In this document: positions 1 through 64,000 of the stretch, in pieces
Numbering within the stretch: the first letter of the stretch is position 1
Layout: every line of letters starts with the position of its first letter
NCBI GenBank assembly: GCA_002256485.1
Contig: NNSG01000001.1
Span: 1 to 64,000 of the forward strand
Origin: Fidelibacterota bacterium 408169
GTDB lineage: Bacteria; Fidelibacterota; Marinisomatia; Marinisomatales; TCS55
Reading direction: 5' to 3'
Length of the DNA: 64,000 nt
The notes under the pieces: generated by a model
Database searches by the model: none
Seen by the model: the letters and a program-made list of their open reading frames with translations, nothing else
Told to the model about the DNA's origin: nothing
Position numbers and translations under genes: made by a program

Positions 1-58
1 TACTCGAAATATGCCATCCATACAGAGGACACAGTGGAGTATTTAGGGGACTCCGCAT
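1..58 (-). CDS. Possible partial ORF of a fourth cassette
   Basis: Reading leftward after the attC at 120-254, a new cassette starts with TTAGAC. An open frame runs to the window edge. It has an ATG at 58-56 and further in-frame TTG codons upstream. Only about 19 codons are visible from the ATG, there is no clear ribosome-binding site, and no family can be recognised. The cassette context is the main support for a gene here; whether this is its frame is uncertain. Confidence 0.25.
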   Translation of the reverse strand, partial: MRSPLNTPLCPLYGWHISS

Positions 59-119
59 TTTTGTCAAGGGGAAAGATGCTGTGTGCAACAGTTCTCCGGC
101 AAGATATGGACACAAATAC

Positions 120-254
120 GTCTAACGAATAAACTCACCGGCGGACGGCGAATCCATTCTCAAATCTTTTGTTAAATCTCTCAACATAATTTTACCAAAT
201 TTCACTAATCACGCCACCAAGTTTAGCCGTCCGGTGGAGTGGGGGTTATGTAGC
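120..254 (-). repeat. attC site of the Mrr cassette (cassette C)
   Basis: On the minus strand the site starts with GCTACATAAC, the reverse complement of 245-254, which pairs with the start of its own cassette at 1249. It ends with GTTAGAC (126-120), a perfect GTTRRRY core. The arms GGTGGAGTG and CGAATAAACTCACC form an imperfect inverted repeat around an internal stem (CCGTCC with GGACGG). At about 135 bases it is within the usual attC range. The Mrr stop codon lies 7 bases from the site, as is typical of cassettes. Confidence 0.85.
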
Positions 255-260
255 ACATTC

Positions 261-1169
261 TTAAGTTGTAAAATAATCGTCATCTATTTTTTTGAGTTCA
301 TAATTTGACTGAAGACTCACCCCCACATTGAAGTCAATCATCAAATCTGTAAGCTTTTCACCATCAATTAAAACGACTTTATTTTCTATATTTTTAACAT
401 AACGACTTGCTTCTTTTGTGAATACTGATGTTGTGATAAAAATTCCCTTTTTAGCTCTCTGTCCTTGAAGAGCGCCAACAAACTTTTGAATTTCAGGTCG
501 GGATATAGAATTTTCCCATTTTTTGGCTTGTATGTAAATATTGTCTAAACCAAGACGGTCTTCATCAATAATACCATCAATTCCTTCATCACCACTTTGA
601 CCTATTGCTCTTCCTGCTTCTTTTCGGGATCCACCATATCCCATATTTAAAAGTAATTCTACTACTAATTTTTCGAAAAAACTGGGTGATGATTGTTTTA
701 CGCGATTTAATAGTTCAGAGGAAAGGTCATCTCTAATTGTGGAATATGCTAAATCTAATTGTTCTTCAGGTGTTTCAGTTGACAATACTAATTTAGTTTT
801 TTCAGTTACTTTTTTTCTGGTTCCCTTTCTTTCTTGGAATTCAACAAAAGTTGGAAACTGTAGAAGAAATTTTCGATTTATTTTCTCAATATTCTGGTTT
901 AAAACCTTTTTACCTTCATTTGTGATTTTCACATAACCCCGCCTTGGTGATTCTAATAGTCCTGCTTGTTTCATATAAGTTCTCGCCCAACTTACTCGGC
1001 CGTCAAACATATAAGAACGTCCACTCGGAATTAGTACTTTTCTCTCTTCTTCATTCAATTTGAAATGAATTGCCATTTCATCAATATGTTCTCGCAAAGA
1101 CATTTCTTTCCCACCACTCAATGTTTTAAGTAATGGAAGCATAATTGATTCATAATCTGGAATTGGCAT
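261..1169 (-). CDS. Mrr-type restriction endonuclease (integron cassette)
   Basis: This is a 302-residue protein with two parts. Residues 1-95 are an Mrr N-terminal winged-helix domain of the type that recognises DNA. Residues about 160-275 are an Mrr-type PD-(D/E)xK nuclease domain with E166, D198 in GIDG and the Q-A-K triad at 214-216. Enzymes of this family cut foreign, often methylated, DNA, or act as stand-alone defence nucleases. It is the only gene of its cassette, starting about 80 bases inside the boundary and ending just before attC. A GAGAG sequence lies before the ATG. No cognate methylase is present in the window, so a modification-dependent (type IV) role is plausible but inferred. 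Length and motifs look intact. Confidence 0.85.
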   Translation of the reverse strand: MPIPDYESIMLPLLKTLSGGKEMSLREHIDEMAIHFKLNEEERKVLIPSGRSYMFDGRVSWARTYMKQAGLLESPRRGYVKITNEGKKVLNQNIEKINRKFLLQFPTFVEFQERKGTRKKVTEKTKLVLSTETPEEQLDLAYSTIRDDLSSELLNRVKQSSPSFFEKLVVELLLNMGYGGSRKEAGRAIGQSGDEGIDGIIDEDRLGLDNIYIQAKKWENSISRPEIQKFVGALQGQRAKKGIFITTSVFTKEASRYVKNIENKVVLIDGEKLTDLMIDFNVGVSLQSNYELKKIDDDYFTT

Positions 1170-1195
1170 TAAATATCTCTCATTAACATTTTTGG

Positions 1196-1258
1196 GCTAC
1201 ATAACGAATAAACTCACGGGCAGCGTTAGCTGTCCGTGTGGAGTGTGGGTTGTATTGC
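1196..1258 (-). repeat. attC site of the helicase cassette (cassette B)
   Basis: This short site (about 63 bases) is bounded by GCAATACAAC on the minus strand, complementary to its own cassette start at 4175, and by GTTATGTAGC, the first bases of the next cassette. It keeps the AACGAATAAACTCAC and GTGGAGTG arms of the other two sites. The middle is only a short hairpin (GGACAGC with its partner near GCTGTCC), so the variable terminal structure is much reduced. The helicase stop codon is 13 bases away. Confidence 0.83.
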
Positions 1259-1271
1259 TTTTTCATTAATC

Positions 1272-4145
1272 TTAATCTTTTAATTTTTCTAAAACTGAAT
1301 CCAACCATTCTACAATCCTATTCATTAAAGCAAGTTGAACATTTGACCATTCACCTTTATTTTTTGGATATCCGTTGGTTATCATTGTTTTAAAAATCAG
1401 TTTTATTCTTTTCTTTTCGGAATCTGGATCTTCAGAGAGTTCCACATCGTGAAAGAAATAATTTCTCAATTTATTTATGTCCCATCTTACTTTTGTTCTT
1501 CTGTCATCCCTATCTATTATGGGAAATTGAGCATTTTTCCCGCCAGATGACTCATAACAATACTTATACATCATATCAATCCACGTCTTGAATGAACCTT
1601 CATCATCCACTTTGAACACAGGGAGTTTATTAGTGATGTTTTCACATTCTGTAGATGGTTTAAACAATGTTTTTCCATTTAGTTTACTTGACAAACTATT
1701 TATTTCAAATCTTAAAGAAGCTATTTCTCTACCAACTTTTTGTATTTCCTTTTTTATTAGTTTTTCCGTTTTTGTGATTTGTTGATGTTCTTCTACTTTT
1801 TCTTTTTTCTTTTTTGGTTGGGCTGGAGTTTTAGTATCAACATCAATTACTATTTTTTGATTTTCAGGAACTTCATTTAAAATTTCTGTTAATAATTCTT
1901 CTTGTTGTTCTGGGGTCAATTTTTCATAATCAGTAACATTGGATTCAATTTGAATATTACCTAATGAGTGATCCTTCAGTTTAGTTAGTAGTTTAGTTAT
2001 GAATTTCCCCCCATACTGGGATGAGAAATGGTCATAATTGGCAATAACAAATAAAAGTTGTTTTGGTCTCGATAGGGCCACATTTAACAACCGTTTTACT
2101 TTTTCACCTGTTTTCTTTTCATCAAATGGTCGAATGGTATAATTAACACCAGTCATAACAGTATCGAAAATAATAAAATCTTTTTCTCGTCCCTGGAAAG
2201 TATGTACTGACCCGACTTCAACAGAACCTAATCCGTTTTTCCGCAACTCTTTTCTCACATATTGAACACTAGCATTTAGAGGTAAAACTATTCCTATTTC
2301 TTCAGGTTTAAAATGGCCTTCCATTGCAAGATATTTTAAAACTTCAATTATTCGTACAGTGTGCGAAACATTATAGGGCGCAAACTTTTTCCTTCCGGGA
2401 AGCATATCCAACTGTGGGTGTAATGAAGCTGTGTCAATAAAACAAATTCCTTCCATTCCACCATTTGAAGCATTATTGCCATTTTTAAGATTGCCTTTAT
2501 AAAACACATCACTTATAATTTGACTTAATTCACCAGTCATTCTGTATTGGGTGTCTAAAAAATGGGTGAATTCTTTGTTCGAATTGTTCCAATCAAATAA
2601 ATCTTCTATTTCAACACTATTACTCGCATACATATAAATATCTTTTTCCAACCATCTTTTTGCCATCTCTGAATCAGATAAAGAAATAGGAGGCAATTGT
2701 TGAGGGTCACCAATAATAATTACTTTATTATTAACGATAGATGAGAGAATTGCTAAATACGGAAGACTCACCATACTGGCTTCATCAATGATTAACACAT
2801 CACATTCTAATTCAAAGAAAATATCATTGGTCACCATTTTGGCTAAAGTAGCTGCGATAAACTTTTTCTTTTTTAAAATAGATGTTTCATCAATAGCCAA
2901 TGCTTCATCAATAAATTTTTGCAATTTTTCTTCGCCACCAAAATCATCAACTTCTTTCTTTAATTCTTCAAATCTTTCTAAAACAATCTTGTCTATTGGG
3001 CATTCTTTTTTTAGTTCTTCATATTGAATTTTTATTTCATCTAAAGTTTTTTTCAGACTTGTTAAATCTTTTTTCTTTTGATCAAATAATTCATTTAATG
3101 TATCAAGTGAATCACCAAGAAAAACCCGAGAAAGACTTTCAAGAATACCAACATTATCATAATGATCAATTTTATCTTTTATTCCCTTTAATTCACCCAA
3201 AGCCGCATTTAGGACTTTTTGGTTTGATTCTATTTCTTTCTTTTTGTTATTGAAATCAGTCAAATATTCCTGATTTTGGGACATTTTAATTTTCAGCTCT
3301 CTAAATTCTCGATATAGCTTTAGTTCGTCCTTTATTTTTTCTCTTAATTGTTTTCTTATTTCTTCAATTTGGTTTTCAAAAAAAACAGAATCCAAATCTT
3401 CATTATCTAAAATGAATGGTCGCCCATATCGTGTAATGTCATTTGAAAATTCATTTGATTTGCCAAGTCTTTTATAAGCATCAATAACCTGAATTAGGGC
3501 AACATCAACAGCTCTATTAGTATTGGTAGCAAATAAGATTCGCTTACCTTGTTTAATTAAATTATATGTTATAAAACCAAGTGTAGATGTTTTTCCAGTA
3601 CCTGGTGGTCCCCAAATAAAAGATATACGATTTGATAATGAACCTTTGATTGCCTTTCGTTGAGCTTCATTCCTTTGTTTATCAATTTTAATCTTTACCC
3701 CGTTTAGTTCATTTAATACTTTTGTTTTAATTGGATGGAAAAGTATATCTGTAAGTTCAAGGTTAAAATCTTCTGGTTTAGCATCAATAGTTGTTAGTCT
3801 TTCAAGAAGTTTTCTTAAAATTATATCAGAAGACCATTCGATGGTTAATTCTGGAATAAAACCGCCAAGATTTACGGGTGTTTTAAGAGTAATAAATTGA
3901 CTATCAATACTTAATATTTGACCTTCAACAACTTCGCTACCAATAATTAATTCACAATCTTCAATTTGCCCTATTGATGTTCCTTCTGGCAATTCGAATT
4001 TGTATATAAAATCTTCACCTTTCTGGGCGATGAGTTTGCCTTCAAATAGAGTGATAGACTTTTTTGATTTATAAATTTTATCTAACTCATCACCTACCGC
4101 TTGGATCATTGATGGTATGTGATTCTGAATAATATAATCAGCCAT
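1272..4145 (-). CDS. UPF1/DNA2-like SF1 helicase with possible C-terminal HEPN domain
   Basis: This 957-residue superfamily 1 helicase has these motifs in order: Q-motif region (157-166), Walker A GPPGTGKT (179-186), a long charged coiled-coil insertion (about 250-420), Walker B DEAS (about 453), motif III GDPQQLPP, motif IV QYRM, motif V HTFQGRE, and motif VI NVALSRPK. Residues 1-130 look like a small beta-rich N-terminal domain. A lysine-rich linker near 770 leads to a C-terminal helical domain with R894-N-Y-F-F-H899. That matches the Rx4H (RN-x3-H) signature of HEPN RNases. This second activity is inference from the motif only. The gene fills a 3 kb integron cassette, which is unusually long. 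A role in nucleic-acid surveillance or phage defence is plausible but unproven. Confidence 0.82.
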   Translation of the reverse strand: MADYIIQNHIPSMIQAVGDELDKIYKSKKSITLFEGKLIAQKGEDFIYKFELPEGTSIGQIEDCELIIGSEVVEGQILSIDSQFITLKTPVNLGGFIPELTIEWSSDIILRKLLERLTTIDAKPEDFNLELTDILFHPIKTKVLNELNGVKIKIDKQRNEAQRKAIKGSLSNRISFIWGPPGTGKTSTLGFITYNLIKQGKRILFATNTNRAVDVALIQVIDAYKRLGKSNEFSNDITRYGRPFILDNEDLDSVFFENQIEEIRKQLREKIKDELKLYREFRELKIKMSQNQEYLTDFNNKKKEIESNQKVLNAALGELKGIKDKIDHYDNVGILESLSRVFLGDSLDTLNELFDQKKKDLTSLKKTLDEIKIQYEELKKECPIDKIVLERFEELKKEVDDFGGEEKLQKFIDEALAIDETSILKKKKFIAATLAKMVTNDIFFELECDVLIIDEASMVSLPYLAILSSIVNNKVIIIGDPQQLPPISLSDSEMAKRWLEKDIYMYASNSVEIEDLFDWNNSNKEFTHFLDTQYRMTGELSQIISDVFYKGNLKNGNNASNGGMEGICFIDTASLHPQLDMLPGRKKFAPYNVSHTVRIIEVLKYLAMEGHFKPEEIGIVLPLNASVQYVRKELRKNGLGSVEVGSVHTFQGREKDFIIFDTVMTGVNYTIRPFDEKKTGEKVKRLLNVALSRPKQLLFVIANYDHFSSQYGGKFITKLLTKLKDHSLGNIQIESNVTDYEKLTPEQQEELLTEILNEVPENQKIVIDVDTKTPAQPKKKKEKVEEHQQITKTEKLIKKEIQKVGREIASLRFEINSLSSKLNGKTLFKPSTECENITNKLPVFKVDDEGSFKTWIDMMYKYCYESSGGKNAQFPIIDRDDRRTKVRWDINKLRNYFFHDVELSEDPDSEKKRIKLIFKTMITNGYPKNKGEWSNVQLALMNRIVEWLDSVLEKLKD

Positions 4146-4165
4146 TTTTTAAATACTTCTCAAAA

Positions 4166-4310
4166 GCAATACAACGAATAAACTCACCGGAGGTGGACGG
4201 CGATTCTATACCACTATTTTTTGTTTTTACACAAATCTTCATTTTGTCTCAAATCTCAAATTCACCGCACGAGTTTAGCCGCCCGGTGGAGTGGGGGTTA
4301 GAAGGTGTGC
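4166..4310 (-). repeat. attC site of the NfeD-SPFH cassette (cassette A)
   Basis: On the minus strand the site starts GCACACCTTCTAAC, an exact reverse complement of the cassette start GTTAGAAGGTGTGC at 5811-5798, a 14-base match. It ends GTTGTATTGC, which is the start of the helicase cassette. It carries the same AACGAATAAACTCACC and GGTGGAGTG arms and an internal GGCGGCTAAAC / CGCCGTCC stem. At about 145 bases it resembles the attC at 120-254 closely, as expected for a chromosomal integron with a uniform attC family. Confidence 0.87.
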
Positions 4311-4327
4311 GGTTATTTGGTTTTACA

Positions 4328-5320
4328 CTATTTTTTACCTACCCCAGAAAGCATGTCTTTTATTCCACCAATTGAACTCAAAACGCCTGTTGCTTCGTAT
4401 GGTAAATACACAACTTTATTATTTTGTCCAGAAACCATTTCTTTTAATGTCTCGATATATCGAACTGCAATCAGATAATTTGCTGGGTCACCTTTGGACG
4501 CTGAAATTGCTTCGGTAATTCTATCTATTGCTTCTTTTTCTGCCGTTGCAACTTTTATCCGGGCTTCTGCTTCACCTTCAGCCTGCAAAATCGCCGACTT
4601 TTTTTCACCTTCAGCCATATTTATTGCAGATTCCTTAACACCTTCAGATTCAAGGATTGCTGCTTTTTTCTTTCCTTCTGCTTCAAGAATGGAAGCACGA
4701 CGGTCTCTTTCAGCACGCATTTGTTGTTCCATTGCCTTTTGAATTTCTGGTGGTGGTGTAATATCTTGGAGTTCAACTCTATTAACTTTGACACCCCATT
4801 TATCCGTAGCTTCGTCAAGAATTGCTCGAAGTTTAGTATTTATAACATCTCTTGAAACAAGGCATTCGTCCAAATCCAATTCACCAAGCACATTACGAAG
4901 TGTGGTTTGGGTAAGTTTCTCAATTGCATTTGGAAGATTGGCAATTTCGTAAGTTGATTTTACAGGGTCAGTAATTTGAAAGTAAAGCATAGCGTCAATT
5001 TCAATTGTTACATTGTCTTTCGTTATTACATTTTGTCTTGGGAAATCAAAGACTTGTTCTCGTAAATCAATTTTACTTGTCATCTTTTGTGTTACAATGT
5101 CTTCCCCAGAAACATCCGTTTTTCTATATCGCCAAAAAATACTTCTGGATTTATCGAAAACAGGAATGATAATATTTATCCCGCTTTCCAACGTCCTGTT
5201 GTATTTACCCAATCTTTCAATGACCATTGTTTCAGCCTGTTGAATAATTTTAAACCCACTCGCTACAAAAATAATTACAAAAATAGTAGCGACGATTGTT
5301 ATGATTAACATTGCATCCAT
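4328..5320 (-). CDS. SPFH/band 7 (stomatin-slipin) membrane protein
   Basis: This protein of about 330 residues has one N-terminal membrane helix (roughly residues 4-24), an SPFH/band 7 domain (about 25-200), a helical stretch rich in AEGxxKxAI repeats typical of stomatin-like and QmcA proteins (about 200-265), and a glycine-rich tail. Such proteins form oligomeric rings or scaffolds in membrane microdomains and partner with NfeD proteins. I chose the ATG at 5320, one base after the NfeD stop, over an upstream ATG that overlaps NfeD by 32 bases. The NfeD-SPFH pair is the sole content of the first integron cassette, an uncommon cargo. Function inside the cassette is unknown. Confidence 0.85.
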   Translation of the reverse strand: MDAMLIITIVATIFVIIFVASGFKIIQQAETMVIERLGKYNRTLESGINIIIPVFDKSRSIFWRYRKTDVSGEDIVTQKMTSKIDLREQVFDFPRQNVITKDNVTIEIDAMLYFQITDPVKSTYEIANLPNAIEKLTQTTLRNVLGELDLDECLVSRDVINTKLRAILDEATDKWGVKVNRVELQDITPPPEIQKAMEQQMRAERDRRASILEAEGKKKAAILESEGVKESAINMAEGEKKSAILQAEGEAEARIKVATAEKEAIDRITEAISASKGDPANYLIAVRYIETLKEMVSGQNNKVVYLPYEATGVLSSIGGIKDMLSGVGKK

Positions 5321-5321
5321 T

Positions 5322-5771
5322 TTATGACCCCTTATTTTCTGTTGAAGAAACAAACAGGGTAGAACCTTCTACCTTGCTTACTTTGATTAAATCACCAATT
5401 TCAAATAATTCATCATTTGCCGACCGTGCCCGCCAACTTTCACTGCCAATCTGCACTCTGCCCAAATTTTCAGAATTATTTATGTTTTCAGTTACCTTGT
5501 AATTATTACCGATAAACGCATTTACACCTGTTTCTCTTTGGTCGTCCAATTTGTGAAAGTATTTATTATACAAAGGTCGAATACCAAAAAAGACAATCAT
5601 AGTTACGACTGAAAAAACAAATAATTGAACTTTAAACTCATAGTCCCAATAGGCGAATAGACTTCCACCAAAAGCACCAATCCCAAAACTCGCTAAAAGA
5701 AAGCCTGGTGTAAATATTTCAGCTATCATTAAAATGATGCCGAAGATTATCCAATAATGATGTATTTCCAT
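5322..5771 (-). CDS. NfeD-like membrane protein
   Basis: This 149-residue short-form NfeD protein has two to three N-terminal hydrophobic segments (about 7-70) and a C-terminal OB-fold-like beta domain (about 85-145) with the pattern G-x-V-x-I-G-x-E-x-W-R-A near residues 106-116. NfeD proteins associate with SPFH proteins, here encoded immediately downstream and probably co-translated. An AGGA motif lies about 10 bases before the ATG. The gene starts 40 bases inside the cassette boundary at 5810, making it the cassette gene nearest the former attI site and so the one most exposed to a cassette promoter. Confidence 0.82.
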   Translation of the reverse strand: MEIHHYWIIFGIILMIAEIFTPGFLLASFGIGAFGGSLFAYWDYEFKVQLFVFSVVTMIVFFGIRPLYNKYFHKLDDQRETGVNAFIGNNYKVTENINNSENLGRVQIGSESWRARSANDELFEIGDLIKVSKVEGSTLFVSSTENKGS

Positions 5772-5810
5772 AATTGTAGGTTCCTTTTTTTAAATTAGCA
5801 CACCTTCTAA

Positions 5811-5933
5811 CTACTTATTATACTACAAATATGCAACATAGCGCCCCGATCTTGTGTGTTATACTGTATTTGTAATATTTCATTCATAAGCTAAATTCCA
5901 AACAAATATTAATCATAAATACACTAATAAACC
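5811..5933. other. Presumed former attI/promoter region of the integron
   Basis: These 123 bases separate the first cassette boundary (G5811) from the integrase start codon. In integrons this is where attI and the cassette promoter lie. No full attC is present here: the GCACACCTTCTAAC end at 5798-5811 is not followed by the conserved attC arms, which fits an attI junction. The stretch is AT-rich and otherwise featureless. Confidence 0.55.
5817..5822 (-). promoter_or_regulatory. Possible -10 box of the cassette promoter
   Basis: A perfect TATAAT reads toward the cassettes from 5822 to 5817, just outside the first cassette junction. I found no convincing -35 element 16-18 bases upstream, so this could be chance in AT-rich DNA. 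The position is suitable for driving the NfeD-SPFH cassette. Confidence 0.3.
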
Positions 5934-6221
5934 ATGTCAATACTATTAAGTCAAGTCAGTGAAAAAATTCGATTAAGGCATTACAGCTATCGGACAGAGA
6001 AAACATATAAACATTGGATAAAACACTATATCCTTTATCATAATAAAACCCATCCAAACCAGTTAGACGGGGAGGCATTCAATGCATACTTAACATATTT
6101 AGCCAAAGAAAAGAAAGTTTCTGCGGCAACGCAAAACCTGGCAAGGAATGCAATCTTGTTTTTATATAAGCATGTTCTGAACAAAGGACCATTGGCTATT
6201 AAAAGTCCTTTAGATTCATGA
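5934..6221 (+). pseudogene. intI: Truncated integron integrase (N-terminal fragment)
   Basis: The 95-residue product matches the N-terminal SAM-like core-binding domain of integron tyrosine recombinases. It has the typical run from the start through RLRHYSYRTEKTYKHWI and a middle part around AYLTYLAKEKKVSAATQ and FLYKHVL. Full-length IntI is about 320 residues. Here the frame stops after residue 95, before the catalytic R, H-x-x-R and Y residues, and no further integrase sequence follows in any frame before msrA. The gene is therefore a 3'-truncated remnant. Its divergent orientation relative to the cassettes is exactly that of a functional integron. A palindromic element begins 11 bases past the stop and may mark the deletion. 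Confidence 0.85.
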
Positions 6222-6231
6222 AACTAAAGCT

Positions 6232-6280
6232 GTACGACAAACATTCCTGTTTGTCGTAGTGCAAACAGGAATGTTTGTAC
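6232..6280. repeat. Nested palindromic element next to the truncated integrase
   Basis: Two short hairpins, CGACAAACA-ttcc-TGTTTGTCG (6235-6256) and GTGCAAACA-ggaa-TGTTTGTAC (6259-6280), are themselves arranged as an inverted repeat of each other. A similar small hairpin occurs at 6999-7020. This looks like a dispersed REP-like or miniature element. It lies between the convergent integrase fragment and msrA and could also act as a terminator. Confidence 0.6.
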
Positions 6281-6285
6281 TACAT

Positions 6286-6801
6286 TTATTCCAAATTCAG
6301 CTTTTTCAATTTAGGAGTAATAACAAAAGAGCAGTAGGGTGCATTCTTATTTTTGTTGTAATAATCTTGGTGATAATTTTCAGCGACAGTATATTTTTTT
6401 AGTGGTTCAATTTCTGTAACAATCTTTTTATCAAAAGCCTTTTGGGCGTTGGCAATAGATGTGATTGCAATTTTCTTTTGTTCATCAGAATTATAATAGA
6501 TTCCAGAACGGTATTGTGTTCCTACATCTCCACCTTGGCGATTAAGCGTGGTTGGATCATGTGCCTTCCAGAAAATGTCAAAAATTTCATTTAATGTTAC
6601 CTGTTGGGGATCAAATGTGACTTTAGCCACTTCAGCAAAACCAGTACCTCCGTCACACACATCATTATACGTTGGATTATTCGTATGTCCATTTGCATAG
6701 GCTGCTTCCACATCGATAACACCATCAATTCGTTCGTAGACGGCTTCTACGCACCAGAAACAACCAGCGCCCAGTACAATAGTTTCATTTTCTGCTGACA
6801 T
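6286..6801 (-). CDS. msrA: Peptide methionine-(S)-sulfoxide reductase MsrA
   Basis: MsrA reduces the S epimer of methionine sulfoxide in proteins, repairing oxidative damage. The GCFWC active-site motif lies near the N terminus, and the family blocks around G-T-Q-Y-R-S-G-I-Y and A-E-x-Y-H-Q-D-Y are present. Length (171 residues) is normal. I place the start at 6801 because AGGAG lies about 8 bases before this ATG. An upstream in-frame ATG at 6846 would add 15 hydrophobic residues and could make an exported form, but it has no ribosome-binding site. It is a single gene, convergent with the integrase remnant. Confidence 0.92.
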   Translation of the reverse strand: MSAENETIVLGAGCFWCVEAVYERIDGVIDVEAAYANGHTNNPTYNDVCDGGTGFAEVAKVTFDPQQVTLNEIFDIFWKAHDPTTLNRQGGDVGTQYRSGIYYNSDEQKKIAITSIANAQKAFDKKIVTEIEPLKKYTVAENYHQDYYNKNKNAPYCSFVITPKLKKLNLE

Positions 6802-6998
6802 GAGATGTACTCCTAAAAATATGAAAAAAATAGTATGTTTAATCAAAATTACTCTTGGAAATTATTACGAATTATACACAGTGGCGTTCAAAATTGTTTC
6901 ATGACAAATAATAAAAGTACACGAAAAAAACGTATTGCAAACACGGTGTCCGACTGTTGGCGGATTCTTGATTGTCGGCCATTGGCGGGTTTGCAAAA

Positions 6999-7020
6999 TG
7001 ACAGACAAGAATGTCTGTCA
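6999..7020. repeat. Short perfect hairpin between msrA and pntB
   Basis: TGACAGACA-agaa-TGTCTGTCA forms a perfect 9-base stem with a 4-base loop in the 265-base gap between msrA (start 6801) and pntB (end 7067). It has the same layout as the hairpins at 6235-6280. There is no T-tract typical of an intrinsic terminator on the pntB-proximal side. The rest of this gap shows no gene that I can support. Confidence 0.55.
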
Positions 7021-7066
7021 TAGAACTAATACTGAAAAAGAAGAATTAACTGAAGTCTGTGAAAAA

Positions 7067-8434
7067 TTACAATTCTTTAAGATCTTTATGGAGATCCGTC
7101 AGCATCGCTTTTGCGTCACCAAAAACCATGAGTGTATTGTCAAAACCGAATAACTCATTTTGAATTCCGGCAAATCCGGGATTCATCGTCCGTTTATTTA
7201 CCAGAACAGTTTTTGATTTATCAACATCCAGAATCGGCATTCCATAAATAGGGCTGGACGTATCATGTCTTGCAGCAGGATTCACAACATCGTTTGCACC
7301 TAAAACAATTGCCACATCACAATCTTCAAATTCCGGATTTATCTGGTCCAAATCGAGTAATTGTTCATAAGGAACATTCGCTTCCGCTAAAAGCACGTTC
7401 ATATGTCCGGGCATTCTTCCCGCTACAGGATGAATTGCATAGAGAACTTTTTTCCCCATATTTTCCAAGAAATCAGCAATTTCGCGAATAGCATGCTGTG
7501 CCTGTGCAACAGCGAGACCATAACCAGGAACAACAATGATTTTCTCTGCCGCTTCAAGAATCATAGCAGCCTCTTCAGTAGAAGCACTCTTTACCTGGAT
7601 TTGCTTTCCATCTCCGCCAGGTGTTTCTTGTACCAACCCAACCGCACCAAAAATAACATTTGCTAAAGATCTGTTCATTCCTTTACACATTATATTGGTC
7701 AGAATCAATCCGGACGCACCAACCAATGCACCTGAAATAATCAACCCATTGTTCAACAGTACAAATCCTGTTGCTGCCGCTGCAACTCCTGAATATGAAT
7801 TCAATAAGGATATAACAACTGGCATATCTGCGCCACCGATGGGAATTGTCAGGGTAATGCCAATGAGAGCTGCAAGAGCAACCAATCCATAAAAATATGA
7901 ATCTGTTTCACCGCCGATCACAGTATAAATGCCCAATAAAACGAGACAAATTGCAATGAGTGCATTCATAATTTTCTGTCCGGGAAAAACGATTGGCTTT
8001 CCACTGACAAATCCCTGCAGTTTGCCAAAGGCGATAAAGCTCCCGGTAAATGTCAATGTACCCACAAAAACACTGATGGCAATCGTGGCTGAATTGAATG
8101 TGGAAGGATTAGCGGGATTAAAATATTCTGCTGCTGCAACCAATGCGGAAGCACCTCCGCCAAATCCGTTAAAAATTGCAACCATTTGAGGCATCTGTGT
8201 CATTTCTACTTTTATAGCAAAAAAGGCTCCGATAATTGTACCGATAATCATACCGATGGCAATGGTTTGAAAATTCAGAAGATCGTAAGAAACAAGAGTT
8301 GCAACGATGGCGATGAGCATCCCCACAGATGCAATTGTATTACCACTCCGGGCTGTTTTTGGCGAACTTAACCGTTTGATACCCAAGATAAATAAAATGG
8401 CAGCGAGAACGTATGCGATATTTGTGTATTCCAT
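7067..8434 (-). CDS. pntB: NAD(P) transhydrogenase subunit beta
   Basis: This 455-residue beta subunit of the proton-translocating transhydrogenase couples hydride transfer between NADH and NADP+ to proton movement, supplying NADPH. About eight to nine membrane helices occupy residues 1-260. The NADP(H)-binding domain III follows, with VPGYGLAVAQAQ near residue 302, HPVAGRMPGHMNVLLAEA, GANDVVNP and the conserved block around DVDKSKTVLVNKR. It is the last gene of a three-gene cluster read leftward after the alpha subunits, with a 9-base gap. Length and motifs are complete. Confidence 0.95.
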   Translation of the reverse strand: MEYTNIAYVLAAILFILGIKRLSSPKTARSGNTIASVGMLIAIVATLVSYDLLNFQTIAIGMIIGTIIGAFFAIKVEMTQMPQMVAIFNGFGGGASALVAAAEYFNPANPSTFNSATIAISVFVGTLTFTGSFIAFGKLQGFVSGKPIVFPGQKIMNALIAICLVLLGIYTVIGGETDSYFYGLVALAALIGITLTIPIGGADMPVVISLLNSYSGVAAAATGFVLLNNGLIISGALVGASGLILTNIMCKGMNRSLANVIFGAVGLVQETPGGDGKQIQVKSASTEEAAMILEAAEKIIVVPGYGLAVAQAQHAIREIADFLENMGKKVLYAIHPVAGRMPGHMNVLLAEANVPYEQLLDLDQINPEFEDCDVAIVLGANDVVNPAARHDTSSPIYGMPILDVDKSKTVLVNKRTMNPGFAGIQNELFGFDNTLMVFGDAKAMLTDLHKDLKEL

Positions 8435-8443
8435 TATTCGCCT

Positions 8444-8716
8444 CTATTTCCGCTTAAACATTTTGAGCATTCGATCGGTGACCATAAATCCACCTACAAC
8501 ATTGACCGTTGCAAAAATGACAGCAATGAAACCCAGCCAGGTTCCCAATTCTCCGCCCACTTTTGTGGCGATAATCGCACCGACAATAGCGATGCCGGAA
8601 ATAGCATTTGACCCGGACATTAGCGGTGTGTGAAGGGTGGGAGGAACTTTTGTGATAATTTCAAACCCGACAAAAATTGCCAGGATGAAAACAGTGAAAA
8701 TATTAATCATATCCAT
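8444..8716 (-). CDS. pntAB: NAD(P) transhydrogenase subunit alpha part 2 (membrane)
   Basis: This 90-residue membrane subunit has three hydrophobic helices and the family motif V-P-P-x-L-H-T-P-L-M-S-G-x-N-A-I-S-G near residues 24-41. It is the separate membrane piece of the alpha chain found in three-subunit transhydrogenases, in contrast to the fused enterobacterial PntA. It lies between pntAA and pntB with gaps of 12 and 9 bases, consistent with one operon. Confidence 0.93.
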   Translation of the reverse strand: MDMINIFTVFILAIFVGFEIITKVPPTLHTPLMSGSNAISGIAIVGAIIATKVGGELGTWLGFIAVIFATVNVVGGFMVTDRMLKMFKRK

Positions 8717-8728
8717 TGGATTTTATCC

Positions 8729-9865
8729 TTATGATTTGTTTAATGCTTCTTTAGTGGGTTCGTGAGTTATATCTCCATTATGAGCAAAAAGTGCTCCTGA
8801 AATAATTTCATCATCCAAGTCTATTTTAATTTCACCTTCAGGACATAGATGTTTCACAAACGTAATAATATTTTTTGCATAGAGTTGAGATGCATGGGTT
8901 GGCATCGTAGCGGGTAGGTTTAATGATCCGTCAATTATTACACCATGGGAAATTGTGACTTCACCAGGAATTGTCATTTCACAATTACCACCATTTTCTG
9001 CTGCAAGATCCATAATAACAGAACCATGTTTCATTCCCAGTACCATCTCCTCATGGATCAAAACAGGAGCCGGTCTTCCGGGAATTAATGCTGTTGTTAT
9101 GACCATATTGGATTTAGCAATATGGTCCTTGATGAGTTGTTGCTGACGTTGTTTATAATCTTCTGACGTTTCCTTGGCATAGCCGCCTTCACCAACGCCG
9201 TCTTCTTCATCAGCTTCAACTTCTACAAATTTTGCACCTAAACTTTCCACTTGTTCCTTCACTACAGGTCGAACATCAAATGCTTCAACTTGGGCTCCAA
9301 GACGTTTTGCAGTGGCGATGGCTTGCAGTCCGGCGACACCGGCACCCAACACAAGTACTTTTGCCGGAGGAATAGTTCCTGCAGCTGTCATGAGCAGCGG
9401 CATATATACACTCAAGTGTGCTGCACCGAGTAAAACGGCTTTATAACCGGCAATATTGCTTTGGGAACTCAATGCATCCATACTTTGAGCTAATGTTGTT
9501 CGTGGAATAAGATGCATGGAAAATGCGGATATATTTTTGTTCACTAATTTTTTAACATGTTCAGTCTGAATTGTTGTTTGGAAAAATGACACATAAGCTG
9601 TTCCATCTTTCATCATGTTTATTTCATCCAATTCAGCCGGAGCTACTTTTAAAATAAGATCTGTCTGGGCCAATAAAGTTGCCCGATCGGACACAATATC
9701 TGCTCCGGCATTTTTATAATCATCATCTGAAAAATGAGAATTTTCTCCAGCTCCGGATTCAACGCGAACTTTCATCCCGCTTTTCACCATTTCTTTTACT
9801 GTGGCAGGAATGGCAGCAACGCGGTTTTCACCGGAGAGAGTTTCTTTTAGAATGGCGACATTCAT
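8729..9865 (-). CDS. pntAA: NAD(P) transhydrogenase subunit alpha part 1
   Basis: This 378-residue NAD(H)-binding domain I of transhydrogenase is related to alanine dehydrogenase. The N-terminal domain begins with the usual K-E-x-x-x-x-E-x-R-V-A pattern. The Rossmann dinucleotide motif V-L-G-A-G-V-A-G-L-Q-A is near residue 172, followed by the R-Q-D-loop-like region that closes over NAD. It is the first gene of the pnt operon. The gap of about 260 bases to the divergent pilin gene probably holds both promoters. Nothing looks missing. Confidence 0.94.
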   Translation of the reverse strand: MNVAILKETLSGENRVAAIPATVKEMVKSGMKVRVESGAGENSHFSDDDYKNAGADIVSDRATLLAQTDLILKVAPAELDEINMMKDGTAYVSFFQTTIQTEHVKKLVNKNISAFSMHLIPRTTLAQSMDALSSQSNIAGYKAVLLGAAHLSVYMPLLMTAAGTIPPAKVLVLGAGVAGLQAIATAKRLGAQVEAFDVRPVVKEQVESLGAKFVEVEADEEDGVGEGGYAKETSEDYKQRQQQLIKDHIAKSNMVITTALIPGRPAPVLIHEEMVLGMKHGSVIMDLAAENGGNCEMTIPGEVTISHGVIIDGSLNLPATMPTHASQLYAKNIITFVKHLCPEGEIKIDLDDEIISGALFAHNGDITHEPTKEALNKS

Positions 9866-10125
9866 TGATAAATCCTTGATTTATTATTCATAAATAGACA
9901 TCAAAGTTAAACACAATTTTCTATTTACATTAAGATAAGAAATGAACATTTTTTCCCGAAATGAGCACAAATTAAACCATCTGTTTTGTGTAAGTAAATC
10001 CCAACATGCAGACGTTATTTAATTGACTATGGGAAAGCTACATCATTAATTAATTGGTTTTCCTATTTTAACCAAGGATAAAAATAGAAAAATTGTAAAC
10101 AATAATGAAGAGTGGAGAAAACTCA
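9866..10125. promoter_or_regulatory. Divergent promoter region between pnt and the pilus operon
   Basis: This 260-base AT-rich gap separates divergent operons. A TTGACT at 10023-10028 could be a -35 box for the pilin gene, but the -10 candidates at the expected spacing (around TTAATT) are weak. No operator repeat was clear. A GGAGA motif at 10114-10118 is the ribosome-binding site that decides the pilin start. Confidence 0.4.
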
Positions 10126-10545
10126 ATGAAGTTAATCAAAAACCGTAAACAAAAGGGTTTTACCATGATTGAAATCATGGTTGTAATTGTGATAGTAGCC
10201 ATTTTAGCAGCCATTGCATTGCCCACGTATTTTGAATATGTTAAAAGTGCCTATGCTGCTGAAGCTAAATCAGTCATCGGTAATATAGATAACGCAGCTA
10301 AAATGTACTATCAGACATATGGTGAATGGCCCAGTGATATTGAAGAAATGGAACGTCGAGGTCAATTGGAAGTGGAGCGTTCAACTAAACTGAAATGGAC
10401 ATTTACACTTTCTTTTAGCGATGAAGGTGGACAAATCTCTGCTGAAAGTTCTGAAGAAATGAAAGGTGGCGCTGGACGAATGGTTGTATATGATCGTGAC
10501 CGGGGAAAATTTTTGGGATACGGAACACCTGATGATTCAGAATAA
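10126..10545 (+). CDS. Type IV major pilin-like prepilin
   Basis: This class III-signal prepilin of about 139 residues has a short basic leader ending KQKG, cleavage before F-T-M-I-E with the essential Glu at +5, then a hydrophobic alpha-1 helix (VVIVIVAILAAIALP). The C-terminal domain contains a Y-x-x-x-G-E-W-P region resembling GspG/PilA headgroups. It is probably the main pilus subunit, processed by PilD at the operon's end. I chose the ATG at 10126, which has GGAGA 7 bases upstream, over the in-frame ATG at 10105. It starts a long operon in which most following genes overlap or abut. Confidence 0.88.
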   Translation: MKLIKNRKQKGFTMIEIMVVIVIVAILAAIALPTYFEYVKSAYAAEAKSVIGNIDNAAKMYYQTYGEWPSDIEEMERRGQLEVERSTKLKWTFTLSFSDEGGQISAESSEEMKGGAGRMVVYDRDRGKFLGYGTPDDSE

Positions 10546-10548
10546 TTT

Positions 10549-11601
10549 ATGAAAATTGATGAAATGCTAATCTATGCTCTGAATAGCGGGGCATCTGATT
10601 TACACATAAGTACAGGTTCAATTCCCATGGTTCGCATAAATGGCACCATGAAGCCCCTTAATATGGATGCAACTACCGACGAACAGATTAGTGGTGTTAT
10701 GCCTCAAGTCATGAACGAAGATCAAATCGGTACTTTTCGAAAAGATAAAGAAATCGATTTTTCATACAGGATAGATGGTAAAGGTCGTTTTCGTGTGAAT
10801 TTTTTCGAGCAAATTCGTGGTATCTCATGTGTATTCAGAGCCATCCCTGAAGTACCCAAGAACTTCGAGGAATTGGGTATACCGCCCATTATGGCAACAT
10901 TGGCTATGAAAGATCGTGGATTAATTTTATTGACCGGCCCAACTGGATCGGGTAAAAGTACCACCCTTGCTGCCATGGTTGATCACATTAATCAAAATCG
11001 TCAATGCCATATTATTACAGTTGAAGATCCTGTAGAGTATTTTCATCATTCCAATCAAAGTCTTATCAACCAACGGGAATTGGGAGCAACAACGCATAGT
11101 TTTGGTAATGCGCTTCGTGCAGCTCTCCGAGAAGACCCAGATGTCATTCTGGTGGGTGAAATGAGGGATTTGGAAACAATTTCCCTGGCTCTAACAGCTG
11201 CAGAAACAGGTCATTTGGTTTTATCGACTCTTCATACATCCAGCGCAGTGAAAGCTGTGGATCGTATTATTGATATTTTTCCATCCAGTCAAAAAGGCCA
11301 AATACGCTCCATGATGTCCGAGAGTCTTGAAGCTGTCATAGCTCAAAAACTCATTCCAACTAAAGATGGAAAAGGCAGAGCACCTGCCTGTGAAGTCATG
11401 ATGGCAACGACCGCAATTCGCAATTTAATTCGTGAAGATCGCATATATCAGATTGAATCCGTTATGCAGTCAGGCGGAGTGGAAGGAATGCAAACATTAG
11501 ATCAGGATTTACAGCGCTTGGTCGCTCAGGGAAATATCGATCGCTCAATGGCGGCACAAATCGCTAATAATCCAAAACTTTTTGGAGCAGATGTCCTCTG
11601 A
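10549..11601 (+). CDS. pilT: Twitching motility retraction ATPase PilT
   Basis: This 350-residue secretion ATPase of the PilT group depolymerises type IV pili to give retraction and twitching. It has an N-terminal PAS-like domain starting around L-I-Y-A-L-N-S-G-A-S-D-L-H, Walker A GPTGSGKST (about 130-138), the Asp box, a His box with TLHTSSA, and the PilT-specific A-I-R-N-L-I-R-E motif (about 281-288) needed for retraction. It follows the pilin by three bases and overlaps the next prepilin. The length is standard. Confidence 0.95.
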   Translation: MKIDEMLIYALNSGASDLHISTGSIPMVRINGTMKPLNMDATTDEQISGVMPQVMNEDQIGTFRKDKEIDFSYRIDGKGRFRVNFFEQIRGISCVFRAIPEVPKNFEELGIPPIMATLAMKDRGLILLTGPTGSGKSTTLAAMVDHINQNRQCHIITVEDPVEYFHHSNQSLINQRELGATTHSFGNALRAALREDPDVILVGEMRDLETISLALTAAETGHLVLSTLHTSSAVKAVDRIIDIFPSSQKGQIRSMMSESLEAVIAQKLIPTKDGKGRAPACEVMMATTAIRNLIREDRIYQIESVMQSGGVEGMQTLDQDLQRLVAQGNIDRSMAAQIANNPKLFGADVL

Positions 11602-12053
11602 TGAAACGTCGTTTCCAATCCGGATTTTCATTTATTGAAGTAATGATAGGTGTAGTGATAATCAGCGTAGCCGCTTATGGAATGGTATTAAGTGCTACCC
11701 ATGCTCGCGGTGTCTTACGTACAATAACCATTAAAGAAAGAGCCGTGGATGAACTCATCGGTTATGTTGAACATATGAAAGGCCGCATTGCTGACGGAAA
11801 TATGACTCTTTCTGAAAAATCTGGAGATTTCATGGGAGAAACTGTGTATCTCTTTGGGGATGAGCAAAATGATATCAAAATTCCTGCTAAAATATATTAT
11901 GAAAATATTACACCTGTTTTCACTGATTCTATTAGTTATATAGATCGGTATCTACTCCACGCCTGGATTGAGTGGGAGGATTTTTCTACACCCAGAACAA
12001 AAGTTATTAAGCGAGCTGATATTGAAATGGTCATGCTGGAGTTTCCACAATGA
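11601..12053 (+). CDS. Minor prepilin (PilV/GspI-like)
   Basis: This 150-residue prepilin has a leader ending QSG, then F-S-F-I-E with Glu at +5, followed by a hydrophobic helix. It resembles minor pilins of the PilV/GspI kind, which prime pilus assembly. The assignment to a named family member is tentative because minor pilins diverge quickly. Its ATG overlaps the pilT stop by one base, and its own stop overlaps the next start, so translational coupling is likely. Confidence 0.75.
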   Translation: MKRRFQSGFSFIEVMIGVVIISVAAYGMVLSATHARGVLRTITIKERAVDELIGYVEHMKGRIADGNMTLSEKSGDFMGETVYLFGDEQNDIKIPAKIYYENITPVFTDSISYIDRYLLHAWIEWEDFSTPRTKVIKRADIEMVMLEFPQ

Positions 12054-12679
12054 GACCCTTAAACATACCGAAATGGCAACCGGGATTGATGATCATTGAA
12101 ATGGTTACAACAATCGTTGTTTCAGGAATATTGATACTTGGATTAGGATTGAGCATGCGGACAATTTTATATCATTACCAGGATGACACTGTTCTGAATG
12201 AAGTCCGTCAATACGGAAATAATGTTATGCGTGAAATAATGAAAGAAATCAGCTTATCTAGATTTATCAACTTTGATCACACATATAATTTTTTAAAAAT
12301 AGATCTTACCAAATATGATGATTTTGGTAACTCAACCAATACATCAATTACTGCAAATGCTATTGACGGTATTCTTTTTAACTATAAAATTCCATTGAAT
12401 GGAACTCTTGTGCTTCCGAAAAATGGAATATTTCGTAATAATAATCAACGCAATATTTCATTGAAAAATTTTTATAAAGAAGAAACAACCGTTGTGAGTT
12501 CAAGATTGCAGCGATTTGCTGAATCTACTATCACATTGACAATGGACTTGGAAATGGAAACTGTCAATGCGCCCGGAGGAAAGAAGGTTGAAACACTGCG
12601 GTTTCGACGTAAAATATTTATGCCCAATAAATATATCAGTTTAGCATCATCAACCGGATCCATGAGACCCTCATTATGA
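12050..12679 (+). CDS. Minor prepilin (PilW/GspJ-like)
   Basis: This 209-residue protein has a prepilin-like leader: W-Q-P-G, then L-M-I-I-E with Glu at +5, and a hydrophobic helix (VVSGILILGLGL). The cleavage site P-G-L differs slightly from the usual G-F. The size and position after a PilV-like gene suit a PilW/GspJ-type minor pilin. It overlaps both neighbours by four bases. The headgroup is too divergent to classify firmly. Confidence 0.7.
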   Translation: MRPLNIPKWQPGLMIIEMVTTIVVSGILILGLGLSMRTILYHYQDDTVLNEVRQYGNNVMREIMKEISLSRFINFDHTYNFLKIDLTKYDDFGNSTNTSITANAIDGILFNYKIPLNGTLVLPKNGIFRNNNQRNISLKNFYKEETTVVSSRLQRFAESTITLTMDLEMETVNAPGGKKVETLRFRRKIFMPNKYISLASSTGSMRPSL

Positions 12680-14763
12680 AGCATTCCTCACAAGGAACGG
12701 TTACGCTTACAGCAGTCATTTTTATATTCGTGAGTTTATTGTTAACAGTCAGTTATTTGAAATACGCCATGTCTGCAGCTGTTATGCAGAAATACCGTTT
12801 TGAAGAATCAAAAGCACTTTTTCTTGCAGAAACGGGAATCAATATAGAAGCATTGCCGGTTTTGCCAAAAATCACTAATCCCGTGCAGGTAATTACTGAG
12901 GGTGTAATGTTTAGTAAAATGGGCACTTACAGTGATGTGTATTGCTCAACATTTACAGATAATATGGGTCAGAATATTTTTATGGCTCGCGGAAAAGGTA
13001 CAAGCACTTTCAATAATACATTGGGTAAACCGGTTAGTATCACACGGGAAGCAAATCTGCAAATGATTCCGGAAAGTTTTGCTCATTTTATGTACTTTAC
13101 AGAATCAGAAGAACCGGGCGGTGGACCTGGTTTAGGAAGTTATGTCTCATTTGGCGGGAGTGATATACTGGAAGGAAAAGTACATACAAACGGACAAATG
13201 CAGATGAGCAACTGGGGCTGCCCTGATTTTACAAATGCCCAAGTATCTGCAGCCCAGGGTATAGCCTATGGAAATTGTGATCCCGATAGCTGGATATCAG
13301 CGAATGATGAAGCGGATCGCATTGGTTTTCCTCCCGATAATGCCCGCCAGCGAGCAATTGAAAATGCCACATATGTTTTTACAGCTGATGATTTACTATT
13401 TAGAAGTTCCGGGAATGATACGCTTATTATGACTGAAATTGAATTTGTAGATAATGGATTTATGTTATCCCAATGGTCCTATCTAATTCCACCAATTGGC
13501 GTCGAGGGTCCGCCGCCGACAACATTCCGCTGGGATTTAGATATATCTCCTGATTTATTAACGAATCGGCGGATTGCTTTTGATGCTCCCTGGGATACGA
13601 CTTCAGGATTTTACTGGACCGACTCCATTTTTATTGATAATGAAGATATGGATGGTAACGATATATCAAATGTGTTAGATGAATATGAAGTCGGTGATAC
13701 AATTTCAGTTTTTACTTCTGATCCTGATTCAAATAAAAATTGGTTAGGAGAGATTATTTCAATTAGTACGAGTGTAAGCGGTGCCATTTTTCATGTGGCC
13801 GGTATTTTTCAATCATTCGATAATGGATTTGTGGATGCTGAAGAAGTCACTCTATCGTTTTTTGCTTCGCCAGACAATACAATTCCTTTCAATAACTTCG
13901 CATATTACCACAGTCATCCGGATGATGGTTGGAGCCTCTGTGATACAAGTGGTTTTCATCATTTTGATTTTGAACCACCTCCGGGAGGTGCGGACATAAT
14001 GTCACCAACTATGTTCTATTCCGGCGATCAAACAGTGATTTATATCCGTAATGGTCAGGTCCGCGTTAAAGGATCAGTGGATGGCCAATATACAATTGTG
14101 ACTGATAAAGATACATATTACCGCCGCAGTGATGATTTTACTGTTTGGGATAGAGTCTGGAATAATATATGGATTGTAGATGATCTAATCTATACAGATT
14201 CAAATACGTTAACAGGTGAAGTGATTTATGGTACACCCAATAGACTTGGATTGTTTTCCGGGTCAAACATTATTCTTGCAAATACAGAGGAAAATGGAGC
14301 TCGAAATAGTAGTAATGGCATTGATTTAATTGTCAATGCTGCCATGTTAGCTTCAGAAGGATCTGTAGTTGTTCAATACTGGCAGAATACTATTTCGAAT
14401 TCAGCATACAATGGTCCAAATTTTGCTAATAACGGAGCATCTTTAGCTGACGGACGCGGTCCCCGTAGAAACCCAACATCTTCTTTTCCCTCATATACAG
14501 GAAATAGTGATATTAGGGGCTATTTTCGGTTTTGGGGTTCAATGTCTCAACAGAAAAGAGGTTACATGAAACGTAATGCACCAGGACCATATAATATTTC
14601 ACCCGGTATCGGTTATGACAAAGATTACCATTATGATTATAATTTTACAGATTTTTCTATACCACCTTACTTTCCCCCAGCTTCAAGGGAAGATGGTTCA
14701 ATGGCTTTGGTCATAAAAGCGTATGGTGAAATCCCTGTAAATAAAAATAAAGGAACAAACTAA
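12676..14763 (+). CDS. PilX-like large pilus-associated protein
   Basis: This 695-residue protein has an N-terminal hydrophobic helix (about 9-30) followed by F-E-E-S-K-A-L-F-L-A-E-T-G, a pattern like the start of PilX/GspK minor pilins (A-E-x-G). There is no standard G-F cleavage site. The long remainder is secreted-type sequence rich in Asp, Asn and aromatics, perhaps a DUF4900-like pilus-tip or cell-surface domain. The gene overlaps both neighbours by one to four bases within the pilus operon. The role is inferred from position: a large adhesive or tip subunit is plausible. Confidence 0.6.
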   Translation: MKHSSQGTVTLTAVIFIFVSLLLTVSYLKYAMSAAVMQKYRFEESKALFLAETGINIEALPVLPKITNPVQVITEGVMFSKMGTYSDVYCSTFTDNMGQNIFMARGKGTSTFNNTLGKPVSITREANLQMIPESFAHFMYFTESEEPGGGPGLGSYVSFGGSDILEGKVHTNGQMQMSNWGCPDFTNAQVSAAQGIAYGNCDPDSWISANDEADRIGFPPDNARQRAIENATYVFTADDLLFRSSGNDTLIMTEIEFVDNGFMLSQWSYLIPPIGVEGPPPTTFRWDLDISPDLLTNRRIAFDAPWDTTSGFYWTDSIFIDNEDMDGNDISNVLDEYEVGDTISVFTSDPDSNKNWLGEIISISTSVSGAIFHVAGIFQSFDNGFVDAEEVTLSFFASPDNTIPFNNFAYYHSHPDDGWSLCDTSGFHHFDFEPPPGGADIMSPTMFYSGDQTVIYIRNGQVRVKGSVDGQYTIVTDKDTYYRRSDDFTVWDRVWNNIWIVDDLIYTDSNTLTGEVIYGTPNRLGLFSGSNIILANTEENGARNSSNGIDLIVNAAMLASEGSVVVQYWQNTISNSAYNGPNFANNGASLADGRGPRRNPTSSFPSYTGNSDIRGYFRFWGSMSQQKRGYMKRNAPGPYNISPGIGYDKDYHYDYNFTDFSIPPYFPPASREDGSMALVIKAYGEIPVNKNKGTN

Positions 14764-15821
14764 TGATTCTTGGCCTCGATATAGGCAGACAATACATAAA
14801 AGCAGTTGTGCTTGATAAATCCAAGGGAGGGCATAAGCTTGTGAACCATGGATTACGGCTGGTACCGGAACCAAACCAGACATTTGATCCTGAAAAACTT
14901 TCCCAACCCCATTGGGTTATGGCTGTTCGCGAATTGATGAAAGAAATGAAAATAAATCCGAAACGGGTGAAACATTTAGTCACAAGCTTGAATGGTACTC
15001 ACGTAAGTGTGAAACAGATTACAACTATGGATATGCCCGAGGAAGAATTGCTTTCATCCATGACATTTGAAGCGCGAAAGCATATTCCCATGGATGGGTC
15101 TGATGCAGTAATCGATTACCAAATATTTGGTTCAAACCCCAAGGAAGTGGATAAGATTGATGTTGCTCTGGTTGCTTGCACTAAAAAAACATCAAATGCC
15201 CATGTTGACTTACTCAAGGAAATTGGTTTTAAGCCAGGTATTATTGACGTAGACCCCATTGCGGTTATGAATTCGTATTCATATGTCAACGATCTACCGG
15301 AGGACGGAGCAGTCATATTGTTGGATATTGGTGCCATATCAAGTGCGTTGACAGTTTGGGGTAGAAAAGATATGTTTTTTACTCGTGATCTCCCTATTGG
15401 AATTCATGATTTTGTGAAGGCTCTCGCCACGAAAATGGATAAGGATTATATAAGCTCTCAGGATAACCTGTTAAAAGATGGAGTAAACAGTTTTACTAAA
15501 AATGAACCGGTAGAATCTGAAAGTGGAATTGGTATTGCAGAACGGACTGTATTTGATAATTTTGTAGAAGATATTCGACGATCTCTTCGTTATTATGCTA
15601 AAACGACAAACCAGAGCTTTTTTACACATTTATATTTAACCGGAGGTGGTTCAGCAACAAAAGGATTAGCAGAATTAGTTCAAAGTAAGTTGAACTTGGA
15701 AGTGAGTGTTTTTAATCCCATGAAGTCCTTTGAGGGTTACAATGAAGATTCTGTTGTAAACCCAGCACAATATTCGATCGCAGTTGGTTTAGCACTTCGT
15801 GGCGGAGGATTTGACGCATGA
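14763..15821 (+). CDS. pilM: Type IV pilus inner-membrane platform protein PilM
   Basis: This 352-residue actin-like ATPase fold protein has the phosphate-1 motif L-G-L-D-I-G at the N terminus, a second D-I-G block near residue 187 (LLDIGAISSAL), and a C-terminal LTGGGSATKG adenosine-binding motif. PilM is cytoplasmic and binds the PilN N terminus, connecting the pilus motor to the PilNOP alignment complex. The gene overlaps both neighbours by a few bases. Order pilM-N-O-P-Q is the conserved one. Confidence 0.92.
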   Translation: MILGLDIGRQYIKAVVLDKSKGGHKLVNHGLRLVPEPNQTFDPEKLSQPHWVMAVRELMKEMKINPKRVKHLVTSLNGTHVSVKQITTMDMPEEELLSSMTFEARKHIPMDGSDAVIDYQIFGSNPKEVDKIDVALVACTKKTSNAHVDLLKEIGFKPGIIDVDPIAVMNSYSYVNDLPEDGAVILLDIGAISSALTVWGRKDMFFTRDLPIGIHDFVKALATKMDKDYISSQDNLLKDGVNSFTKNEPVESESGIGIAERTVFDNFVEDIRRSLRYYAKTTNQSFFTHLYLTGGGSATKGLAELVQSKLNLEVSVFNPMKSFEGYNEDSVVNPAQYSIAVGLALRGGGFDA

Positions 15822-16414
15822 ATAAATTTATTTCCATAAATTTAAATCAATCCGAAAGCAGGGAAACAATCCGTGAACAATGGAAGGAACGCACTCGCTG
15901 GTTTGTATTCGGTTTAATCACTTTTTTACTGATATTTGTTAATGGTGAAACGTGGTGGATTGGTCATGGCTATTCTAAGTTGATTGAACGCAAAGAAGCT
16001 GAAATCAAAGATGTTAAAATCCAAATAAGTGCATTGCGTAAAGAAGGTAAAAACCTATCCAAAGAAGATATCATGTCATTAGCTGAATTAGAAAATAACC
16101 GAATACTATGGGCCAGAAATATGCAGCTCATCGGTGAAATGACACCGGAAGACATGGCTATTACATCAATGAAATATAAAAAAAATAAAATTATTATTGG
16201 TGGTGTTGCCGTTGTCTATGAAGATAGAAAAGATTTTGACATTGTTCATGATTACATAAACAGGTTAAAGGGTAATAGACAATTGAGTGAAAATTTTTCA
16301 AAAATAAAATTCAACCAAGGATCATTGAAAAAAATCCGTGAACAGTCAGTCGTGGAATTTGAAATAGAAGCAGCTTTAAGAGTATCGGCTAAAAAGAAAA
16401 GGAATGTATCGTGA
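15818..16414 (+). CDS. pilN: PilN-like type IV pilus assembly protein
   Basis: This 198-residue bitopic inner-membrane protein starts with the PilN-type cytoplasmic peptide (F-I-S-I-N-L-N), which docks into PilM. A single membrane helix spans about 30-47, followed by a coiled-coil stretch (60-95) and a small periplasmic alpha/beta domain. Sequence identity to known PilN is weak, so the name rests on topology, the N-terminal motif and position after pilM. It overlaps pilO by four bases. Confidence 0.82.
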   Translation: MNKFISINLNQSESRETIREQWKERTRWFVFGLITFLLIFVNGETWWIGHGYSKLIERKEAEIKDVKIQISALRKEGKNLSKEDIMSLAELENNRILWARNMQLIGEMTPEDMAITSMKYKKNKIIIGGVAVVYEDRKDFDIVHDYINRLKGNRQLSENFSKIKFNQGSLKKIREQSVVEFEIEAALRVSAKKKRNVS

Positions 16415-16980
16415 AAAATCGTAATAGTATGACATCCTTGATTTTGTTTGGCTTAACCATTCTTTTTTGGTTGAATCAAGGCTGGCTTATCGGTGAAAAA
16501 CCCCTTGAATTAAAAGCGCTGGAAATGGAGCAGCAGGAATTGAATGAACAATTGATCAGTGCCCAAATCCTTGCAAATAAACTTGATCAGGTATATACGT
16601 TATTTGGCGAAAACTTGGCTTTATCAAAACAGGATTTATTAGCAGAAGATGCTTCCATTCCTTTTCTGAAAAATCTTACGGAAACAATGAATAACCTGGA
16701 TATCACATTGCTAAATGTGAAGCCCAGACCCAGAGAAGAAGAAGGTAATTATTTAACAACACCATATGAATTAATTATTAAATGTACATTTGATAAATTG
16801 GGGAAATTTATGGCTGAAATTGAACGATCACCCAGGTTGATTTCGATCAAGGAATTTCATGTTAAAAATGGGATAGAGCGAGTAAAAAGAACTGCTACTG
16901 AAGAAGATTTGTTAGAACAAATTATTGAAATCCGTTTAGCAACTTTGACACTCGTCAAATCCAAAACCAAGGCTATATAA
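16411..16980 (+). CDS. pilO: PilO-like type IV pilus assembly protein
   Basis: This 189-residue protein has a membrane helix at about 8-25, a coiled-coil (residues 30-60) and a periplasmic ferredoxin-like domain. It is a PilO candidate by size, topology and position between pilN and pilP. PilO pairs with PilN to align the inner-membrane platform with the secretin. Its start codon is GTG (gtgaaaaatcg), and it ends one base into the next gene. Confidence 0.8.
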   Translation: MKNRNSMTSLILFGLTILFWLNQGWLIGEKPLELKALEMEQQELNEQLISAQILANKLDQVYTLFGENLALSKQDLLAEDASIPFLKNLTETMNNLDITLLNVKPRPREEEGNYLTTPYELIIKCTFDKLGKFMAEIERSPRLISIKEFHVKNGIERVKRTATEEDLLEQIIEIRLATLTLVKSKTKAI

Positions 16981-17516
16981 TGAATAATAGAAATAAAACT
17001 ATTTGGACTATTTTAGTACTGATGAGCGTCATGTCTATCGGCGCAGCCGGTATTAAATTATATCCTATTAATGAAAAATGGAATGCTGCCAATAAGAGGG
17101 CAGACAATTTGCAGTTTGGCGCAGATGAAGAATTAGAGGAAGTAATCGAATTTTTAGAACAACGCCTAAGAGAGCGGAATGCCTTTGATTTTACTTTAGA
17201 CAAAGAACCGCTTCGATTAACAAATGTACTGTATCTTACAGACGCGCGTGGAAGAATGCTGCGTTATAGAAATACAAATAAACTTCGTGTAACCCATATT
17301 ATAGATGGAACGTCTACACAATATGCCGGTATTCAATATCGTGGACAAAACTATACTGTTGTCGTTGGTGATTCAATTGCTGACGGTGAAGTTGTTTGGA
17401 TAGATGTAGATGAAGTTGTCATTGTCAAAGGAGCATCTGAATATCACTATCCCGTTGCGGGATTAGCTGAAGAAGAAAATGTAACATTGGAAAATAATTC
17501 CAGAAATGAGTTTTAA
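16980..17516 (+). CDS. pilP: PilP/GspC-like periplasmic coupling protein
   Basis: This 178-residue protein has an N-terminal membrane anchor or signal (about 8-26). Its C-terminal half holds a small beta domain (about 95-165) with repeated G-x-x-Y-x-V-x-x-G-D-S-I, like the homology region of GspC/PilP that binds the secretin. No lipobox is seen, so it is anchored by its helix rather than by lipid, unlike classical PilP. It ends just before the pilQ start. Confidence 0.72.
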   Translation: MNNRNKTIWTILVLMSVMSIGAAGIKLYPINEKWNAANKRADNLQFGADEELEEVIEFLEQRLRERNAFDFTLDKEPLRLTNVLYLTDARGRMLRYRNTNKLRVTHIIDGTSTQYAGIQYRGQNYTVVVGDSIADGEVVWIDVDEVVIVKGASEYHYPVAGLAEEENVTLENNSRNEF

Positions 17517-17517
17517 A

Positions 17518-19020
17518 ATGAAAAATATTCTAATTTTACCAACCCTATTTATGCTTGCTGCAGGTTTATTTGCTCAAGATAGTCCGAGTACAATTTCTGC
17601 AAGTGAAGCTATTAAACCAACCTTGGTACGAGTCCATGCTGAAGATGCACATTTGCCGAGCATACTTTCTATTCTAGCTAAGGAAAGCGGTTACAATATT
17701 GTAACTGACCCGAGCGTAAATCGACAGGATAAAATTTCTATTCATATGGATGATGTGCCTATCGAGCAAGCAATTAATCTTGTTGTGAGAGCTGTTGGTT
17801 TGAGCTATGAGATTGTAGGTAATTCATTTTTGATTGCTGAACCCAAAAAGCTGCTGGAAGAAGTAGGGATAACTTCCCATGTAGTGGATTTAAAATACGC
17901 TGATGCAGCTGAAGTAAAAATGTTTCTGCAAGATCTGACAGATCAAATTCAAGTGGATACCTCAGGGAATAAAATTCTTGTTAATGCTTCTCCAAAGAAA
18001 ATTGCTGAAATAGAGGAAGTAATTCGCAAGATTGATCAGCCTGCAACACAAGTAATGCTGGAAGTTCGATTGATTGAAGTGGGCGTTGATGTGGAAGAAG
18101 ACTTGGGAATTGATTGGTCAAGATTAGCCCATTATACTAATATTTTTGCAGAAAATGGTGTACCACCAGCAGGGATTACCGGTGCAGGAAGTACAGTGCC
18201 CGGTTTAGCCCAGCAACAAAATGAAGCTGGAACAGGTGTTATTGAAGATTATGGTTCTCTACCATTCGAAGCGCTTCCTGAAAATATGCTTTATAATCGA
18301 CTGAATTGGAATAATAAAGATGATCAGAACCTTTTTCCTACACAATTCAGCCGGCAGATGACAGCGTTTGATGTAACGCTTGATTTTCTTATTAAAAATA
18401 ATAAAGCAGAAATTCTTGCTGATTCAAAATTAGTCACATTAAACGGTCGTAAAGCGTATATAGAGATGGTGGATGTTGTACCGTATATTTTGAGTTCCGG
18501 CGGTGTTGGTGGACAGGTTCAAGTCCAAAAGGAAGAAGTTGGAATAAAATTACATGTGTTACCCAAAGTAAATATTGATGGGGACATTACAGTACACGTT
18601 ATGCCTGAAGTATCCTCGATATTTGAGTTTATCGGCCCTGATAAAAATATTCCCCGTACTAAAAAACGAACATCATCCACAACCATTAGAGTTAAAGATG
18701 GTGATACAATAATAATTGGCGGCTTAATCAGTAGGGATCTCAAAGATACAGAATATAAAGTTCCCTTTTTAAATAAAATTCCGGTACTAGGTAAAAAACT
18801 TTTTACCAGTAGTGACATTATCGAAAAGAAAACAGATCTTATCATTCAGATTACGCCTTCTGTTATTACAGCGGGAATGGTTGGAATTACGAAAACAGAT
18901 GCAATGATCGAACTTGAAAATTCTTTAATCATTCCAGTTGAAGAGAATGAAAAAGATGAAGATGCTCTAGAAGAAGAAACTCCTAAAACATCAGAAAAAG
19001 GAGAAAGTGATGCGAAATAA
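17518..19020 (+). CDS. pilQ: Type IV pilus secretin PilQ
   Basis: This outer-membrane secretin of about 500 residues forms the pilus exit channel. A signal peptide ends near F-A-Q. The N-terminal STN-like domain (about 40-120) and one secretin N domain (about 125-180) precede the secretin core. The C terminus has the conserved G-G-L-I-S-R-D block followed by V-P-F-L-N-K-I-P-V-L-G, then a charged tail. Compared with proteobacterial PilQ it lacks AMIN domains and is short, closer to GspD-like forms. I prefer the ATG at 17518 because the leader then starts with M-K-N. Confidence 0.93.
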   Translation: MKNILILPTLFMLAAGLFAQDSPSTISASEAIKPTLVRVHAEDAHLPSILSILAKESGYNIVTDPSVNRQDKISIHMDDVPIEQAINLVVRAVGLSYEIVGNSFLIAEPKKLLEEVGITSHVVDLKYADAAEVKMFLQDLTDQIQVDTSGNKILVNASPKKIAEIEEVIRKIDQPATQVMLEVRLIEVGVDVEEDLGIDWSRLAHYTNIFAENGVPPAGITGAGSTVPGLAQQQNEAGTGVIEDYGSLPFEALPENMLYNRLNWNNKDDQNLFPTQFSRQMTAFDVTLDFLIKNNKAEILADSKLVTLNGRKAYIEMVDVVPYILSSGGVGGQVQVQKEEVGIKLHVLPKVNIDGDITVHVMPEVSSIFEFIGPDKNIPRTKKRTSSTTIRVKDGDTIIIGGLISRDLKDTEYKVPFLNKIPVLGKKLFTSSDIIEKKTDLIIQITPSVITAGMVGITKTDAMIELENSLIIPVEENEKDEDALEEETPKTSEKGESDAK

Positions 19021-20962
19021 CATGAAAAAAATATTTAGCATAGTTTTAATTGCAACAGGATTATTTATTATAAGCTGCGATGAAAGGGACCCTGCAAATG
19101 CTGATTCATCTTCCAGTACTACCTCAGGTGCTTATAAAATAACTGCAGTTGCACAAGCCTATGGTTTTGACAATAATGGTAATGCTGTTGCGGTGGGTGA
19201 GGATCTGAAAGGTCCATTTGTGACAACATACATTGTTGCTCAATTATTGGATTCGCTCAACCAACCTCAAAAAGATGAAATGATTACATTCTCGGCAAAA
19301 GCAGCCGGTTCCGATATTGGCTCTTTCGATACCCGTACACCTAAAACAAATAATGATGGTTTAGCTGCTGTTCAATTTTCCGATGGAAATATGGCTGCCT
19401 ATGATAATGGCACAACACCAACTTACGAAGGTGTGGAAGTAACAGCGGTCTATACAAAAGGCGGAACCGATTTTGAGACATCCGTACGCTTTGATGTGTA
19501 TGATACAAGTGCTGTAGAATTGTGGCCCTATCAAATAAATCTTACTACAAATACGAATGCGATCAAACTCGATGATGGAAATACAAAAGCTGAGCTTTCT
19601 GCTCGTATTAATTCCCGCCAGTATGGAAATCCAATTTCAAATGTTGAACTCTATTTCGAAAGTAATAATGGACGATTGAGTGTATTGAGCGAATTGACAG
19701 ATTCGATTGGTGTAGCAAAAGTTGATTTTTCCGATACGGGTGATCCGGGTGAAATTGGTGTTTCTACTGTGTCTGCACGCTATCAGCACCCGGTTTTTGG
19801 TTTGGTTATGGATTCTGTGCAGATAACAATCAGGGATACTTCTTCCGGCATTCCTGCTTATATTGAAATTCCATCTTCGTATCCTGCTGAAATTATGGTC
19901 GTCGGTGGCGGCGGTTCAGAATCTACCGATATTTGTGCCCGCGTGTATGATGAAAATGGTGTATTGGTACAAACGCCTTATAATGTCACATTTACACTTG
20001 GGCCTAATTTCCCATCAGGTGCTAACCTGAATAACGCCGGTATAATTGATTCAGCTTATTCTGCTAATGGTGAAGCCTGTGTATCATTAAATAGTGGTGT
20101 CGCGCCAGGACCTGTCCGTGTGACGGCTGTTTTGAGATATGAGGGAGAGAATATTACGGCTGTTGCCATTCCGGTTACGATTGCAACTGGACCTCCTGCA
20201 AACATAGAAGCTGAATATGATCCCTTGAACACAATTGCAACAGGTGGTGGATATTATCAAACTGAAGCATCAGCAATGGTATATGATCTCTGGTATAATC
20301 CTGTGGCAGACAGTACGTATGTTTATTGGACATTGGAACCTGAACCTGGTGAATCGCTTATTGAAGCATTAGTGGAAGGTGTCAGTTTTACTGGTAACCA
20401 AAATCTAAATGGTGATTCATATCCAGGATTAGCCTTCACCACAATTATTTATTCGACAGATGCTATTGGTGATATTGGTTATGTAACTGCCCTTACCTTT
20501 GGTGCTAATGGTGATACAATATCAGCTCGAATCAATGAAGATGAAGGAGAAACAACCATGACTTTCGTTCCGGGTACATTGATATTAAGTGCCGCAACTA
20601 CCTATGTTGACTTCACCACTTTAGGAGCGACTACTGTGCAACTTGATATAACTGGTACACTCCAGGATCTTTATGGTAATAATGTAGCAGAAGCACCCAT
20701 TTCTTTAAATGCTCCAGGGTCGCAGAATATTTATTGGCCCGCATCACCCATTGCGAATAATGTAGGTACAACAGATATAAATGGACAGGTTACATGGGTT
20801 GTAGAATATGATATTGGTGTATGTGCATGGATTGTTGGAACAACCGACCCTCCTCAATATGAAGATTTTACATCCAGTATTACTGCGACACTGTTAATTG
20901 CCCAATCTATCACCAGTGACCCAATTGATATCCTTTTAGTCAGAACACCCGAAGGTCCCTGA
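19010..20962 (+). CDS. Large Ig-like lipoprotein inside the pilus operon
   Basis: This protein of about 650 residues has a lipoprotein signal with lipobox I-I-S-C (Cys near residue 22). The mature part looks like a string of bacterial Ig-like (invasin/Big_1-type) domains, each with the signatures of a hydrophobic core strand and D-x-x-G-x-A-x-V-x-F/D turns at roughly 110-125, 215-235 and 600-615. GGAG lies 6 bases before the chosen ATG. Its place between pilQ and pilB suggests a surface adhesin or a secretin-associated outer-membrane lipoprotein. No known PilF-type pilotin (TPR) features are present. Confidence 0.65.
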   Translation: MRNNMKKIFSIVLIATGLFIISCDERDPANADSSSSTTSGAYKITAVAQAYGFDNNGNAVAVGEDLKGPFVTTYIVAQLLDSLNQPQKDEMITFSAKAAGSDIGSFDTRTPKTNNDGLAAVQFSDGNMAAYDNGTTPTYEGVEVTAVYTKGGTDFETSVRFDVYDTSAVELWPYQINLTTNTNAIKLDDGNTKAELSARINSRQYGNPISNVELYFESNNGRLSVLSELTDSIGVAKVDFSDTGDPGEIGVSTVSARYQHPVFGLVMDSVQITIRDTSSGIPAYIEIPSSYPAEIMVVGGGGSESTDICARVYDENGVLVQTPYNVTFTLGPNFPSGANLNNAGIIDSAYSANGEACVSLNSGVAPGPVRVTAVLRYEGENITAVAIPVTIATGPPANIEAEYDPLNTIATGGGYYQTEASAMVYDLWYNPVADSTYVYWTLEPEPGESLIEALVEGVSFTGNQNLNGDSYPGLAFTTIIYSTDAIGDIGYVTALTFGANGDTISARINEDEGETTMTFVPGTLILSAATTYVDFTTLGATTVQLDITGTLQDLYGNNVAEAPISLNAPGSQNIYWPASPIANNVGTTDINGQVTWVVEYDIGVCAWIVGTTDPPQYEDFTSSITATLLIAQSITSDPIDILLVRTPEGP

Positions 20963-20964
20963 TA

Positions 20965-22686
20965 ATGTCTGAATTCAATCCACAGTTTTCAAAAATCGGA
21001 GAAATCCTGGTTCATCTAGGGAAGATTGATGAATCACAACTCAATAAAGCTCTAGCTGAACAGCAAAAGTCTGGTGAAAAATTAGGCACAACTCTCATGA
21101 ATAGTAGTCTTATTACTGAAAATGACTTGGTCGCAGTATATGCCATGCAGTTAGGATATCAATCTGTTGATGAAGATAACTTGTTCAATGCAGACAAGGA
21201 TGTGGTCAAACTAGTACCCGAAGATTTTGCTCGTGAGCATAAACTTCTGGCACTTGCAAAGTCTAATTCCACTATCCAAGTGGCTATGGAAGACCCAGAA
21301 GATTTGGTCGCCATAGATAACCTTAAACGACTCACAAATCTTACTCCAGACGTACTGGTCGCTGGTTCTTCTGGGCTCAAACGTGCCATGGATGAACTTT
21401 ATGACAAGATCCGTCAATCCGGTGAAGTGGAAGAAGTGTTCGAAGGTATTAAAGTTATTACCGGAGATGATGAAAATGCTGAAGAAGTGGATTTGTCACC
21501 TGATAAAGTTTCAGCAGAAGATGCACCTATAGTAAAACTGGTAAACCTGATACTCCAGGAAGCTATCAAAGAACGAGCTACAGATGTCCATATTGAACCA
21601 CAAAAGAAAATTGTAAATGTCCGTATTAGGATTGATGGCGTTTTACAAACGATTATGACACCACCGACCACATCTTTAAGTGGATTAGTTACTCGAATTA
21701 AAATTCTATCCAAATTGAATATTGCTGAACGCCGCTTACCTCAAGATGGTCGTTTTACCATTAAAGGAGCAAACCGTGAAATTGATGTTCGTGTATCCAT
21801 ATTACCAACCGTCTACGGTGAAAAAGTTGTCATGCGACTTCTTGATAAAACAGGGTTCGCATTCAACTTAAAGAGTCTCGGTTTCGAACAGGATATGTAC
21901 ACAATCTTCAAACGTGTGATTTCACAACCATATGGTATGGTTGTGGTTTCCGGACCTACTGGAAGTGGTAAATCCACAAGTTTATATGCATCTCTAAAAG
22001 AGATTAAAAGCGAAGGTACTAATATTACGACTGTAGAAGATCCTGTTGAATATCAATTGGATGGTGTCAATCAGGTTCAAACGCATGATGACATAGGGCT
22101 ATCTTTTTCAGCATCATTGCGTTCTATCCTGCGCCAAGACCCGGATATTTTGTTAATTGGTGAAATTCGCGATGAGGAAACGGCGGATATTGCAGTAAAA
22201 TTTTCCTTGACGGGGCATCTTGTTTTTTCAACTGTTCACGCCAATGATGCTGCATCAACTATTACCCGGTTACTGGATATTGGTGTTAAACCATTTTTAG
22301 TCGGTTCCTGTTTGAATCTTGTAATGGCCCAGCGGTTAGTGCGTACAATCTGTGAAAATTGTAAAGAATCGTATACTCCAACAAAAGAAGAACTAGAAAT
22401 GGTTGGCTTAGAAAAATCCAAATTGAATGGCAATGAACTATTTAAAGGAAAAGGATGTAGTCATTGCAGGAATACAGGTTACCACGGTAGAACGGGTATT
22501 TTTGAATTAATTACCATGACCAAGGAAATTCGTGGTCTGGTATTTGACAATGCCAATGAAGGGGTGATTCGTCAAAAAGCGATGGATGACGGAATGGCGA
22601 CACTACGGGATAGCGGCATCCGAAAAGTAATTGCCGGTGTAACAACGATTGCAGAAGTACTTCGATCAACTGTTGAGGATCTTTAA
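20965..22686 (+). CDS. pilB: Pilus extension ATPase PilB with MshEN domain
   Basis: This 573-residue assembly ATPase powers pilus extension. The N terminus (about 8-75) matches the MshEN pattern: I-G-E-I-L-x-x-L-G, then L-x-x-A-L-x-x-Q, then L-G-T-T-L and L-x-x-x-Y-A-x-Q-L-G. This domain binds cyclic di-GMP in MshE and related PilB proteins. The ATPase core has Walker A GPTGSGKST (near residue 333), an Asp box with E-D-P-V-E-Y-Q-L-D, Walker B L-L-I-G-E-I-R-D, a TVHAND His box, and a zinc tetracysteine (C-E-N-C and C-S-H-C near 467-500). It follows the lipoprotein by two bases. Confidence 0.95.
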   Translation: MSEFNPQFSKIGEILVHLGKIDESQLNKALAEQQKSGEKLGTTLMNSSLITENDLVAVYAMQLGYQSVDEDNLFNADKDVVKLVPEDFAREHKLLALAKSNSTIQVAMEDPEDLVAIDNLKRLTNLTPDVLVAGSSGLKRAMDELYDKIRQSGEVEEVFEGIKVITGDDENAEEVDLSPDKVSAEDAPIVKLVNLILQEAIKERATDVHIEPQKKIVNVRIRIDGVLQTIMTPPTTSLSGLVTRIKILSKLNIAERRLPQDGRFTIKGANREIDVRVSILPTVYGEKVVMRLLDKTGFAFNLKSLGFEQDMYTIFKRVISQPYGMVVVSGPTGSGKSTSLYASLKEIKSEGTNITTVEDPVEYQLDGVNQVQTHDDIGLSFSASLRSILRQDPDILLIGEIRDEETADIAVKFSLTGHLVFSTVHANDAASTITRLLDIGVKPFLVGSCLNLVMAQRLVRTICENCKESYTPTKEELEMVGLEKSKLNGNELFKGKGCSHCRNTGYHGRTGIFELITMTKEIRGLVFDNANEGVIRQKAMDDGMATLRDSGIRKVIAGVTTIAEVLRSTVEDL

Positions 22687-23933
22687 TGCCTGTTTTTTCT
22701 TATTTGATTAAAGATGAAGCTGGTTCTCGCCGCGAAGGTGAATTACGTGCTGACAGCCTGGATTTAGCTATGCAGAAATTAGCTGCAAACAATCAGATCA
22801 TTGTTAATCTGCAAGAAGTAGATACGAGTTGGGATTTTATAGGTCCTTTCATTGATGAAATCAACCTCTCATTTGAGCGGTTGAAAAGCCGTATCCCGTT
22901 GAGTAATTTGGTATTTTTTACCCGACAATTAGCTACAATGTATTCAGCTGGATTAACATTAGAAAGATCCATCCATGGACTCGCAACTGAAGAAAAACAT
23001 ACTCGGTTTAAAAAAATATTAATAAACGTGAGTGAAAATATTCGAAAGGGATTATCTCTTTCTGAGTCTATGCAGAAACATCCCGGTGTATTCAGCAATC
23101 TGTATATTGCATTGACAAAGGCAGGTGAAGTCAGCGGAAACTTGAATGTTATAATGGACCAATTAGCGACTTATTTAGAAAATCTGGATGATGTACGCCG
23201 AAAAGTTCGATCAGCAATGACCTATCCCATATTCATGGTTGGATTCCTTTTTGCCATGATGGCGAGTATGTTCATTTGGATTATTCCAAAATTTTCAGAA
23301 GTATACGCCCAATTAGGTGCCAGCCTGCCTGCTGCGACTCAAATGATGGTTGTGATTAGTGAATGGATGAGTTATAATTTTGGCAAAATAATGTTTTCAA
23401 TTTTTAGCATTATTTTTGGTATGTGGATTATTTCGAAAACAAGGCGTGGCGGATATATTATTGATACTATCAAATTAAACAGTCCTGTATTTGGAGCATT
23501 AGTTGAACAATCTATATTAAATAAATTTTCAAAAACTGCCGGTATTTTGATCGGTGCAGGTGTGCCGGTTATTGAATCTATGCACCTTATGAAAAAAATT
23601 GTTGAAAACCGTGTTTTTGAAAACGCTATTGAAAACGCAACAGAATATATTCGTGACGGATTTAATATCAGTACAGCTTTGCGGAGAACAGAACGGTTTC
23701 CTGCAATATTATTGCAATTGACAGCCACGGGTGAAGAAACAGGTGAATTGGATTCGTTATTGGATAATGCATCTGATTATTATTATAAACAAGTCAATGC
23801 GTTGGTTGATCGTATGACAACGTTGATTGAACCAATACTTATTTTATTGGTTGGTTTGGTTATTGCTGTTATGGTTATTGTTACATATTTACCTGTATTC
23901 TATTTAGGGTCCGCATTGCAGCAGGGATTATAA
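22686..23933 (+). CDS. pilC: Type IV pilus inner-membrane platform protein PilC
   Basis: This 415-residue polytopic inner-membrane protein of the PilC/GspF family has two repeats of the cytoplasmic helical domain (about 75-195 and 275-395). Each ends in a hydrophobic helix, with further membrane segments near 220-245 and 380-405. The family signatures F-T-R-Q-L-A-T-M and T-G-E-E-T-G-E-L-D-S are visible. PilC sits at the base of the pilus and transmits ATPase motion. It shares one base with both neighbouring genes. Confidence 0.94.
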   Translation: MPVFSYLIKDEAGSRREGELRADSLDLAMQKLAANNQIIVNLQEVDTSWDFIGPFIDEINLSFERLKSRIPLSNLVFFTRQLATMYSAGLTLERSIHGLATEEKHTRFKKILINVSENIRKGLSLSESMQKHPGVFSNLYIALTKAGEVSGNLNVIMDQLATYLENLDDVRRKVRSAMTYPIFMVGFLFAMMASMFIWIIPKFSEVYAQLGASLPAATQMMVVISEWMSYNFGKIMFSIFSIIFGMWIISKTRRGGYIIDTIKLNSPVFGALVEQSILNKFSKTAGILIGAGVPVIESMHLMKKIVENRVFENAIENATEYIRDGFNISTALRRTERFPAILLQLTATGEETGELDSLLDNASDYYYKQVNALVDRMTTLIEPILILLVGLVIAVMVIVTYLPVFYLGSALQQGL

Positions 23934-24700
23934 TGGCCTGGTTACCCATCATTTCTGCATTTATTATAGGTTCTATTGTGGGTAGTTTTCTCAATGTACT
24001 TATCTATCGCTTGCCCAGAGAAGAATCGATTTGGAGTCCTAGATCTCATTGCCCTCATTGTAAAAAAATGATTCCCTGGTATCAAAATATTCCATTGGTT
24101 TCCTTTTTTATTCAAAATGGAAAATGCGCAATGTGCAATGCGACTATTTCTTGGCAATATCCAATCGTGGAAGCAATCACCGGATGTGTTTGGGGATTTT
24201 CCTTTTTTATTTTTAACCCAATGCACGCAACCATGAATGCAGTATTTTCTTCAATATTAATTGCATTAGCTTGGATTGATCTAAAAACAATGATGATTCC
24301 CTTATCCTTAATCATTTCCGGCGTAATCATGATTGGTTTAAACATTTTTACTGGTATTCTTGAATGGAAATTAGTTTTGTGGGGAGCGTTGGCAGGAATG
24401 GCTATTCCTCTATTAATGATGGGGTTGACATTTCTAATGACACGCCGCCAAGGAATGGGTTGGGGCGATATTCAATTGGGTTTGATCCTGGGAGCATGGC
24501 TCGGACCCTTAGAAATGATATTGACACTATTTTTTGCGGCACTTTTGGGTATCATAGCCTGGCTGGCCATTTCTCTGAAAAAAGGGTTCGATCGTAACCG
24601 GCCCCTCCCGTTTGCACCCTATCTTGTTATGAGTGCTGTTATGATCCTTTTTCTGGAATCCTATGTAGGAATCTGGTTTGATAAATTACTTTTTCTTTAA
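23933..24700 (+). CDS. pilD: Prepilin peptidase PilD
   Basis: This 255-residue membrane aspartyl protease cleaves prepilin leaders and methylates the new N terminus. A zinc-binding tetracysteine (C-P-H-C about 39-42 and C-A-M-C about 64-67) marks the methylase part. The protease aspartates are in A-W-I-D-L-K and in the G-W-G-D motif near residue 179. About seven to eight membrane helices are evident. It closes the pilus operon and should process the prepilins encoded at its start. Confidence 0.94.
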   Translation: MAWLPIISAFIIGSIVGSFLNVLIYRLPREESIWSPRSHCPHCKKMIPWYQNIPLVSFFIQNGKCAMCNATISWQYPIVEAITGCVWGFSFFIFNPMHATMNAVFSSILIALAWIDLKTMMIPLSLIISGVIMIGLNIFTGILEWKLVLWGALAGMAIPLLMMGLTFLMTRRQGMGWGDIQLGLILGAWLGPLEMILTLFFAALLGIIAWLAISLKKGFDRNRPLPFAPYLVMSAVMILFLESYVGIWFDKLLFL

Positions 24701-24711
24701 ATAAACAGGAA

Positions 24712-27700
24712 ATGAAAATGAAACAATCGTATACACCTTTACCACTGATAATCACTATTGGACTTTTAAGTGTACTGAATGCAGCCGAAGAAAATGAACT
24801 GATTCAGAGTTTCGAATTAAAATCTCAAGTTAAGGGTGACCATATCTTACAATTCAATATACCTGATTATGAATTAGAAGATGTAATTATAAACGGCCAA
24901 ACCTTTAAACGTCCCACTATGGATGGTGCAGGTCAAACATCATTGGAAGGTCAACCTGAATTACCTGTTATTACAACTTTTTATGCAGTTGAACCGGGAA
25001 AAATTTATGATGCCCATGTAAGAATAATTTCATCAGATGAAATTGAAAATGTTGATTTACTACCTTTGCAAACCTGGGAAAATGTAAATGAAGGTGACAT
25101 TGTCAGTTTTAAACGAAACATCAATATATATTCTGATGAAACGCCATTCCCCGAAAAATTAGCCACTGTTTCTGAATCTCAAACATTCCGCAATTTAGAA
25201 TTAGTATCTGTTTCATTTACTCCTTTTCAATATGAACCACTCCAGAAAAAATTGAAAGTTATTACGTCTGCAGAAATTGAATTAGTTGAAACAAGCACAT
25301 TTACAGAAAATTCATTTCGGCCATTAAAACGATCCAGAGTTTTTGAAAAACTATATGAATCCGTTGTTGTGAATTATAACCGTTTTATAAGCATTGAAGA
25401 ATACCAAAAACCTTCAATATTGTATATATTACCCAGCAATTCATCTAACATAATATCAACTCTCAATCCATTATTTGAGTGGCGACATAAAGCGGGATAT
25501 GTCGTTAATATTGTTTCTACTAGTACAACGGGAACATCATCTACAGCTATTAAGAATTATATCCAAAATGCTTATGAATCATGGAATGACCCTCCTGAAT
25601 ATGTAGCATTAGTCGGTGATGCTTCAGGTACGTATTCGATACCTACTTATTTTGATAATTGGAGCAGTTATAATGGTGAAGGGGATTTTCCGTACAGCCA
25701 ATTGGATGGAACTGACTTTTTTCCGGAAGTGTTGATTGGCCGTCTATCATTTAGCAGTACGACAGAATTGGCGACAATTGTTAACAAGACTATCCAATAT
25801 GAAACGAATCCATATATGGGTGAAAACTGGTTTACCCGTGCATGCATGGTGGGAGATCCGTCCACATCAGGAATTTCTTGTATAATTACAAAAGAGGTCG
25901 CACGATATTATTTAGAAGAATTGGGTGGTTATAATGATGTTCGAACAGTATATAACTCACCATTCTCTAGCCAAATGGTAAATAATCTTAATGATGGTCT
26001 AACGTTTTTCAACTACCGTGGATACTACGGAGTTAGTGGATTTAATTCAGGACATATAAGTGGTTTGAGCAATGGATTTAAATTAAGCATAGCTACTGTA
26101 ATTACTTGCGGTACGGGTTCATTTGCTTCCGGTACATCTTTGAGTGAAGCATTTATTCGAGCTGGAACACCTTCACAGCCAAAAGGTGCAGTTGCTTCAA
26201 TCGGTACTGCAACATTAGGGACTCATACTATGTTTAATAATGCGGTGGATATGGGGTTTTATTATGGCGTCTTTTCAGATGGGCTGGAAACACCATCTGC
26301 AGCTTTAGTCAGAGGTACATTGCATTTGTATCAAACGTATCCATCCAATCCAAATAGTTTTGTTAGTATTTTTACTCATTGGAACAATCTTATGGGGGAT
26401 CCTGCATTACGAATGTGGACGGCAATACCTCAAACTTTTATCTTGACGTATGAAAACAGTATAGATCGAGGTACTAATTTTATTGATATACACGTGGCTG
26501 ATAGTGACGGTAATGATATGCAAGGCGCTGCTGTAACAATTCTAAAAGGTAGCGATGAAGTATTTGAATCAGGCTATACTGATGCGTCTGGAAATGTTAC
26601 TTTGCCGATCAATTCATTTTCTGCAGGAAATATGTATGTAACAGTAACAGCTAAAAATTATATACCTCATCAAGGAACCGTTAATATTATTGATGCAGCA
26701 ACTAATGTAAATATTCTTGCCGGCCAAGTTATAGTTGATGATGACGGAAATGCGCCTTCAAATGGTAATGGTGATGGAATTATGAATGGTAGTGAAATTA
26801 TCGAACTCACAATTCCGATACATAATTATGGAACATCTTCTGTTGAAGAATTAACTGGAACATTAACAGCTCACAGCAGCAATATTACAGTAAACGTGGG
26901 AACAATTACATACGGAAATCTTGATTCGAATGAGACGCTTATTCCTTCAGATCAATTTGTTATTGAGATAAATAATAGTGTTATTGAAGGTCAAGTTGTT
27001 GAATTAAGATTGACATTAAATGATGATAGCAGTAATACTTGGGAAGGTATGCTCTTGTATAATACAGCTGGATCATTTCTTGATGTTGTCAGTGTGAATG
27101 TAATTGGTGCAGACGATGGTGTTTTAGATCCAGGTGAAACAGCAGAACTTCAATTTACCTTATTTAACTCCGGATCTGTTAATGCGATGAATGTGTCAGC
27201 TGATTTAAATACAAATATGTCCGCATTAGAAATAACGGATAATAATGGAATATGGGGAGCAATCCTATCCGGACAAATGGCCAGCAGTATAGATCATTTT
27301 ACTGTAACAGCAGATGAAGGAATAATCCCTGGTACAATTGCTCATTTATTTTTAACCATTACCGGACAAGACGGTTTTGAAATTATGCGTCCTTTTACTT
27401 TACAAATTGGAACAATAACAGTGAATGATCCCTTAGGACCGGATGAATATGGTTACTATATTTATGATAGTGGCGACCAAATTTATTCCAATGCTCCCTT
27501 TTATAATTGGATTGAAATTGATGATCGTTTCGGAGGCAGTGGTACTCATATTCCCATTTTAGATTATGGAGATAATGGTGATGATAGTCAACTTGTGACA
27601 TTACCATTTCAATTTAAAATGTACGGTCAGACTTATGGAGAAATTACAGTATGCTCTAATGGTTGGATTGCCATGGGTCATACAAATATGCAATCATTTA

Positions 27701-28320
27701 GAAATTATCCCATTCCTGGAGCGGGGGGACCCTCACCGATGATTGCAGCATTTTGGGATGATATGACCACAACATCAAATGGCCGTGTATATAAATATCA
27801 TGATATGGATAATCATCAATTTATAATTGAATGGTCACGCATGAGAACATATGATAAAAATAGTCTGGAAACATTTCAGGTAATTTTGAAAGATCCGGCA
27901 TATTATTTTACTCCAACAGGCGATGGTGAAATCCTGATTCAATATCAAACGTTTAATAATACGTCTTCAGGTAATTATGGTTGGGGACAGGTACATGGGG
28001 CTTATTGTACAATTGGTATTGAAGATGCTACGGCAACCAAAGGTTTGGAATACACATTCAATAATCAATATCCGACGGCAGCAATGACATTGGATGATGA
28101 AACAGCTATTTTGATTACAACCCGAGGATCAGATATTCTCATGCGAGGTGATATAAATCAAGATGGTGAATTGGATGTAAGTGACGTATTAATATTAGTA
28201 GACTACATATTAGATCAAGGCACCTCAAATCTAAATCCCTACCTAGCTGATGTGAATCAAGATGAAATCATTAATATCTTGGATATGATTGGGATTGTGC
28301 AGATAATTATGGATTACTGA
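24712..28320 (+). CDS. C25 (gingipain-like) exoprotein with C-terminal dockerin
   Basis: This 1202-residue exported protein has a signal peptide (about 1-24), a pro-domain, and a C25-type caspase-like domain (about 230-590) with catalytic-type Cys466 in T-C-G-T-G. The usual Gly-His-Gly motif is replaced by R-G-Y-Y-G at 436-440, and the only nearby His is H448. Beta-sandwich domains follow. The last 59 residues are a type I dockerin-like pair of calcium-binding motifs (D-I-N-Q-D-G-E-L-D and D-V-N-Q-D-E-I-I-N). There is no type IX sorting domain, in contrast to the related protein at 39473. The gene lies 11 bases after pilD. Protease activity is uncertain. Confidence 0.85.
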   Translation: MKMKQSYTPLPLIITIGLLSVLNAAEENELIQSFELKSQVKGDHILQFNIPDYELEDVIINGQTFKRPTMDGAGQTSLEGQPELPVITTFYAVEPGKIYDAHVRIISSDEIENVDLLPLQTWENVNEGDIVSFKRNINIYSDETPFPEKLATVSESQTFRNLELVSVSFTPFQYEPLQKKLKVITSAEIELVETSTFTENSFRPLKRSRVFEKLYESVVVNYNRFISIEEYQKPSILYILPSNSSNIISTLNPLFEWRHKAGYVVNIVSTSTTGTSSTAIKNYIQNAYESWNDPPEYVALVGDASGTYSIPTYFDNWSSYNGEGDFPYSQLDGTDFFPEVLIGRLSFSSTTELATIVNKTIQYETNPYMGENWFTRACMVGDPSTSGISCIITKEVARYYLEELGGYNDVRTVYNSPFSSQMVNNLNDGLTFFNYRGYYGVSGFNSGHISGLSNGFKLSIATVITCGTGSFASGTSLSEAFIRAGTPSQPKGAVASIGTATLGTHTMFNNAVDMGFYYGVFSDGLETPSAALVRGTLHLYQTYPSNPNSFVSIFTHWNNLMGDPALRMWTAIPQTFILTYENSIDRGTNFIDIHVADSDGNDMQGAAVTILKGSDEVFESGYTDASGNVTLPINSFSAGNMYVTVTAKNYIPHQGTVNIIDAATNVNILAGQVIVDDDGNAPSNGNGDGIMNGSEIIELTIPIHNYGTSSVEELTGTLTAHSSNITVNVGTITYGNLDSNETLIPSDQFVIEINNSVIEGQVVELRLTLNDDSSNTWEGMLLYNTAGSFLDVVSVNVIGADDGVLDPGETAELQFTLFNSGSVNAMNVSADLNTNMSALEITDNNGIWGAILSGQMASSIDHFTVTADEGIIPGTIAHLFLTITGQDGFEIMRPFTLQIGTITVNDPLGPDEYGYYIYDSGDQIYSNAPFYNWIEIDDRFGGSGTHIPILDYGDNGDDSQLVTLPFQFKMYGQTYGEITVCSNGWIAMGHTNMQSFRNYPIPGAGGPSPMIAAFWDDMTTTSNGRVYKYHDMDNHQFIIEWSRMRTYDKNSLETFQVILKDPAYYFTPTGDGEILIQYQTFNNTSSGNYGWGQVHGAYCTIGIEDATATKGLEYTFNNQYPTAAMTLDDETAILITTRGSDILMRGDINQDGELDVSDVLILVDYILDQGTSNLNPYLADVNQDEIINILDMIGIVQIIMDY

Positions 28321-28339
28321 TTCTCCAGGAAGATGATTG

Positions 28340-29521
28340 ATGCTGCTAACACCTATCTATATATTGAGTGTGCTAACGCTCATTCTCCTTATAATTGGAG
28401 CGATTGAATTTTGGCAGCACCAGCATAGACTGGCGGAAATCCCACTCCGCATACACGTAAATGGTACCCGAGGAAAATCCAGCGTAACACGATTAATCGC
28501 AGCTGGACTTCGAGCTGGAGGAGTCCGGACATTTGCCAAAACAACCGGGACTGCACCTCGAGTTATTGATTCGGAAGGCAAAGATCGAATTATTCATCGC
28601 TTAAGATCAGCATCTATCGGTGAACAAGTAAGATTAATGCGATTTTTTGCTCAAGAAAAACCGGATGCTGTCGTCATGGAATGCATGGCAGTTCAGCCAC
28701 AGTATCAATGGATTTCCGAACAACAAATGGTGAAATCACATATTGGCGTCATTACCAATGCTCGCCCGGATCATTTGGAAGAAATGGGCCCAACGTTGGA
28801 TGACGTCCGCCTTTCTCTTTCAAATACTATTCCATTTAACGGTAAAATGATTATGGGTGAAAATGATATGTTTAAAGCTATTTCTCCCGTTGCACAATCT
28901 CGAAATACAGTTTTAACTGTAGCCGATGAATCAACTGTACTTGAAGATGATTTGAAAGATTTTACATACCTCGAACATCCTCAAAATGTTGCAGTAGCTT
29001 TGGAAGTCTGTGTTGAAGCAGGTGTTGATAAAAAGACTGCGTTGGATGGTATGAAAAAAGTTAAACCGGACTTGGGTGCATTGGTTGTCCATAAACTGGA
29101 ATTTGGAAATGGCCCAATTTTATTTGTGAATTCCATGGCTGCAAATGACCCTGTATCTACTCTTCAAATTTGGAATTTTGTAGAAAGGAGATATCCCGTA
29201 GAAGGAGAAACGTGTATATATTTGAATTCACGTGAGGATCGGAGGAGCCGAACCAGACAGCTGCTGCAATTGATCTACGAAGATATAAAACCGGATAGAA
29301 GTATTGTTCGGGGACAAAAAGTTGAATCCATGGTCAGGCATGTGGAATATCATTCTCCAAAAACGAGTTCAAAAGTAATTGAAGAAACAAAATCAATTAA
29401 TAAGACGATAATACAATTTGAATCCCTACCAAAAGATTCTCTTTTATTCGCCATGGGGAACCAAGTGGGCTTTGGACAGGAATTGGTAGACAAGCTGATG
29501 GAGTATCGGATCCATGATTGA
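28340..29521 (+). CDS. pgsB: Poly-gamma-glutamate synthase PgsB (CapB)
   Basis: This 393-residue Mur-ligase-like amide ligase polymerises glutamate through gamma linkages, using ATP. An N-terminal membrane helix (about 4-24) is followed by the P-loop N-G-T-R-G-K-S-S-V-T-R (about 41-51) and the conserved V-I-T-N-A-R-P-D-H-L-E-E-M-G region near residue 137. Length is typical of CapB/PgsB. I prefer ATG 28340, with AGGAA before it, over the TTG three bases upstream. The pgsC gene overlaps its end by 8 bases. Genes for PgsA/CapA or a PGA hydrolase (CapD) are not seen here. Confidence 0.93.
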   Translation: MLLTPIYILSVLTLILLIIGAIEFWQHQHRLAEIPLRIHVNGTRGKSSVTRLIAAGLRAGGVRTFAKTTGTAPRVIDSEGKDRIIHRLRSASIGEQVRLMRFFAQEKPDAVVMECMAVQPQYQWISEQQMVKSHIGVITNARPDHLEEMGPTLDDVRLSLSNTIPFNGKMIMGENDMFKAISPVAQSRNTVLTVADESTVLEDDLKDFTYLEHPQNVAVALEVCVEAGVDKKTALDGMKKVKPDLGALVVHKLEFGNGPILFVNSMAANDPVSTLQIWNFVERRYPVEGETCIYLNSREDRRSRTRQLLQLIYEDIKPDRSIVRGQKVESMVRHVEYHSPKTSSKVIEETKSINKTIIQFESLPKDSLLFAMGNQVGFGQELVDKLMEYRIHD

Positions 29522-29957
29522 GATTACTATAGGACTGGGAATTGCATTCAGCTTGATCTTATCAGAGACATTAGGCGTAACAGCCGGAGGTGTCATTGTG
29601 CCTGGTTATATTGCATTGTATTTGCATCAACCAGATCAAATTCTTATGACATTTTTAGCAGCAATTGTTGTCATCGGCATCGTGAAGTTTTTGAGCAATT
29701 ATATGTTTATCTACGGAAAACGCCGTTTAGTCCTGACCTTGCTGTTGGGATTTATAGCTGGTTATATATCGCGGAATCTGATATTTTCGCCGGTAGATAC
29801 ATTTTCCTATGCGGTGATTGGAAATATAATTCCAGGGCTCATTGCAAGTTGGATGGATAGACAAGGCGTTTCTCGAACAATATCTGTCATTTTAATTACA
29901 GCTGTATTAGTTAAACTATTGGTAATGCTGTTGTCGGGAGGGCAGTTGGATGTCTGA
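29514..29957 (+). CDS. pgsC: Poly-gamma-glutamate synthase membrane subunit PgsC (CapC)
   Basis: This 147-residue hydrophobic protein has about four to five membrane helices. The family start pattern S-E-T-L-G-V-T-A-G-G-V-I-V-P-G-Y-I-A-L (about 17-35) is typical of CapC/PgsC. It forms the membrane-bound synthase with PgsB. It is embedded between pgsB (8-base overlap) and pgsW (8-base overlap), so the three are translationally coupled. Confidence 0.92.
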   Translation: MIEITIGLGIAFSLILSETLGVTAGGVIVPGYIALYLHQPDQILMTFLAAIVVIGIVKFLSNYMFIYGKRRLVLTLLLGFIAGYISRNLIFSPVDTFSYAVIGNIIPGLIASWMDRQGVSRTISVILITAVLVKLLVMLLSGGQLDV

Positions 29958-31092
29958 TCAACAGCATTCTAAACCATTTATTCCTGTTATACAAAAAACG
30001 TCGTCATTAGTTATGATGGCAGCGGTGGCTGTTGTTATGTTTGCAATAGCGTTCTTTTCTCGTGTAGAAATCATTTCTGAAACGTACGAAACAAAAGTAC
30101 AAGCGGCTGAACGCATGGAAAAAGCCATGGAAATGCTGAAAGATGTCCGTTTGGAAAAAGGTGTATTTGTGGATGTAGAAAACGATCCAAACGAAACGGG
30201 GTTGGTTGGTTCACAATTCAGTTTGACGACAACAGATGAAGGTGATTTAGATGCCAAATTGACAACATTAGATCCCAATTTTGCTGCTGCCATGGTGGAA
30301 TTGCTCCATCAGGCAAATGTGTCTGGTAGGGACACCATCGCTGTTATGCTTACCGGTTCCATGCCCGGAGCCAATATGGCCATATTTATTGCCTCTAAGA
30401 CCATGAATATTCATCCGGTGGTCATTACATCTATCGGTGCATCCCAATGGGGAGCCAATGATCCGGACATGACCTGGCTGGATATGGAAAAATTATTATT
30501 TGAAAATGGATTTATCCCCACAAGGTCCATTGCAGCATCCATTGGGGGAAGAAATGACCAGGGGCGTTTATTGAGCCCAAAGGGAAGAGAGTTGATCCGT
30601 AAAAATATTGCAAAACATGATATTCCCATTATTACAGGAAAAAGTTTAAAAGAAAATATTCAACAGCGGTTGGATCATTTTGGTAATACACAGTACAAAG
30701 CAGTAGTAAATGTGGGTGGTGGTGTGGCCAGTTTGGGGACTAGTTTTAATTTGCGGCTTCTTCCTCCCGGCGTGGTACATCGGAATGATATTGAATCCAT
30801 TTCACGAAAAGGTGGAATCGAAGGAACGGTGGTCAAATTTGTAGAACAAAACATACCTCTGATCCATGTATTGAATATTCAAAATTTGACCGAATCTCTG
30901 GGCATACCTTTTGCGCCAATTCCAATACCGGACATTGGACAAGGCTCTTTATACGCCATTCATAAATACAATTTGAACATCACATTTATTTGTTTGTTGA
31001 TTGTGGCTGGAATGGTGTTTGGAGTGGGATGGAAAAGTCACCAACAAATAAAACAACGTATGATGGAGCATGAGCCGGATAGTGTTTTATAG
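29950..31092 (+). CDS. pgsW: Poly-gamma-glutamate system protein PgsW
   Basis: This 380-residue protein has an N-terminal membrane helix (about 16-36), a large extracytoplasmic domain and a C-terminal membrane helix (about 340-362). Its place directly after pgsBC and its general layout match the family known as poly-gamma-glutamate system protein (PgsW), found in PGA loci without a classical PgsA. The domain has conserved Gly-rich stretches (L-T-G-S-M-P-G-A-N near 116 and V-V-N-V-G-G-G-V-A-S-L-G near 249). Biochemical function is not established to my knowledge. Confidence 0.82.
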   Translation: MSDQQHSKPFIPVIQKTSSLVMMAAVAVVMFAIAFFSRVEIISETYETKVQAAERMEKAMEMLKDVRLEKGVFVDVENDPNETGLVGSQFSLTTTDEGDLDAKLTTLDPNFAAAMVELLHQANVSGRDTIAVMLTGSMPGANMAIFIASKTMNIHPVVITSIGASQWGANDPDMTWLDMEKLLFENGFIPTRSIAASIGGRNDQGRLLSPKGRELIRKNIAKHDIPIITGKSLKENIQQRLDHFGNTQYKAVVNVGGGVASLGTSFNLRLLPPGVVHRNDIESISRKGGIEGTVVKFVEQNIPLIHVLNIQNLTESLGIPFAPIPIPDIGQGSLYAIHKYNLNITFICLLIVAGMVFGVGWKSHQQIKQRMMEHEPDSVL

Positions 31093-31945
31093 AATTACAA
31101 CAATCACACTAATATTCACTTCTTTTCTTTCCGCAGAACTTTTAAAACCCACAGCCGGTGGCGACGAAAAGGAAATATTAAAAATTGCCGGAAAACGACG
31201 ATTATATACAGTTGTGAAAGAAGATGCGGTTGTTTACCAGGTTCTTGGCCCGGCGCGGATCGAACTCATCGCCCGATATCCATCACCAAAAAAATCAAGG
31301 GTGAGCCAGGCATTTTCTTATCAAATTACCGTGGATGATGAAGATCCAATAAATATTCATCATAAGTATAGAATTCAAAAAAGCATTCGATCCGTTCAGC
31401 ATCCAAGTCATTATTATACTTTTTCAGGGAATTATTTCATCAACTTAGATGCTGGCGACCATACTCTCACTTTTACTGCTGATGAAACGCAAAAATATCC
31501 TGTTCTATTGCGGGTGATTAAAAAAGATTTTGAAACGTCCATTCTTGGAAAACGGGAACTCCAGCCAATGGTATTTCAGTCGAATTGGAAAGTGATCGTT
31601 GAAGGGAAAGAGGTTTCTTATTATGAATTAACCAATGGTCGACCATTGCAAGTGGAAATGAATGGGTCCAAAAGGCTTCGAATCCTTTCACGTTTGGTAT
31701 TTGATCCTCAAATGGGTGAAGAAGAAACATACCGTTTGCGTGTGAAAAGTGGAAGCAAAGTATTGGGGACGTATTTTATGTCCACCGAACAATCGTCTGC
31801 TGCCACCATTCAAGAATTAACAGATAAAGTTCCTGGTAAATGGCGCACATGTGAGATTGAGGTTCCAAAAGGTAAGCAGGTTATTTCCATAGAATTGGTA
31901 GAAAAAGATAGAACTGTTCTGACCCGTTTTCAGGAATATAAATGA
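31070..31945 (+). CDS. Exported protein of unknown function in the pgs locus
   Basis: This 291-residue protein has an N-terminal signal sequence (about 1-22, ending S-A-E) and a beta-rich mature part without membrane segments. It overlaps pgsW by 23 bases, so it is almost certainly made with the PGA synthase. I do not recognise a family. The repeated strand pattern and conserved aromatic and charged residues suggest a periplasmic carbohydrate- or polymer-binding fold. A role in moving or anchoring the polymer across the diderm envelope is inference from linkage only. Confidence 0.6.
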   Translation: MSRIVFYRITTITLIFTSFLSAELLKPTAGGDEKEILKIAGKRRLYTVVKEDAVVYQVLGPARIELIARYPSPKKSRVSQAFSYQITVDDEDPINIHHKYRIQKSIRSVQHPSHYYTFSGNYFINLDAGDHTLTFTADETQKYPVLLRVIKKDFETSILGKRELQPMVFQSNWKVIVEGKEVSYYELTNGRPLQVEMNGSKRLRILSRLVFDPQMGEEETYRLRVKSGSKVLGTYFMSTEQSSAATIQELTDKVPGKWRTCEIEVPKGKQVISIELVEKDRTVLTRFQEYK

Positions 31946-31976
31946 ATAATTATTCAAATGGATCTTTTACACCTGT

Positions 31977-31999
31977 TTCCCCTCCTTACAGTAAGGAGT
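31977..31999. repeat. Short palindrome between the pgs genes and the barrel gene
   Basis: CTCCTTA-CAG-TAAGGAG forms a 7-base perfect stem in the 89-base gap before the next gene. It lacks a downstream T-tract, so an intrinsic terminator is unlikely. It resembles the small palindrome at 37184-37203 in size and composition and may belong to a dispersed element. Confidence 0.45.
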
Positions 32000-32034
32000 T
32001 GACTATGGGGTGGTTGAGAATAATAGTTTACTAA

Positions 32035-33078
32035 ATGATGAAATTATTACCCTTATTACTAACATCATTTCTGTTGGGACAGTCATGGTCGAATTATTTG
32101 AATTCTCCCATCAAATGGACAATTGGGTTGACCAACGGCTATGATAATAATGTATTACGCTTGAGTGAAATAGAGCAAAAAGATGCTGCTTTAGATGAAT
32201 CCATTTTAGGCGGTGCTGAAACATTCGATTCCCATTATGCAAGGTTCTCATTGAGCGGACTGAAAAATGTTCAACTTTCGGACAGAAAAAAACAGATCCA
32301 ATTTTATGGAAAAGTGAATATTTCCAATTATTCACAAAATAAGAACCGCCGCCATTGGAGTGGGAATTTAAAGGCGACCTATCGTTGGGGTTCCTATCGA
32401 AAACTGGAATATTCCCTTCGTCATCTTGACAGCTATTATATTCGACATTACGTGGATCGTGATATTTCAACAGATGAATTGGCTTCCTGTAATTTTACGG
32501 ATCGGGAACAACGAATCCTTGCTTCGTATCCACTGCAAAGACGTTTGTGGGCCACAGGATTTGTAAGTTATACACAGCGCTATTTTGATAAACCATTTAC
32601 TGAATTTGATCTGGATATCGTTTCTACCACAATAAGAATAAGCAAGAAATTCCGTGGTTTTGGAACCATATCTCTTGAGGGGACGTATGGTGTGGCTGAA
32701 AATATCACCTTTGGAAAAACAGCCAACGCCAGTGATTTGGACCGTTCATATAAACATGCTGAATGGTATATACCCATCAGTTACAATCAAGGTTTTTTTG
32801 GACTGGATGACATTGGACTTTCCTTGCGCAGAGATGTTCGACTTTATAAAGCTGAAAGCATGGGAGATCCTCTCCACAGCGGCCGGAGTCATACGGAAGT
32901 AAAAGTTGATGTTTGGGGTGAAAAAGATTTGCGTAAGCATTTTACCATTAAAGGCAAAATACGTTATAGGAAAAGAACAACCGATTCCAGGTTTGATTGG
33001 GTATCAAATCTGAAAACATTTGACCAGGTCCAAGCCTGGGTCACTCTTGAGTGGGATATGATCTATGACCGTTATTAA
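32035..33078 (+). CDS. Predicted outer-membrane beta-barrel protein, pgs-linked
   Basis: This 347-residue protein has a signal peptide (about 1-16, ending L-G-Q). The rest alternates polar and aromatic/hydrophobic residues in many short strands, as in outer-membrane barrels, and ends with a Tyr-rich strand (W-D-M-I-Y-D-R-Y). No family is recognised. It follows the exported pgs-linked protein after 89 bases and overlaps the next lipoprotein gene. As an outer-membrane component it is a candidate exit channel or anchor for a polymer made by PgsBC, but this is inferred from position. Confidence 0.6.
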   Translation: MMKLLPLLLTSFLLGQSWSNYLNSPIKWTIGLTNGYDNNVLRLSEIEQKDAALDESILGGAETFDSHYARFSLSGLKNVQLSDRKKQIQFYGKVNISNYSQNKNRRHWSGNLKATYRWGSYRKLEYSLRHLDSYYIRHYVDRDISTDELASCNFTDREQRILASYPLQRRLWATGFVSYTQRYFDKPFTEFDLDIVSTTIRISKKFRGFGTISLEGTYGVAENITFGKTANASDLDRSYKHAEWYIPISYNQGFFGLDDIGLSLRRDVRLYKAESMGDPLHSGRSHTEVKVDVWGEKDLRKHFTIKGKIRYRKRTTDSRFDWVSNLKTFDQVQAWVTLEWDMIYDRY

Positions 33079-33085
33079 TAATAGT

Positions 33086-34081
33086 ATGAAAAACCTGATT
33101 TTACTCTCAATAATTGTATCCTTCTTTGGGTGCATGGAACCCAATTCAGAAGACATTTGGACGCTGAACAAGATCGCCCAAGTGGATACGGAAGGCTACT
33201 GCAGGGATGTGTACATTTCCGGTGATTCCGTCTTTGTGGCTGCAGGACAGGCTGGGGTCCAATTATACGATATTTCTATCATCACATCGCCAATGCTTGT
33301 GTGGTCCATGTCGCTGTCTGACCTGGGTGTGAATAAAGAAATATCACAAGTAGAATATGAACCATCAATCAAGCAGCTTTTTGCACTGGAAAGCAATGAA
33401 CGTCCTATTCATTTGGATTTATCCAAAGGAGACACTGTTTCTGTCCTAGGTCAATTTTCCAGCGAAAAAACAAAGGAATTTCGTGTAGTGACAAACAACG
33501 CAAATTCATTTACAGTTTATGCTGCTGACAATGATGATGGCTTGAAAACGAGCATGTTTGAATTTGATGCTAGTTTTGGACTGTGGTTCAATACTTTTGG
33601 TGAGGAGATTGCCAGTGTGGGCAATCCCAATGGAATAGATATTTATGAAAATGAAATTGTTTTGACACTAGATCAGCTTGGAGTTGAAGCTTTTCATAAT
33701 GAAGATGGACTAATTACCAGTGCATATCACATTGACTTGGACGGTAATTCTCGTGCAGTCACCATGCTCAATGGTGGGGAATTTTTTGTAGCCAGCGAAG
33801 ATGCCGGCGCATTCAGGTTAGCAACAGGTTTATCATCTCAATGGGAATACAAGGTACAATTTGCCAAAGATCTATTTGTGACACATGTTACGTCATATAA
33901 TAATCAAATAGCAGTGTCTTGTGCAAGTAATGGACTTGCCCTCTATGAATCGAATCAGCCCAGTGCTGTAGAAGAAAGAGGAATCCATGATATTGGCTAT
34001 GTATACCACAGTGAATTTGCCAATGGTTATCTTTTTGCTGCCTCTCGTGAAGGTTTACAGATTTTAGAAATTGAAGAATAA
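33086..34081 (+). CDS. Beta-propeller lipoprotein (LVIVD-like)
   Basis: This lipoprotein of about 331 residues has lipobox F-F-G-C (Cys near residue 15 from the chosen ATG). The mature part has repeated blade-like units with V-Y-I-S-G-D-x-V-F-V-A-A-G-x-x-G-V-Q-L-Y-D-I style sequence, typical of LVIVD/beta-propeller surface proteins of this phylum. I chose ATG 33086, because the upstream in-frame ATG at 33065 lies inside the barrel gene and adds residues before the signal. It ends the pgs-linked run. Confidence 0.7.
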   Translation: MKNLILLSIIVSFFGCMEPNSEDIWTLNKIAQVDTEGYCRDVYISGDSVFVAAGQAGVQLYDISIITSPMLVWSMSLSDLGVNKEISQVEYEPSIKQLFALESNERPIHLDLSKGDTVSVLGQFSSEKTKEFRVVTNNANSFTVYAADNDDGLKTSMFEFDASFGLWFNTFGEEIASVGNPNGIDIYENEIVLTLDQLGVEAFHNEDGLITSAYHIDLDGNSRAVTMLNGGEFFVASEDAGAFRLATGLSSQWEYKVQFAKDLFVTHVTSYNNQIAVSCASNGLALYESNQPSAVEERGIHDIGYVYHSEFANGYLFAASREGLQILEIEE

Positions 34082-34087
34082 AGGAAA

Positions 34088-37000
34088 ATGATGAAAAGAT
34101 ATTTATTTATTATTGCAGCATTTTCGCTGTCTTTTGCCCAGGAAACACTTTGGGAAGCCAACGGCATTCCTATTCGCCAAGGAGTTCATATCGAATGGCA
34201 AAGAACTGTGTGTCCCGGAGATAATGGGTCTGCCATATTTGTCTGGTCAGATACCAGAAATGGGTCTCGAAATGTTTTTGCCCAAAAAGTGAATGCAAGC
34301 GGAAATTTTCTGTGGGGTGAAAATGGCGCCGCCGTTACTAACCTTCCCGGGCGACAGGAAGATCCTGTTGCTATTGCTGATGGCAACGGCGGAGCTTTTA
34401 TTGCGTGGGCTGATTATCGTTTTGACGATGAAAGCGATATATTTATTCAACATATTGACGGTAATGGAAACCAACTTATGAATTCTGACGGCATTCCATT
34501 GGCTCAAGTGAATGGGCGTCAATTAACCATCAACATGTGTACGGACAGCTCCGGCGGTGTATTTGTTACATGGCAGGATAAACGTAATCTGTTGGATGAT
34601 GATATTTATGGAACCCACGTTTCTGCAAGTCATAACATTGTTGCTCCTGGAACTGGAGTGTCTATTATTGAAATGAACGGAAACCAAGGTGCCAAAAGTC
34701 TTGAATATGCCGGAAGCGGTCAGGCTACATTGCTCTGGACAGATACTCGAAGCGGTGCCGGGAATGATATTTATGGCCAAAAGATCAATATGGATATGAC
34801 GAAAGTATTTGCTGATGAAGGATTACCCATTGCCGTGACGGATGAATTAGAGACAAAACCGCGAACAACATATATGAGCAATGATACATCCTTTGTGGTG
34901 TGGCAATCCGGAACAGAATCTTCAAATATTTATTTCAATTTTCTTACCAGTAATGGGCTGGTTTTTTCAGACCCAATTGTTATTTCTACTTTCAGTTCCA
35001 ACAAAAAAGGTCCTCGAGTGAAACGGAACGGTGTGGGAGATGTATTTGTCCAATGGACCGATTACAGGGCAGATACCACCAATGGAAATCATTATTACCA
35101 AAAGATCACCAATGGAGGTGCGCGAGCTTGGGATGACGGTGGAGTCCAATTGGACAATGATGGAGATGATCACAATGCTCGATTTGTTGGTGAAGCAAAT
35201 GGTGGTTTACATATTTATTGGGAAAATGGCACTTATCCCGATGTAGATATTTATTATACACTTATTCCTCCTAATGGTCAAGTTTCTTATCCTCCAGATA
35301 TCATAGAAGTTTCTCTTTCTAATGGTTATCAATCTATGCCTATTGCTGTTTCTGACGGCGCTTATGGATCGTATGTGATCTTTGCTGACCAAGAGAATGG
35401 CAGTATTGATCTTCGCACTCAATTTATCGATGGTTTTGTAGAACAGTTTGAAGAAAATGGTTCTTTAGCCATGCAGGGCTTGGATGGGGATGTGAATTTC
35501 GTATCTTCAATTTATAATTCGAATTTATTAACCGGTAATATCCTTACCTGGATTGATACAAGATCAAGAAATAAACTATATGGAAATATTGTTAATATAA
35601 ATGAACCCCACTTTAATTTTGTAAATGGGGAGCAATTAACAGATTATGAAGCATATATCTGGCCTATATTTCAAGAACCCGTGAGTTTGTTTCACAGTAG
35701 TGGTAAGGTATTTTCAGTAGTTTTTGACGTTTCTAGTGGTGAAAAATTAATAAGGTTCAGTGGGTTTGATGAAAATTTAACTCCACTTTGGGGGGATTCT
35801 GGAATCGTTGTTTATGATTTTCTTGCTGAACAAAATAGCCCCTATTTAATAGAATTGTCTGAAAGTATTGGAATTATGTGGTCTGATTTTAGAGAAGGAG
35901 ATGGTTTTGATATTTTCTTTCAAAAATATGATTTTAATGGAAATAATTTATTACAGGAAGGTGGTGTTAAAATAGTAGATGGTTCTTGGCTAGATAATTA
36001 TTTAGAATCAGCTTTTGTAACAGCAGATGGGGAAATTCTATTTATTTGGGTTGAAGATGTGTGGGGATCAGGATCTTTAAAATATAATATAATAAATGAA
36101 GATGGTTCTTTGGCAACAAATGGCATACCAGGGGGTTATGTTTTGGATAATTCGGGTGATCCTGAAAATTCAAGATCAGAAATTCTACCTTCAAATACTG
36201 GAATAATAACTGCCTGGGAAGAAATTCACAATTTTTCAAAAGATATTTATGGCAATATAATCAATTGGGATGGATCGCTAATGCATTCGTCCAATGTGGC
36301 AATTACCTCATTGCCAAATGATCAATCCAAAATTACATTAACTGTTGGAGAAGAGAGCGCATGTGTAGTTTGGGAAGATTTTGAAAATGGAGTTGAACCT
36401 GATATAAGTGGCAGATTTGTTGCTCTTGACAATTTTGATTTAATAACAGATAATATTGCAATTTGTCAAGCAGATTCGTTTCAAGGGAATCCCAAATTAA
36501 AGTATAATGAAAATGGCAAATATATTGTTGTTTGGGAAGACGGAAGAGGCTCTGCTGTAGATGATCCGACATTAACTGGAGGATTAGATATTTATCTACA
36601 AATACTTTCAGAAAATGGAATAGTACTACAAGAGAATGGTGTTGCTGTTGCCAGTGAATATCACAATCAATCATTACCGCAATTAGAGATGTTATCCATA
36701 ACAGAAGGGACGGTCAATGATAAAATCTGGTTGTTAAGTTGGGTAGATATGCGTAGTTCCGGAAAAGCTGACTTGAAAAATCTCTATGCACAAGGAATTC
36801 AAGTGATTACTGCAGGAGTTGATGATGAAGTTATCCCAAGGGAATTTTCTGTTTCATCAGCATATCCAAATCCATTCAACGGCAGGGTAGCACTCGATAT
36901 TGCTATTTCACAAGTGGAACCGGTTGTGTTTACAATTCATAACGTATTAGGTCAAGCAGTATACCAGCAAACATTCCTGCCGACACGAGCTGGAAAATTC

Positions 37001-37117
37001 CAAATTTCTTGGAATGGAAAAGATCTGATGCAAAAAGAACTTCCCAGTGGAATTTATTTATATTCAGTCAAGTCAAATTATAATATAGTAAGCGGTAAGT
37101 TCACATACTTAAAGTAA
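34088..37117 (+). CDS. Large secreted repeat protein with type IX sorting domain
   Basis: This 1009-residue exported protein has a signal peptide (ends F-A-Q near residue 17). More than ten repeats of about 45-60 residues follow, containing A-W-x-D-x-R-x-x-x-x-D-I-Y-x-Q-x-x-x-x-x-G, a propeller-like repeat common in FCB exoproteins. The C-terminal 85 residues form a Por secretion sorting domain starting S-A-Y-P-N-P-F-N and including G-K-F-Q-I-S-W-N-G. It is predicted to pass the outer membrane by the type IX system. Function of the repeats is unknown; no catalytic motif was seen. Confidence 0.8.
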   Translation: MMKRYLFIIAAFSLSFAQETLWEANGIPIRQGVHIEWQRTVCPGDNGSAIFVWSDTRNGSRNVFAQKVNASGNFLWGENGAAVTNLPGRQEDPVAIADGNGGAFIAWADYRFDDESDIFIQHIDGNGNQLMNSDGIPLAQVNGRQLTINMCTDSSGGVFVTWQDKRNLLDDDIYGTHVSASHNIVAPGTGVSIIEMNGNQGAKSLEYAGSGQATLLWTDTRSGAGNDIYGQKINMDMTKVFADEGLPIAVTDELETKPRTTYMSNDTSFVVWQSGTESSNIYFNFLTSNGLVFSDPIVISTFSSNKKGPRVKRNGVGDVFVQWTDYRADTTNGNHYYQKITNGGARAWDDGGVQLDNDGDDHNARFVGEANGGLHIYWENGTYPDVDIYYTLIPPNGQVSYPPDIIEVSLSNGYQSMPIAVSDGAYGSYVIFADQENGSIDLRTQFIDGFVEQFEENGSLAMQGLDGDVNFVSSIYNSNLLTGNILTWIDTRSRNKLYGNIVNINEPHFNFVNGEQLTDYEAYIWPIFQEPVSLFHSSGKVFSVVFDVSSGEKLIRFSGFDENLTPLWGDSGIVVYDFLAEQNSPYLIELSESIGIMWSDFREGDGFDIFFQKYDFNGNNLLQEGGVKIVDGSWLDNYLESAFVTADGEILFIWVEDVWGSGSLKYNIINEDGSLATNGIPGGYVLDNSGDPENSRSEILPSNTGIITAWEEIHNFSKDIYGNIINWDGSLMHSSNVAITSLPNDQSKITLTVGEESACVVWEDFENGVEPDISGRFVALDNFDLITDNIAICQADSFQGNPKLKYNENGKYIVVWEDGRGSAVDDPTLTGGLDIYLQILSENGIVLQENGVAVASEYHNQSLPQLEMLSITEGTVNDKIWLLSWVDMRSSGKADLKNLYAQGIQVITAGVDDEVIPREFSVSSAYPNPFNGRVALDIAISQVEPVVFTIHNVLGQAVYQQTFLPTRAGKFQISWNGKDLMQKELPSGIYLYSVKSNYNIVSGKFTYLK

Positions 37118-37127
37118 TATATTAAGT

Positions 37128-39494
37128 ATGTATTTTCACAAGAAAGGGGTTGAAACCTATAAATTATGCTTTTATTCTTTAATCCTCGCCCTAAAGGACG
37201 AGGTAACTAAAAAGCTGATTCCTTTTCTTTTTTTAAGCAATCTAATTTTTAGTCAAGCATTGGATTCTCGTTACCACACGTTACCTGAAATAGAAGCATT
37301 GTTGGATTCCCTGGATCAAATTGAGGCATATGATAATATGTATCATCTAGAGACTATCGGATATTCCACACAGGAAAATCTCCCAATAAAAGCAGTCAAA
37401 ATATCGGACAATGCGGATGTGAAAGAGGATGAAGCCCGTTTACTTTTTCTTGGGCAATGCCACGCAGAGGAGGTTTTGGGAGTAGAAGCGGTCATTGAAT
37501 TGATATATTTTTTACTTGATCCACCAGCAGCTAATGCTCAACATGTAAATATTCTGCGTCAAAACCTTGAAATCTGGATTGTACCCACCTATAATCCTGA
37601 AGGGTTGAACGTGGTACATTCAGGGCTCGATGTCAGTTATAGGAAAAATAAACACGATTTCAGTCCTATGGGACCTTTTCCAAATGGTGTATTTGACTAT
37701 AACCCCGCAATTGGTTATGATATTGATGGTGTTGACTTCAATCGAAACTATGATTTCAACTGGATGTTTGGAGATGGGTTTATGGAACTTGATCCATCCG
37801 GTTATGCTGCACATTACGATTATTATAAAGGACCTGAACCTTGGTCAGAGACTGAAGTCCAGGCGATTCGGGATTTGGCGTTGGAAAATGAATTCCTTTT
37901 TTCAATTGCCTGGCATAGTTCACGTTCAGGTAGTTTATCAGAAAAAGTATTTACATCATGGAGTTGGGAAGATACAAAATTTACTCCAGATATTGATATT
38001 ATGAAAAATATCGGAGATAACCTTGCTGCAAAAATTGTTAAAGAAAATGGTGTGGGAAATTATTTATCGAAGTATGGAACCAGCCGACGGGGAAAAGCTC
38101 ATGCATGGTTTTATAAAGCGACTGGTTGTTTTCAGTATTTGATCGAATGCGGTACGGCAAACCTCCAACCGGACAGTGCATTAATTGAGGATACAATTGA
38201 CAGACTTATGCCGGCGCAAATGTATCTCTTGGATCGAGCGATAGGATATAATGAAGATGCGGCTCAAATTACAGGAATCGTCCGAGATGAGTCCGGTAAT
38301 ATAATGGAAGATGTTGAGGTGATTATTGACGAAAACGATGGTGGTGTTTTAACACCGCGAAAAACAGACGAATTTGGTCGTTTTCGACGCGTGTTAGCTC
38401 CAGGTACATATACATTACGCTTTCGAAAATTTGGCTATGAAGAAACAGTTATTCAAGCTACAGCAAATAACAGTGTTATTTACGAGACAGATGTTTTTGT
38501 GACATCAAAGGAAATGTATGATATTTCTTTCAACTTAAATGGATCTTGGATTGTTCGGTATTCGAATGATGTTTTTTCAGGTGAACAATCTACAAGTCAA
38601 ATACTGCAGCTTCCTGAAGGAATGTGGACTCTATCGGTATTTCAATCAGTAGATGGAGCATTTGATTTTATGCCATGGATTAGGACGATCGATATACAAA
38701 ATAATTTTGAAATTAATCCGTCATTTCCCGATGCATCTTCGACAATATTAACAATTGCCGACAGCAGTTGGTGGGCAAATGTTTCAGGTGATTGGGTTTT
38801 TAATGAGGATACATTAAAAACAAATTCCGGTTTTCTTTATGCTAATAACGATTCTTTGTTAGAAATATGGACATTAGAATCTTCTTGGTTTGATGTGAGC
38901 GGATCCAACAGAATTGTTCTTGAAATCAATCATCAATATGAATTGGAGTGGGATCACGATTCTGTCGAAGTAAGTATAGTTGATGTAAATGGTAAAATAG
39001 CGAGTAAAATTTGGAAAGATCAAGACTGGGAAGAACTACACACAGAGTTTGTTTGGGTGAATGATACATCCGAATTTGATTCAGTGAAAGTTCAATTAAC
39101 GTTTGGTAGGGATCAAACCGTTGCGTATAGAGGATGGCTTGTGGAAAGTTTGAAACTATTTTCCGGGTATGAAGACTATGTCGGAATTCACTCAAGTGGT
39201 AATTTTAATCCCATCCAAGTGGGTTCAGCCAGTACGGCCTATCCGAATCCATCCACAGGGATGGTCGCAATTGACCTAGAAAATTGGAGGAATCCGGTAA
39301 ACATAACCGTTTATAATTTACTGGGGCAGGAAATATACCGGGAAAGGATTACGGTTCTGTCATCTCAACGACAAACGTGGCGATTTGACTTGCAAAACCA
39401 ACTGGGTACACCGGTAAGTTCAGGCGTTTATTTCATTCGCATATCAGGAAACAAAAAGGAATTCATCCGCAAATGCGTATTATTAAAACCATAA
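37128..39494 (+). CDS. M14 zinc carboxypeptidase with type IX sorting domain
   Basis: This 788-residue secreted metallocarboxypeptidase has zinc ligands H112 and E115 in G-Q-C-H-A-E-E, with substrate-binding residues in the D-F-N-R-N-Y block near 205 and the catalytic Glu340 in L-I-E-C-G. A carboxypeptidase regulatory-like beta domain (about 380-450) follows, then a jelly-roll-like region. The last 85 residues are a sorting domain beginning T-A-Y-P-N-P. The start is odd: from ATG 37128, about 29 residues precede the signal-like K-K-L-I-P-F-L-F-L-S-N. A palindrome lies within this leader, and no standard start codon is close to the signal. Confidence 0.83.
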   Translation: MYFHKKGVETYKLCFYSLILALKDEVTKKLIPFLFLSNLIFSQALDSRYHTLPEIEALLDSLDQIEAYDNMYHLETIGYSTQENLPIKAVKISDNADVKEDEARLLFLGQCHAEEVLGVEAVIELIYFLLDPPAANAQHVNILRQNLEIWIVPTYNPEGLNVVHSGLDVSYRKNKHDFSPMGPFPNGVFDYNPAIGYDIDGVDFNRNYDFNWMFGDGFMELDPSGYAAHYDYYKGPEPWSETEVQAIRDLALENEFLFSIAWHSSRSGSLSEKVFTSWSWEDTKFTPDIDIMKNIGDNLAAKIVKENGVGNYLSKYGTSRRGKAHAWFYKATGCFQYLIECGTANLQPDSALIEDTIDRLMPAQMYLLDRAIGYNEDAAQITGIVRDESGNIMEDVEVIIDENDGGVLTPRKTDEFGRFRRVLAPGTYTLRFRKFGYEETVIQATANNSVIYETDVFVTSKEMYDISFNLNGSWIVRYSNDVFSGEQSTSQILQLPEGMWTLSVFQSVDGAFDFMPWIRTIDIQNNFEINPSFPDASSTILTIADSSWWANVSGDWVFNEDTLKTNSGFLYANNDSLLEIWTLESSWFDVSGSNRIVLEINHQYELEWDHDSVEVSIVDVNGKIASKIWKDQDWEELHTEFVWVNDTSEFDSVKVQLTFGRDQTVAYRGWLVESLKLFSGYEDYVGIHSSGNFNPIQVGSASTAYPNPSTGMVAIDLENWRNPVNITVYNLLGQEIYRERITVLSSQRQTWRFDLQNQLGTPVSSGVYFIRISGNKKEFIRKCVLLKP
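37184..37203. repeat. Small palindrome within the 5' end of the carboxypeptidase gene
   Basis: CCTCGCCCTAAAGGACGAGG is nearly self-complementary (CCTCG/CGAGG with inner CC/GG). It falls between the gene's only upstream ATG and its signal-peptide region. It resembles dispersed short palindromes seen elsewhere in this window. If it is an inserted element, it may have displaced the original start region of the gene. Confidence 0.45.
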
Positions 39495-42400
39495 TTTTAC
39501 TTTCATTGTCGATTCTTTTTGCGGCCCAACCCACATTTAGGGGTAAAGACCGCGCGTCCATTTTAAATGGGCCGATACCCATGGCTTTCCGCAATTTTAT
39601 TTCCTCCACATATGATATACCCTTGAGTCAACTCAATCCTCAACGAGGCTCCTATTTGATTATTACTCCGGACAATATGGAGCAATATTTAGATGAGTTA
39701 ATTTTGTTTAAAAAATCCCAGGGATTTGATGTATATGTAAAAACATTGAGCGAAACAGGCCCGACGGCAGATGACGTGAAGAATACAATCTCTGAAACAT
39801 TAGCCACTGATCCAATGCTTGAATATGTATTACTCATCGGTGATGTGGATGGTGTAGCCACTATGCCGTCATTTTATTATGGTCCTAATAATGATGTGAC
39901 TGACCAGAAATATACCCATTTACTAGGGAACGACTTTTTCCCGGATGTATTTATCGGTCGTTTATCCGTTGATTCCATTTCGGAATTGGTTGTTTTAATT
40001 CGTAAAACGATTAATTATGCTCGAGATCCAATATCATTCAATCCGGATTGGCTGGATAAGGCATTGGTGGTGGCGGGGAATTACAGCAATACAGTGCCTA
40101 TTCCCATTACCCCAAAATGGACATCTTACTGGGTTCGTGATCTATTACTGGATGAAGGATATTCATCTGTAGACACAGTTTTTTATCCGCCCACACAGCA
40201 GGGTGCTTCACTGATCCAGAATTATATCAACAATGGTGTGGGACTTGTGAATTATCGCGGCTGGGGTGATGCAAATGGCTGGCATTATCCTGAATTTCAT
40301 GTGAGTGATGTGGCCGGACTCAACAACGGCTGGATGACACCGGTATTCACCAGTTTTGTATGTAATGCAAATGACTTTGCGAATAATGTGGATCCTTGTC
40401 TTGGAGAAGCATTGGTTCGAGCCGGAACACCATCCAATCCTAAAGGCGGAGTTGCAGTTGTGGGTCCATCGGATTTACATACGAACACCAAATTTAATAA
40501 TATTATCAACGCCTATATGTATGATGCCATGTTTGATGATGATGTGCTTGAAATGGCACCGGCGGTTATTGCCGGGCAAAAAGGATTATTGAAGGAATTT
40601 CCCAATCTCGACGGACCGGGCGAAGCACAGGAATTCTATTTTCATGTCTACAACATTGTGGGAGATCCGTCTTTGGCAATGCACGTGAAATCTCCAAACG
40701 AATTTTCTGTTACAACTCATACACTTTACAGGCACAATAGTGGTTTCACAATTGGCGTGATGGATCAAAATGATAATCCCTTAGCAGGTGCTGTAGTTTC
40801 AATTATGACTGGTGATAGTTTGTTAGCAAAAGGTGTGACAGATCATTTAGGCTATTTTCATTCAAATGTTCCACTCGTAAATGTTTTTGCTGTTGATATT
40901 TATGTAAACAAAAATGGTTATTTACAATACTATGAAGAACTTGTTACAGAATCGCTAGATGTAGAATTGATGTTAATTGGTTATGAATTGCAAAATGACA
41001 GCAATGGCAATGGAATTCTGGAAACAGGAGAAATGGTAGATGTGTATCCAATTTTCAAGAATTCAGGACATAATTCTATGAATTCGATTAATGCAGATAT
41101 CGAAGATGGTTTGAATAGTCATTGTCAGGTTATTAATGGAAATGTAGTCATACCTGAATCAGATAATTATGAAGTTGTAATGACAACAACACCCTTCACA
41201 ATTAGATCAAATTCAAAAGATTTCAATCATGTTTTATTAAATATAGATACAGAATTAGCAGGTTTCAGTTTATTTATACCCGTTGTAAAACCTCAATTAG
41301 ATATACGTATTGGCCCGGAAGATTTAGCTTCAGATTTTAATTTTACACCTGAATTAACTTATCATAATTATTCTTCAGGTCTTTATGAAAATGTTGTGTG
41401 GTCGTTTACAAATCCAAATGATTTGATCGGCTGTGTCATTATTGATAGTACTGTGTATTTTGATATAGAACCATTCACATCAGAAACTATCACATTAGAT
41501 GATCATTCTTGTTCCATTAATGACACAATTTCTACAGGAAGTAATTTGACACTTGAAGTTACAATTATTCAGGATACAGTCACCATTTACCAGAACAATC
41601 ATACACTTATTATTAATCCATCAGCGACAACAGATCCCATTTCGCATACATGGTACGGCTATTGGGCATATGATGATTCGGACGCTAATTACACACAAGT
41701 ACCCACGTTTGATTGGGTAGAGCTGGATCCTAATTACGGAGGCAGCGGAGGTACGGAATATAAGTTGGATGACGATGACCATATAAACGTGGAACTGCCT
41801 TTTGATTTCCAGTATTTCGGACTGACCTACGATGAAATGACCATCAGTTCCAACGGCTGGGTTTCGTTTGAATTATGTGAAATTGATTATTTTTACAATT
41901 ATACCATTCCAATGGCTATGGGACCCAAAGCGCTATTGGCTCCGTTCTGGGACGACCTGGAAGTGATCAATGATGATTCTATCCGCATCTACACAAATCA
42001 TGATGAGGAAAATGGTCGATTTATCATTGAATGGTCCCGAGCTCTGAACGGTTTTGACGAAGTGACGGAAGAGACCTTTGCCATCCATTTGTATGATCAA
42101 ACAGCTATGCCTACGGAATCAGGTGATGGAGTCATTGAATTTCATTATTATGAAATTGCTGATGTAGATGCGGATAAAAATTATGCTACTGTAGGGATCG
42201 AAGCCCATAATAAGAATGAAGGCATTCAATATGTTTTCAACAACAGTTATGCTCCGGGAGCTGCTCCATTAGCGAATGAACGAGCCATTCGTTTTACCAC
42301 TGAATCCCCGGAAAATTATGTTGCTCCTTTGGGAACAGAAAATGAATATCTACCCACAGGATTTCAATTGCTGCCTGCATATCCGAACCCATTTAATCCA

Positions 42401-42634
42401 ATTACGACTATACGTTACCAATTACCCATTTCTTCAAATGTAAAAATGACTGTGTATGATATTTTGGGTAGGGAAGTTGTTGTTCTACTACAACAACATA
42501 AAAATAGTGGAATGTTTGCTATTCAGTGGAATGGAACGAATAGGTTTGGACAAAATGTCGCATCCGGGACTTATTTTTTGGTAATGGAAGCATTAAATTT
42601 CAATCAAATTCAAAAGGTATTATTAATCAAATGA
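39473..42634 (+). CDS. C25 (gingipain-like) protein with type IX sorting domain
   Basis: This 1053-residue exported protein has a signal peptide (1-18, ends F-A-A-Q) and a C25-type domain (about 60-400) with catalytic-type Cys297 in S-F-V-C-N-A-N. At the position exactly 33 residues earlier, where gingipains have the catalytic His of Gly-His-Gly, there is Trp264 (N-Y-R-G-W-G). A carboxypeptidase-like beta domain and a beta-sandwich follow. The C terminus is a sorting domain starting P-A-Y-P-N-P-F-N-P. It overlaps the carboxypeptidase gene by 22 bases. Proteolytic activity is doubtful without the usual His; a shifted His (H270 or H275) could substitute. Confidence 0.85.
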   Translation: MRIIKTIILLSLSILFAAQPTFRGKDRASILNGPIPMAFRNFISSTYDIPLSQLNPQRGSYLIITPDNMEQYLDELILFKKSQGFDVYVKTLSETGPTADDVKNTISETLATDPMLEYVLLIGDVDGVATMPSFYYGPNNDVTDQKYTHLLGNDFFPDVFIGRLSVDSISELVVLIRKTINYARDPISFNPDWLDKALVVAGNYSNTVPIPITPKWTSYWVRDLLLDEGYSSVDTVFYPPTQQGASLIQNYINNGVGLVNYRGWGDANGWHYPEFHVSDVAGLNNGWMTPVFTSFVCNANDFANNVDPCLGEALVRAGTPSNPKGGVAVVGPSDLHTNTKFNNIINAYMYDAMFDDDVLEMAPAVIAGQKGLLKEFPNLDGPGEAQEFYFHVYNIVGDPSLAMHVKSPNEFSVTTHTLYRHNSGFTIGVMDQNDNPLAGAVVSIMTGDSLLAKGVTDHLGYFHSNVPLVNVFAVDIYVNKNGYLQYYEELVTESLDVELMLIGYELQNDSNGNGILETGEMVDVYPIFKNSGHNSMNSINADIEDGLNSHCQVINGNVVIPESDNYEVVMTTTPFTIRSNSKDFNHVLLNIDTELAGFSLFIPVVKPQLDIRIGPEDLASDFNFTPELTYHNYSSGLYENVVWSFTNPNDLIGCVIIDSTVYFDIEPFTSETITLDDHSCSINDTISTGSNLTLEVTIIQDTVTIYQNNHTLIINPSATTDPISHTWYGYWAYDDSDANYTQVPTFDWVELDPNYGGSGGTEYKLDDDDHINVELPFDFQYFGLTYDEMTISSNGWVSFELCEIDYFYNYTIPMAMGPKALLAPFWDDLEVINDDSIRIYTNHDEENGRFIIEWSRALNGFDEVTEETFAIHLYDQTAMPTESGDGVIEFHYYEIADVDADKNYATVGIEAHNKNEGIQYVFNNSYAPGAAPLANERAIRFTTESPENYVAPLGTENEYLPTGFQLLPAYPNPFNPITTIRYQLPISSNVKMTVYDILGREVVVLLQQHKNSGMFAIQWNGTNRFGQNVASGTYFLVMEALNFNQIQKVLLIK

Positions 42635-42879
42635 GTGTAAAAATATATACAACAACTTTGTGCCCTTACTGCAAGAATGCGAAAGCACTTCTGAACAATA
42701 AGAATATCTCTTATGAAGAAATCAACATAGAAGAAAAAAATATGTCTCGGGAAGAACTGTCAAAAATAACAGGAGGTATGACTGTACCACAAATCGTTAT
42801 TAATGATGAAGCAATTGGCGGTTACGATAACCTCTGGGCATTAGATCAAAGCGGTGAATTGGAGAAAAAATTAAATTAA
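42631..42879 (+). CDS. grxC: Glutaredoxin 3
   Basis: This 82-residue glutaredoxin has the dithiol active site C-P-Y-C (residues 11-14), the cis-proline T-V-P-Q-I near residue 50 and the glutathione-binding G-G-Y-D-N. It reduces disulphides or glutathionylated thiols in the cytoplasm. Its ATG overlaps the stop of the preceding C25-like gene by four bases, an unexpected coupling of a cytosolic redox protein with an exoprotein gene. Confidence 0.93.
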   Translation: MSVKIYTTTLCPYCKNAKALLNNKNISYEEINIEEKNMSREELSKITGGMTVPQIVINDEAIGGYDNLWALDQSGELEKKLN

Positions 42880-42880
42880 T

Positions 42881-42992
42881 GTCATGTTGAATCCGTTTTT
42901 ATGCTGATGAAGAATCTTAAACATTTTTGATTAAATAAATACTTGAAATTCTTCAGTCATCCCGACAAATATCGGAATTCCATCAGAATGAC
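42881..42992. repeat. Imperfect inverted repeat, possible miniature element
   Basis: The 120-base gap between convergent genes begins GTCATGTTGAATCCG and ends CGGAATTCCATCAGAATGAC, imperfect reverse complements of each other. Internally CCGACAAATATCGG forms a small hairpin inside a GTCAT...ATGAC pair. This looks like a non-autonomous palindromic repeat sitting at the 3' ends of two convergent genes. No coding potential was seen. Confidence 0.5.
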
Positions 42993-42999
42993 AATTTTC

Positions 43000-44751
43000 T
43001 TATTTTAATAGGGTAACCTTCTGCCAACTTTCTTGTTTTTCTCCTTTTAAACGTACAAAATACGTTCCGGATGAAGCATAATTTCCATTTTCATCAAAAC
43101 CATTCCAGGTTAATACATGCTGTCCTGCATTGATATCCCCATTAAACAACTTTTTCACTAACCGTCCGTTGATATCATAGATAAATAAACTGACTTTTTC
43201 AGAAATTAAAAGATCAATCTGAATATGTGTTTGGGGATTGAATGGATTCGGATACGCATTGGAAACAGAAAAATTGTTTGGAATTTCGGGTTCAACGGAT
43301 GCTACACCATCGGTAAAAGTTAATGTATAGTCGAAATTACTGGCATCAGGGTTTTGGCTGACCACCACAAAATAAATTCTGTATGCATCTGTGGGATCTA
43401 CATTGATGGGACTTCCGCTCAATACCGTCCAAGCTGAATCTCCGTAGCTTATTATGGTGTGGAGCTCTAAATAAGAATCAGGTCCATCGTCGTTTGTCAA
43501 TGTGGCCAACACAGGATCAAATGAATTAAAGCGGATATATTGAGCCGCATTTGCATTGAGATTTGTGCTGGTTACACTTTCATTACCACCCGCACTAAAA
43601 GATACAGTAGAGAAAGTTGAAGGCGTAACTGTGTAAGAATCCGCTTCTTCATAATAATAGGGTGAAATTGATACTAAAGAAGACATGACTCTATTTGCAA
43701 TAGACATTCCATTCAACATTGATGAGAAGTTTGACCCGAAATCTTGAAATGCCTCATCTAAAGTTTGAATGCTGTATTCACCATAATAGCTATCATGGGT
43801 AATACTTTTTTCCCAGAAAGTTTTAATGGCATCTACACTTAAATGCGTATTTACATATTCGAAAAAGATAAATGAGCCGTACCAACGATTACTTGAATCT
43901 AAATTAAGTGATTGTTGTGGAGAATTAAACCATGACGACATATATTGATAACAATCATTAACATCATCATATATCATTTCTTCCATTTGAACAGATGTAG
44001 CTTCAAATACCCAAGATTCTTCAAATCCATCGTAACCAAATTGGACAGCATGAAAAAATTCATGTGCAGCAGTAACTTGAATATTTTCTATCAGTGTATT
44101 TGGAAAACCACTATAATTATGACGCATAACCATGTAACTGGTAAACGCATTTACTTCATCAGCACTGGAATTTTCATTATTACCCGAATTATTAGCCCAA
44201 TCCTCCGGTTGCACATAACCATAAACACCCGTACCGGCATTTCGAATATAAACGTCATAGGATCCGTTACCTCCATTATCATTATTTGTCGGATACCATC
44301 CGTCACCGGGAGGTTCAGAAAATCCTAATGTCGTAAGCTGGTATTCAGCTACAGTATTAAATGTTTCGGACATTACATCAATGTAATCTGGAATTGAATT
44401 ACTATTTGTATCGGTTGAACTGATAGCATTGCTTCCAGTAGTTGTATAATGAAATCTAAAATTACCACTATCATATGTTTCGTCAAGCCCAGATGCTTCA
44501 GTTCGAACATCCAAGGAACGATTAACAATTGAATTATTAAAATTGAAACCGAACTGTCTTAATTCATTTTTTATATCTTCCGGGAGACTATGACCATATC
44601 TGGCAATATTTAACAAATCATCTGTAATATGGTGTTTCGAAGTTTGGTTTGAAAAAACCTGGATAATTTCCTGTGCAGACTGAACTGTTTGGGGATGAGG
44701 TTTAGCAGATAAAATTCCCAATAAAAAGATAACTCCAAAAAGATTTTTCAT
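43000..44751 (-). CDS. Secreted HExxH metalloprotease with type IX sorting domain
   Basis: This 583-residue exported protein has a signal peptide (about 1-17) and a pro-region. A metallopeptidase domain carries H-E-F-F-H (residues 230-234) followed by A-V-Q-F-G-Y-D, which resembles MXAN_6640-type putative metalloproteases of myxobacteria and FCB genomes. The N-terminal part includes D-x-N-x-N-S-I-P-D-Y, a possible calcium-binding loop. The last 85 residues are a sorting domain beginning N-A-Y-P-N-P-F-N-P. It overlaps the upstream lipoprotein gene by four bases. Confidence 0.82.
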   Translation of the reverse strand: MKNLFGVIFLLGILSAKPHPQTVQSAQEIIQVFSNQTSKHHITDDLLNIARYGHSLPEDIKNELRQFGFNFNNSIVNRSLDVRTEASGLDETYDSGNFRFHYTTTGSNAISSTDTNSNSIPDYIDVMSETFNTVAEYQLTTLGFSEPPGDGWYPTNNDNGGNGSYDVYIRNAGTGVYGYVQPEDWANNSGNNENSSADEVNAFTSYMVMRHNYSGFPNTLIENIQVTAAHEFFHAVQFGYDGFEESWVFEATSVQMEEMIYDDVNDCYQYMSSWFNSPQQSLNLDSSNRWYGSFIFFEYVNTHLSVDAIKTFWEKSITHDSYYGEYSIQTLDEAFQDFGSNFSSMLNGMSIANRVMSSLVSISPYYYEEADSYTVTPSTFSTVSFSAGGNESVTSTNLNANAAQYIRFNSFDPVLATLTNDDGPDSYLELHTIISYGDSAWTVLSGSPINVDPTDAYRIYFVVVSQNPDASNFDYTLTFTDGVASVEPEIPNNFSVSNAYPNPFNPQTHIQIDLLISEKVSLFIYDINGRLVKKLFNGDINAGQHVLTWNGFDENGNYASSGTYFVRLKGEKQESWQKVTLLK

Positions 44752-45104
44752 TGTTTAACTCCTTGCTTGGTTGGTTTAGGCGGTAATGGACTTATCCATT
44801 GTCGTAAATGTTTCTGTGTTTTTGGGCTTAATGTTGGGAATGCTCGTTTAATTTTCATAATTGTTGGTGATGCGTCATGTTTCCCAAGTTTACCATTATA
44901 TTTCTTTGGAAGTAGCTCTTGGGCAAAAACACTATAGGTCAGATATGTATAATAATCATCTTTAGAAATATTTCCGTTTTCATGATCAATTTGTAATTGT
45001 TTTATAATAGTATAATCAGGGTTGGAGGATTGTTTTGGTGCTGTGCAACTCATCACCTGAAAGCAGATAATTATGCAAAGAGTAATATTATTTTTTATCG
45101 TCAA
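44748..45104 (-). CDS. Small putative lipoprotein
   Basis: This 118-residue protein has a hydrophobic leader and a lipobox-like V-M-S-C (Cys near residue 20), then a basic, Pro/Lys-rich mature part. The start appears to be TTG at 45104, overlapping the stop of a 42-residue membrane ORF by 17 bases. It overlaps the following metalloprotease gene by four bases, so the two are probably co-translated. No family is recognised. Confidence 0.55.
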   Translation of the reverse strand: MTIKNNITLCIIICFQVMSCTAPKQSSNPDYTIIKQLQIDHENGNISKDDYYTYLTYSVFAQELLPKKYNGKLGKHDASPTIMKIKRAFPTLSPKTQKHLRQWISPLPPKPTKQGVKQ

Positions 45105-45216
45105 ATTTTTTATATTTATTCATCCGTCGCTTATATAAAAATAAGCGAACAAATAGACCCATCAGTAATAAACCGGCTATATAAAATAAAGCATAATAGG
45201 GCAAAAGTTCAATCAT
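45088..45216 (-). CDS. Small single-span membrane protein (42 residues)
   Basis: This is a short ORF between two hypothetical genes. It starts with M-I-E-L-L-P, has one hydrophobic helix (about residues 5-27) and a very basic tail (K-R-R-M-N-K-Y-K-K). The layout resembles CcmD-like or other small membrane accessory proteins, but there is no cytochrome biogenesis gene nearby. It starts three bases before the end of the upstream gene's coding region and overlaps the lipoprotein start. Existence is supported by packing and topology only. Confidence 0.45.
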   Translation of the reverse strand: MIELLPYYALFYIAGLLLMGLFVRLFLYKRRMNKYKKFDDKK

Positions 45217-45218
45217 CT

Positions 45219-45830
45219 TTATTGTGTGAGTAAATCATATACATATGTACCACTTAAAATAATCAAACCTAATGTGAGTTCTGTGTTTTTACCATCATAT
45301 CCATCTCCGGAAATGACACCACTAATGGTTAATGCTCCTCCAGTTAGATAAAAAACAGACAGTAAACGAGAATTTAACTTATATCTGGAAATTCTTTTTG
45401 ATTCACTTTGTTCCAACAAAGCGACAACTGTTTCTGCAGGATAATATATGGCAATGATAATGGTATGTTTATCCTCGGAAAGATAAAACTCATAGTTTTC
45501 AATTTCACATTTTATTCGTAGAGCGAGTTGAGTGGATTCTTCTGCATTCGTGTTATCTAAAGCAAGAATTGGATGGATAAGTTGCGTTGATCGTAATTCA
45601 ATCGTATCGCCAACAGCTTCGTGAACTGTCATATAGAACCAGTCCTTATTAACCCAACCGGTTATATTTTCAATTCTCAATGGTAATGACGATTGCAATG
45701 TTAAAAAAATACCATTTTGTTTTGTATCTATGTTCAAGTCATTGAGCAATGTTTTATCTTGTCCATTGCTTATACCAGTGAGTATTAAAAGTACAATAAC
45801 CGTTTTTGTAGTGAACATCTTTCTGATCAT
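45219..45830 (-). CDS. Exported protein of unknown function
   Basis: This protein of about 203 residues has a signal peptide (ends S-N-G-Q) followed by a beta-rich domain of about 100 residues with a pattern like an AMIN domain (N-G-I-F-L-T-L-Q-S-S-L-P-L). The C terminus has one or two hydrophobic helices (about 155-200). I chose the ATG at 45830 because its leader starts M-I-R-K, as a normal signal peptide would. It heads a minus-strand run with the small membrane ORF, the lipoprotein and the metalloprotease. Confidence 0.5.
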   Translation of the reverse strand: MIRKMFTTKTVIVLLILTGISNGQDKTLLNDLNIDTKQNGIFLTLQSSLPLRIENITGWVNKDWFYMTVHEAVGDTIELRSTQLIHPILALDNTNAEESTQLALRIKCEIENYEFYLSEDKHTIIIAIYYPAETVVALLEQSESKRISRYKLNSRLLSVFYLTGGALTISGVISGDGYDGKNTELTLGLIILSGTYVYDLLTQ

Positions 45831-45936
45831 ATAAAAGAAACTTAACATAAAAATAGGGACAAAGAACAAGGTTATCTTTTAAAGAGATTGTAAGTTTCGC
45901 ACCTAAAAAAATTGACAACTTATAAAAGGAGAAAAG

Positions 45937-48393
45937 TTGAAAAAAATACTAATGAACTTATCCCTATTTTCGGGAATCATGTTCAGTCAGAATTACGAAA
46001 TTGACAATATACGTGCTGTAGGGCAAATTCCTTCTACATCTTTTAGCGATGTTTGGGGCTATACCGCTCCCGATGGCCATGAGTTTGCTTTAGCTGGAAA
46101 AATTGGGGGGACATCTATAATTGATATTTCTACTGATCCTCATAATCCCACAGAGGTTGGTTTTATTCCTGGTGCTAATTCAACTTGGCGTGATTTAAAA
46201 GTCCACGGTCATTATTGTTATGTTACCAATGAGAATAGTGGTGGTGTGGATATAATATCTTTGGAAGATCCTTTTAACCCATACTTAGTAAGTTCCTATA
46301 CTTCATCAACTTTATCAGCTCATAATCTTTTTATCGCTGATGGATATGCATACCTAGTAGGAAGTGCCGGAGGTGCTGGTGGAACAAGCCCATGGCAAGG
46401 GATCATAATTTTAGATTTATCAGATCCAGAGAATCCTTATGAAGTGAGTAGATGGGAAGACGCATATATTCATGATCTTTATGTAAAAAATGATACAGCC
46501 TATGCTTGTGGTATATCTTTAGGATCTCTTTTTATGATAGATGTTTCTGATAAATCAAATCCAACGACTATGGTTGAGCATAATTACAGTGATTATGGTT
46601 GCCATGCTGTATGGGTGTCCGATGACTCAAAATATGCTATTACAGCTGACGAAGAATATGGCGGGTATATCCGTATTTTTGATATTCAGGATTTTAATAA
46701 TATAAACCTTTTAGCCACATGGTATCCCGATGAGCCTCAGGCTTCAAATAAATCATCGCACAATGTATTTTTCAAAGATGATTTACTTTATATTTCTTAT
46801 TATGTTTACGGAACACGAATTGTAGATATGACCGATCCATCGAATCCAGTTGAAGTGGGCTATTATGATTTTTATCCAGGTCAGGGAGGTTTGTACAATG
46901 GTAATTGGGGAACGTATCCTTACACAGAAAATGGATTAATTTATTCAACGGATTTTAGTAATAACGGATTTTTTGTTATGAGTTATCCCTTTTTAGGCGA
47001 AATTGAATTTGAAAAATTAAGTTATACAGAAGATAATGTGACAGAAATTCCACTTGATGTAACCATCGTCGAAAGCATAAATAACCCTATAGATTATACA
47101 ACTTTACAACTCTTCTGGGGAATGGATGATACAATTACAGATTCTGTACTGATGAATTCAGATGAATTTCATTATACGGCTAATATTGTTCCCAATGGTG
47201 AAGATGGTGTTATACATTATTATGTTGCTTATGAAACAATGAATGGAGAGCGTGTTACTAAACCTTACGGTGCACCTTTTTCTACATTTTCATTTATTAT
47301 GTCTCCGGATTTAACAGCACCTGAAATTTTGAATGTAAACAATCCGATTGGTTCGATTCAAAAATCAGGCCACCAAAGAATTCGTACCTCTGTAAGAGAT
47401 GACTTTGGTATCTCTCAAGTGAATCTACACTATACTTTAGATGGCACTAATTGGCAGCAGGATGAAATGAGTTTTCTTGATTCAAATAATGAATATGAAA
47501 TTTATATAGGTAATATTGAATGGGATAATATACCAATTCCATCGGAAATCAGTTATTATATCGAATGCATCGATATTTCTGAAGTCGGCAACACATCTAC
47601 GTCTATAACCTTCAATTTTGATGTTGGGTTTGCAGAAATTGTAGACAATTTTGAAAGAGATTTAAACAAATGGGATACAGGTCTGGGTTGGGGGTTATCT
47701 GAATTTGGATTAAATGGCTCCCATTCAGTTCATGATAGTCCTGGAGGAAATTATGGTAATAATGAATCAAATTCTCTAACATTAAATTATGCATATAATC
47801 TTTCTCCATATTCTGCAGCAACACTTTCATTTTCTCATCTATATTATGTGCATCCTAATCAAGATTACTGTTTGGTTGAGGCTTCTCTTGATTCGATAAA
47901 TTGGGACATTATTGCTACCTATTCAGGTTGGCAAGAAAATTTAATTTCAGAAGATTTAAATTTTGATAATTGGACGGGTACTGGATTTGAAACTGTATAT
48001 CTACGTTTCACTTTAGAATCTAATTCTGCACAAACTGCGGATGGATGGCACTTAGATAATATTATTTGGGATACAACACCATCATTAGAAATAGAAAATC
48101 TAATTGAACTCCCATCAGAAATCGTGCTTCATTCTGCATATCCAAATCCATTCAATCCTGTTACATCCATTCGCTATAACTTGCCCCAAGCAGGATTGGT
48201 CAATTTGAAAATATTTGATTTAATGGGCAAGGAAATCCGCACACTGACAGCCGGTTTTGAATATGCAGGCGAGAAATCTACAATTTGGGATGCCAAAGAT
48301 AATCAAGGTAATTTGGTTAGTTCCGGTGTGTATATTTACCGCTTGGTGACGGCGGGGCAGATACGATCAAGCAAATTAGTCTTATTAAAATAG
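45937..48393 (+). CDS. LVIVD-repeat propeller protein with type IX sorting domain
   Basis: This 818-residue secreted protein begins with TTG, preceded by AGGAG at 8 bases. The signal peptide is short (ends F-S-Q near residue 18). Residues about 25-350 contain LVIVD-type repeats with I-I-D-I-S-D-P-x-N-P-x-x-V-G motifs, which build a beta-propeller. A beta domain near 460-560 and a jelly-roll-like region (560-700) follow. The last 85 residues are a sorting domain starting S-A-Y-P-N-P-F-N-P. No enzyme signature was found; adhesion or binding is the likely role. Confidence 0.8.
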   Translation: MKKILMNLSLFSGIMFSQNYEIDNIRAVGQIPSTSFSDVWGYTAPDGHEFALAGKIGGTSIIDISTDPHNPTEVGFIPGANSTWRDLKVHGHYCYVTNENSGGVDIISLEDPFNPYLVSSYTSSTLSAHNLFIADGYAYLVGSAGGAGGTSPWQGIIILDLSDPENPYEVSRWEDAYIHDLYVKNDTAYACGISLGSLFMIDVSDKSNPTTMVEHNYSDYGCHAVWVSDDSKYAITADEEYGGYIRIFDIQDFNNINLLATWYPDEPQASNKSSHNVFFKDDLLYISYYVYGTRIVDMTDPSNPVEVGYYDFYPGQGGLYNGNWGTYPYTENGLIYSTDFSNNGFFVMSYPFLGEIEFEKLSYTEDNVTEIPLDVTIVESINNPIDYTTLQLFWGMDDTITDSVLMNSDEFHYTANIVPNGEDGVIHYYVAYETMNGERVTKPYGAPFSTFSFIMSPDLTAPEILNVNNPIGSIQKSGHQRIRTSVRDDFGISQVNLHYTLDGTNWQQDEMSFLDSNNEYEIYIGNIEWDNIPIPSEISYYIECIDISEVGNTSTSITFNFDVGFAEIVDNFERDLNKWDTGLGWGLSEFGLNGSHSVHDSPGGNYGNNESNSLTLNYAYNLSPYSAATLSFSHLYYVHPNQDYCLVEASLDSINWDIIATYSGWQENLISEDLNFDNWTGTGFETVYLRFTLESNSAQTADGWHLDNIIWDTTPSLEIENLIELPSEIVLHSAYPNPFNPVTSIRYNLPQAGLVNLKIFDLMGKEIRTLTAGFEYAGEKSTIWDAKDNQGNLVSSGVYIYRLVTAGQIRSSKLVLLK

Positions 48394-48418
48394 AATATAT
48401 TTTAAACAATATTATTAT

Positions 48419-48444
48419 AAGGGCAGAATTTCCTGTCCTTTTTT
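48419..48444. terminator. Bidirectional intrinsic terminator
   Basis: AAGGGCAG-aatttc-CTGTCCTT forms an 8-base stem with one G-T pair, followed by a run of T on the plus strand. It lies between the propeller-protein gene and the convergent small gene whose stop codon is at 48443, so it can serve both. Confidence 0.75.
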
Positions 48445-48733
48445 ATTTGTTTAAATTATACCGTTTGATACCTTTTTCAAGAGCATCCAAAATCGTATCG
48501 ATGATTGTATCCGATTGGAAATTATTAATCATGGTTATGACCAATATTGGAAACTCAAACGGTTCTAAAAATGGTTCAAATATTGAGAAAGGATTTTCTT
48601 CATCTAGAATAGTATCAATATCTTCTCCTTTTTCAAGACGTTGAGTAAACTCTAATGACATTTCTTGAATCAAGATACCCAATTCGTTGCGGTTCAAGGT
48701 TGTAAGATCAGTATGTTTTAATTGTTTAGACAA
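48443..48733 (-). CDS. Small conserved-type hypothetical protein
   Basis: This 96-residue protein is predicted to be mostly helical and acidic, with a loop F-L-E-P-F-E-F-P near residues 56-63. It has no signal peptide and no recognised motif. It stands alone between two convergent or divergent exported-protein genes. Its reality is supported by length and by the terminator at its 3' end. Confidence 0.5.
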   Translation of the reverse strand: MSKQLKHTDLTTLNRNELGILIQEMSLEFTQRLEKGEDIDTILDEENPFSIFEPFLEPFEFPILVITMINNFQSDTIIDTILDALEKGIKRYNLNK

Positions 48734-48828
48734 TTTATGATTTTTATCAATATCATCAAGTTAAGGATTTTGCGGTTGAATAGGGAAGGGACTAAACGGT
48801 AATTTCCTTGCTAATTATTTCTTTAATA

Positions 48829-50418
48829 ATGAAACATAAGATAATCATAAGTATACTAGTAGTTTCATCATTGCTTTTTAGCCAGGGCAATATGACAGGC
48901 GCCTTTGGCACTGTTACGATTGATGGCAAGGTTTGGAATCAAGTTGCCCTACGTCCTGTAACTCCTTTACGTAAATTCAATATTGCTTGGGACTTGGTAT
49001 TTTATTTTGATCAGGACGGTAATGTATACGATGAAAACTGGGATTTTTCTTCAGGAGAAAAAACAAAGAATACACTTATTGATAAAATTTACTATATCAG
49101 CTATGGTAGAAGATCAGATCCTCTTTATTTCAAAATTGGTGCTTTAGATAGAGTGGATTTGGGATATGGTATTTTAGTGAACGGGTATTCCAACGCAGTT
49201 CAATATCCCACCGTTCGTAATGTGGGGCTTGATATTAGTGTAAAAAATAAATTGGGTTCCGCTCAAGGATTTATAAATGATTTTAAACAAAATATTGGTC
49301 TTGTGGGTGGCCGTTTTCGATTACCGAAGCTAATTCCATTTCCTGTTGCAGTATCGATCGTTGTAGATCGAAATCAATTTCTCGGATTAAAAGATTTGGA
49401 TGATGATGGTGTTCCGGATTTGGTAGATCATTTCCCCGGTAATGAAAATTACTGGCTTGATTCTGACGGAGATGGTCTGGCAGATAATCATGATTCAGAA
49501 TTTGATCGCGACGGTGACGGTTTTCCTGATGTGTATGATATTGATGTGATCCATGCTTGGTGGGATGAACTGGGCGAGTCTGTTGGTCAGGATTTCAGTA
49601 ATGAAGCATATTATGATTCATTGCCTGACCAGGAAGCGTCACTTCTACCTGAACCACTTAATGTTAAAACGACACCGGATCGAATCGGTGCTTTAGCCAT
49701 TGATTTTGGATATCCAATTGTTGCCCAGGAAAATATGTTAATTACAGTTTACGCTCAAGCTGCTCAAATGTTGGGGACAACAGTTCATCCGGGGACAGGA
49801 AAATCATTAGATTTAGGAATGGGCTTAGTCCCATTGGGAATATCTAGCAATTTTGGTCCGGCCACATTTAATCTGGAATACAGAATGATTCCCAAGGGTC
49901 AGTTCGAATTTAGTTATTGGAATAGGTCTTATGACCTTGAGAGAGCCACGTTTATTACAAAGAATGACAGTACACGTGTAATGACAAAAGAATCCAAATT
50001 AGGACGCTATGGAGAGCAAAAAGGATTTTATGCTTACATGGGTATGAAAATAGGATCATTGCTTAAAGCAGGTGCATCTTATCAGAATTTAATTGGAAAA
50101 AATTGGGATGATATTGAATCAGACTATGTAGAATCTGAAAACAAAAGTTTTTTAGCATCGCTCAACTTAACTAAAAGCATCAGCCGGTTAAAATTTGCAC
50201 GGTTATATTATCAGCAGCGTAATGTTCCTAATCCATTCGATTTTAAGTATACTGAGGGTACGATTATGGGATATCATGCAGGATTTGAAATCTCTTCAGG
50301 CCTGATGCTTAATTATACATTTCAGAGATCTTTCCGGGATTTGGACGGTGATGGTGATGTAGACAGCCCGGATGAAACAATTAATTTAACAACCATAGAG
50401 ACTTCTTTTGCTTTATGA
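48829..50418 (+). CDS. Outer-membrane protein with type-3 calcium-binding repeats
   Basis: This protein of about 529 residues has a signal peptide (ends L-L-F-S-Q). Tandem Asp-rich repeats, D-x-D-x-D-G-x-x-D (about 185-245), match thrombospondin type 3 calcium-binding repeats. The flanking regions look like beta-barrel strands, with the family-like pattern I-S-Y-G-R-R-S-D-P-L-Y-F-K-I-G-A-L near residue 95. It probably sits in the outer membrane with a surface calcium-binding loop. I chose ATG 48829 because the upstream ATG-less extension adds a non-signal segment. It overlaps alaS by four bases. Confidence 0.7.
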   Translation: MKHKIIISILVVSSLLFSQGNMTGAFGTVTIDGKVWNQVALRPVTPLRKFNIAWDLVFYFDQDGNVYDENWDFSSGEKTKNTLIDKIYYISYGRRSDPLYFKIGALDRVDLGYGILVNGYSNAVQYPTVRNVGLDISVKNKLGSAQGFINDFKQNIGLVGGRFRLPKLIPFPVAVSIVVDRNQFLGLKDLDDDGVPDLVDHFPGNENYWLDSDGDGLADNHDSEFDRDGDGFPDVYDIDVIHAWWDELGESVGQDFSNEAYYDSLPDQEASLLPEPLNVKTTPDRIGALAIDFGYPIVAQENMLITVYAQAAQMLGTTVHPGTGKSLDLGMGLVPLGISSNFGPATFNLEYRMIPKGQFEFSYWNRSYDLERATFITKNDSTRVMTKESKLGRYGEQKGFYAYMGMKIGSLLKAGASYQNLIGKNWDDIESDYVESENKSFLASLNLTKSISRLKFARLYYQQRNVPNPFDFKYTEGTIMGYHAGFEISSGLMLNYTFQRSFRDLDGDGDVDSPDETINLTTIETSFAL

Positions 50419-53006
50419 TGAACGCAACTGACATTCGAAAATCATTTTTAAACTTTTTTAAAGAAAAGCAGCATGAATTTCTACGCAGTTCATCTGTGGT
50501 GCCTCATGACGATCCAACATTATTATTTACAAATGCAGGTATGAATCAATTCAAACCCATTTTTCTTGGTGAACAACAACCAACACATATTCGCGTGGTT
50601 AATACCCAGAAATGCATTCGTGTAAGCGGTAAGCATAATGATCTGGAAGAAGTTGGTTTTGATACATTCCATCATACGTTTTTTGAAATGCTGGGCAATT
50701 GGTCTTTTGGTGATTATTATAAAGCTGAAGCCATTGAATGGGCATGGGAATTATTTACAGACGTGTGGGGATTGGATAAAAATCGCCTGTGGGCTACAGT
50801 CTATGAAGACGATGATGAAGCGTTTGAATTATGGCCGAAAGTGACTGATATCGATCCTGCTAGAGTATTAAGATGTGGGAAAAAAGATAATTTCTGGGAA
50901 ATGGGCGAAACGGGCCCCTGCGGTCCTTGTTCTGAAATTCACTATTACATTGGTGAGGATCCTTCAAACCAATCTGCCGAGGGAGTAAATAATTCTGATG
51001 AATATTGGGAATTGTGGAACTTGGTTTTCATTCAAAACAACCGACTGAATGACGGTACATTGGAAGACTTACCAGAAAAGCATGTAGATACGGGTGCAGG
51101 TTTGGAACGAATTGTAGCGGTTCTCCAGGGGAAAACAAGTAATTATGATACAGATTTATTTACGTCTATTATTCTAAAAACTGAAGAATTAACAGGTAAA
51201 TTAAGCAAGGATAACCCCGCTCCATTTCAAGTGATTGCTGATCATATTCGCATGCTTTCATTTTCTATTGCAGATGGAGCATTGCCTTCAAATGAAGGCC
51301 GGGGATATGTTTTACGCAGAATTCTTCGCAGGGCAGCCCGTTTTGGCCGTAAACTGGATCAGCATGAACCTTTCCTTTACGAATTAGTCGATACTGTGTG
51401 CAAAATCATGGGAAAAGCATTTCCTGAATTGATTGACAAACAGAAGCACATTTCAAAAGTAATTAAAGCTGAAGAAGCCTCATTTAATGAAACACTAGAT
51501 AGAGGTATAATTCACTATGAAAAATTATTAAAGAATCTTAAAGGAAAAATTATTTCCGGTGATGAAGCATTCAAACTTTATGATACCTATGGTTTTCCTT
51601 TGGATCTGACACAACTTATGGCCCAGGAACATGGCTTAAAGGTCGATGAAAAAGGATTTAAAAAATCGATGGAAGTCCAACGCAAAAGAGCAAAAGAATC
51701 TGGTAAATTCAAGGCAGATATGAAGAATATAAAATGGACAACAGTTAGCGAAGGAGATGATTCAGTATTCCTTGGTTATGAACAGGTAAATGCAGAAGCG
51801 AGCATTAAACGCTTTAGTGTCATGGATGACACTATATTACTTGTATTGGATGAAACACCTTTTTATGCTGAATCAGGTGGGCAGATCTGCGATAAAGGCA
51901 CGATTACAGGTGATGGTGTAGATTTAACAGTTAATGATGTACAAAATGAAAATAATGTATTTATTCACTATTGCTCTGGAGATTTCGAAGAAGGTAAAGC
52001 TAGTAATAGTATTTCCTGTAAAGTGGATATGCAGCGCCGTCAAAATATACGCAAGAATCATTCTGCAACTCATTTAATGCACGCAGCATTGAAAGAAGTC
52101 CTGGGTGAACATGTGAACCAAGCCGGATCTTTAGTGCATCCTGATTATCTACGATTTGATTTAACTCACCATGATAAAATAACTTCAGAAGAAATAATCC
52201 AAATTGAAAATTTAGTAAATCGTCAAATATTGGAAAACAAAGAGGTAACAACATCTATTAAAGAGTATGAAGACGCACGTAAAGAAGGTGCTATGGCAAT
52301 TTTTGGCGAGAAATATGGTGATACAGTCCGAGTCGTAACCATGGGTAATTATTCAAAAGAATTGTGTGGTGGTACCCATATTGAGCGAACTGGAGATATA
52401 GGTTTATTTAAAATAACAGAAGAATCATCCCTGGCAGCCGGTGTAAGAAGAATTGTAGCTGTCACCGGACCGAAAGCAGTTGAATATGTTCAGATGCAAT
52501 CAGCAGTTATTGAGGATCTGCAGATAAAATTAACAAGTTCTGCACAAGATTTAAATAAACGAGTCGATCAACTTCTTCAGCAGAAAAAGGATCTAGAAAA
52601 ATCGCTGAAACAGAAACAAAAATCTTCTTCCACATTTGATGTTAAAAAAATAGTAACCGAAGCGAAAGTAATCGATAGTAAAAAAATTATAGTTTATGAG
52701 ACAGATGCTGCTGATATGGATACACTCAAGGAATTCGGTGATCAATTGTTGAATGCTTTGGATTCCGGTGTCGGAGTTTTAGGTTCTACTTCAGGAGATA
52801 AACCAAGTATTGTTGTCGTGGTCACTAAAGATTTGAATGAATCTGGAATCAGCGCACCGGATTTAGCAAAATCGATTGGTGCTATTATGGGCGGAGGTGG
52901 AGGAGGAAGACCTCATTTAGCGACAGCCGGAGGAAAAGACAAATCTAAATTAAAAGATGCTTTAAAAAAGGCAGAATTAATTATAAAAGATGCACTGATA
53001 GATTAA
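50415..53006 (+). CDS. alaS: Alanyl-tRNA synthetase
   Basis: This 863-residue class II synthetase charges tRNA-Ala and edits mischarged serine or glycine. It has an N-terminal catalytic domain (motif 1 around F-T-N-A-G-M-N-Q-F-K-P, motif 2 around E-V-G-F-D-T-F-H-H-T-F-F-E-M-L-G-N-W-S-F), an editing domain with zinc-site motifs H-S-A-T-H and C-G-G-T-H, then a coiled-coil and a C-Ala domain ending with a Gly-rich G-G-G-G-G-G-R-P. All expected regions are present. The start overlaps the upstream outer-membrane protein gene. Confidence 0.97.
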   Translation: MMNATDIRKSFLNFFKEKQHEFLRSSSVVPHDDPTLLFTNAGMNQFKPIFLGEQQPTHIRVVNTQKCIRVSGKHNDLEEVGFDTFHHTFFEMLGNWSFGDYYKAEAIEWAWELFTDVWGLDKNRLWATVYEDDDEAFELWPKVTDIDPARVLRCGKKDNFWEMGETGPCGPCSEIHYYIGEDPSNQSAEGVNNSDEYWELWNLVFIQNNRLNDGTLEDLPEKHVDTGAGLERIVAVLQGKTSNYDTDLFTSIILKTEELTGKLSKDNPAPFQVIADHIRMLSFSIADGALPSNEGRGYVLRRILRRAARFGRKLDQHEPFLYELVDTVCKIMGKAFPELIDKQKHISKVIKAEEASFNETLDRGIIHYEKLLKNLKGKIISGDEAFKLYDTYGFPLDLTQLMAQEHGLKVDEKGFKKSMEVQRKRAKESGKFKADMKNIKWTTVSEGDDSVFLGYEQVNAEASIKRFSVMDDTILLVLDETPFYAESGGQICDKGTITGDGVDLTVNDVQNENNVFIHYCSGDFEEGKASNSISCKVDMQRRQNIRKNHSATHLMHAALKEVLGEHVNQAGSLVHPDYLRFDLTHHDKITSEEIIQIENLVNRQILENKEVTTSIKEYEDARKEGAMAIFGEKYGDTVRVVTMGNYSKELCGGTHIERTGDIGLFKITEESSLAAGVRRIVAVTGPKAVEYVQMQSAVIEDLQIKLTSSAQDLNKRVDQLLQQKKDLEKSLKQKQKSSSTFDVKKIVTEAKVIDSKKIIVYETDAADMDTLKEFGDQLLNALDSGVGVLGSTSGDKPSIVVVVTKDLNESGISAPDLAKSIGAIMGGGGGGRPHLATAGGKDKSKLKDALKKAELIIKDALID

Positions 53007-53007
53007 T

Positions 53008-53433
53008 ATGCAATACATACAAGATGGCAATACATATATAATACATGTTCAACAGAATGAGCAGATTATGTCAACGCTAACACAATTTTGCAAAGATCAT
53101 GATATAATAAATGGTCAAATTTCAGGAATTGGCGCCATAAAAAATATTGAATTAGGTGCATATGATTTAGCGAATAAAAAATATATTATTAAGGAATTTA
53201 ATGAAATTTGGGAACTCACATCATTTCAGGCGAATATACTGCTGAAAGATGGTGAACCATTTATTCATGCCCATATCAATATTAGTAACCATGATTTGGA
53301 TGTGAAAGGTGGACATTTGTTTGAGGCGGAAGTTGCTGCAGTGGGCGAATTTGTTTTGCATAAGATAAACACAAATGGAAAACGTAAAATGGATGATCAT
53401 ATTGGTTTAGCAACAATGTGTTTTATCGATTGA
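53008..53433 (+). CDS. PPC/DUF296-domain protein
   Basis: This 141-residue protein consists of one PPC (plant and prokaryote conserved, DUF296) domain with G-Q-I-S-G-I-G-A-I near residue 35 and H-A-H-I-N-I-S-N-H, then G-G-H-L-F-E-A near 100. The histidines form a metal or ligand site in bacterial homologues. Function in bacteria is not settled; the DNA-binding AT-hook of plant versions is absent. It starts two bases after alaS. Confidence 0.85.
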   Translation: MQYIQDGNTYIIHVQQNEQIMSTLTQFCKDHDIINGQISGIGAIKNIELGAYDLANKKYIIKEFNEIWELTSFQANILLKDGEPFIHAHINISNHDLDVKGGHLFEAEVAAVGEFVLHKINTNGKRKMDDHIGLATMCFID

Positions 53434-53442
53434 GGATGAAAA

Positions 53443-53832
53443 ATGGTTAAAAAAATAATTAAAACAGATAAAGCACCTTTGCCAATAGGTTCTTACAACC
53501 AGGGAGTTGTTGCCAATGGTTTTGTGTTTACTGCCGGTCAAGTAGCCATTGATTCAAATACGTCAAAACTTATTGAAGGTAGTTTTCAAGATAGAGTGAA
53601 TCAAGTATTTGATAATCTTGAAAATATTTTGATTGCTGCTGGTAGTGATTTATCCAACGTAGTGAAATTCACAGTTTTTCTAACTGATATGAGCAATTAT
53701 GCAGAGATAAACGAAGTATTTAACAGCAGGCTTGACGAAGAAACTGCTCCGGCCAGGTCTTTGGTGGAAGTGTCTGGCCTCCCTGCGGGGACAGATGTAG
53801 AAATTGAATGTGTTGCTGTAATTAATGAATGA
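53443..53832 (+). CDS. ridA: RidA family enamine/imine deaminase
   Basis: This 129-residue RidA/YjgF protein hydrolyses reactive enamine and imine intermediates formed by PLP enzymes. It has the P-I-G-S-Y-N-Q-G start motif, F-T-A-G-Q-V, V-V-K-F-T-V-F-L-T-D and the substrate-binding Arg in A-P-A-R-S. Length is standard. It lies 9 bases after the PPC gene and overlaps the next gene by four bases. Confidence 0.94.
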   Translation: MVKKIIKTDKAPLPIGSYNQGVVANGFVFTAGQVAIDSNTSKLIEGSFQDRVNQVFDNLENILIAAGSDLSNVVKFTVFLTDMSNYAEINEVFNSRLDEETAPARSLVEVSGLPAGTDVEIECVAVINE

Positions 53833-54239
53833 AACGATTCATTCTTTTAATCGTATGTTGTACGTGGTTATTTCCCCAGGAAGTAGATTCTATAAAGACA
53901 AAATCTCCTGTGAAAGCTGCATTATATGGTGCCATGTTTCCCGGAGCCGGGCAAGTCTATAATGGTAGATGGTTTAAAGCAGCAATGATTTTATCTCTGG
54001 AAGTGATATCTATTTACCAGTGGACTTTGAATGGAGATATTTATAAAAATTATGAATCTGGAAATTATGATTTACGAAAACAACGCTATCTTGAAAAACG
54101 AAATAAATTTGCATGGTGGGCGGTGTTCATGTATGCTTACGGAATGCTGGATGCAGTGGTGGATGCACATTTGAATCCATTCAAAAGCGTCATGTCTGAA
54201 AATATCGAATCACCAGAAATAGAACGAGAGGAAGAATGA
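53829..54239 (+). CDS. DUF5683-like membrane protein
   Basis: This 136-residue protein has a signal-like N terminus (ends F-P-Q) and a core A-L-Y-G-A-M-F-P-G-A-G-Q-V-Y-N-G-R-W-F-K-A near residues 31-51. The core is followed by two hydrophobic helices and D-A-x-x-D-A-H-L. This is the pattern of DUF5683/P13-like small membrane proteins common in FCB bacteria. Function is unknown. It overlaps ridA and the downstream transporter gene by four bases each. Confidence 0.72.
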   Translation: MKRFILLIVCCTWLFPQEVDSIKTKSPVKAALYGAMFPGAGQVYNGRWFKAAMILSLEVISIYQWTLNGDIYKNYESGNYDLRKQRYLEKRNKFAWWAVFMYAYGMLDAVVDAHLNPFKSVMSENIESPEIEREEE

Positions 54240-55612
54240 GTAATCAACGAGAACAGTGGGGATCAAAACTAGGGTTTATTTTAGCTGCGTCGGGTTCAGC
54301 TGTAGGGATCGGAAATATTTGGAAATATCCTCACATGGCAGGACAAAATGGCGGTGCAGCGTTTACCATGGTTTATTTGGTGTGTATACTTGTGGTGGGC
54401 TTATCCATTGTTATAGCCGAATTTGTCATTGGCCGCAAAACACAATTGAGTCCGGTAGGTGCTTTTGAAACATTGGCCCCAAAATCCAGTTGGAAATGGT
54501 TGGGGTTTTTAGGTGTAGGATCAGCATTTGTGATTCTTTCCTTTTACGGAGTTGTGGGCGGTTGGATTTTAAAATACATTTTCATTTCTTTATCAGGAGG
54601 ATTTAATAGTCTTAAAAATAATCCTCATGCAGCTGAACAATTATTTGGCGGATTTGTTTCTACAACATGGAGTCCAGTATTTTTCCAGATTATTTTTATG
54701 GTCATTTGTATTTATGTAATTGTAAATGGAGTAAAAGAAGGAATTGAAAGATGGTCAAAAATCATGATGCCTTTGATCATTGTTTTATTGATTGTTCTTG
54801 CAATTCGTGGATTGACCCTGCCGAACGGTGTGGAGGGACTTAAATTTTTATTCCAACCGAAGTTTGAAGATTTAACTGCTTCAAGTGTTGTTTTAGCATT
54901 AGGGCATTCATTCTTTACGTTGAGTCTGGGTATGGGTACAATGATTACATACGGCAGTTATCTCGACCGAAAACAAAATCTTTTAAGTTCTGCATTGTGG
55001 GTGATTGCTTTGGATACAGCTATAGCCATGCTAGCCGGGATTGCAATATTTACAACAGTGTTTGCATTGAATGCTGATCCTGCAGGAGGAAAGGGACTCA
55101 TTTTCTTTATTCTTCCATCCGTTTTTCCCCAATTGCCTGGTGGAGCAATTTGGGGAACATTATTCTTTATTCTTCTGTTTATGGCAGCATTAACGTCTGC
55201 AATTTCTATTTTGGAAGTTGTTACTGCCTATTTCATTGATCAAAAGGGATGGTCTAGGAAAAAAGCAACTATTCAATTCGGTGCAGTTATCACGATTGTA
55301 GGAGTATTCTGTTCTTTGTCCATGGGGGGGGGAATTAATCTCACTGAATTTTTAGGAATATCATTTTTTGATTTTATGGATGATTTATCTTCGAAATATA
55401 TGCTGCCGATCGGTGGTTTATTGACTGCATTATTCATTTTGAAAAAATGGGGTGTAAATAATTTTATGGACGAATTAAAAAAAGGTATGGACAAATCGTT
55501 TATATCAAAAGAACTTTTAACAGTCCTTTTTGGAATTGCTGCCACTGTGGTTGGCTTTATTATAATTAGTGAAATATTAGAAGTCGTGTTTGGTATAACA
55601 CTGATCCAATGA
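54236..55612 (+). CDS. Sodium-dependent transporter (NSS/SNF family)
   Basis: This 458-residue secondary transporter of the neurotransmitter:sodium symporter family has about 11-12 membrane helices. The first helix carries the family signature G-S-A-V-G-I-G-N-I-W-K-Y-P (about 20-32), which holds the sodium and substrate sites as in LeuT. Bacterial members move amino acids or related amines; the exact substrate cannot be read from sequence here. It overlaps both neighbours by four bases in a compact run. Confidence 0.9.
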   Translation: MSNQREQWGSKLGFILAASGSAVGIGNIWKYPHMAGQNGGAAFTMVYLVCILVVGLSIVIAEFVIGRKTQLSPVGAFETLAPKSSWKWLGFLGVGSAFVILSFYGVVGGWILKYIFISLSGGFNSLKNNPHAAEQLFGGFVSTTWSPVFFQIIFMVICIYVIVNGVKEGIERWSKIMMPLIIVLLIVLAIRGLTLPNGVEGLKFLFQPKFEDLTASSVVLALGHSFFTLSLGMGTMITYGSYLDRKQNLLSSALWVIALDTAIAMLAGIAIFTTVFALNADPAGGKGLIFFILPSVFPQLPGGAIWGTLFFILLFMAALTSAISILEVVTAYFIDQKGWSRKKATIQFGAVITIVGVFCSLSMGGGINLTEFLGISFFDFMDDLSSKYMLPIGGLLTALFILKKWGVNNFMDELKKGMDKSFISKELLTVLFGIAATVVGFIIISEILEVVFGITLIQ

Positions 55613-56400
55613 TTATTGCCCGCATAGTTCCGCCAAAATCCGCTGCCTATAAAGCTTTATCTAGTTATTCTAAAAAATTAGACGGTTTTATGAAATTGAA
55701 ACCATTTTCTTGGTTTGCTGTTTGGATTCTGATGACGTCCGGAACCAGTGCACAGCAATCAAACTTGGATCGTTTTACCTATTGGGATATGTCATTGTCT
55801 GGGGTTGGTTTAATTACATTATTGATAATCACAATTGTAATGATCATCATTATGGGAAAAGAAAAATTTTCATTTGTTGGTAATGTTTTACATCCCACTT
55901 TTATAATAAATCACACAATAGCTTGTTTAATATTATTTATGACAGGTTGGGGTTGGTTGAGCTGGCTAAATGGAGATTTACTCGTTTCACTTAAATCCTT
56001 TTTGCCTTATTTACTAACGTACCTTTCTGTGCTATTTATTTATCAAATCGATCTGGATTCAATCCCGGAATTAGGTTTTAAGCCCGGAAAAGGGTTAATT
56101 GCTTTTAGTCTCATTTTGATTATATCCAGTGTATTCATCGGAATTGCGTTTGATGACCCGGTCGTCAGTACTGCCGCAGCAGTTATAGCACCATTTTACC
56201 TTATTGCAATTGTGTTCCCCGAACATAAGCGCCATATTGAGCGAGCACGAATTTATCCAGTATTTATTGCAGCCATGTTTGTATCTGTGCGATTACCTTG
56301 GTTATTAATTCCTTTGGGCATTCTCTTTTTTGGATTACGAACGTATCATTATTTTCGGTACAATATCGTTTTTCCAACCTTTGCTGTTGATCATGATTGA
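55609..56400 (+). CDS. Polytopic membrane protein of unknown function
   Basis: This 263-residue protein has about six to seven hydrophobic helices, beginning after a basic N-terminal stretch of about 30 residues. No catalytic or transport motif was recognised. It overlaps the transporter upstream by four bases and the ferredoxin downstream by 8 bases, so it is expressed with them. A link to membrane redox or lipid metabolism is possible from the neighbours, but not shown. Confidence 0.6.
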   Translation: MIIARIVPPKSAAYKALSSYSKKLDGFMKLKPFSWFAVWILMTSGTSAQQSNLDRFTYWDMSLSGVGLITLLIITIVMIIIMGKEKFSFVGNVLHPTFIINHTIACLILFMTGWGWLSWLNGDLLVSLKSFLPYLLTYLSVLFIYQIDLDSIPELGFKPGKGLIAFSLILIISSVFIGIAFDDPVVSTAAAVIAPFYLIAIVFPEHKRHIERARIYPVFIAAMFVSVRLPWLLIPLGILFFGLRTYHYFRYNIVFPTFAVDHD

Positions 56401-56596
56401 AATAGCCGAAAATAAATGTGATTTTTGCGGTTGTTGTGTAGGCGTTTGCCCGGTTAATTGTATTGAGGTTAAAGAAGCTGATATACTTATTGAGCATGAA
56501 ATTTGTATTGATTGTGATATCTGTGTTTATGTTTGCCCTATTGAAGTATTATACCAAATAGAACCCAATAAATCCACATCAGTCGCTGCTGCATAA
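56393..56596 (+). CDS. 2x[4Fe-4S] ferredoxin-type protein
   Basis: This 67-residue protein has two cysteine clusters, C-x2-C-x2-C-x3-C-P (near residues 9-20) and C-x2-C-x2-C-x3-C-P (near 39-50), typical of a bacterial 2[4Fe-4S] ferredoxin. The ATG at 56393 gives M-I-E-I-A-E-N-K-C, the normal start. Upstream in-frame codons overlap the membrane-protein gene and add an unlikely hydrophobic extension. The next gene is a geranylgeranyl-reductase-type flavoprotein one base downstream, for which it is the probable electron donor. Confidence 0.88.
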   Translation: MIEIAENKCDFCGCCVGVCPVNCIEVKEADILIEHEICIDCDICVYVCPIEVLYQIEPNKSTSVAAA

Positions 56597-56597
56597 A

Positions 56598-57785
56598 ATG
56601 TGGAATGAACAAAAGGAATTCGACTGCATTGTCGTTGGAGGAGGACCCGCCGGATCAACCTTTGCTAGAGTGGCTGCTGAAAGCGGCTTATCAGTTTTAT
56701 TGTTGGAGAAAGACCGTGATATCGGCGTACCTGTACGGTGTGGGGAAGCAGTCAGCGATGCGGGTTTACGCATTTTTCATGAACCGGATCCCCGTTGGAT
56801 AGCATCTACCATCAACCGTATTAAATTAGTTGCACCCAATGAAACAGTGGTTGAATTCGATTTACATCAAAAAGGGTATATACTCGACCGTCGTATTTTT
56901 GATTATGATCTTGCAGAATTCGCTTCAATTGCAGGAGCACAAATTGTAACCAAAGCATATATAGATGGGTTGATTATTGAAGATGATAAGGTTGTAGGAG
57001 TGAAAGGGACTCACGTTGGAGAACGGTTTGAAAAACGTGCTAAAATTGTTGTGGGTGCAGATGGTGTTGAAAGTAGAGTTGGTCGATGGGCTGGACTTAA
57101 AACAACAGTTAAGCTAAAGGATATGGAGTGCGGTATTCAAAAGACGGTGACGGGTATTGATGTAGATGAACATATGTTTGATTTTTATTTATCAAGAAAA
57201 TGGGCTCCAGGAGGATATTTATGGGTCTTTCCAAAAGGAAAACACAAAGCCAATATTGGACTCGCCATTTCGGGACTTTATGCAAAAGATGGCAAAGCTG
57301 CCCACAAATTCCTTGATGAATTCTTGGCTTGGAAATATCCCAATGCATCCGTGCTAACGACTGTTGTGGGTGGAGTACCTGTTGCTAAAACAGTGAAACA
57401 TATGGTGATGGACGGGCTAATGCTTGTTGGTGACGCCGCACGTACTGTTAATCCTGTAACGGGAGGTGGAATTATTCCCGGTATGCGCAGCGGTTTGCTG
57501 GCAGCAGAAACAGCAGTAAAAGCACTTAAGAATAGTGGCCCGACACGTAAAAATTTAATTCAATATGAAAAGGAATGGCACAAAATCGGCGGAAAGAATC
57601 ATGAACGATTTTATCGTATCAAGGAAACTATTTTCCGTTTTACAGATGATGAGCTGAATCGAATTGCCAACGGTATTGCAAACGTTCCTGAAGATAGTCG
57701 CAGTTTGCTTAAGCTATTCACTATTGCTGCCAGCAAAAAACCTTCCTTGTTGATTGACGTCGCTCGAGTGTTTACCGGAATATAA
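56598..57785 (+). CDS. Geranylgeranyl reductase family FAD protein
   Basis: This 395-residue flavoprotein reduces prenyl double bonds, as in quinone side chains or isoprenoid lipids. The FAD-binding V-V-G-G-G-P-A-G-S-T motif is at residues 12-21. The family C-G-E-A-V block is near 47. The substrate-site motif Y-L-W-V-F-P-K-G is near residue 211, and the second FAD motif L-V-G-D-A-A-R-T near 277. It follows a ferredoxin, as in archaeal reductases that take electrons from ferredoxin. Substrate (menaquinone tail or free prenyl chain) is not determined by sequence. Confidence 0.87.
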   Translation: MWNEQKEFDCIVVGGGPAGSTFARVAAESGLSVLLLEKDRDIGVPVRCGEAVSDAGLRIFHEPDPRWIASTINRIKLVAPNETVVEFDLHQKGYILDRRIFDYDLAEFASIAGAQIVTKAYIDGLIIEDDKVVGVKGTHVGERFEKRAKIVVGADGVESRVGRWAGLKTTVKLKDMECGIQKTVTGIDVDEHMFDFYLSRKWAPGGYLWVFPKGKHKANIGLAISGLYAKDGKAAHKFLDEFLAWKYPNASVLTTVVGGVPVAKTVKHMVMDGLMLVGDAARTVNPVTGGGIIPGMRSGLLAAETAVKALKNSGPTRKNLIQYEKEWHKIGGKNHERFYRIKETIFRFTDDELNRIANGIANVPEDSRSLLKLFTIAASKKPSLLIDVARVFTGI

Positions 57786-60601
57786 TGGAACGAAAAGAAC
57801 TCCTACGAAAACTCGATCTTTCCACTTACATCGCTTTCGATTTTGAAACGACAGGATTAAGCCCGGAAAATGACCGCATAATAGAAATTGCAGCTATCAA
57901 GTTTGAAGGGGGCGAGGCTGTTGACCGTTTTGTCACGTTGGTAAATCCTGAAAGGCAAATTGATTCATTCATTACGGATATTACCGGTATTTCCAATGCC
58001 ATGGTTTCCGATGCTCCGATTGAACGAAATATCGTGGATGATATTCTCGACTTTATGGAAGATTATCCCTTAGTCGCTCACAATATCTCATTTGATATTA
58101 ATTTTTTAAATAATCTTTGTGAGCGCTATGATAAAAAAATAATAGAACATCAGTTATATGATACACTTCAATTGGCACGAACATTCTTATTTTTTCATCC
58201 AACCCACAGTTTAGGTTCGATTGCAGAATATTTCAATATGTCAGCTGTGGGTTCACACCGAGCTGAGGCGGATACTGAAAATACAGGTATCATTTTTCAC
58301 CATTTAGTTCAAGAAGCTGCCAGTTATCCATTGGAAGTATTTTCTAAAATATTGGCTGTGTCAAAAAATCATGACATACACAATGGACCCTTATACATCA
58401 ATATCAGTAATGAACTGAAAAATGAGGGCAATCTTAAAACAGGATTGGTGGAATCTGATATTGATAAACAATTATACAGTAATGTTTTTGCTGCAACAGG
58501 TCAGAGTGATTTATCTGAATTAACTGTGGAAGATGTTTTTGCTGAAGGCGGTCGATTAAATCAAGTAATGGAAACTTATGAAGCCCGTAGATCACAGCAG
58601 GAATACGGGGAATATGTCACTAAAATCCTGAATGATGAACAAAGTTACAGCGCAATTGAAGCCGGTACAGGTTTGGGAAAATCCATGGCCTACCTTTTTC
58701 CTGCATTGCAAAAAGCATTTAGTAATGAAAATGAAAGTCCCGTAGTGATTTCATGCCATACAAAACATTTGCAGGATCAATTATTCAATAAGGATTTACC
58801 ATTATTGGCGGAGGCGCTTGATGTGCCTCTCCATGCCATGATTTTAAAAGGTCGAAATAATTATATTTGTTTAACTCGCCTTAACTGGCTCATAACAGAT
58901 GCCCATCAGTTGCTGCGCAAAGATGAAATAGAATCTTTATTTCCTATCATCGCATGGCTCAATGTTACTCAATCGGGAGATTTATCTGAATGCGCTGGTT
59001 TTTGGGGTTTTCGCCCCTTCAAGATTGTGGAAATGATCCAAAGTGAACCGGGGTTTTGTACAACATCTGTTTGCTCTGGAAATGACGGTTGCTATTTTGG
59101 GCCTTTACGACAGTCTGTTCATGAATCGCAAGTGATTGTTGTAAATCATGCTCTGCTGCTTTCCAACATGAATAATCCGGGAATATTGCCGGATTATGAA
59201 GCTGTCATTATTGATGAAGCCCACAATCTTGTGGATGTCGCGTATGATCAACTTTCGCTGCAAGTGAACATGTTCAAAGTAAATGCCATTCTGGATATTA
59301 TTGATCCTAATATAACCAGCGCCAAGCGTTGGACTCAAAAACTTGAATTATTACTGGATGATCATCCGGATTTGAAAATGCATTATAAAGCATTGCAGTT
59401 AAACTGCGTAACATCACGAGAATATGGCCAAGTATTTTTTGACGATCTTTCAGGAGTCATCTCCGGTAGAATTAAAAAAGATATTCCTTATCCCCAGCAT
59501 ATCATGCTCCGAGACTTATCGGAAGGATATAGCTCTGTATTATCGCAATTACAGGAATTTGAATTAGCATTATCTGAAGTCAATGAGTCGATAAAAGGAG
59601 TATTGGGCCAATTGCAGAGATTGGATCCCGGAAATGAGGAATTAGGTGATGTGGCGCAATTATTTGAACATAGTATTGAGGTAATAGAAAAATTACAGAC
59701 AGAAGTTGCGTTATTGACCCATGATCAGCAGAATGGCTGGGTCTATTGGCAGCAGGGCCAATATCGCCAAGGGCGAGGGGGAGAAAAAGTGTTGCATATA
59801 TCTGTAAATGGTGCGCCTATAGATATTGCCGAGGACTTGGCGCGTACATTTTTTGATACTATTAGGCAATGCATCTTAACGTCAGCTACGCTCCGTGTTG
59901 AAGAAAGTTTTGATTATTTTCTGCAGCGATCCGGTCTTGCATTTTTGGACGATGATCATGTTCACACTGCGGAGTTTCACAGTCCTTTTTATTATGAAGA
60001 TCAAGTACGATATTTTCAATATAAAGGGAAAAATGGCCAGAACCCAAAACTTGTTGCAGATGTGATTTATGAATGTCATAAACACACTGGAAAGCGTATT
60101 ATGGCATTATTTACCTCTCGTGCAGCATTAAACCATGTTTATCATGAATTGCAAACGAAACCGGGAGGTCGTGAACTTCCTATGTTTGCCCAAGTTGCCG
60201 GTTCCTCCCGATACGCCATGCTCCGTGGAATGCACCGCACAAAAAACGGAATTCTATTGGGGACGAATGCATTTTGGGAAGGGGTGGATCTCCCACGTGA
60301 TTTGTTGGAAATATTGATCATATCAAAATTACCATTCAGCGTTCCAACGGAACCCCGCGTTCAGGCATACAGCAATATGCTTCAGCAGCAAGGTAGAAAT
60401 TCATTTATGGACTTTAGTGTTCCGGAAGCGGTGGTGCGCTTTCGACAGGGATTTGGACGGTTGATTCGCACCATTGAAGATGAAGGATTATTTATTGTAA
60501 TGGATGAGCGGATTGTTGAAAAGCGCTATGGTTCTGTTTTTAGTGATACCATTCCGGTTCGAATGGAACTCTTTTCAATTGTTGAAGAATTGATTAAGTA
60601 A
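57785..60601 (+). CDS. dinG: DnaQ-DinG fusion: 3'-5' exonuclease and XPD-like helicase
   Basis: In this 938-residue protein, residues about 14-175 are a DEDDh exonuclease with D-F-E-T-T-G, N-I-S-F-D and H-R-A-E-A-D motifs. Residues about 265-930 are a DinG/XPD-type SF2 helicase with Walker A A-G-T-G-L-G-K-S (near 293) and D-E-A-H (near 476). Cysteines near 361, 425, 430 and 436 could bind the FeS cluster. The C-terminal half has the R-x-x-Q-G-x-G-R-L-I-R motif VI. Such fusions occur in Firmicutes and elsewhere and act in DNA repair or structure resolution. Its ATG overlaps the reductase stop by one base. Confidence 0.92.
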   Translation: MERKELLRKLDLSTYIAFDFETTGLSPENDRIIEIAAIKFEGGEAVDRFVTLVNPERQIDSFITDITGISNAMVSDAPIERNIVDDILDFMEDYPLVAHNISFDINFLNNLCERYDKKIIEHQLYDTLQLARTFLFFHPTHSLGSIAEYFNMSAVGSHRAEADTENTGIIFHHLVQEAASYPLEVFSKILAVSKNHDIHNGPLYINISNELKNEGNLKTGLVESDIDKQLYSNVFAATGQSDLSELTVEDVFAEGGRLNQVMETYEARRSQQEYGEYVTKILNDEQSYSAIEAGTGLGKSMAYLFPALQKAFSNENESPVVISCHTKHLQDQLFNKDLPLLAEALDVPLHAMILKGRNNYICLTRLNWLITDAHQLLRKDEIESLFPIIAWLNVTQSGDLSECAGFWGFRPFKIVEMIQSEPGFCTTSVCSGNDGCYFGPLRQSVHESQVIVVNHALLLSNMNNPGILPDYEAVIIDEAHNLVDVAYDQLSLQVNMFKVNAILDIIDPNITSAKRWTQKLELLLDDHPDLKMHYKALQLNCVTSREYGQVFFDDLSGVISGRIKKDIPYPQHIMLRDLSEGYSSVLSQLQEFELALSEVNESIKGVLGQLQRLDPGNEELGDVAQLFEHSIEVIEKLQTEVALLTHDQQNGWVYWQQGQYRQGRGGEKVLHISVNGAPIDIAEDLARTFFDTIRQCILTSATLRVEESFDYFLQRSGLAFLDDDHVHTAEFHSPFYYEDQVRYFQYKGKNGQNPKLVADVIYECHKHTGKRIMALFTSRAALNHVYHELQTKPGGRELPMFAQVAGSSRYAMLRGMHRTKNGILLGTNAFWEGVDLPRDLLEILIISKLPFSVPTEPRVQAYSNMLQQQGRNSFMDFSVPEAVVRFRQGFGRLIRTIEDEGLFIVMDERIVEKRYGSVFSDTIPVRMELFSIVEELIK

Positions 60602-61055
60602 TCGTTTTTAGATCTGCTAAAAGAATTTCTTTTTCTTCTTTATTGTTAATTTTATCACACAGATTTTTTGCAAATTGAAGATGCTCGTTTCTCAAATCTG
60701 CATTCCCATCTATACTATGAACTCGAGCCAATGCTTCATGAGCATACCCTAAATAAAATGGTCCCTCATTTTCGCTGAACTCCAAACACAATTTTCCATA
60801 ACGTTCTGCCTGTTCCAAGTTTCGGGCCAATGCATAACAACGGGCTATTTGCCAGCATCCAATGCTTTTATGGCGATCCGTGCAATCTTTACGTTTTGAC
60901 CAGTGAAACAGTGACGCCATGGCATAATGGACCATTTCGTCGTTTTCTTCAGAGGTACGATTTTGTTTATCGATTAATTTCCATGCTTCGTTGAAGCAGT
61001 GAACAGAGAAATATTTATGGAGTTCAGCTTTCTTTTCGAAGTCGAGATCAGGCAT
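60594..61055 (-). CDS. TPR-like hypothetical protein
   Basis: This 153-residue, mostly helical cytoplasmic protein has repeats of the W-x-x-A-x-x-Y-x-x-A-R-x-x-x-x-A kind in residues about 65-115, resembling tetratricopeptide helices. It is rich in Cys, His and aromatic residues but has no metal-binding spacing I recognise. Its 3' end overlaps the end of the convergent helicase gene by 8 bases. It starts 14 bases after a YecH-like gene on the same strand. Confidence 0.6.
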   Translation of the reverse strand: MPDLDFEKKAELHKYFSVHCFNEAWKLIDKQNRTSEENDEMVHYAMASLFHWSKRKDCTDRHKSIGCWQIARCYALARNLEQAERYGKLCLEFSENEGPFYLGYAHEALARVHSIDGNADLRNEHLQFAKNLCDKINNKEEKEILLADLKTIT

Positions 61056-61069
61056 TTATACAATCGTGA

Positions 61070-61309
61070 TCAATGATCACATATTTTTGAAGGATCTGTA
61101 TTAAAACCCTCTTCCGATAAAATAAATTTTCCTTTCCCTGAAAGAAATCGAATAATTTCAACAGCATTCATATTTTCTGCTGAACACGTATAAAACCGAG
61201 CTTCATCGCCAAATGTTTCAATAATTTCATTTTTTAATCCGTCTGCCGTGTACGCTTTTCCAGATTTAATCATCATTTCCATGACTTCGTGCCCATGTAT
61301 TCTATTCAT
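61070..61309 (-). CDS. YecH-like metal-binding protein (DUF2492)
   Basis: This 79-residue protein has the family start I-H-G-H-E-V-M and the block F-Y-T-C-S-A-E-N-M near residue 39, then a C-terminal C-x-H. These conserved His and Cys residues are typical of the YecH/DUF2492 family, thought to bind metal. No function is established. It sits between two small minus-strand genes in a likely short operon. Confidence 0.85.
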   Translation of the reverse strand: MNRIHGHEVMEMMIKSGKAYTADGLKNEIIETFGDEARFYTCSAENMNAVEIIRFLSGKGKFILSEEGFNTDPSKICDH

Positions 61310-61333
61310 TTATTTGCTCCATGTTATATTAAT

Positions 61334-61723
61334 CTACAACGTCTCAAAAATGCTTTCAAATTTACCTTCAGAACCGCAGTAGATACATTTATTATGTCTT
61401 TTATTCACAACCCGTTTACAACTTTTACATTTTAAGACATTTCGATTTGTTAATTTTCCATCTGCAGTTCCGTCCATGAGATCCACTTCTTTAATTTTTT
61501 CCATCAAGTCTTCTTCAGACAATGAGTGGTTTTCCTGGACATACGTCCACAATGCTCTGCATACTAATGACAACTTATCAATCTTCTCCTCCAATTCCCG
61601 AATATCCCGTTTTGTATCTAGTGTTTTTGATTCAACTTCCCGAGCCCTCGTACGCATATCTGTCTTTGTATCATAAATATACTTGGTCTGAAATATTTCC
61701 CAAAAAAATTCTAACATTACCAT
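61334..61723 (-). CDS. Zinc-ribbon protein with coiled-coil
   Basis: This 129-residue protein has an N-terminal hydrophobic or aromatic segment (1-15), a long coiled-coil (about 25-60) and a C-terminal zinc ribbon C-K-S-C (about 98-101) and C-I-Y-C (about 113-116). The overall plan suggests a small membrane-associated or scaffold protein. The family is not recognised. An alternative start two codons in (M-L-E-F-F) is equally possible. It lies 14 bases after the ureohydrolase gene on the same strand. Confidence 0.6.
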   Translation of the reverse strand: MVMLEFFWEIFQTKYIYDTKTDMRTRAREVESKTLDTKRDIRELEEKIDKLSLVCRALWTYVQENHSLSEEDLMEKIKEVDLMDGTADGKLTNRNVLKCKSCKRVVNKRHNKCIYCGSEGKFESIFETL

Positions 61724-61737
61724 ACTAATACCTAAAG

Positions 61738-62538
61738 CTAATTATTCATTTTGGCCAAAAGTTCTTTCAATAGCTTTACGCAGACCATTGCGGCCATATC
61801 ATTGATATCACGATCGGGATTGTATTCAACAATGTCCGCTCCCACAATTTCATAATCCAGATTTTGAATCATTTGCAATGCTTGCCGTGTGGACAACCCA
61901 CCTGGTTCATGGTGGGAAACTCCCGGTGCAAAAGCAGGGTCAAGGCCATCCAAGTCAATGGATATATACACGGGCCCGTCAAAATCAAACTTCATGGACG
62001 AGTCAAAATCTATCATATCGTGTACTTCCACATTAAATCGGTCAATTTGATTTTGTTGAAGTGGACTTATCGTACGAATGCCTACTTGAACTAGTTTATT
62101 CACCAAACCAATTTCCATGATACGGGCAAACGGCGAAGCATGAGAAAATGGATTTTCCTCAAAATTGTCATAAAGATCCGGATGGGCATCGATGTGAAAG
62201 ATATTCAATTTTTCGTATTTTTCAGCAAATGCCTTCAAAATGGGAAATGTAATAGAATGATCACCTCCAATGGAAAGTGGTTTAATTCCTTTATCCAATA
62301 AACCACGAATACTGTTTTCGATTTGATCCATGGCTTCAGCACCACTGCTCAATTCAACATTGCCAACATCATCCCAGCAGGGGTTATCTCTAAAATCGAC
62401 TCCATTTTCAGCGCAGAGGTTAATGGAATAAGAATCAAGGTTTTTGCGGATAACGTCAGGCGCTTTCGCCGGTCCTTTCATAAATGACGAATTTTCATCT
62501 AGAGGAAAGCCAATTACAGAGATTTGAGAATTAGGCAT
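61738..62538 (-). CDS. Agmatinase/arginase family ureohydrolase
   Basis: This 266-residue manganese-dependent ureohydrolase has metal ligands in G-G-D-H-S (near residue 93), H-I-D-A-H-P-D (near 115) and S-I-D-L-D-G-L-D-P-A-F-A-P-G (near 194-207). The H-H-E-P-G-G loop is agmatinase-like. Substrates in the family are agmatine, arginine, guanidinobutyrate or formiminoglutamate. Its divergent neighbour is histidine ammonia-lyase, which raises formiminoglutamate (HutG role) as an alternative, though the sequence looks more like SpeB. It is complete. Confidence 0.85.
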   Translation of the reverse strand: MPNSQISVIGFPLDENSSFMKGPAKAPDVIRKNLDSYSINLCAENGVDFRDNPCWDDVGNVELSSGAEAMDQIENSIRGLLDKGIKPLSIGGDHSITFPILKAFAEKYEKLNIFHIDAHPDLYDNFEENPFSHASPFARIMEIGLVNKLVQVGIRTISPLQQNQIDRFNVEVHDMIDFDSSMKFDFDGPVYISIDLDGLDPAFAPGVSHHEPGGLSTRQALQMIQNLDYEIVGADIVEYNPDRDINDMAAMVCVKLLKELLAKMNN

Positions 62539-62601
62539 ATGTGAATTTAATAAACTATAATTGATATTTTATTATATTGATTACTCCTCATAAATTCTCC
62601 A
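62539..62601. promoter_or_regulatory. Divergent promoter gap before hutH
   Basis: Only 63 AT-rich bases separate the divergent ureohydrolase and histidine ammonia-lyase genes. They include TATAAT at 62556-62561 on the plus strand. The tight spacing makes shared control of the two genes likely. No operator palindrome was clear. Confidence 0.35.
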
Positions 62602-64000
62602 ATGGGAACCCTGTCTATTTCGAAGACATTTTTGCATATTTCAGATTTTAAGTCTTTCCTCGAGGCGCCCGGTAAAGTCCGCCTGACACCTGACGCTCGT
62701 CAAGCTATCAAAAAATCACATCAAGATCTCAAGGTACTTCTTTCAAGTGGAGTCAATATTTATGGTGTAAATACCGGATTTGGCAAATTAAGCAATGTGT
62801 CCATTCCGAAAGCTGATCAAAAACAATTACAACTGAATATGGTCAGAAGTCATTCAGCCGGAGTGGGTAAACCGTTCGGTTCCGGTATTACACGTCTGAT
62901 TATGATTTTAAAGTTGATGACATTTGCCCAAGGGTATAGCGGAGTTCGTCCCGCATTAGCAAAACAATTAGTCGATTTTATTAATCATGATATTTTACCT
63001 ATTATTCCCCGGAAGGGATCTGTAGGTGCCAGCGGAGATTTAGCTCCGTTATCTCATTTGGCCTTGGGATTAATTGGTGAGGGTAATGTCCATTTTCAGG
63101 ATCGTATAATGCCGGCATTGATGGCCATCAAGGAAGCAGGGTTGGATCCAATTGTGTTGGAAGCGAAAGAAGGTATATCTATGATTAATGGAACTCAGGT
63201 ATCTTCTGCATTGGGAATCAAAGCGCTTCTGGCTGTTGAAAATTTGTTGAAGACATCAGATATTTCAGGTGCAATGTCTGTGGAAGCCAGTTTATCCAGC
63301 CGTAATGTATTTGAAGCAAAAATTCATAAACTTAAGAAACACAGGGGGCAAGTGCAGTCTGCGGGCAATGTATGGCGTTTATTAGATAATAGTGCCATTG
63401 TGGATGATCATGCAGATTGTGACCGAGTTCAGGATCCTTATAGTTTCCGCTGTATTCCACACGTTCATGGTACAAGCAGGGAATTATATCGTTCTGCCAA
63501 AGACATAGTAGAAAATGAGGCTAATAGTATTAGTGATAATCCACTCATTTTTTCTGAAAAGGAAATTCGCAGTAGTGGCCATTTTCATGCTGAAGCTGTT
63601 GCCCAAGCGCTGGATACGTTATCCATTTCCATTTCTGAAATCGGTGCCATTGCAGAACGTAGAATTAATTATTTCATGAAAGGTATCGACAACAAAATCC
63701 CTATGTTTGTTGCTCATAACCCAGGTTTGGAGTCTGGATTTATGATGGCCCAAGTCACAGCGGCATCTTTGGTTTCAGAAAATAAAACTCTGGCTCATCC
63801 TGCTTCGATAGATTCAATATCAACATCGGCCGGACAGGAAGATTTTGTAAGCATGGCTCCTTGGGCCGGCCGAAAATGTTTACGTATAATTGAAAACGTA
63901 AACCAGATTTTAGCCATCGAACTTTATGTTGCAGCGACTGCGACTTCAGAATTTCATAAGGGACTCAAACCGGGAAAAGGGACCTTAAAGGTATTAAATT
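62602..64000 (+). CDS. hutH: Histidine ammonia-lyase HutH (right end cut)
   Basis: This enzyme turns histidine into trans-urocanate and ammonia, the first step of histidine breakdown. The self-formed MIO cofactor triad Ala143-Ser144-Gly145 lies in G-S-V-G-A-S-G-D-L-A-P-L, and the family blocks Y-G-V-N-T-G-F-G (near residue 53), Q-D-P-Y-S-F-R-C-I-P-H-V-H-G and the conserved S-x-Q-E-D-F-V-S-M are present. About 466 residues are visible and open to the edge; the usual length is about 500, so only the extreme C terminus is missing. The frame upstream of ATG 62602 has a stop, which fixes the start. Confidence 0.95.
   Translation, partial: MGTLSISKTFLHISDFKSFLEAPGKVRLTPDARQAIKKSHQDLKVLLSSGVNIYGVNTGFGKLSNVSIPKADQKQLQLNMVRSHSAGVGKPFGSGITRLIMILKLMTFAQGYSGVRPALAKQLVDFINHDILPIIPRKGSVGASGDLAPLSHLALGLIGEGNVHFQDRIMPALMAIKEAGLDPIVLEAKEGISMINGTQVSSALGIKALLAVENLLKTSDISGAMSVEASLSSRNVFEAKIHKLKKHRGQVQSAGNVWRLLDNSAIVDDHADCDRVQDPYSFRCIPHVHGTSRELYRSAKDIVENEANSISDNPLIFSEKEIRSSGHFHAEAVAQALDTLSISISEIGAIAERRINYFMKGIDNKIPMFVAHNPGLESGFMMAQVTAASLVSENKTLAHPASIDSISTSAGQEDFVSMAPWAGRKCLRIIENVNQILAIELYVAATATSEFHKGLKPGKGTLKVLN

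Follow-up and report, generated by a model that had tools for sequence, protein, structure and literature searches.

Helicases coupled with HEPN RNases are a known theme of defence, and the original prediction, which placed the gene discussed here within that theme, agrees with the literature: fusions of SF-I helicases with HEPN domains, linked to restriction-type defence, have been published (PMC3710099), and in the CoCoNuT systems the UPF1-like helicase CnuH works with the HEPN effector CnuE (PMC11090510). The published fusions are giant proteins, in which an N-terminal HEPN domain comes together with transglutaminase, Vsr and wHTH domains (PMC3710099). In CoCoNuT, the effectors linked to the helicase are of the HEPN, PLD or Vsr type and are sometimes fused to it: CnuE itself is HEPN, or PLD in type III-C, and Vsr is directly fused in type III-B (PMC11090510). 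The Mokosh systems (MkoA/MkoB, MkoC) also make use of a UPF1-like helicase, and HEPN genes have already been met in integron cassettes, in a family reported without a helicase (PDB 3jrt, PMC3710099). As for the integrons themselves, the coding sequences of sedentary chromosomal ones have a median length of 362 bp (PMC5371416), the defence genes of integrons are reported as streamlined, large systems being absent, and the function of most cassettes is unknown (PMC12409362).

Set beside these systems, the locus that we describe here may be a chromosomal integron cassette of the defence type, with a single gene that codes for a UPF1-like SF1 helicase ending in what is most likely a divergent HEPN RNase; we give this reading as a whole about an even chance. 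The gene occupies positions 1272-4145, on the minus strand of the window (the whole stretch of 64,000 nucleotides that was analysed, from Fidelibacterota bacterium 408169). It is one intact open reading frame of 2,874 bp, the only one of its cassette, while stops crowd the plus strand, and its product of 957 residues is the UPF1-like helicase that had been announced: Pfam recognizes AAA_11 (9e-31) and AAA_12 (2.8e-26), the two RecA domains are present, and the signature motifs of SF1 are all intact, from the Walker A motif GPPGTGKT (179) and the Walker B motif DEAS (454) to GDPQQLPP (479), FQGRE (650) and NVALSR (688), in a core that spans residues 159-703 (2037..3671, minus strand, by Pfam and motif inspection). 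The related solved structures in the PDB are those of NAM7/UPF1, DNA2, Sen1 and SMUBP-2, and the NCBIfam search gave a partial match to the IGHMBP2-family model. UPF1-like helicases are known to fill many housekeeping roles. Between Walker A and Walker B, alignment delimits a long charged insertion (approximately residues 250-425; 2871..3398, minus strand), the sequence of which suggests a coiled coil; the two motifs are 275 residues apart, where most relatives have 132-173 and one of them (L065) has 256. The layout is best explained as an N-terminal OB/stalk-like region, RecA1, the coiled-coil-like insertion, RecA2, a lysine-rich linker, a long helix and a C-terminal effector-like domain. The predicted long helix (residues 778-823; 1677..1814, minus strand), behind the linker, is the best part of the AlphaFold model (block pLDDT of about 50-74), and it is possible that it is a dimerising coiled coil.

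This architecture is reminiscent of CoCoNuT types II and III, with which it has in common a UPF1-like SF1 helicase, an insertion of coiled-coil appearance after Walker A and an OB/stalk region. It differs from them in that a single gene is involved, without a McrB or McrC homologue and without a wHTH domain, the HEPN identity of its effector being that of a candidate; Pfam recognized no SmpB-like or RelE-like domain in the protein, and neither CnuB (McrB-like) nor CnuC genes are found in the helicase cassette or in the neighbouring ones. With the published SF-I helicase-HEPN fusions (PMC3710099) it would share the presence of the two activities in one polypeptide, but here the candidate HEPN domain is C-terminal, and transglutaminase, Vsr and wHTH are absent. 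The likeness to the integron-borne HEPN family (PDB 3jrt, PMC3710099) is that of a HEPN-type protein, again a candidate in our case, housed in an integron, whereas the window codes for a fusion of 957 residues.

The case for a true integron cassette derives from the complementarity between cassette starts and attC ends. Three successive cassettes each begin with the exact complement (10-14 nt) of the R'' end of their own attC site: GTTAGAAGGTGTGC (5811) with GCACACCTTCTAAC (4310) for cassette 1, GTTGTATTGC at 4175-4166 with GCAATACAAC at 1258-1249 for cassette 2, that of the helicase, and GTTATGTAGC (1205) with GCTACATAAC (254) for cassette 3. All the attC sites have GAGTTTATTCGTT in common at their 3' ends, and shuffled sequence never gives three. 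The view of the helicase gene as integron cargo therefore stands, with cassette bounds at 4174-1205 (2,970 bp, minus strand) and three attC sites in the array. That of the helicase cassette, 57 nt long (1199..1255, minus strand), folds better than its shuffles (z = -3.4); the generic fold of the sites that belong to the preceding cassette (135 nt, 4169..4303) and to the following one (132 nt, 120..251), both on the minus strand, is no better than that of shuffles. Starting from attI, whose core GTTAGAA (5805..5811, minus strand) marks the start of cassette 1 in a region shared with a sister species that has an intact integron, the array consists of an NfeD plus SPFH cassette (1,636 bp), the helicase and a Mrr type IV cassette (1,079 bp), after which the contig stops, 0.1 kb past cassette 3; the array was read only up to there. 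A coding sequence of 2,874 bp, against the median of 362 bp (PMC5371416), places the helicase cassette far above the usual size, as had been remarked from the start. Cassette 3 codes for a Mrr-type IV restriction endonuclease of 302 aa (261..1169, minus strand; PADLOC mREase_IV, 291 bits), and the proximity of a type IV restriction enzyme is among the reasons that make us favour a defence-type reading. Cassette 1 (4328..5771, minus strand, by Pfam) combines an NfeD-like gene (5322-5771) with a SPFH/Band 7 gene (4328-5353), a membrane-quality module that is seldom expected as integron cargo. The GAGTTTATTCGTT core is found again elsewhere in this genome, in an attC-like site about 110 bp short of an end of contig C23 (L080, ~1490-1570), where we probably see the other extremity of the array.

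Beside attI, in place of a functional intI, there is a remnant of 95 aa with an internal deletion (5934..6221, plus strand), recognized by comparison with the intact IntI (319 aa, 432.8 bits) of another genome in the genus (G109). The two ends of that protein are matched by the first 84 residues of the remnant at 87% identity and by its last 19 at 68%, hence the middle was deleted in frame. As a consequence, the cassettes of the array are probably frozen. In the sister genome G110, the corresponding position, next to msrA and pntAB, is occupied by another internally deleted intI, so that in-frame deletions with different breakpoints are found in two genomes of the genus (window 5934-6221; L166 9918-10874, L167 6308-6850), the gene being intact in a third: the middle part of the integrase has been repeatedly lost within the genus. 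An IntI-like integrase on contig C47 was considered as the missing integron integrase and discarded, since the middle segment of the model, which is specific to integrons, is absent from it. Between the remnant and msrA, an inverted repeat (TACGACAAACATTCCTGTTTGTCGTA..., window 6238-6284) recurs in the sister genome (L167 6246-6292), where it is adjoined by what looks like a REP-associated transposase (L167 5680-6156); the repeat may thus be a REP-like element.

It is in its C-terminal part that the helicase stands apart from its kin. Scanning a genome collection of 85,000 species with the subfamily pattern QLxPIS-9-WLxxDI[FY] gave 41 genome loci which, with three more on plasmids, make about 44 relatives, in Bacillota, Cyanobacteriota, Chloroflexota, Bacteroidota and others (loci L008, L009, L012, L029-L069). 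They match the N-terminal region and the helicase core at 25-30% identity, and the tail of the window protein, or its motif, is present in none of these core relatives: its C-terminal domain is unlike those of all of them. Most of the relatives run on into another C-terminal domain, some being short there, and those of cyanobacteria and Chloroflexi have additional zinc ribbons at the C-terminal end. A verrucomicrobial relative (L054 2441-4078, minus strand), in which the N-terminal part is missing from the reading frame, displays in its C-terminal domain a PLD HKD motif of active appearance, HQKFAVIDRKILWEGS; the corresponding domain of other relatives, devoid of the HKD signature, is PLD-like in our reading. 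In a MAFFT alignment, ENQKIVIDVD of the window protein sits next to the start of the C-terminal domain of a Bacillota relative, and downstream of it come the lysine-rich linker, the long helix and the orphan domain, which suggests, from this one alignment, a domain swap at that point. With the same core carrying other C-terminal domains in the relatives, we may take the position as an interchangeable effector slot. The window protein itself is absent from the other genomes of the genus and of the phylum that were searched.

In the window protein this slot is filled by an orphan helical domain, residues 826-957 (1275..1670, minus strand), a candidate HEPN delimited by profile searches and AlphaFold. 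Members of the HEPN superfamily share an R-x4-6-H motif, most often with N after the R, placed in the motif helix of a four-helix bundle, and act as metal-independent RNases with a composite site formed by a dimer. That the tail has this fold is, in our estimate, slightly more likely than not. The most serious contender, substantial if well short of an even chance, would have it as a helical domain foreign to HEPN, involved in nucleic-acid binding, oligomerisation or partner docking, the RNx3H motif being coincidental and the PLD-like domain lost; in that case the protein would be a helicase ending in an orphan helical domain. The motif at the root of the original prediction, R894-N-x-x-x-H899, is there indeed, as RNYFFH (R894-N-Y-F-F-H899; 1449..1466, minus strand), of the HEPN type R-x4-6-H and the only Rx4H of the 957 residues. 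When the whole protein is shuffled, 36% of the sequences contain Rx4H and 2.3% contain RNx3H, and when the shuffling is limited to residues 826-957, RNx3H appears in 0.4%: Rx4H alone means little, while RNx3H within the tail is mildly unusual, and this speaks against coincidence. In the phylum, the string LRNxFxHD is carried, apart from the window protein and a single HEPN-like one, by two long open reading frames, taken as controls, that are clearly not HEPN (L174, L190), a chance recurrence that the non-HEPN reading would predict. Taken with the shuffling rates, it makes the motif suggestive, not diagnostic.

The surroundings of the motif bear on the same choice. The best PHROG match of the tail, chosen after the fact as such, is phrog_5483 (E 0.028, not significant), aligned at the motif. 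The family has members reading NKLRNxFxHD (motif contexts side by side: AELNKLRNRFVHDIDIKL for a phrog_5483 member, DINKLRNYFFHDVELSED), and such close flanking residues are again not what a foreign domain would lead us to expect. The family has five matches in the phylum; four of them, all small proteins, contain RN-x3-H (LNKLRNRFVHDIDI, LRQIRNSFAHDLDF, LNKVRNKCSHE, LSEIRNQVIHD), and three of these four have weak matches to Abi_2, HEPN_Cthe2314, DUF4145 and Csm6-HEPN. A HEPN-like protein of this family (165 aa, LNKLRNRFVHD), of unassigned function, is encoded in another genome of the phylum (L117 1435-1938). On the profile of the four proteins the tail scores 9.3 bits, a value equalled by 1 of 2,000 shuffles and by 44 of 2,000 motif-preserving shuffles, and HHalign against the PHROG 5483 set confines the likeness to 16 residues around the motif, with a probability of 8.6%.

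Beyond the motif, the searches returned what a non-HEPN domain would also produce. None of the curated HEPN models of Pfam and NCBIfam matches the tail, a HepT-like HEPN profile gives it -1.1 bits, the same as shuffles, and a sequence search of the PDB yielded nothing of note. Homologues of the tail were not detectable in 245 genomes of the phylum, 72,556 plasmids and 50,697 phages; tblastn against the plasmids and phages returned chance matches only (E 4-7), and weak matches in the phylum (G078, G220) were set aside as unrelated proteins without the motif. In viral contigs, the exact-peptide search with the tail and the degenerate motif scans found no match and the alignment query retrieved generic helicases only, while the exact-peptide search with the whole protein gave no relatives in genome and viral collections. 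AlphaFold models made without homologues for residues 775-957 and 826-957 (pLDDT 46.6 and 45.3) predict helices at low confidence, RNYFFHD falling in a helix in both, and Foldseek associates both models with coiled-coil or unrelated noise and with no HEPN. The structure predictions of the C-terminal part gave helices, at low confidence, and no confident fold of any kind; as for the HEPN RNase itself, it keeps in its favour the RNx3H motif and the weak, motif-centred likeness to phrog_5483, curated models staying silent. The long helix and the lysine-rich linker would fit a binding or oligomerising module as well.

It is much less probable that the gene codes for a defence protein of the Mokosh type, akin to MkoA or MkoC, the usual partner or PLD part of which was lost or replaced. 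MkoA is the best PADLOC model (171 bits, with MkoC at 88 bits), as it is for relatives of the same subfamily, one of which has an active PLD motif; however, the match is confined to positions 576-1099 of the 1112 of the model, its helicase half, and every relative tested scores similarly, which reflects shared helicase ancestry only. Membership was rejected because there is no PLD domain or HKD motif in the protein, nor PLD or partner gene in the cassette. Least likely of all is a non-defence accessory RNA/DNA helicase, active in repair or RNA turnover and caught as an ordinary cassette, which would suit the housekeeping roles of the family and the obscurity of most integron cargo, but not the absence of the gene from all other genomes of the genus and phylum searched, the adjoining type IV restriction cassette, or the nuclease-type domain that occupies the C-terminal slot of at least one relative.

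We can now return to the reading that we prefer, a defence-type helicase with a HEPN tail, and consider how it might work. The active site of HEPN enzymes is normally built from two motifs of a dimer. As the protein has one, the long helix that precedes the tail would be a natural dimerising element, and since the cassette provides no antitoxin or partner gene, control would have to be internal, via the helicase. The latter would act as sensor and motor, and the tail as effector: during infection the motor would engage foreign or aberrant RNA (or ssDNA), and an ATP-driven movement or conformational change would free the tail, two tails, paired via the long helix, then forming a composite Rx4H site that would cleave RNA and stop the growth of the phage or that of the cell.

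Tentatively, at somewhat under an even chance, we would go as far as to propose a self-contained defence protein of a kind not described before, where a UPF1-like RNA helicase, a dimerising helix and a C-terminal HEPN RNase, the latter replacing the PLD-like domain of the relatives, are carried by an exceptionally large cassette that needs neither McrBC nor an antitoxin as a partner. If this is true, a single portable gene is enough to link a sensor helicase of the UPF1 type with a HEPN RNase, and the multi-gene logic of CoCoNuT, with CnuH and CnuE, would have been shrunk to one cassette. The idea that integrons store defences against phages would then extend to genes far larger than those of the streamlined cassettes known until now, and beyond Vibrio, and the helicase-HEPN cassette would make a simple system for understanding how the movement of a helicase controls an RNase.
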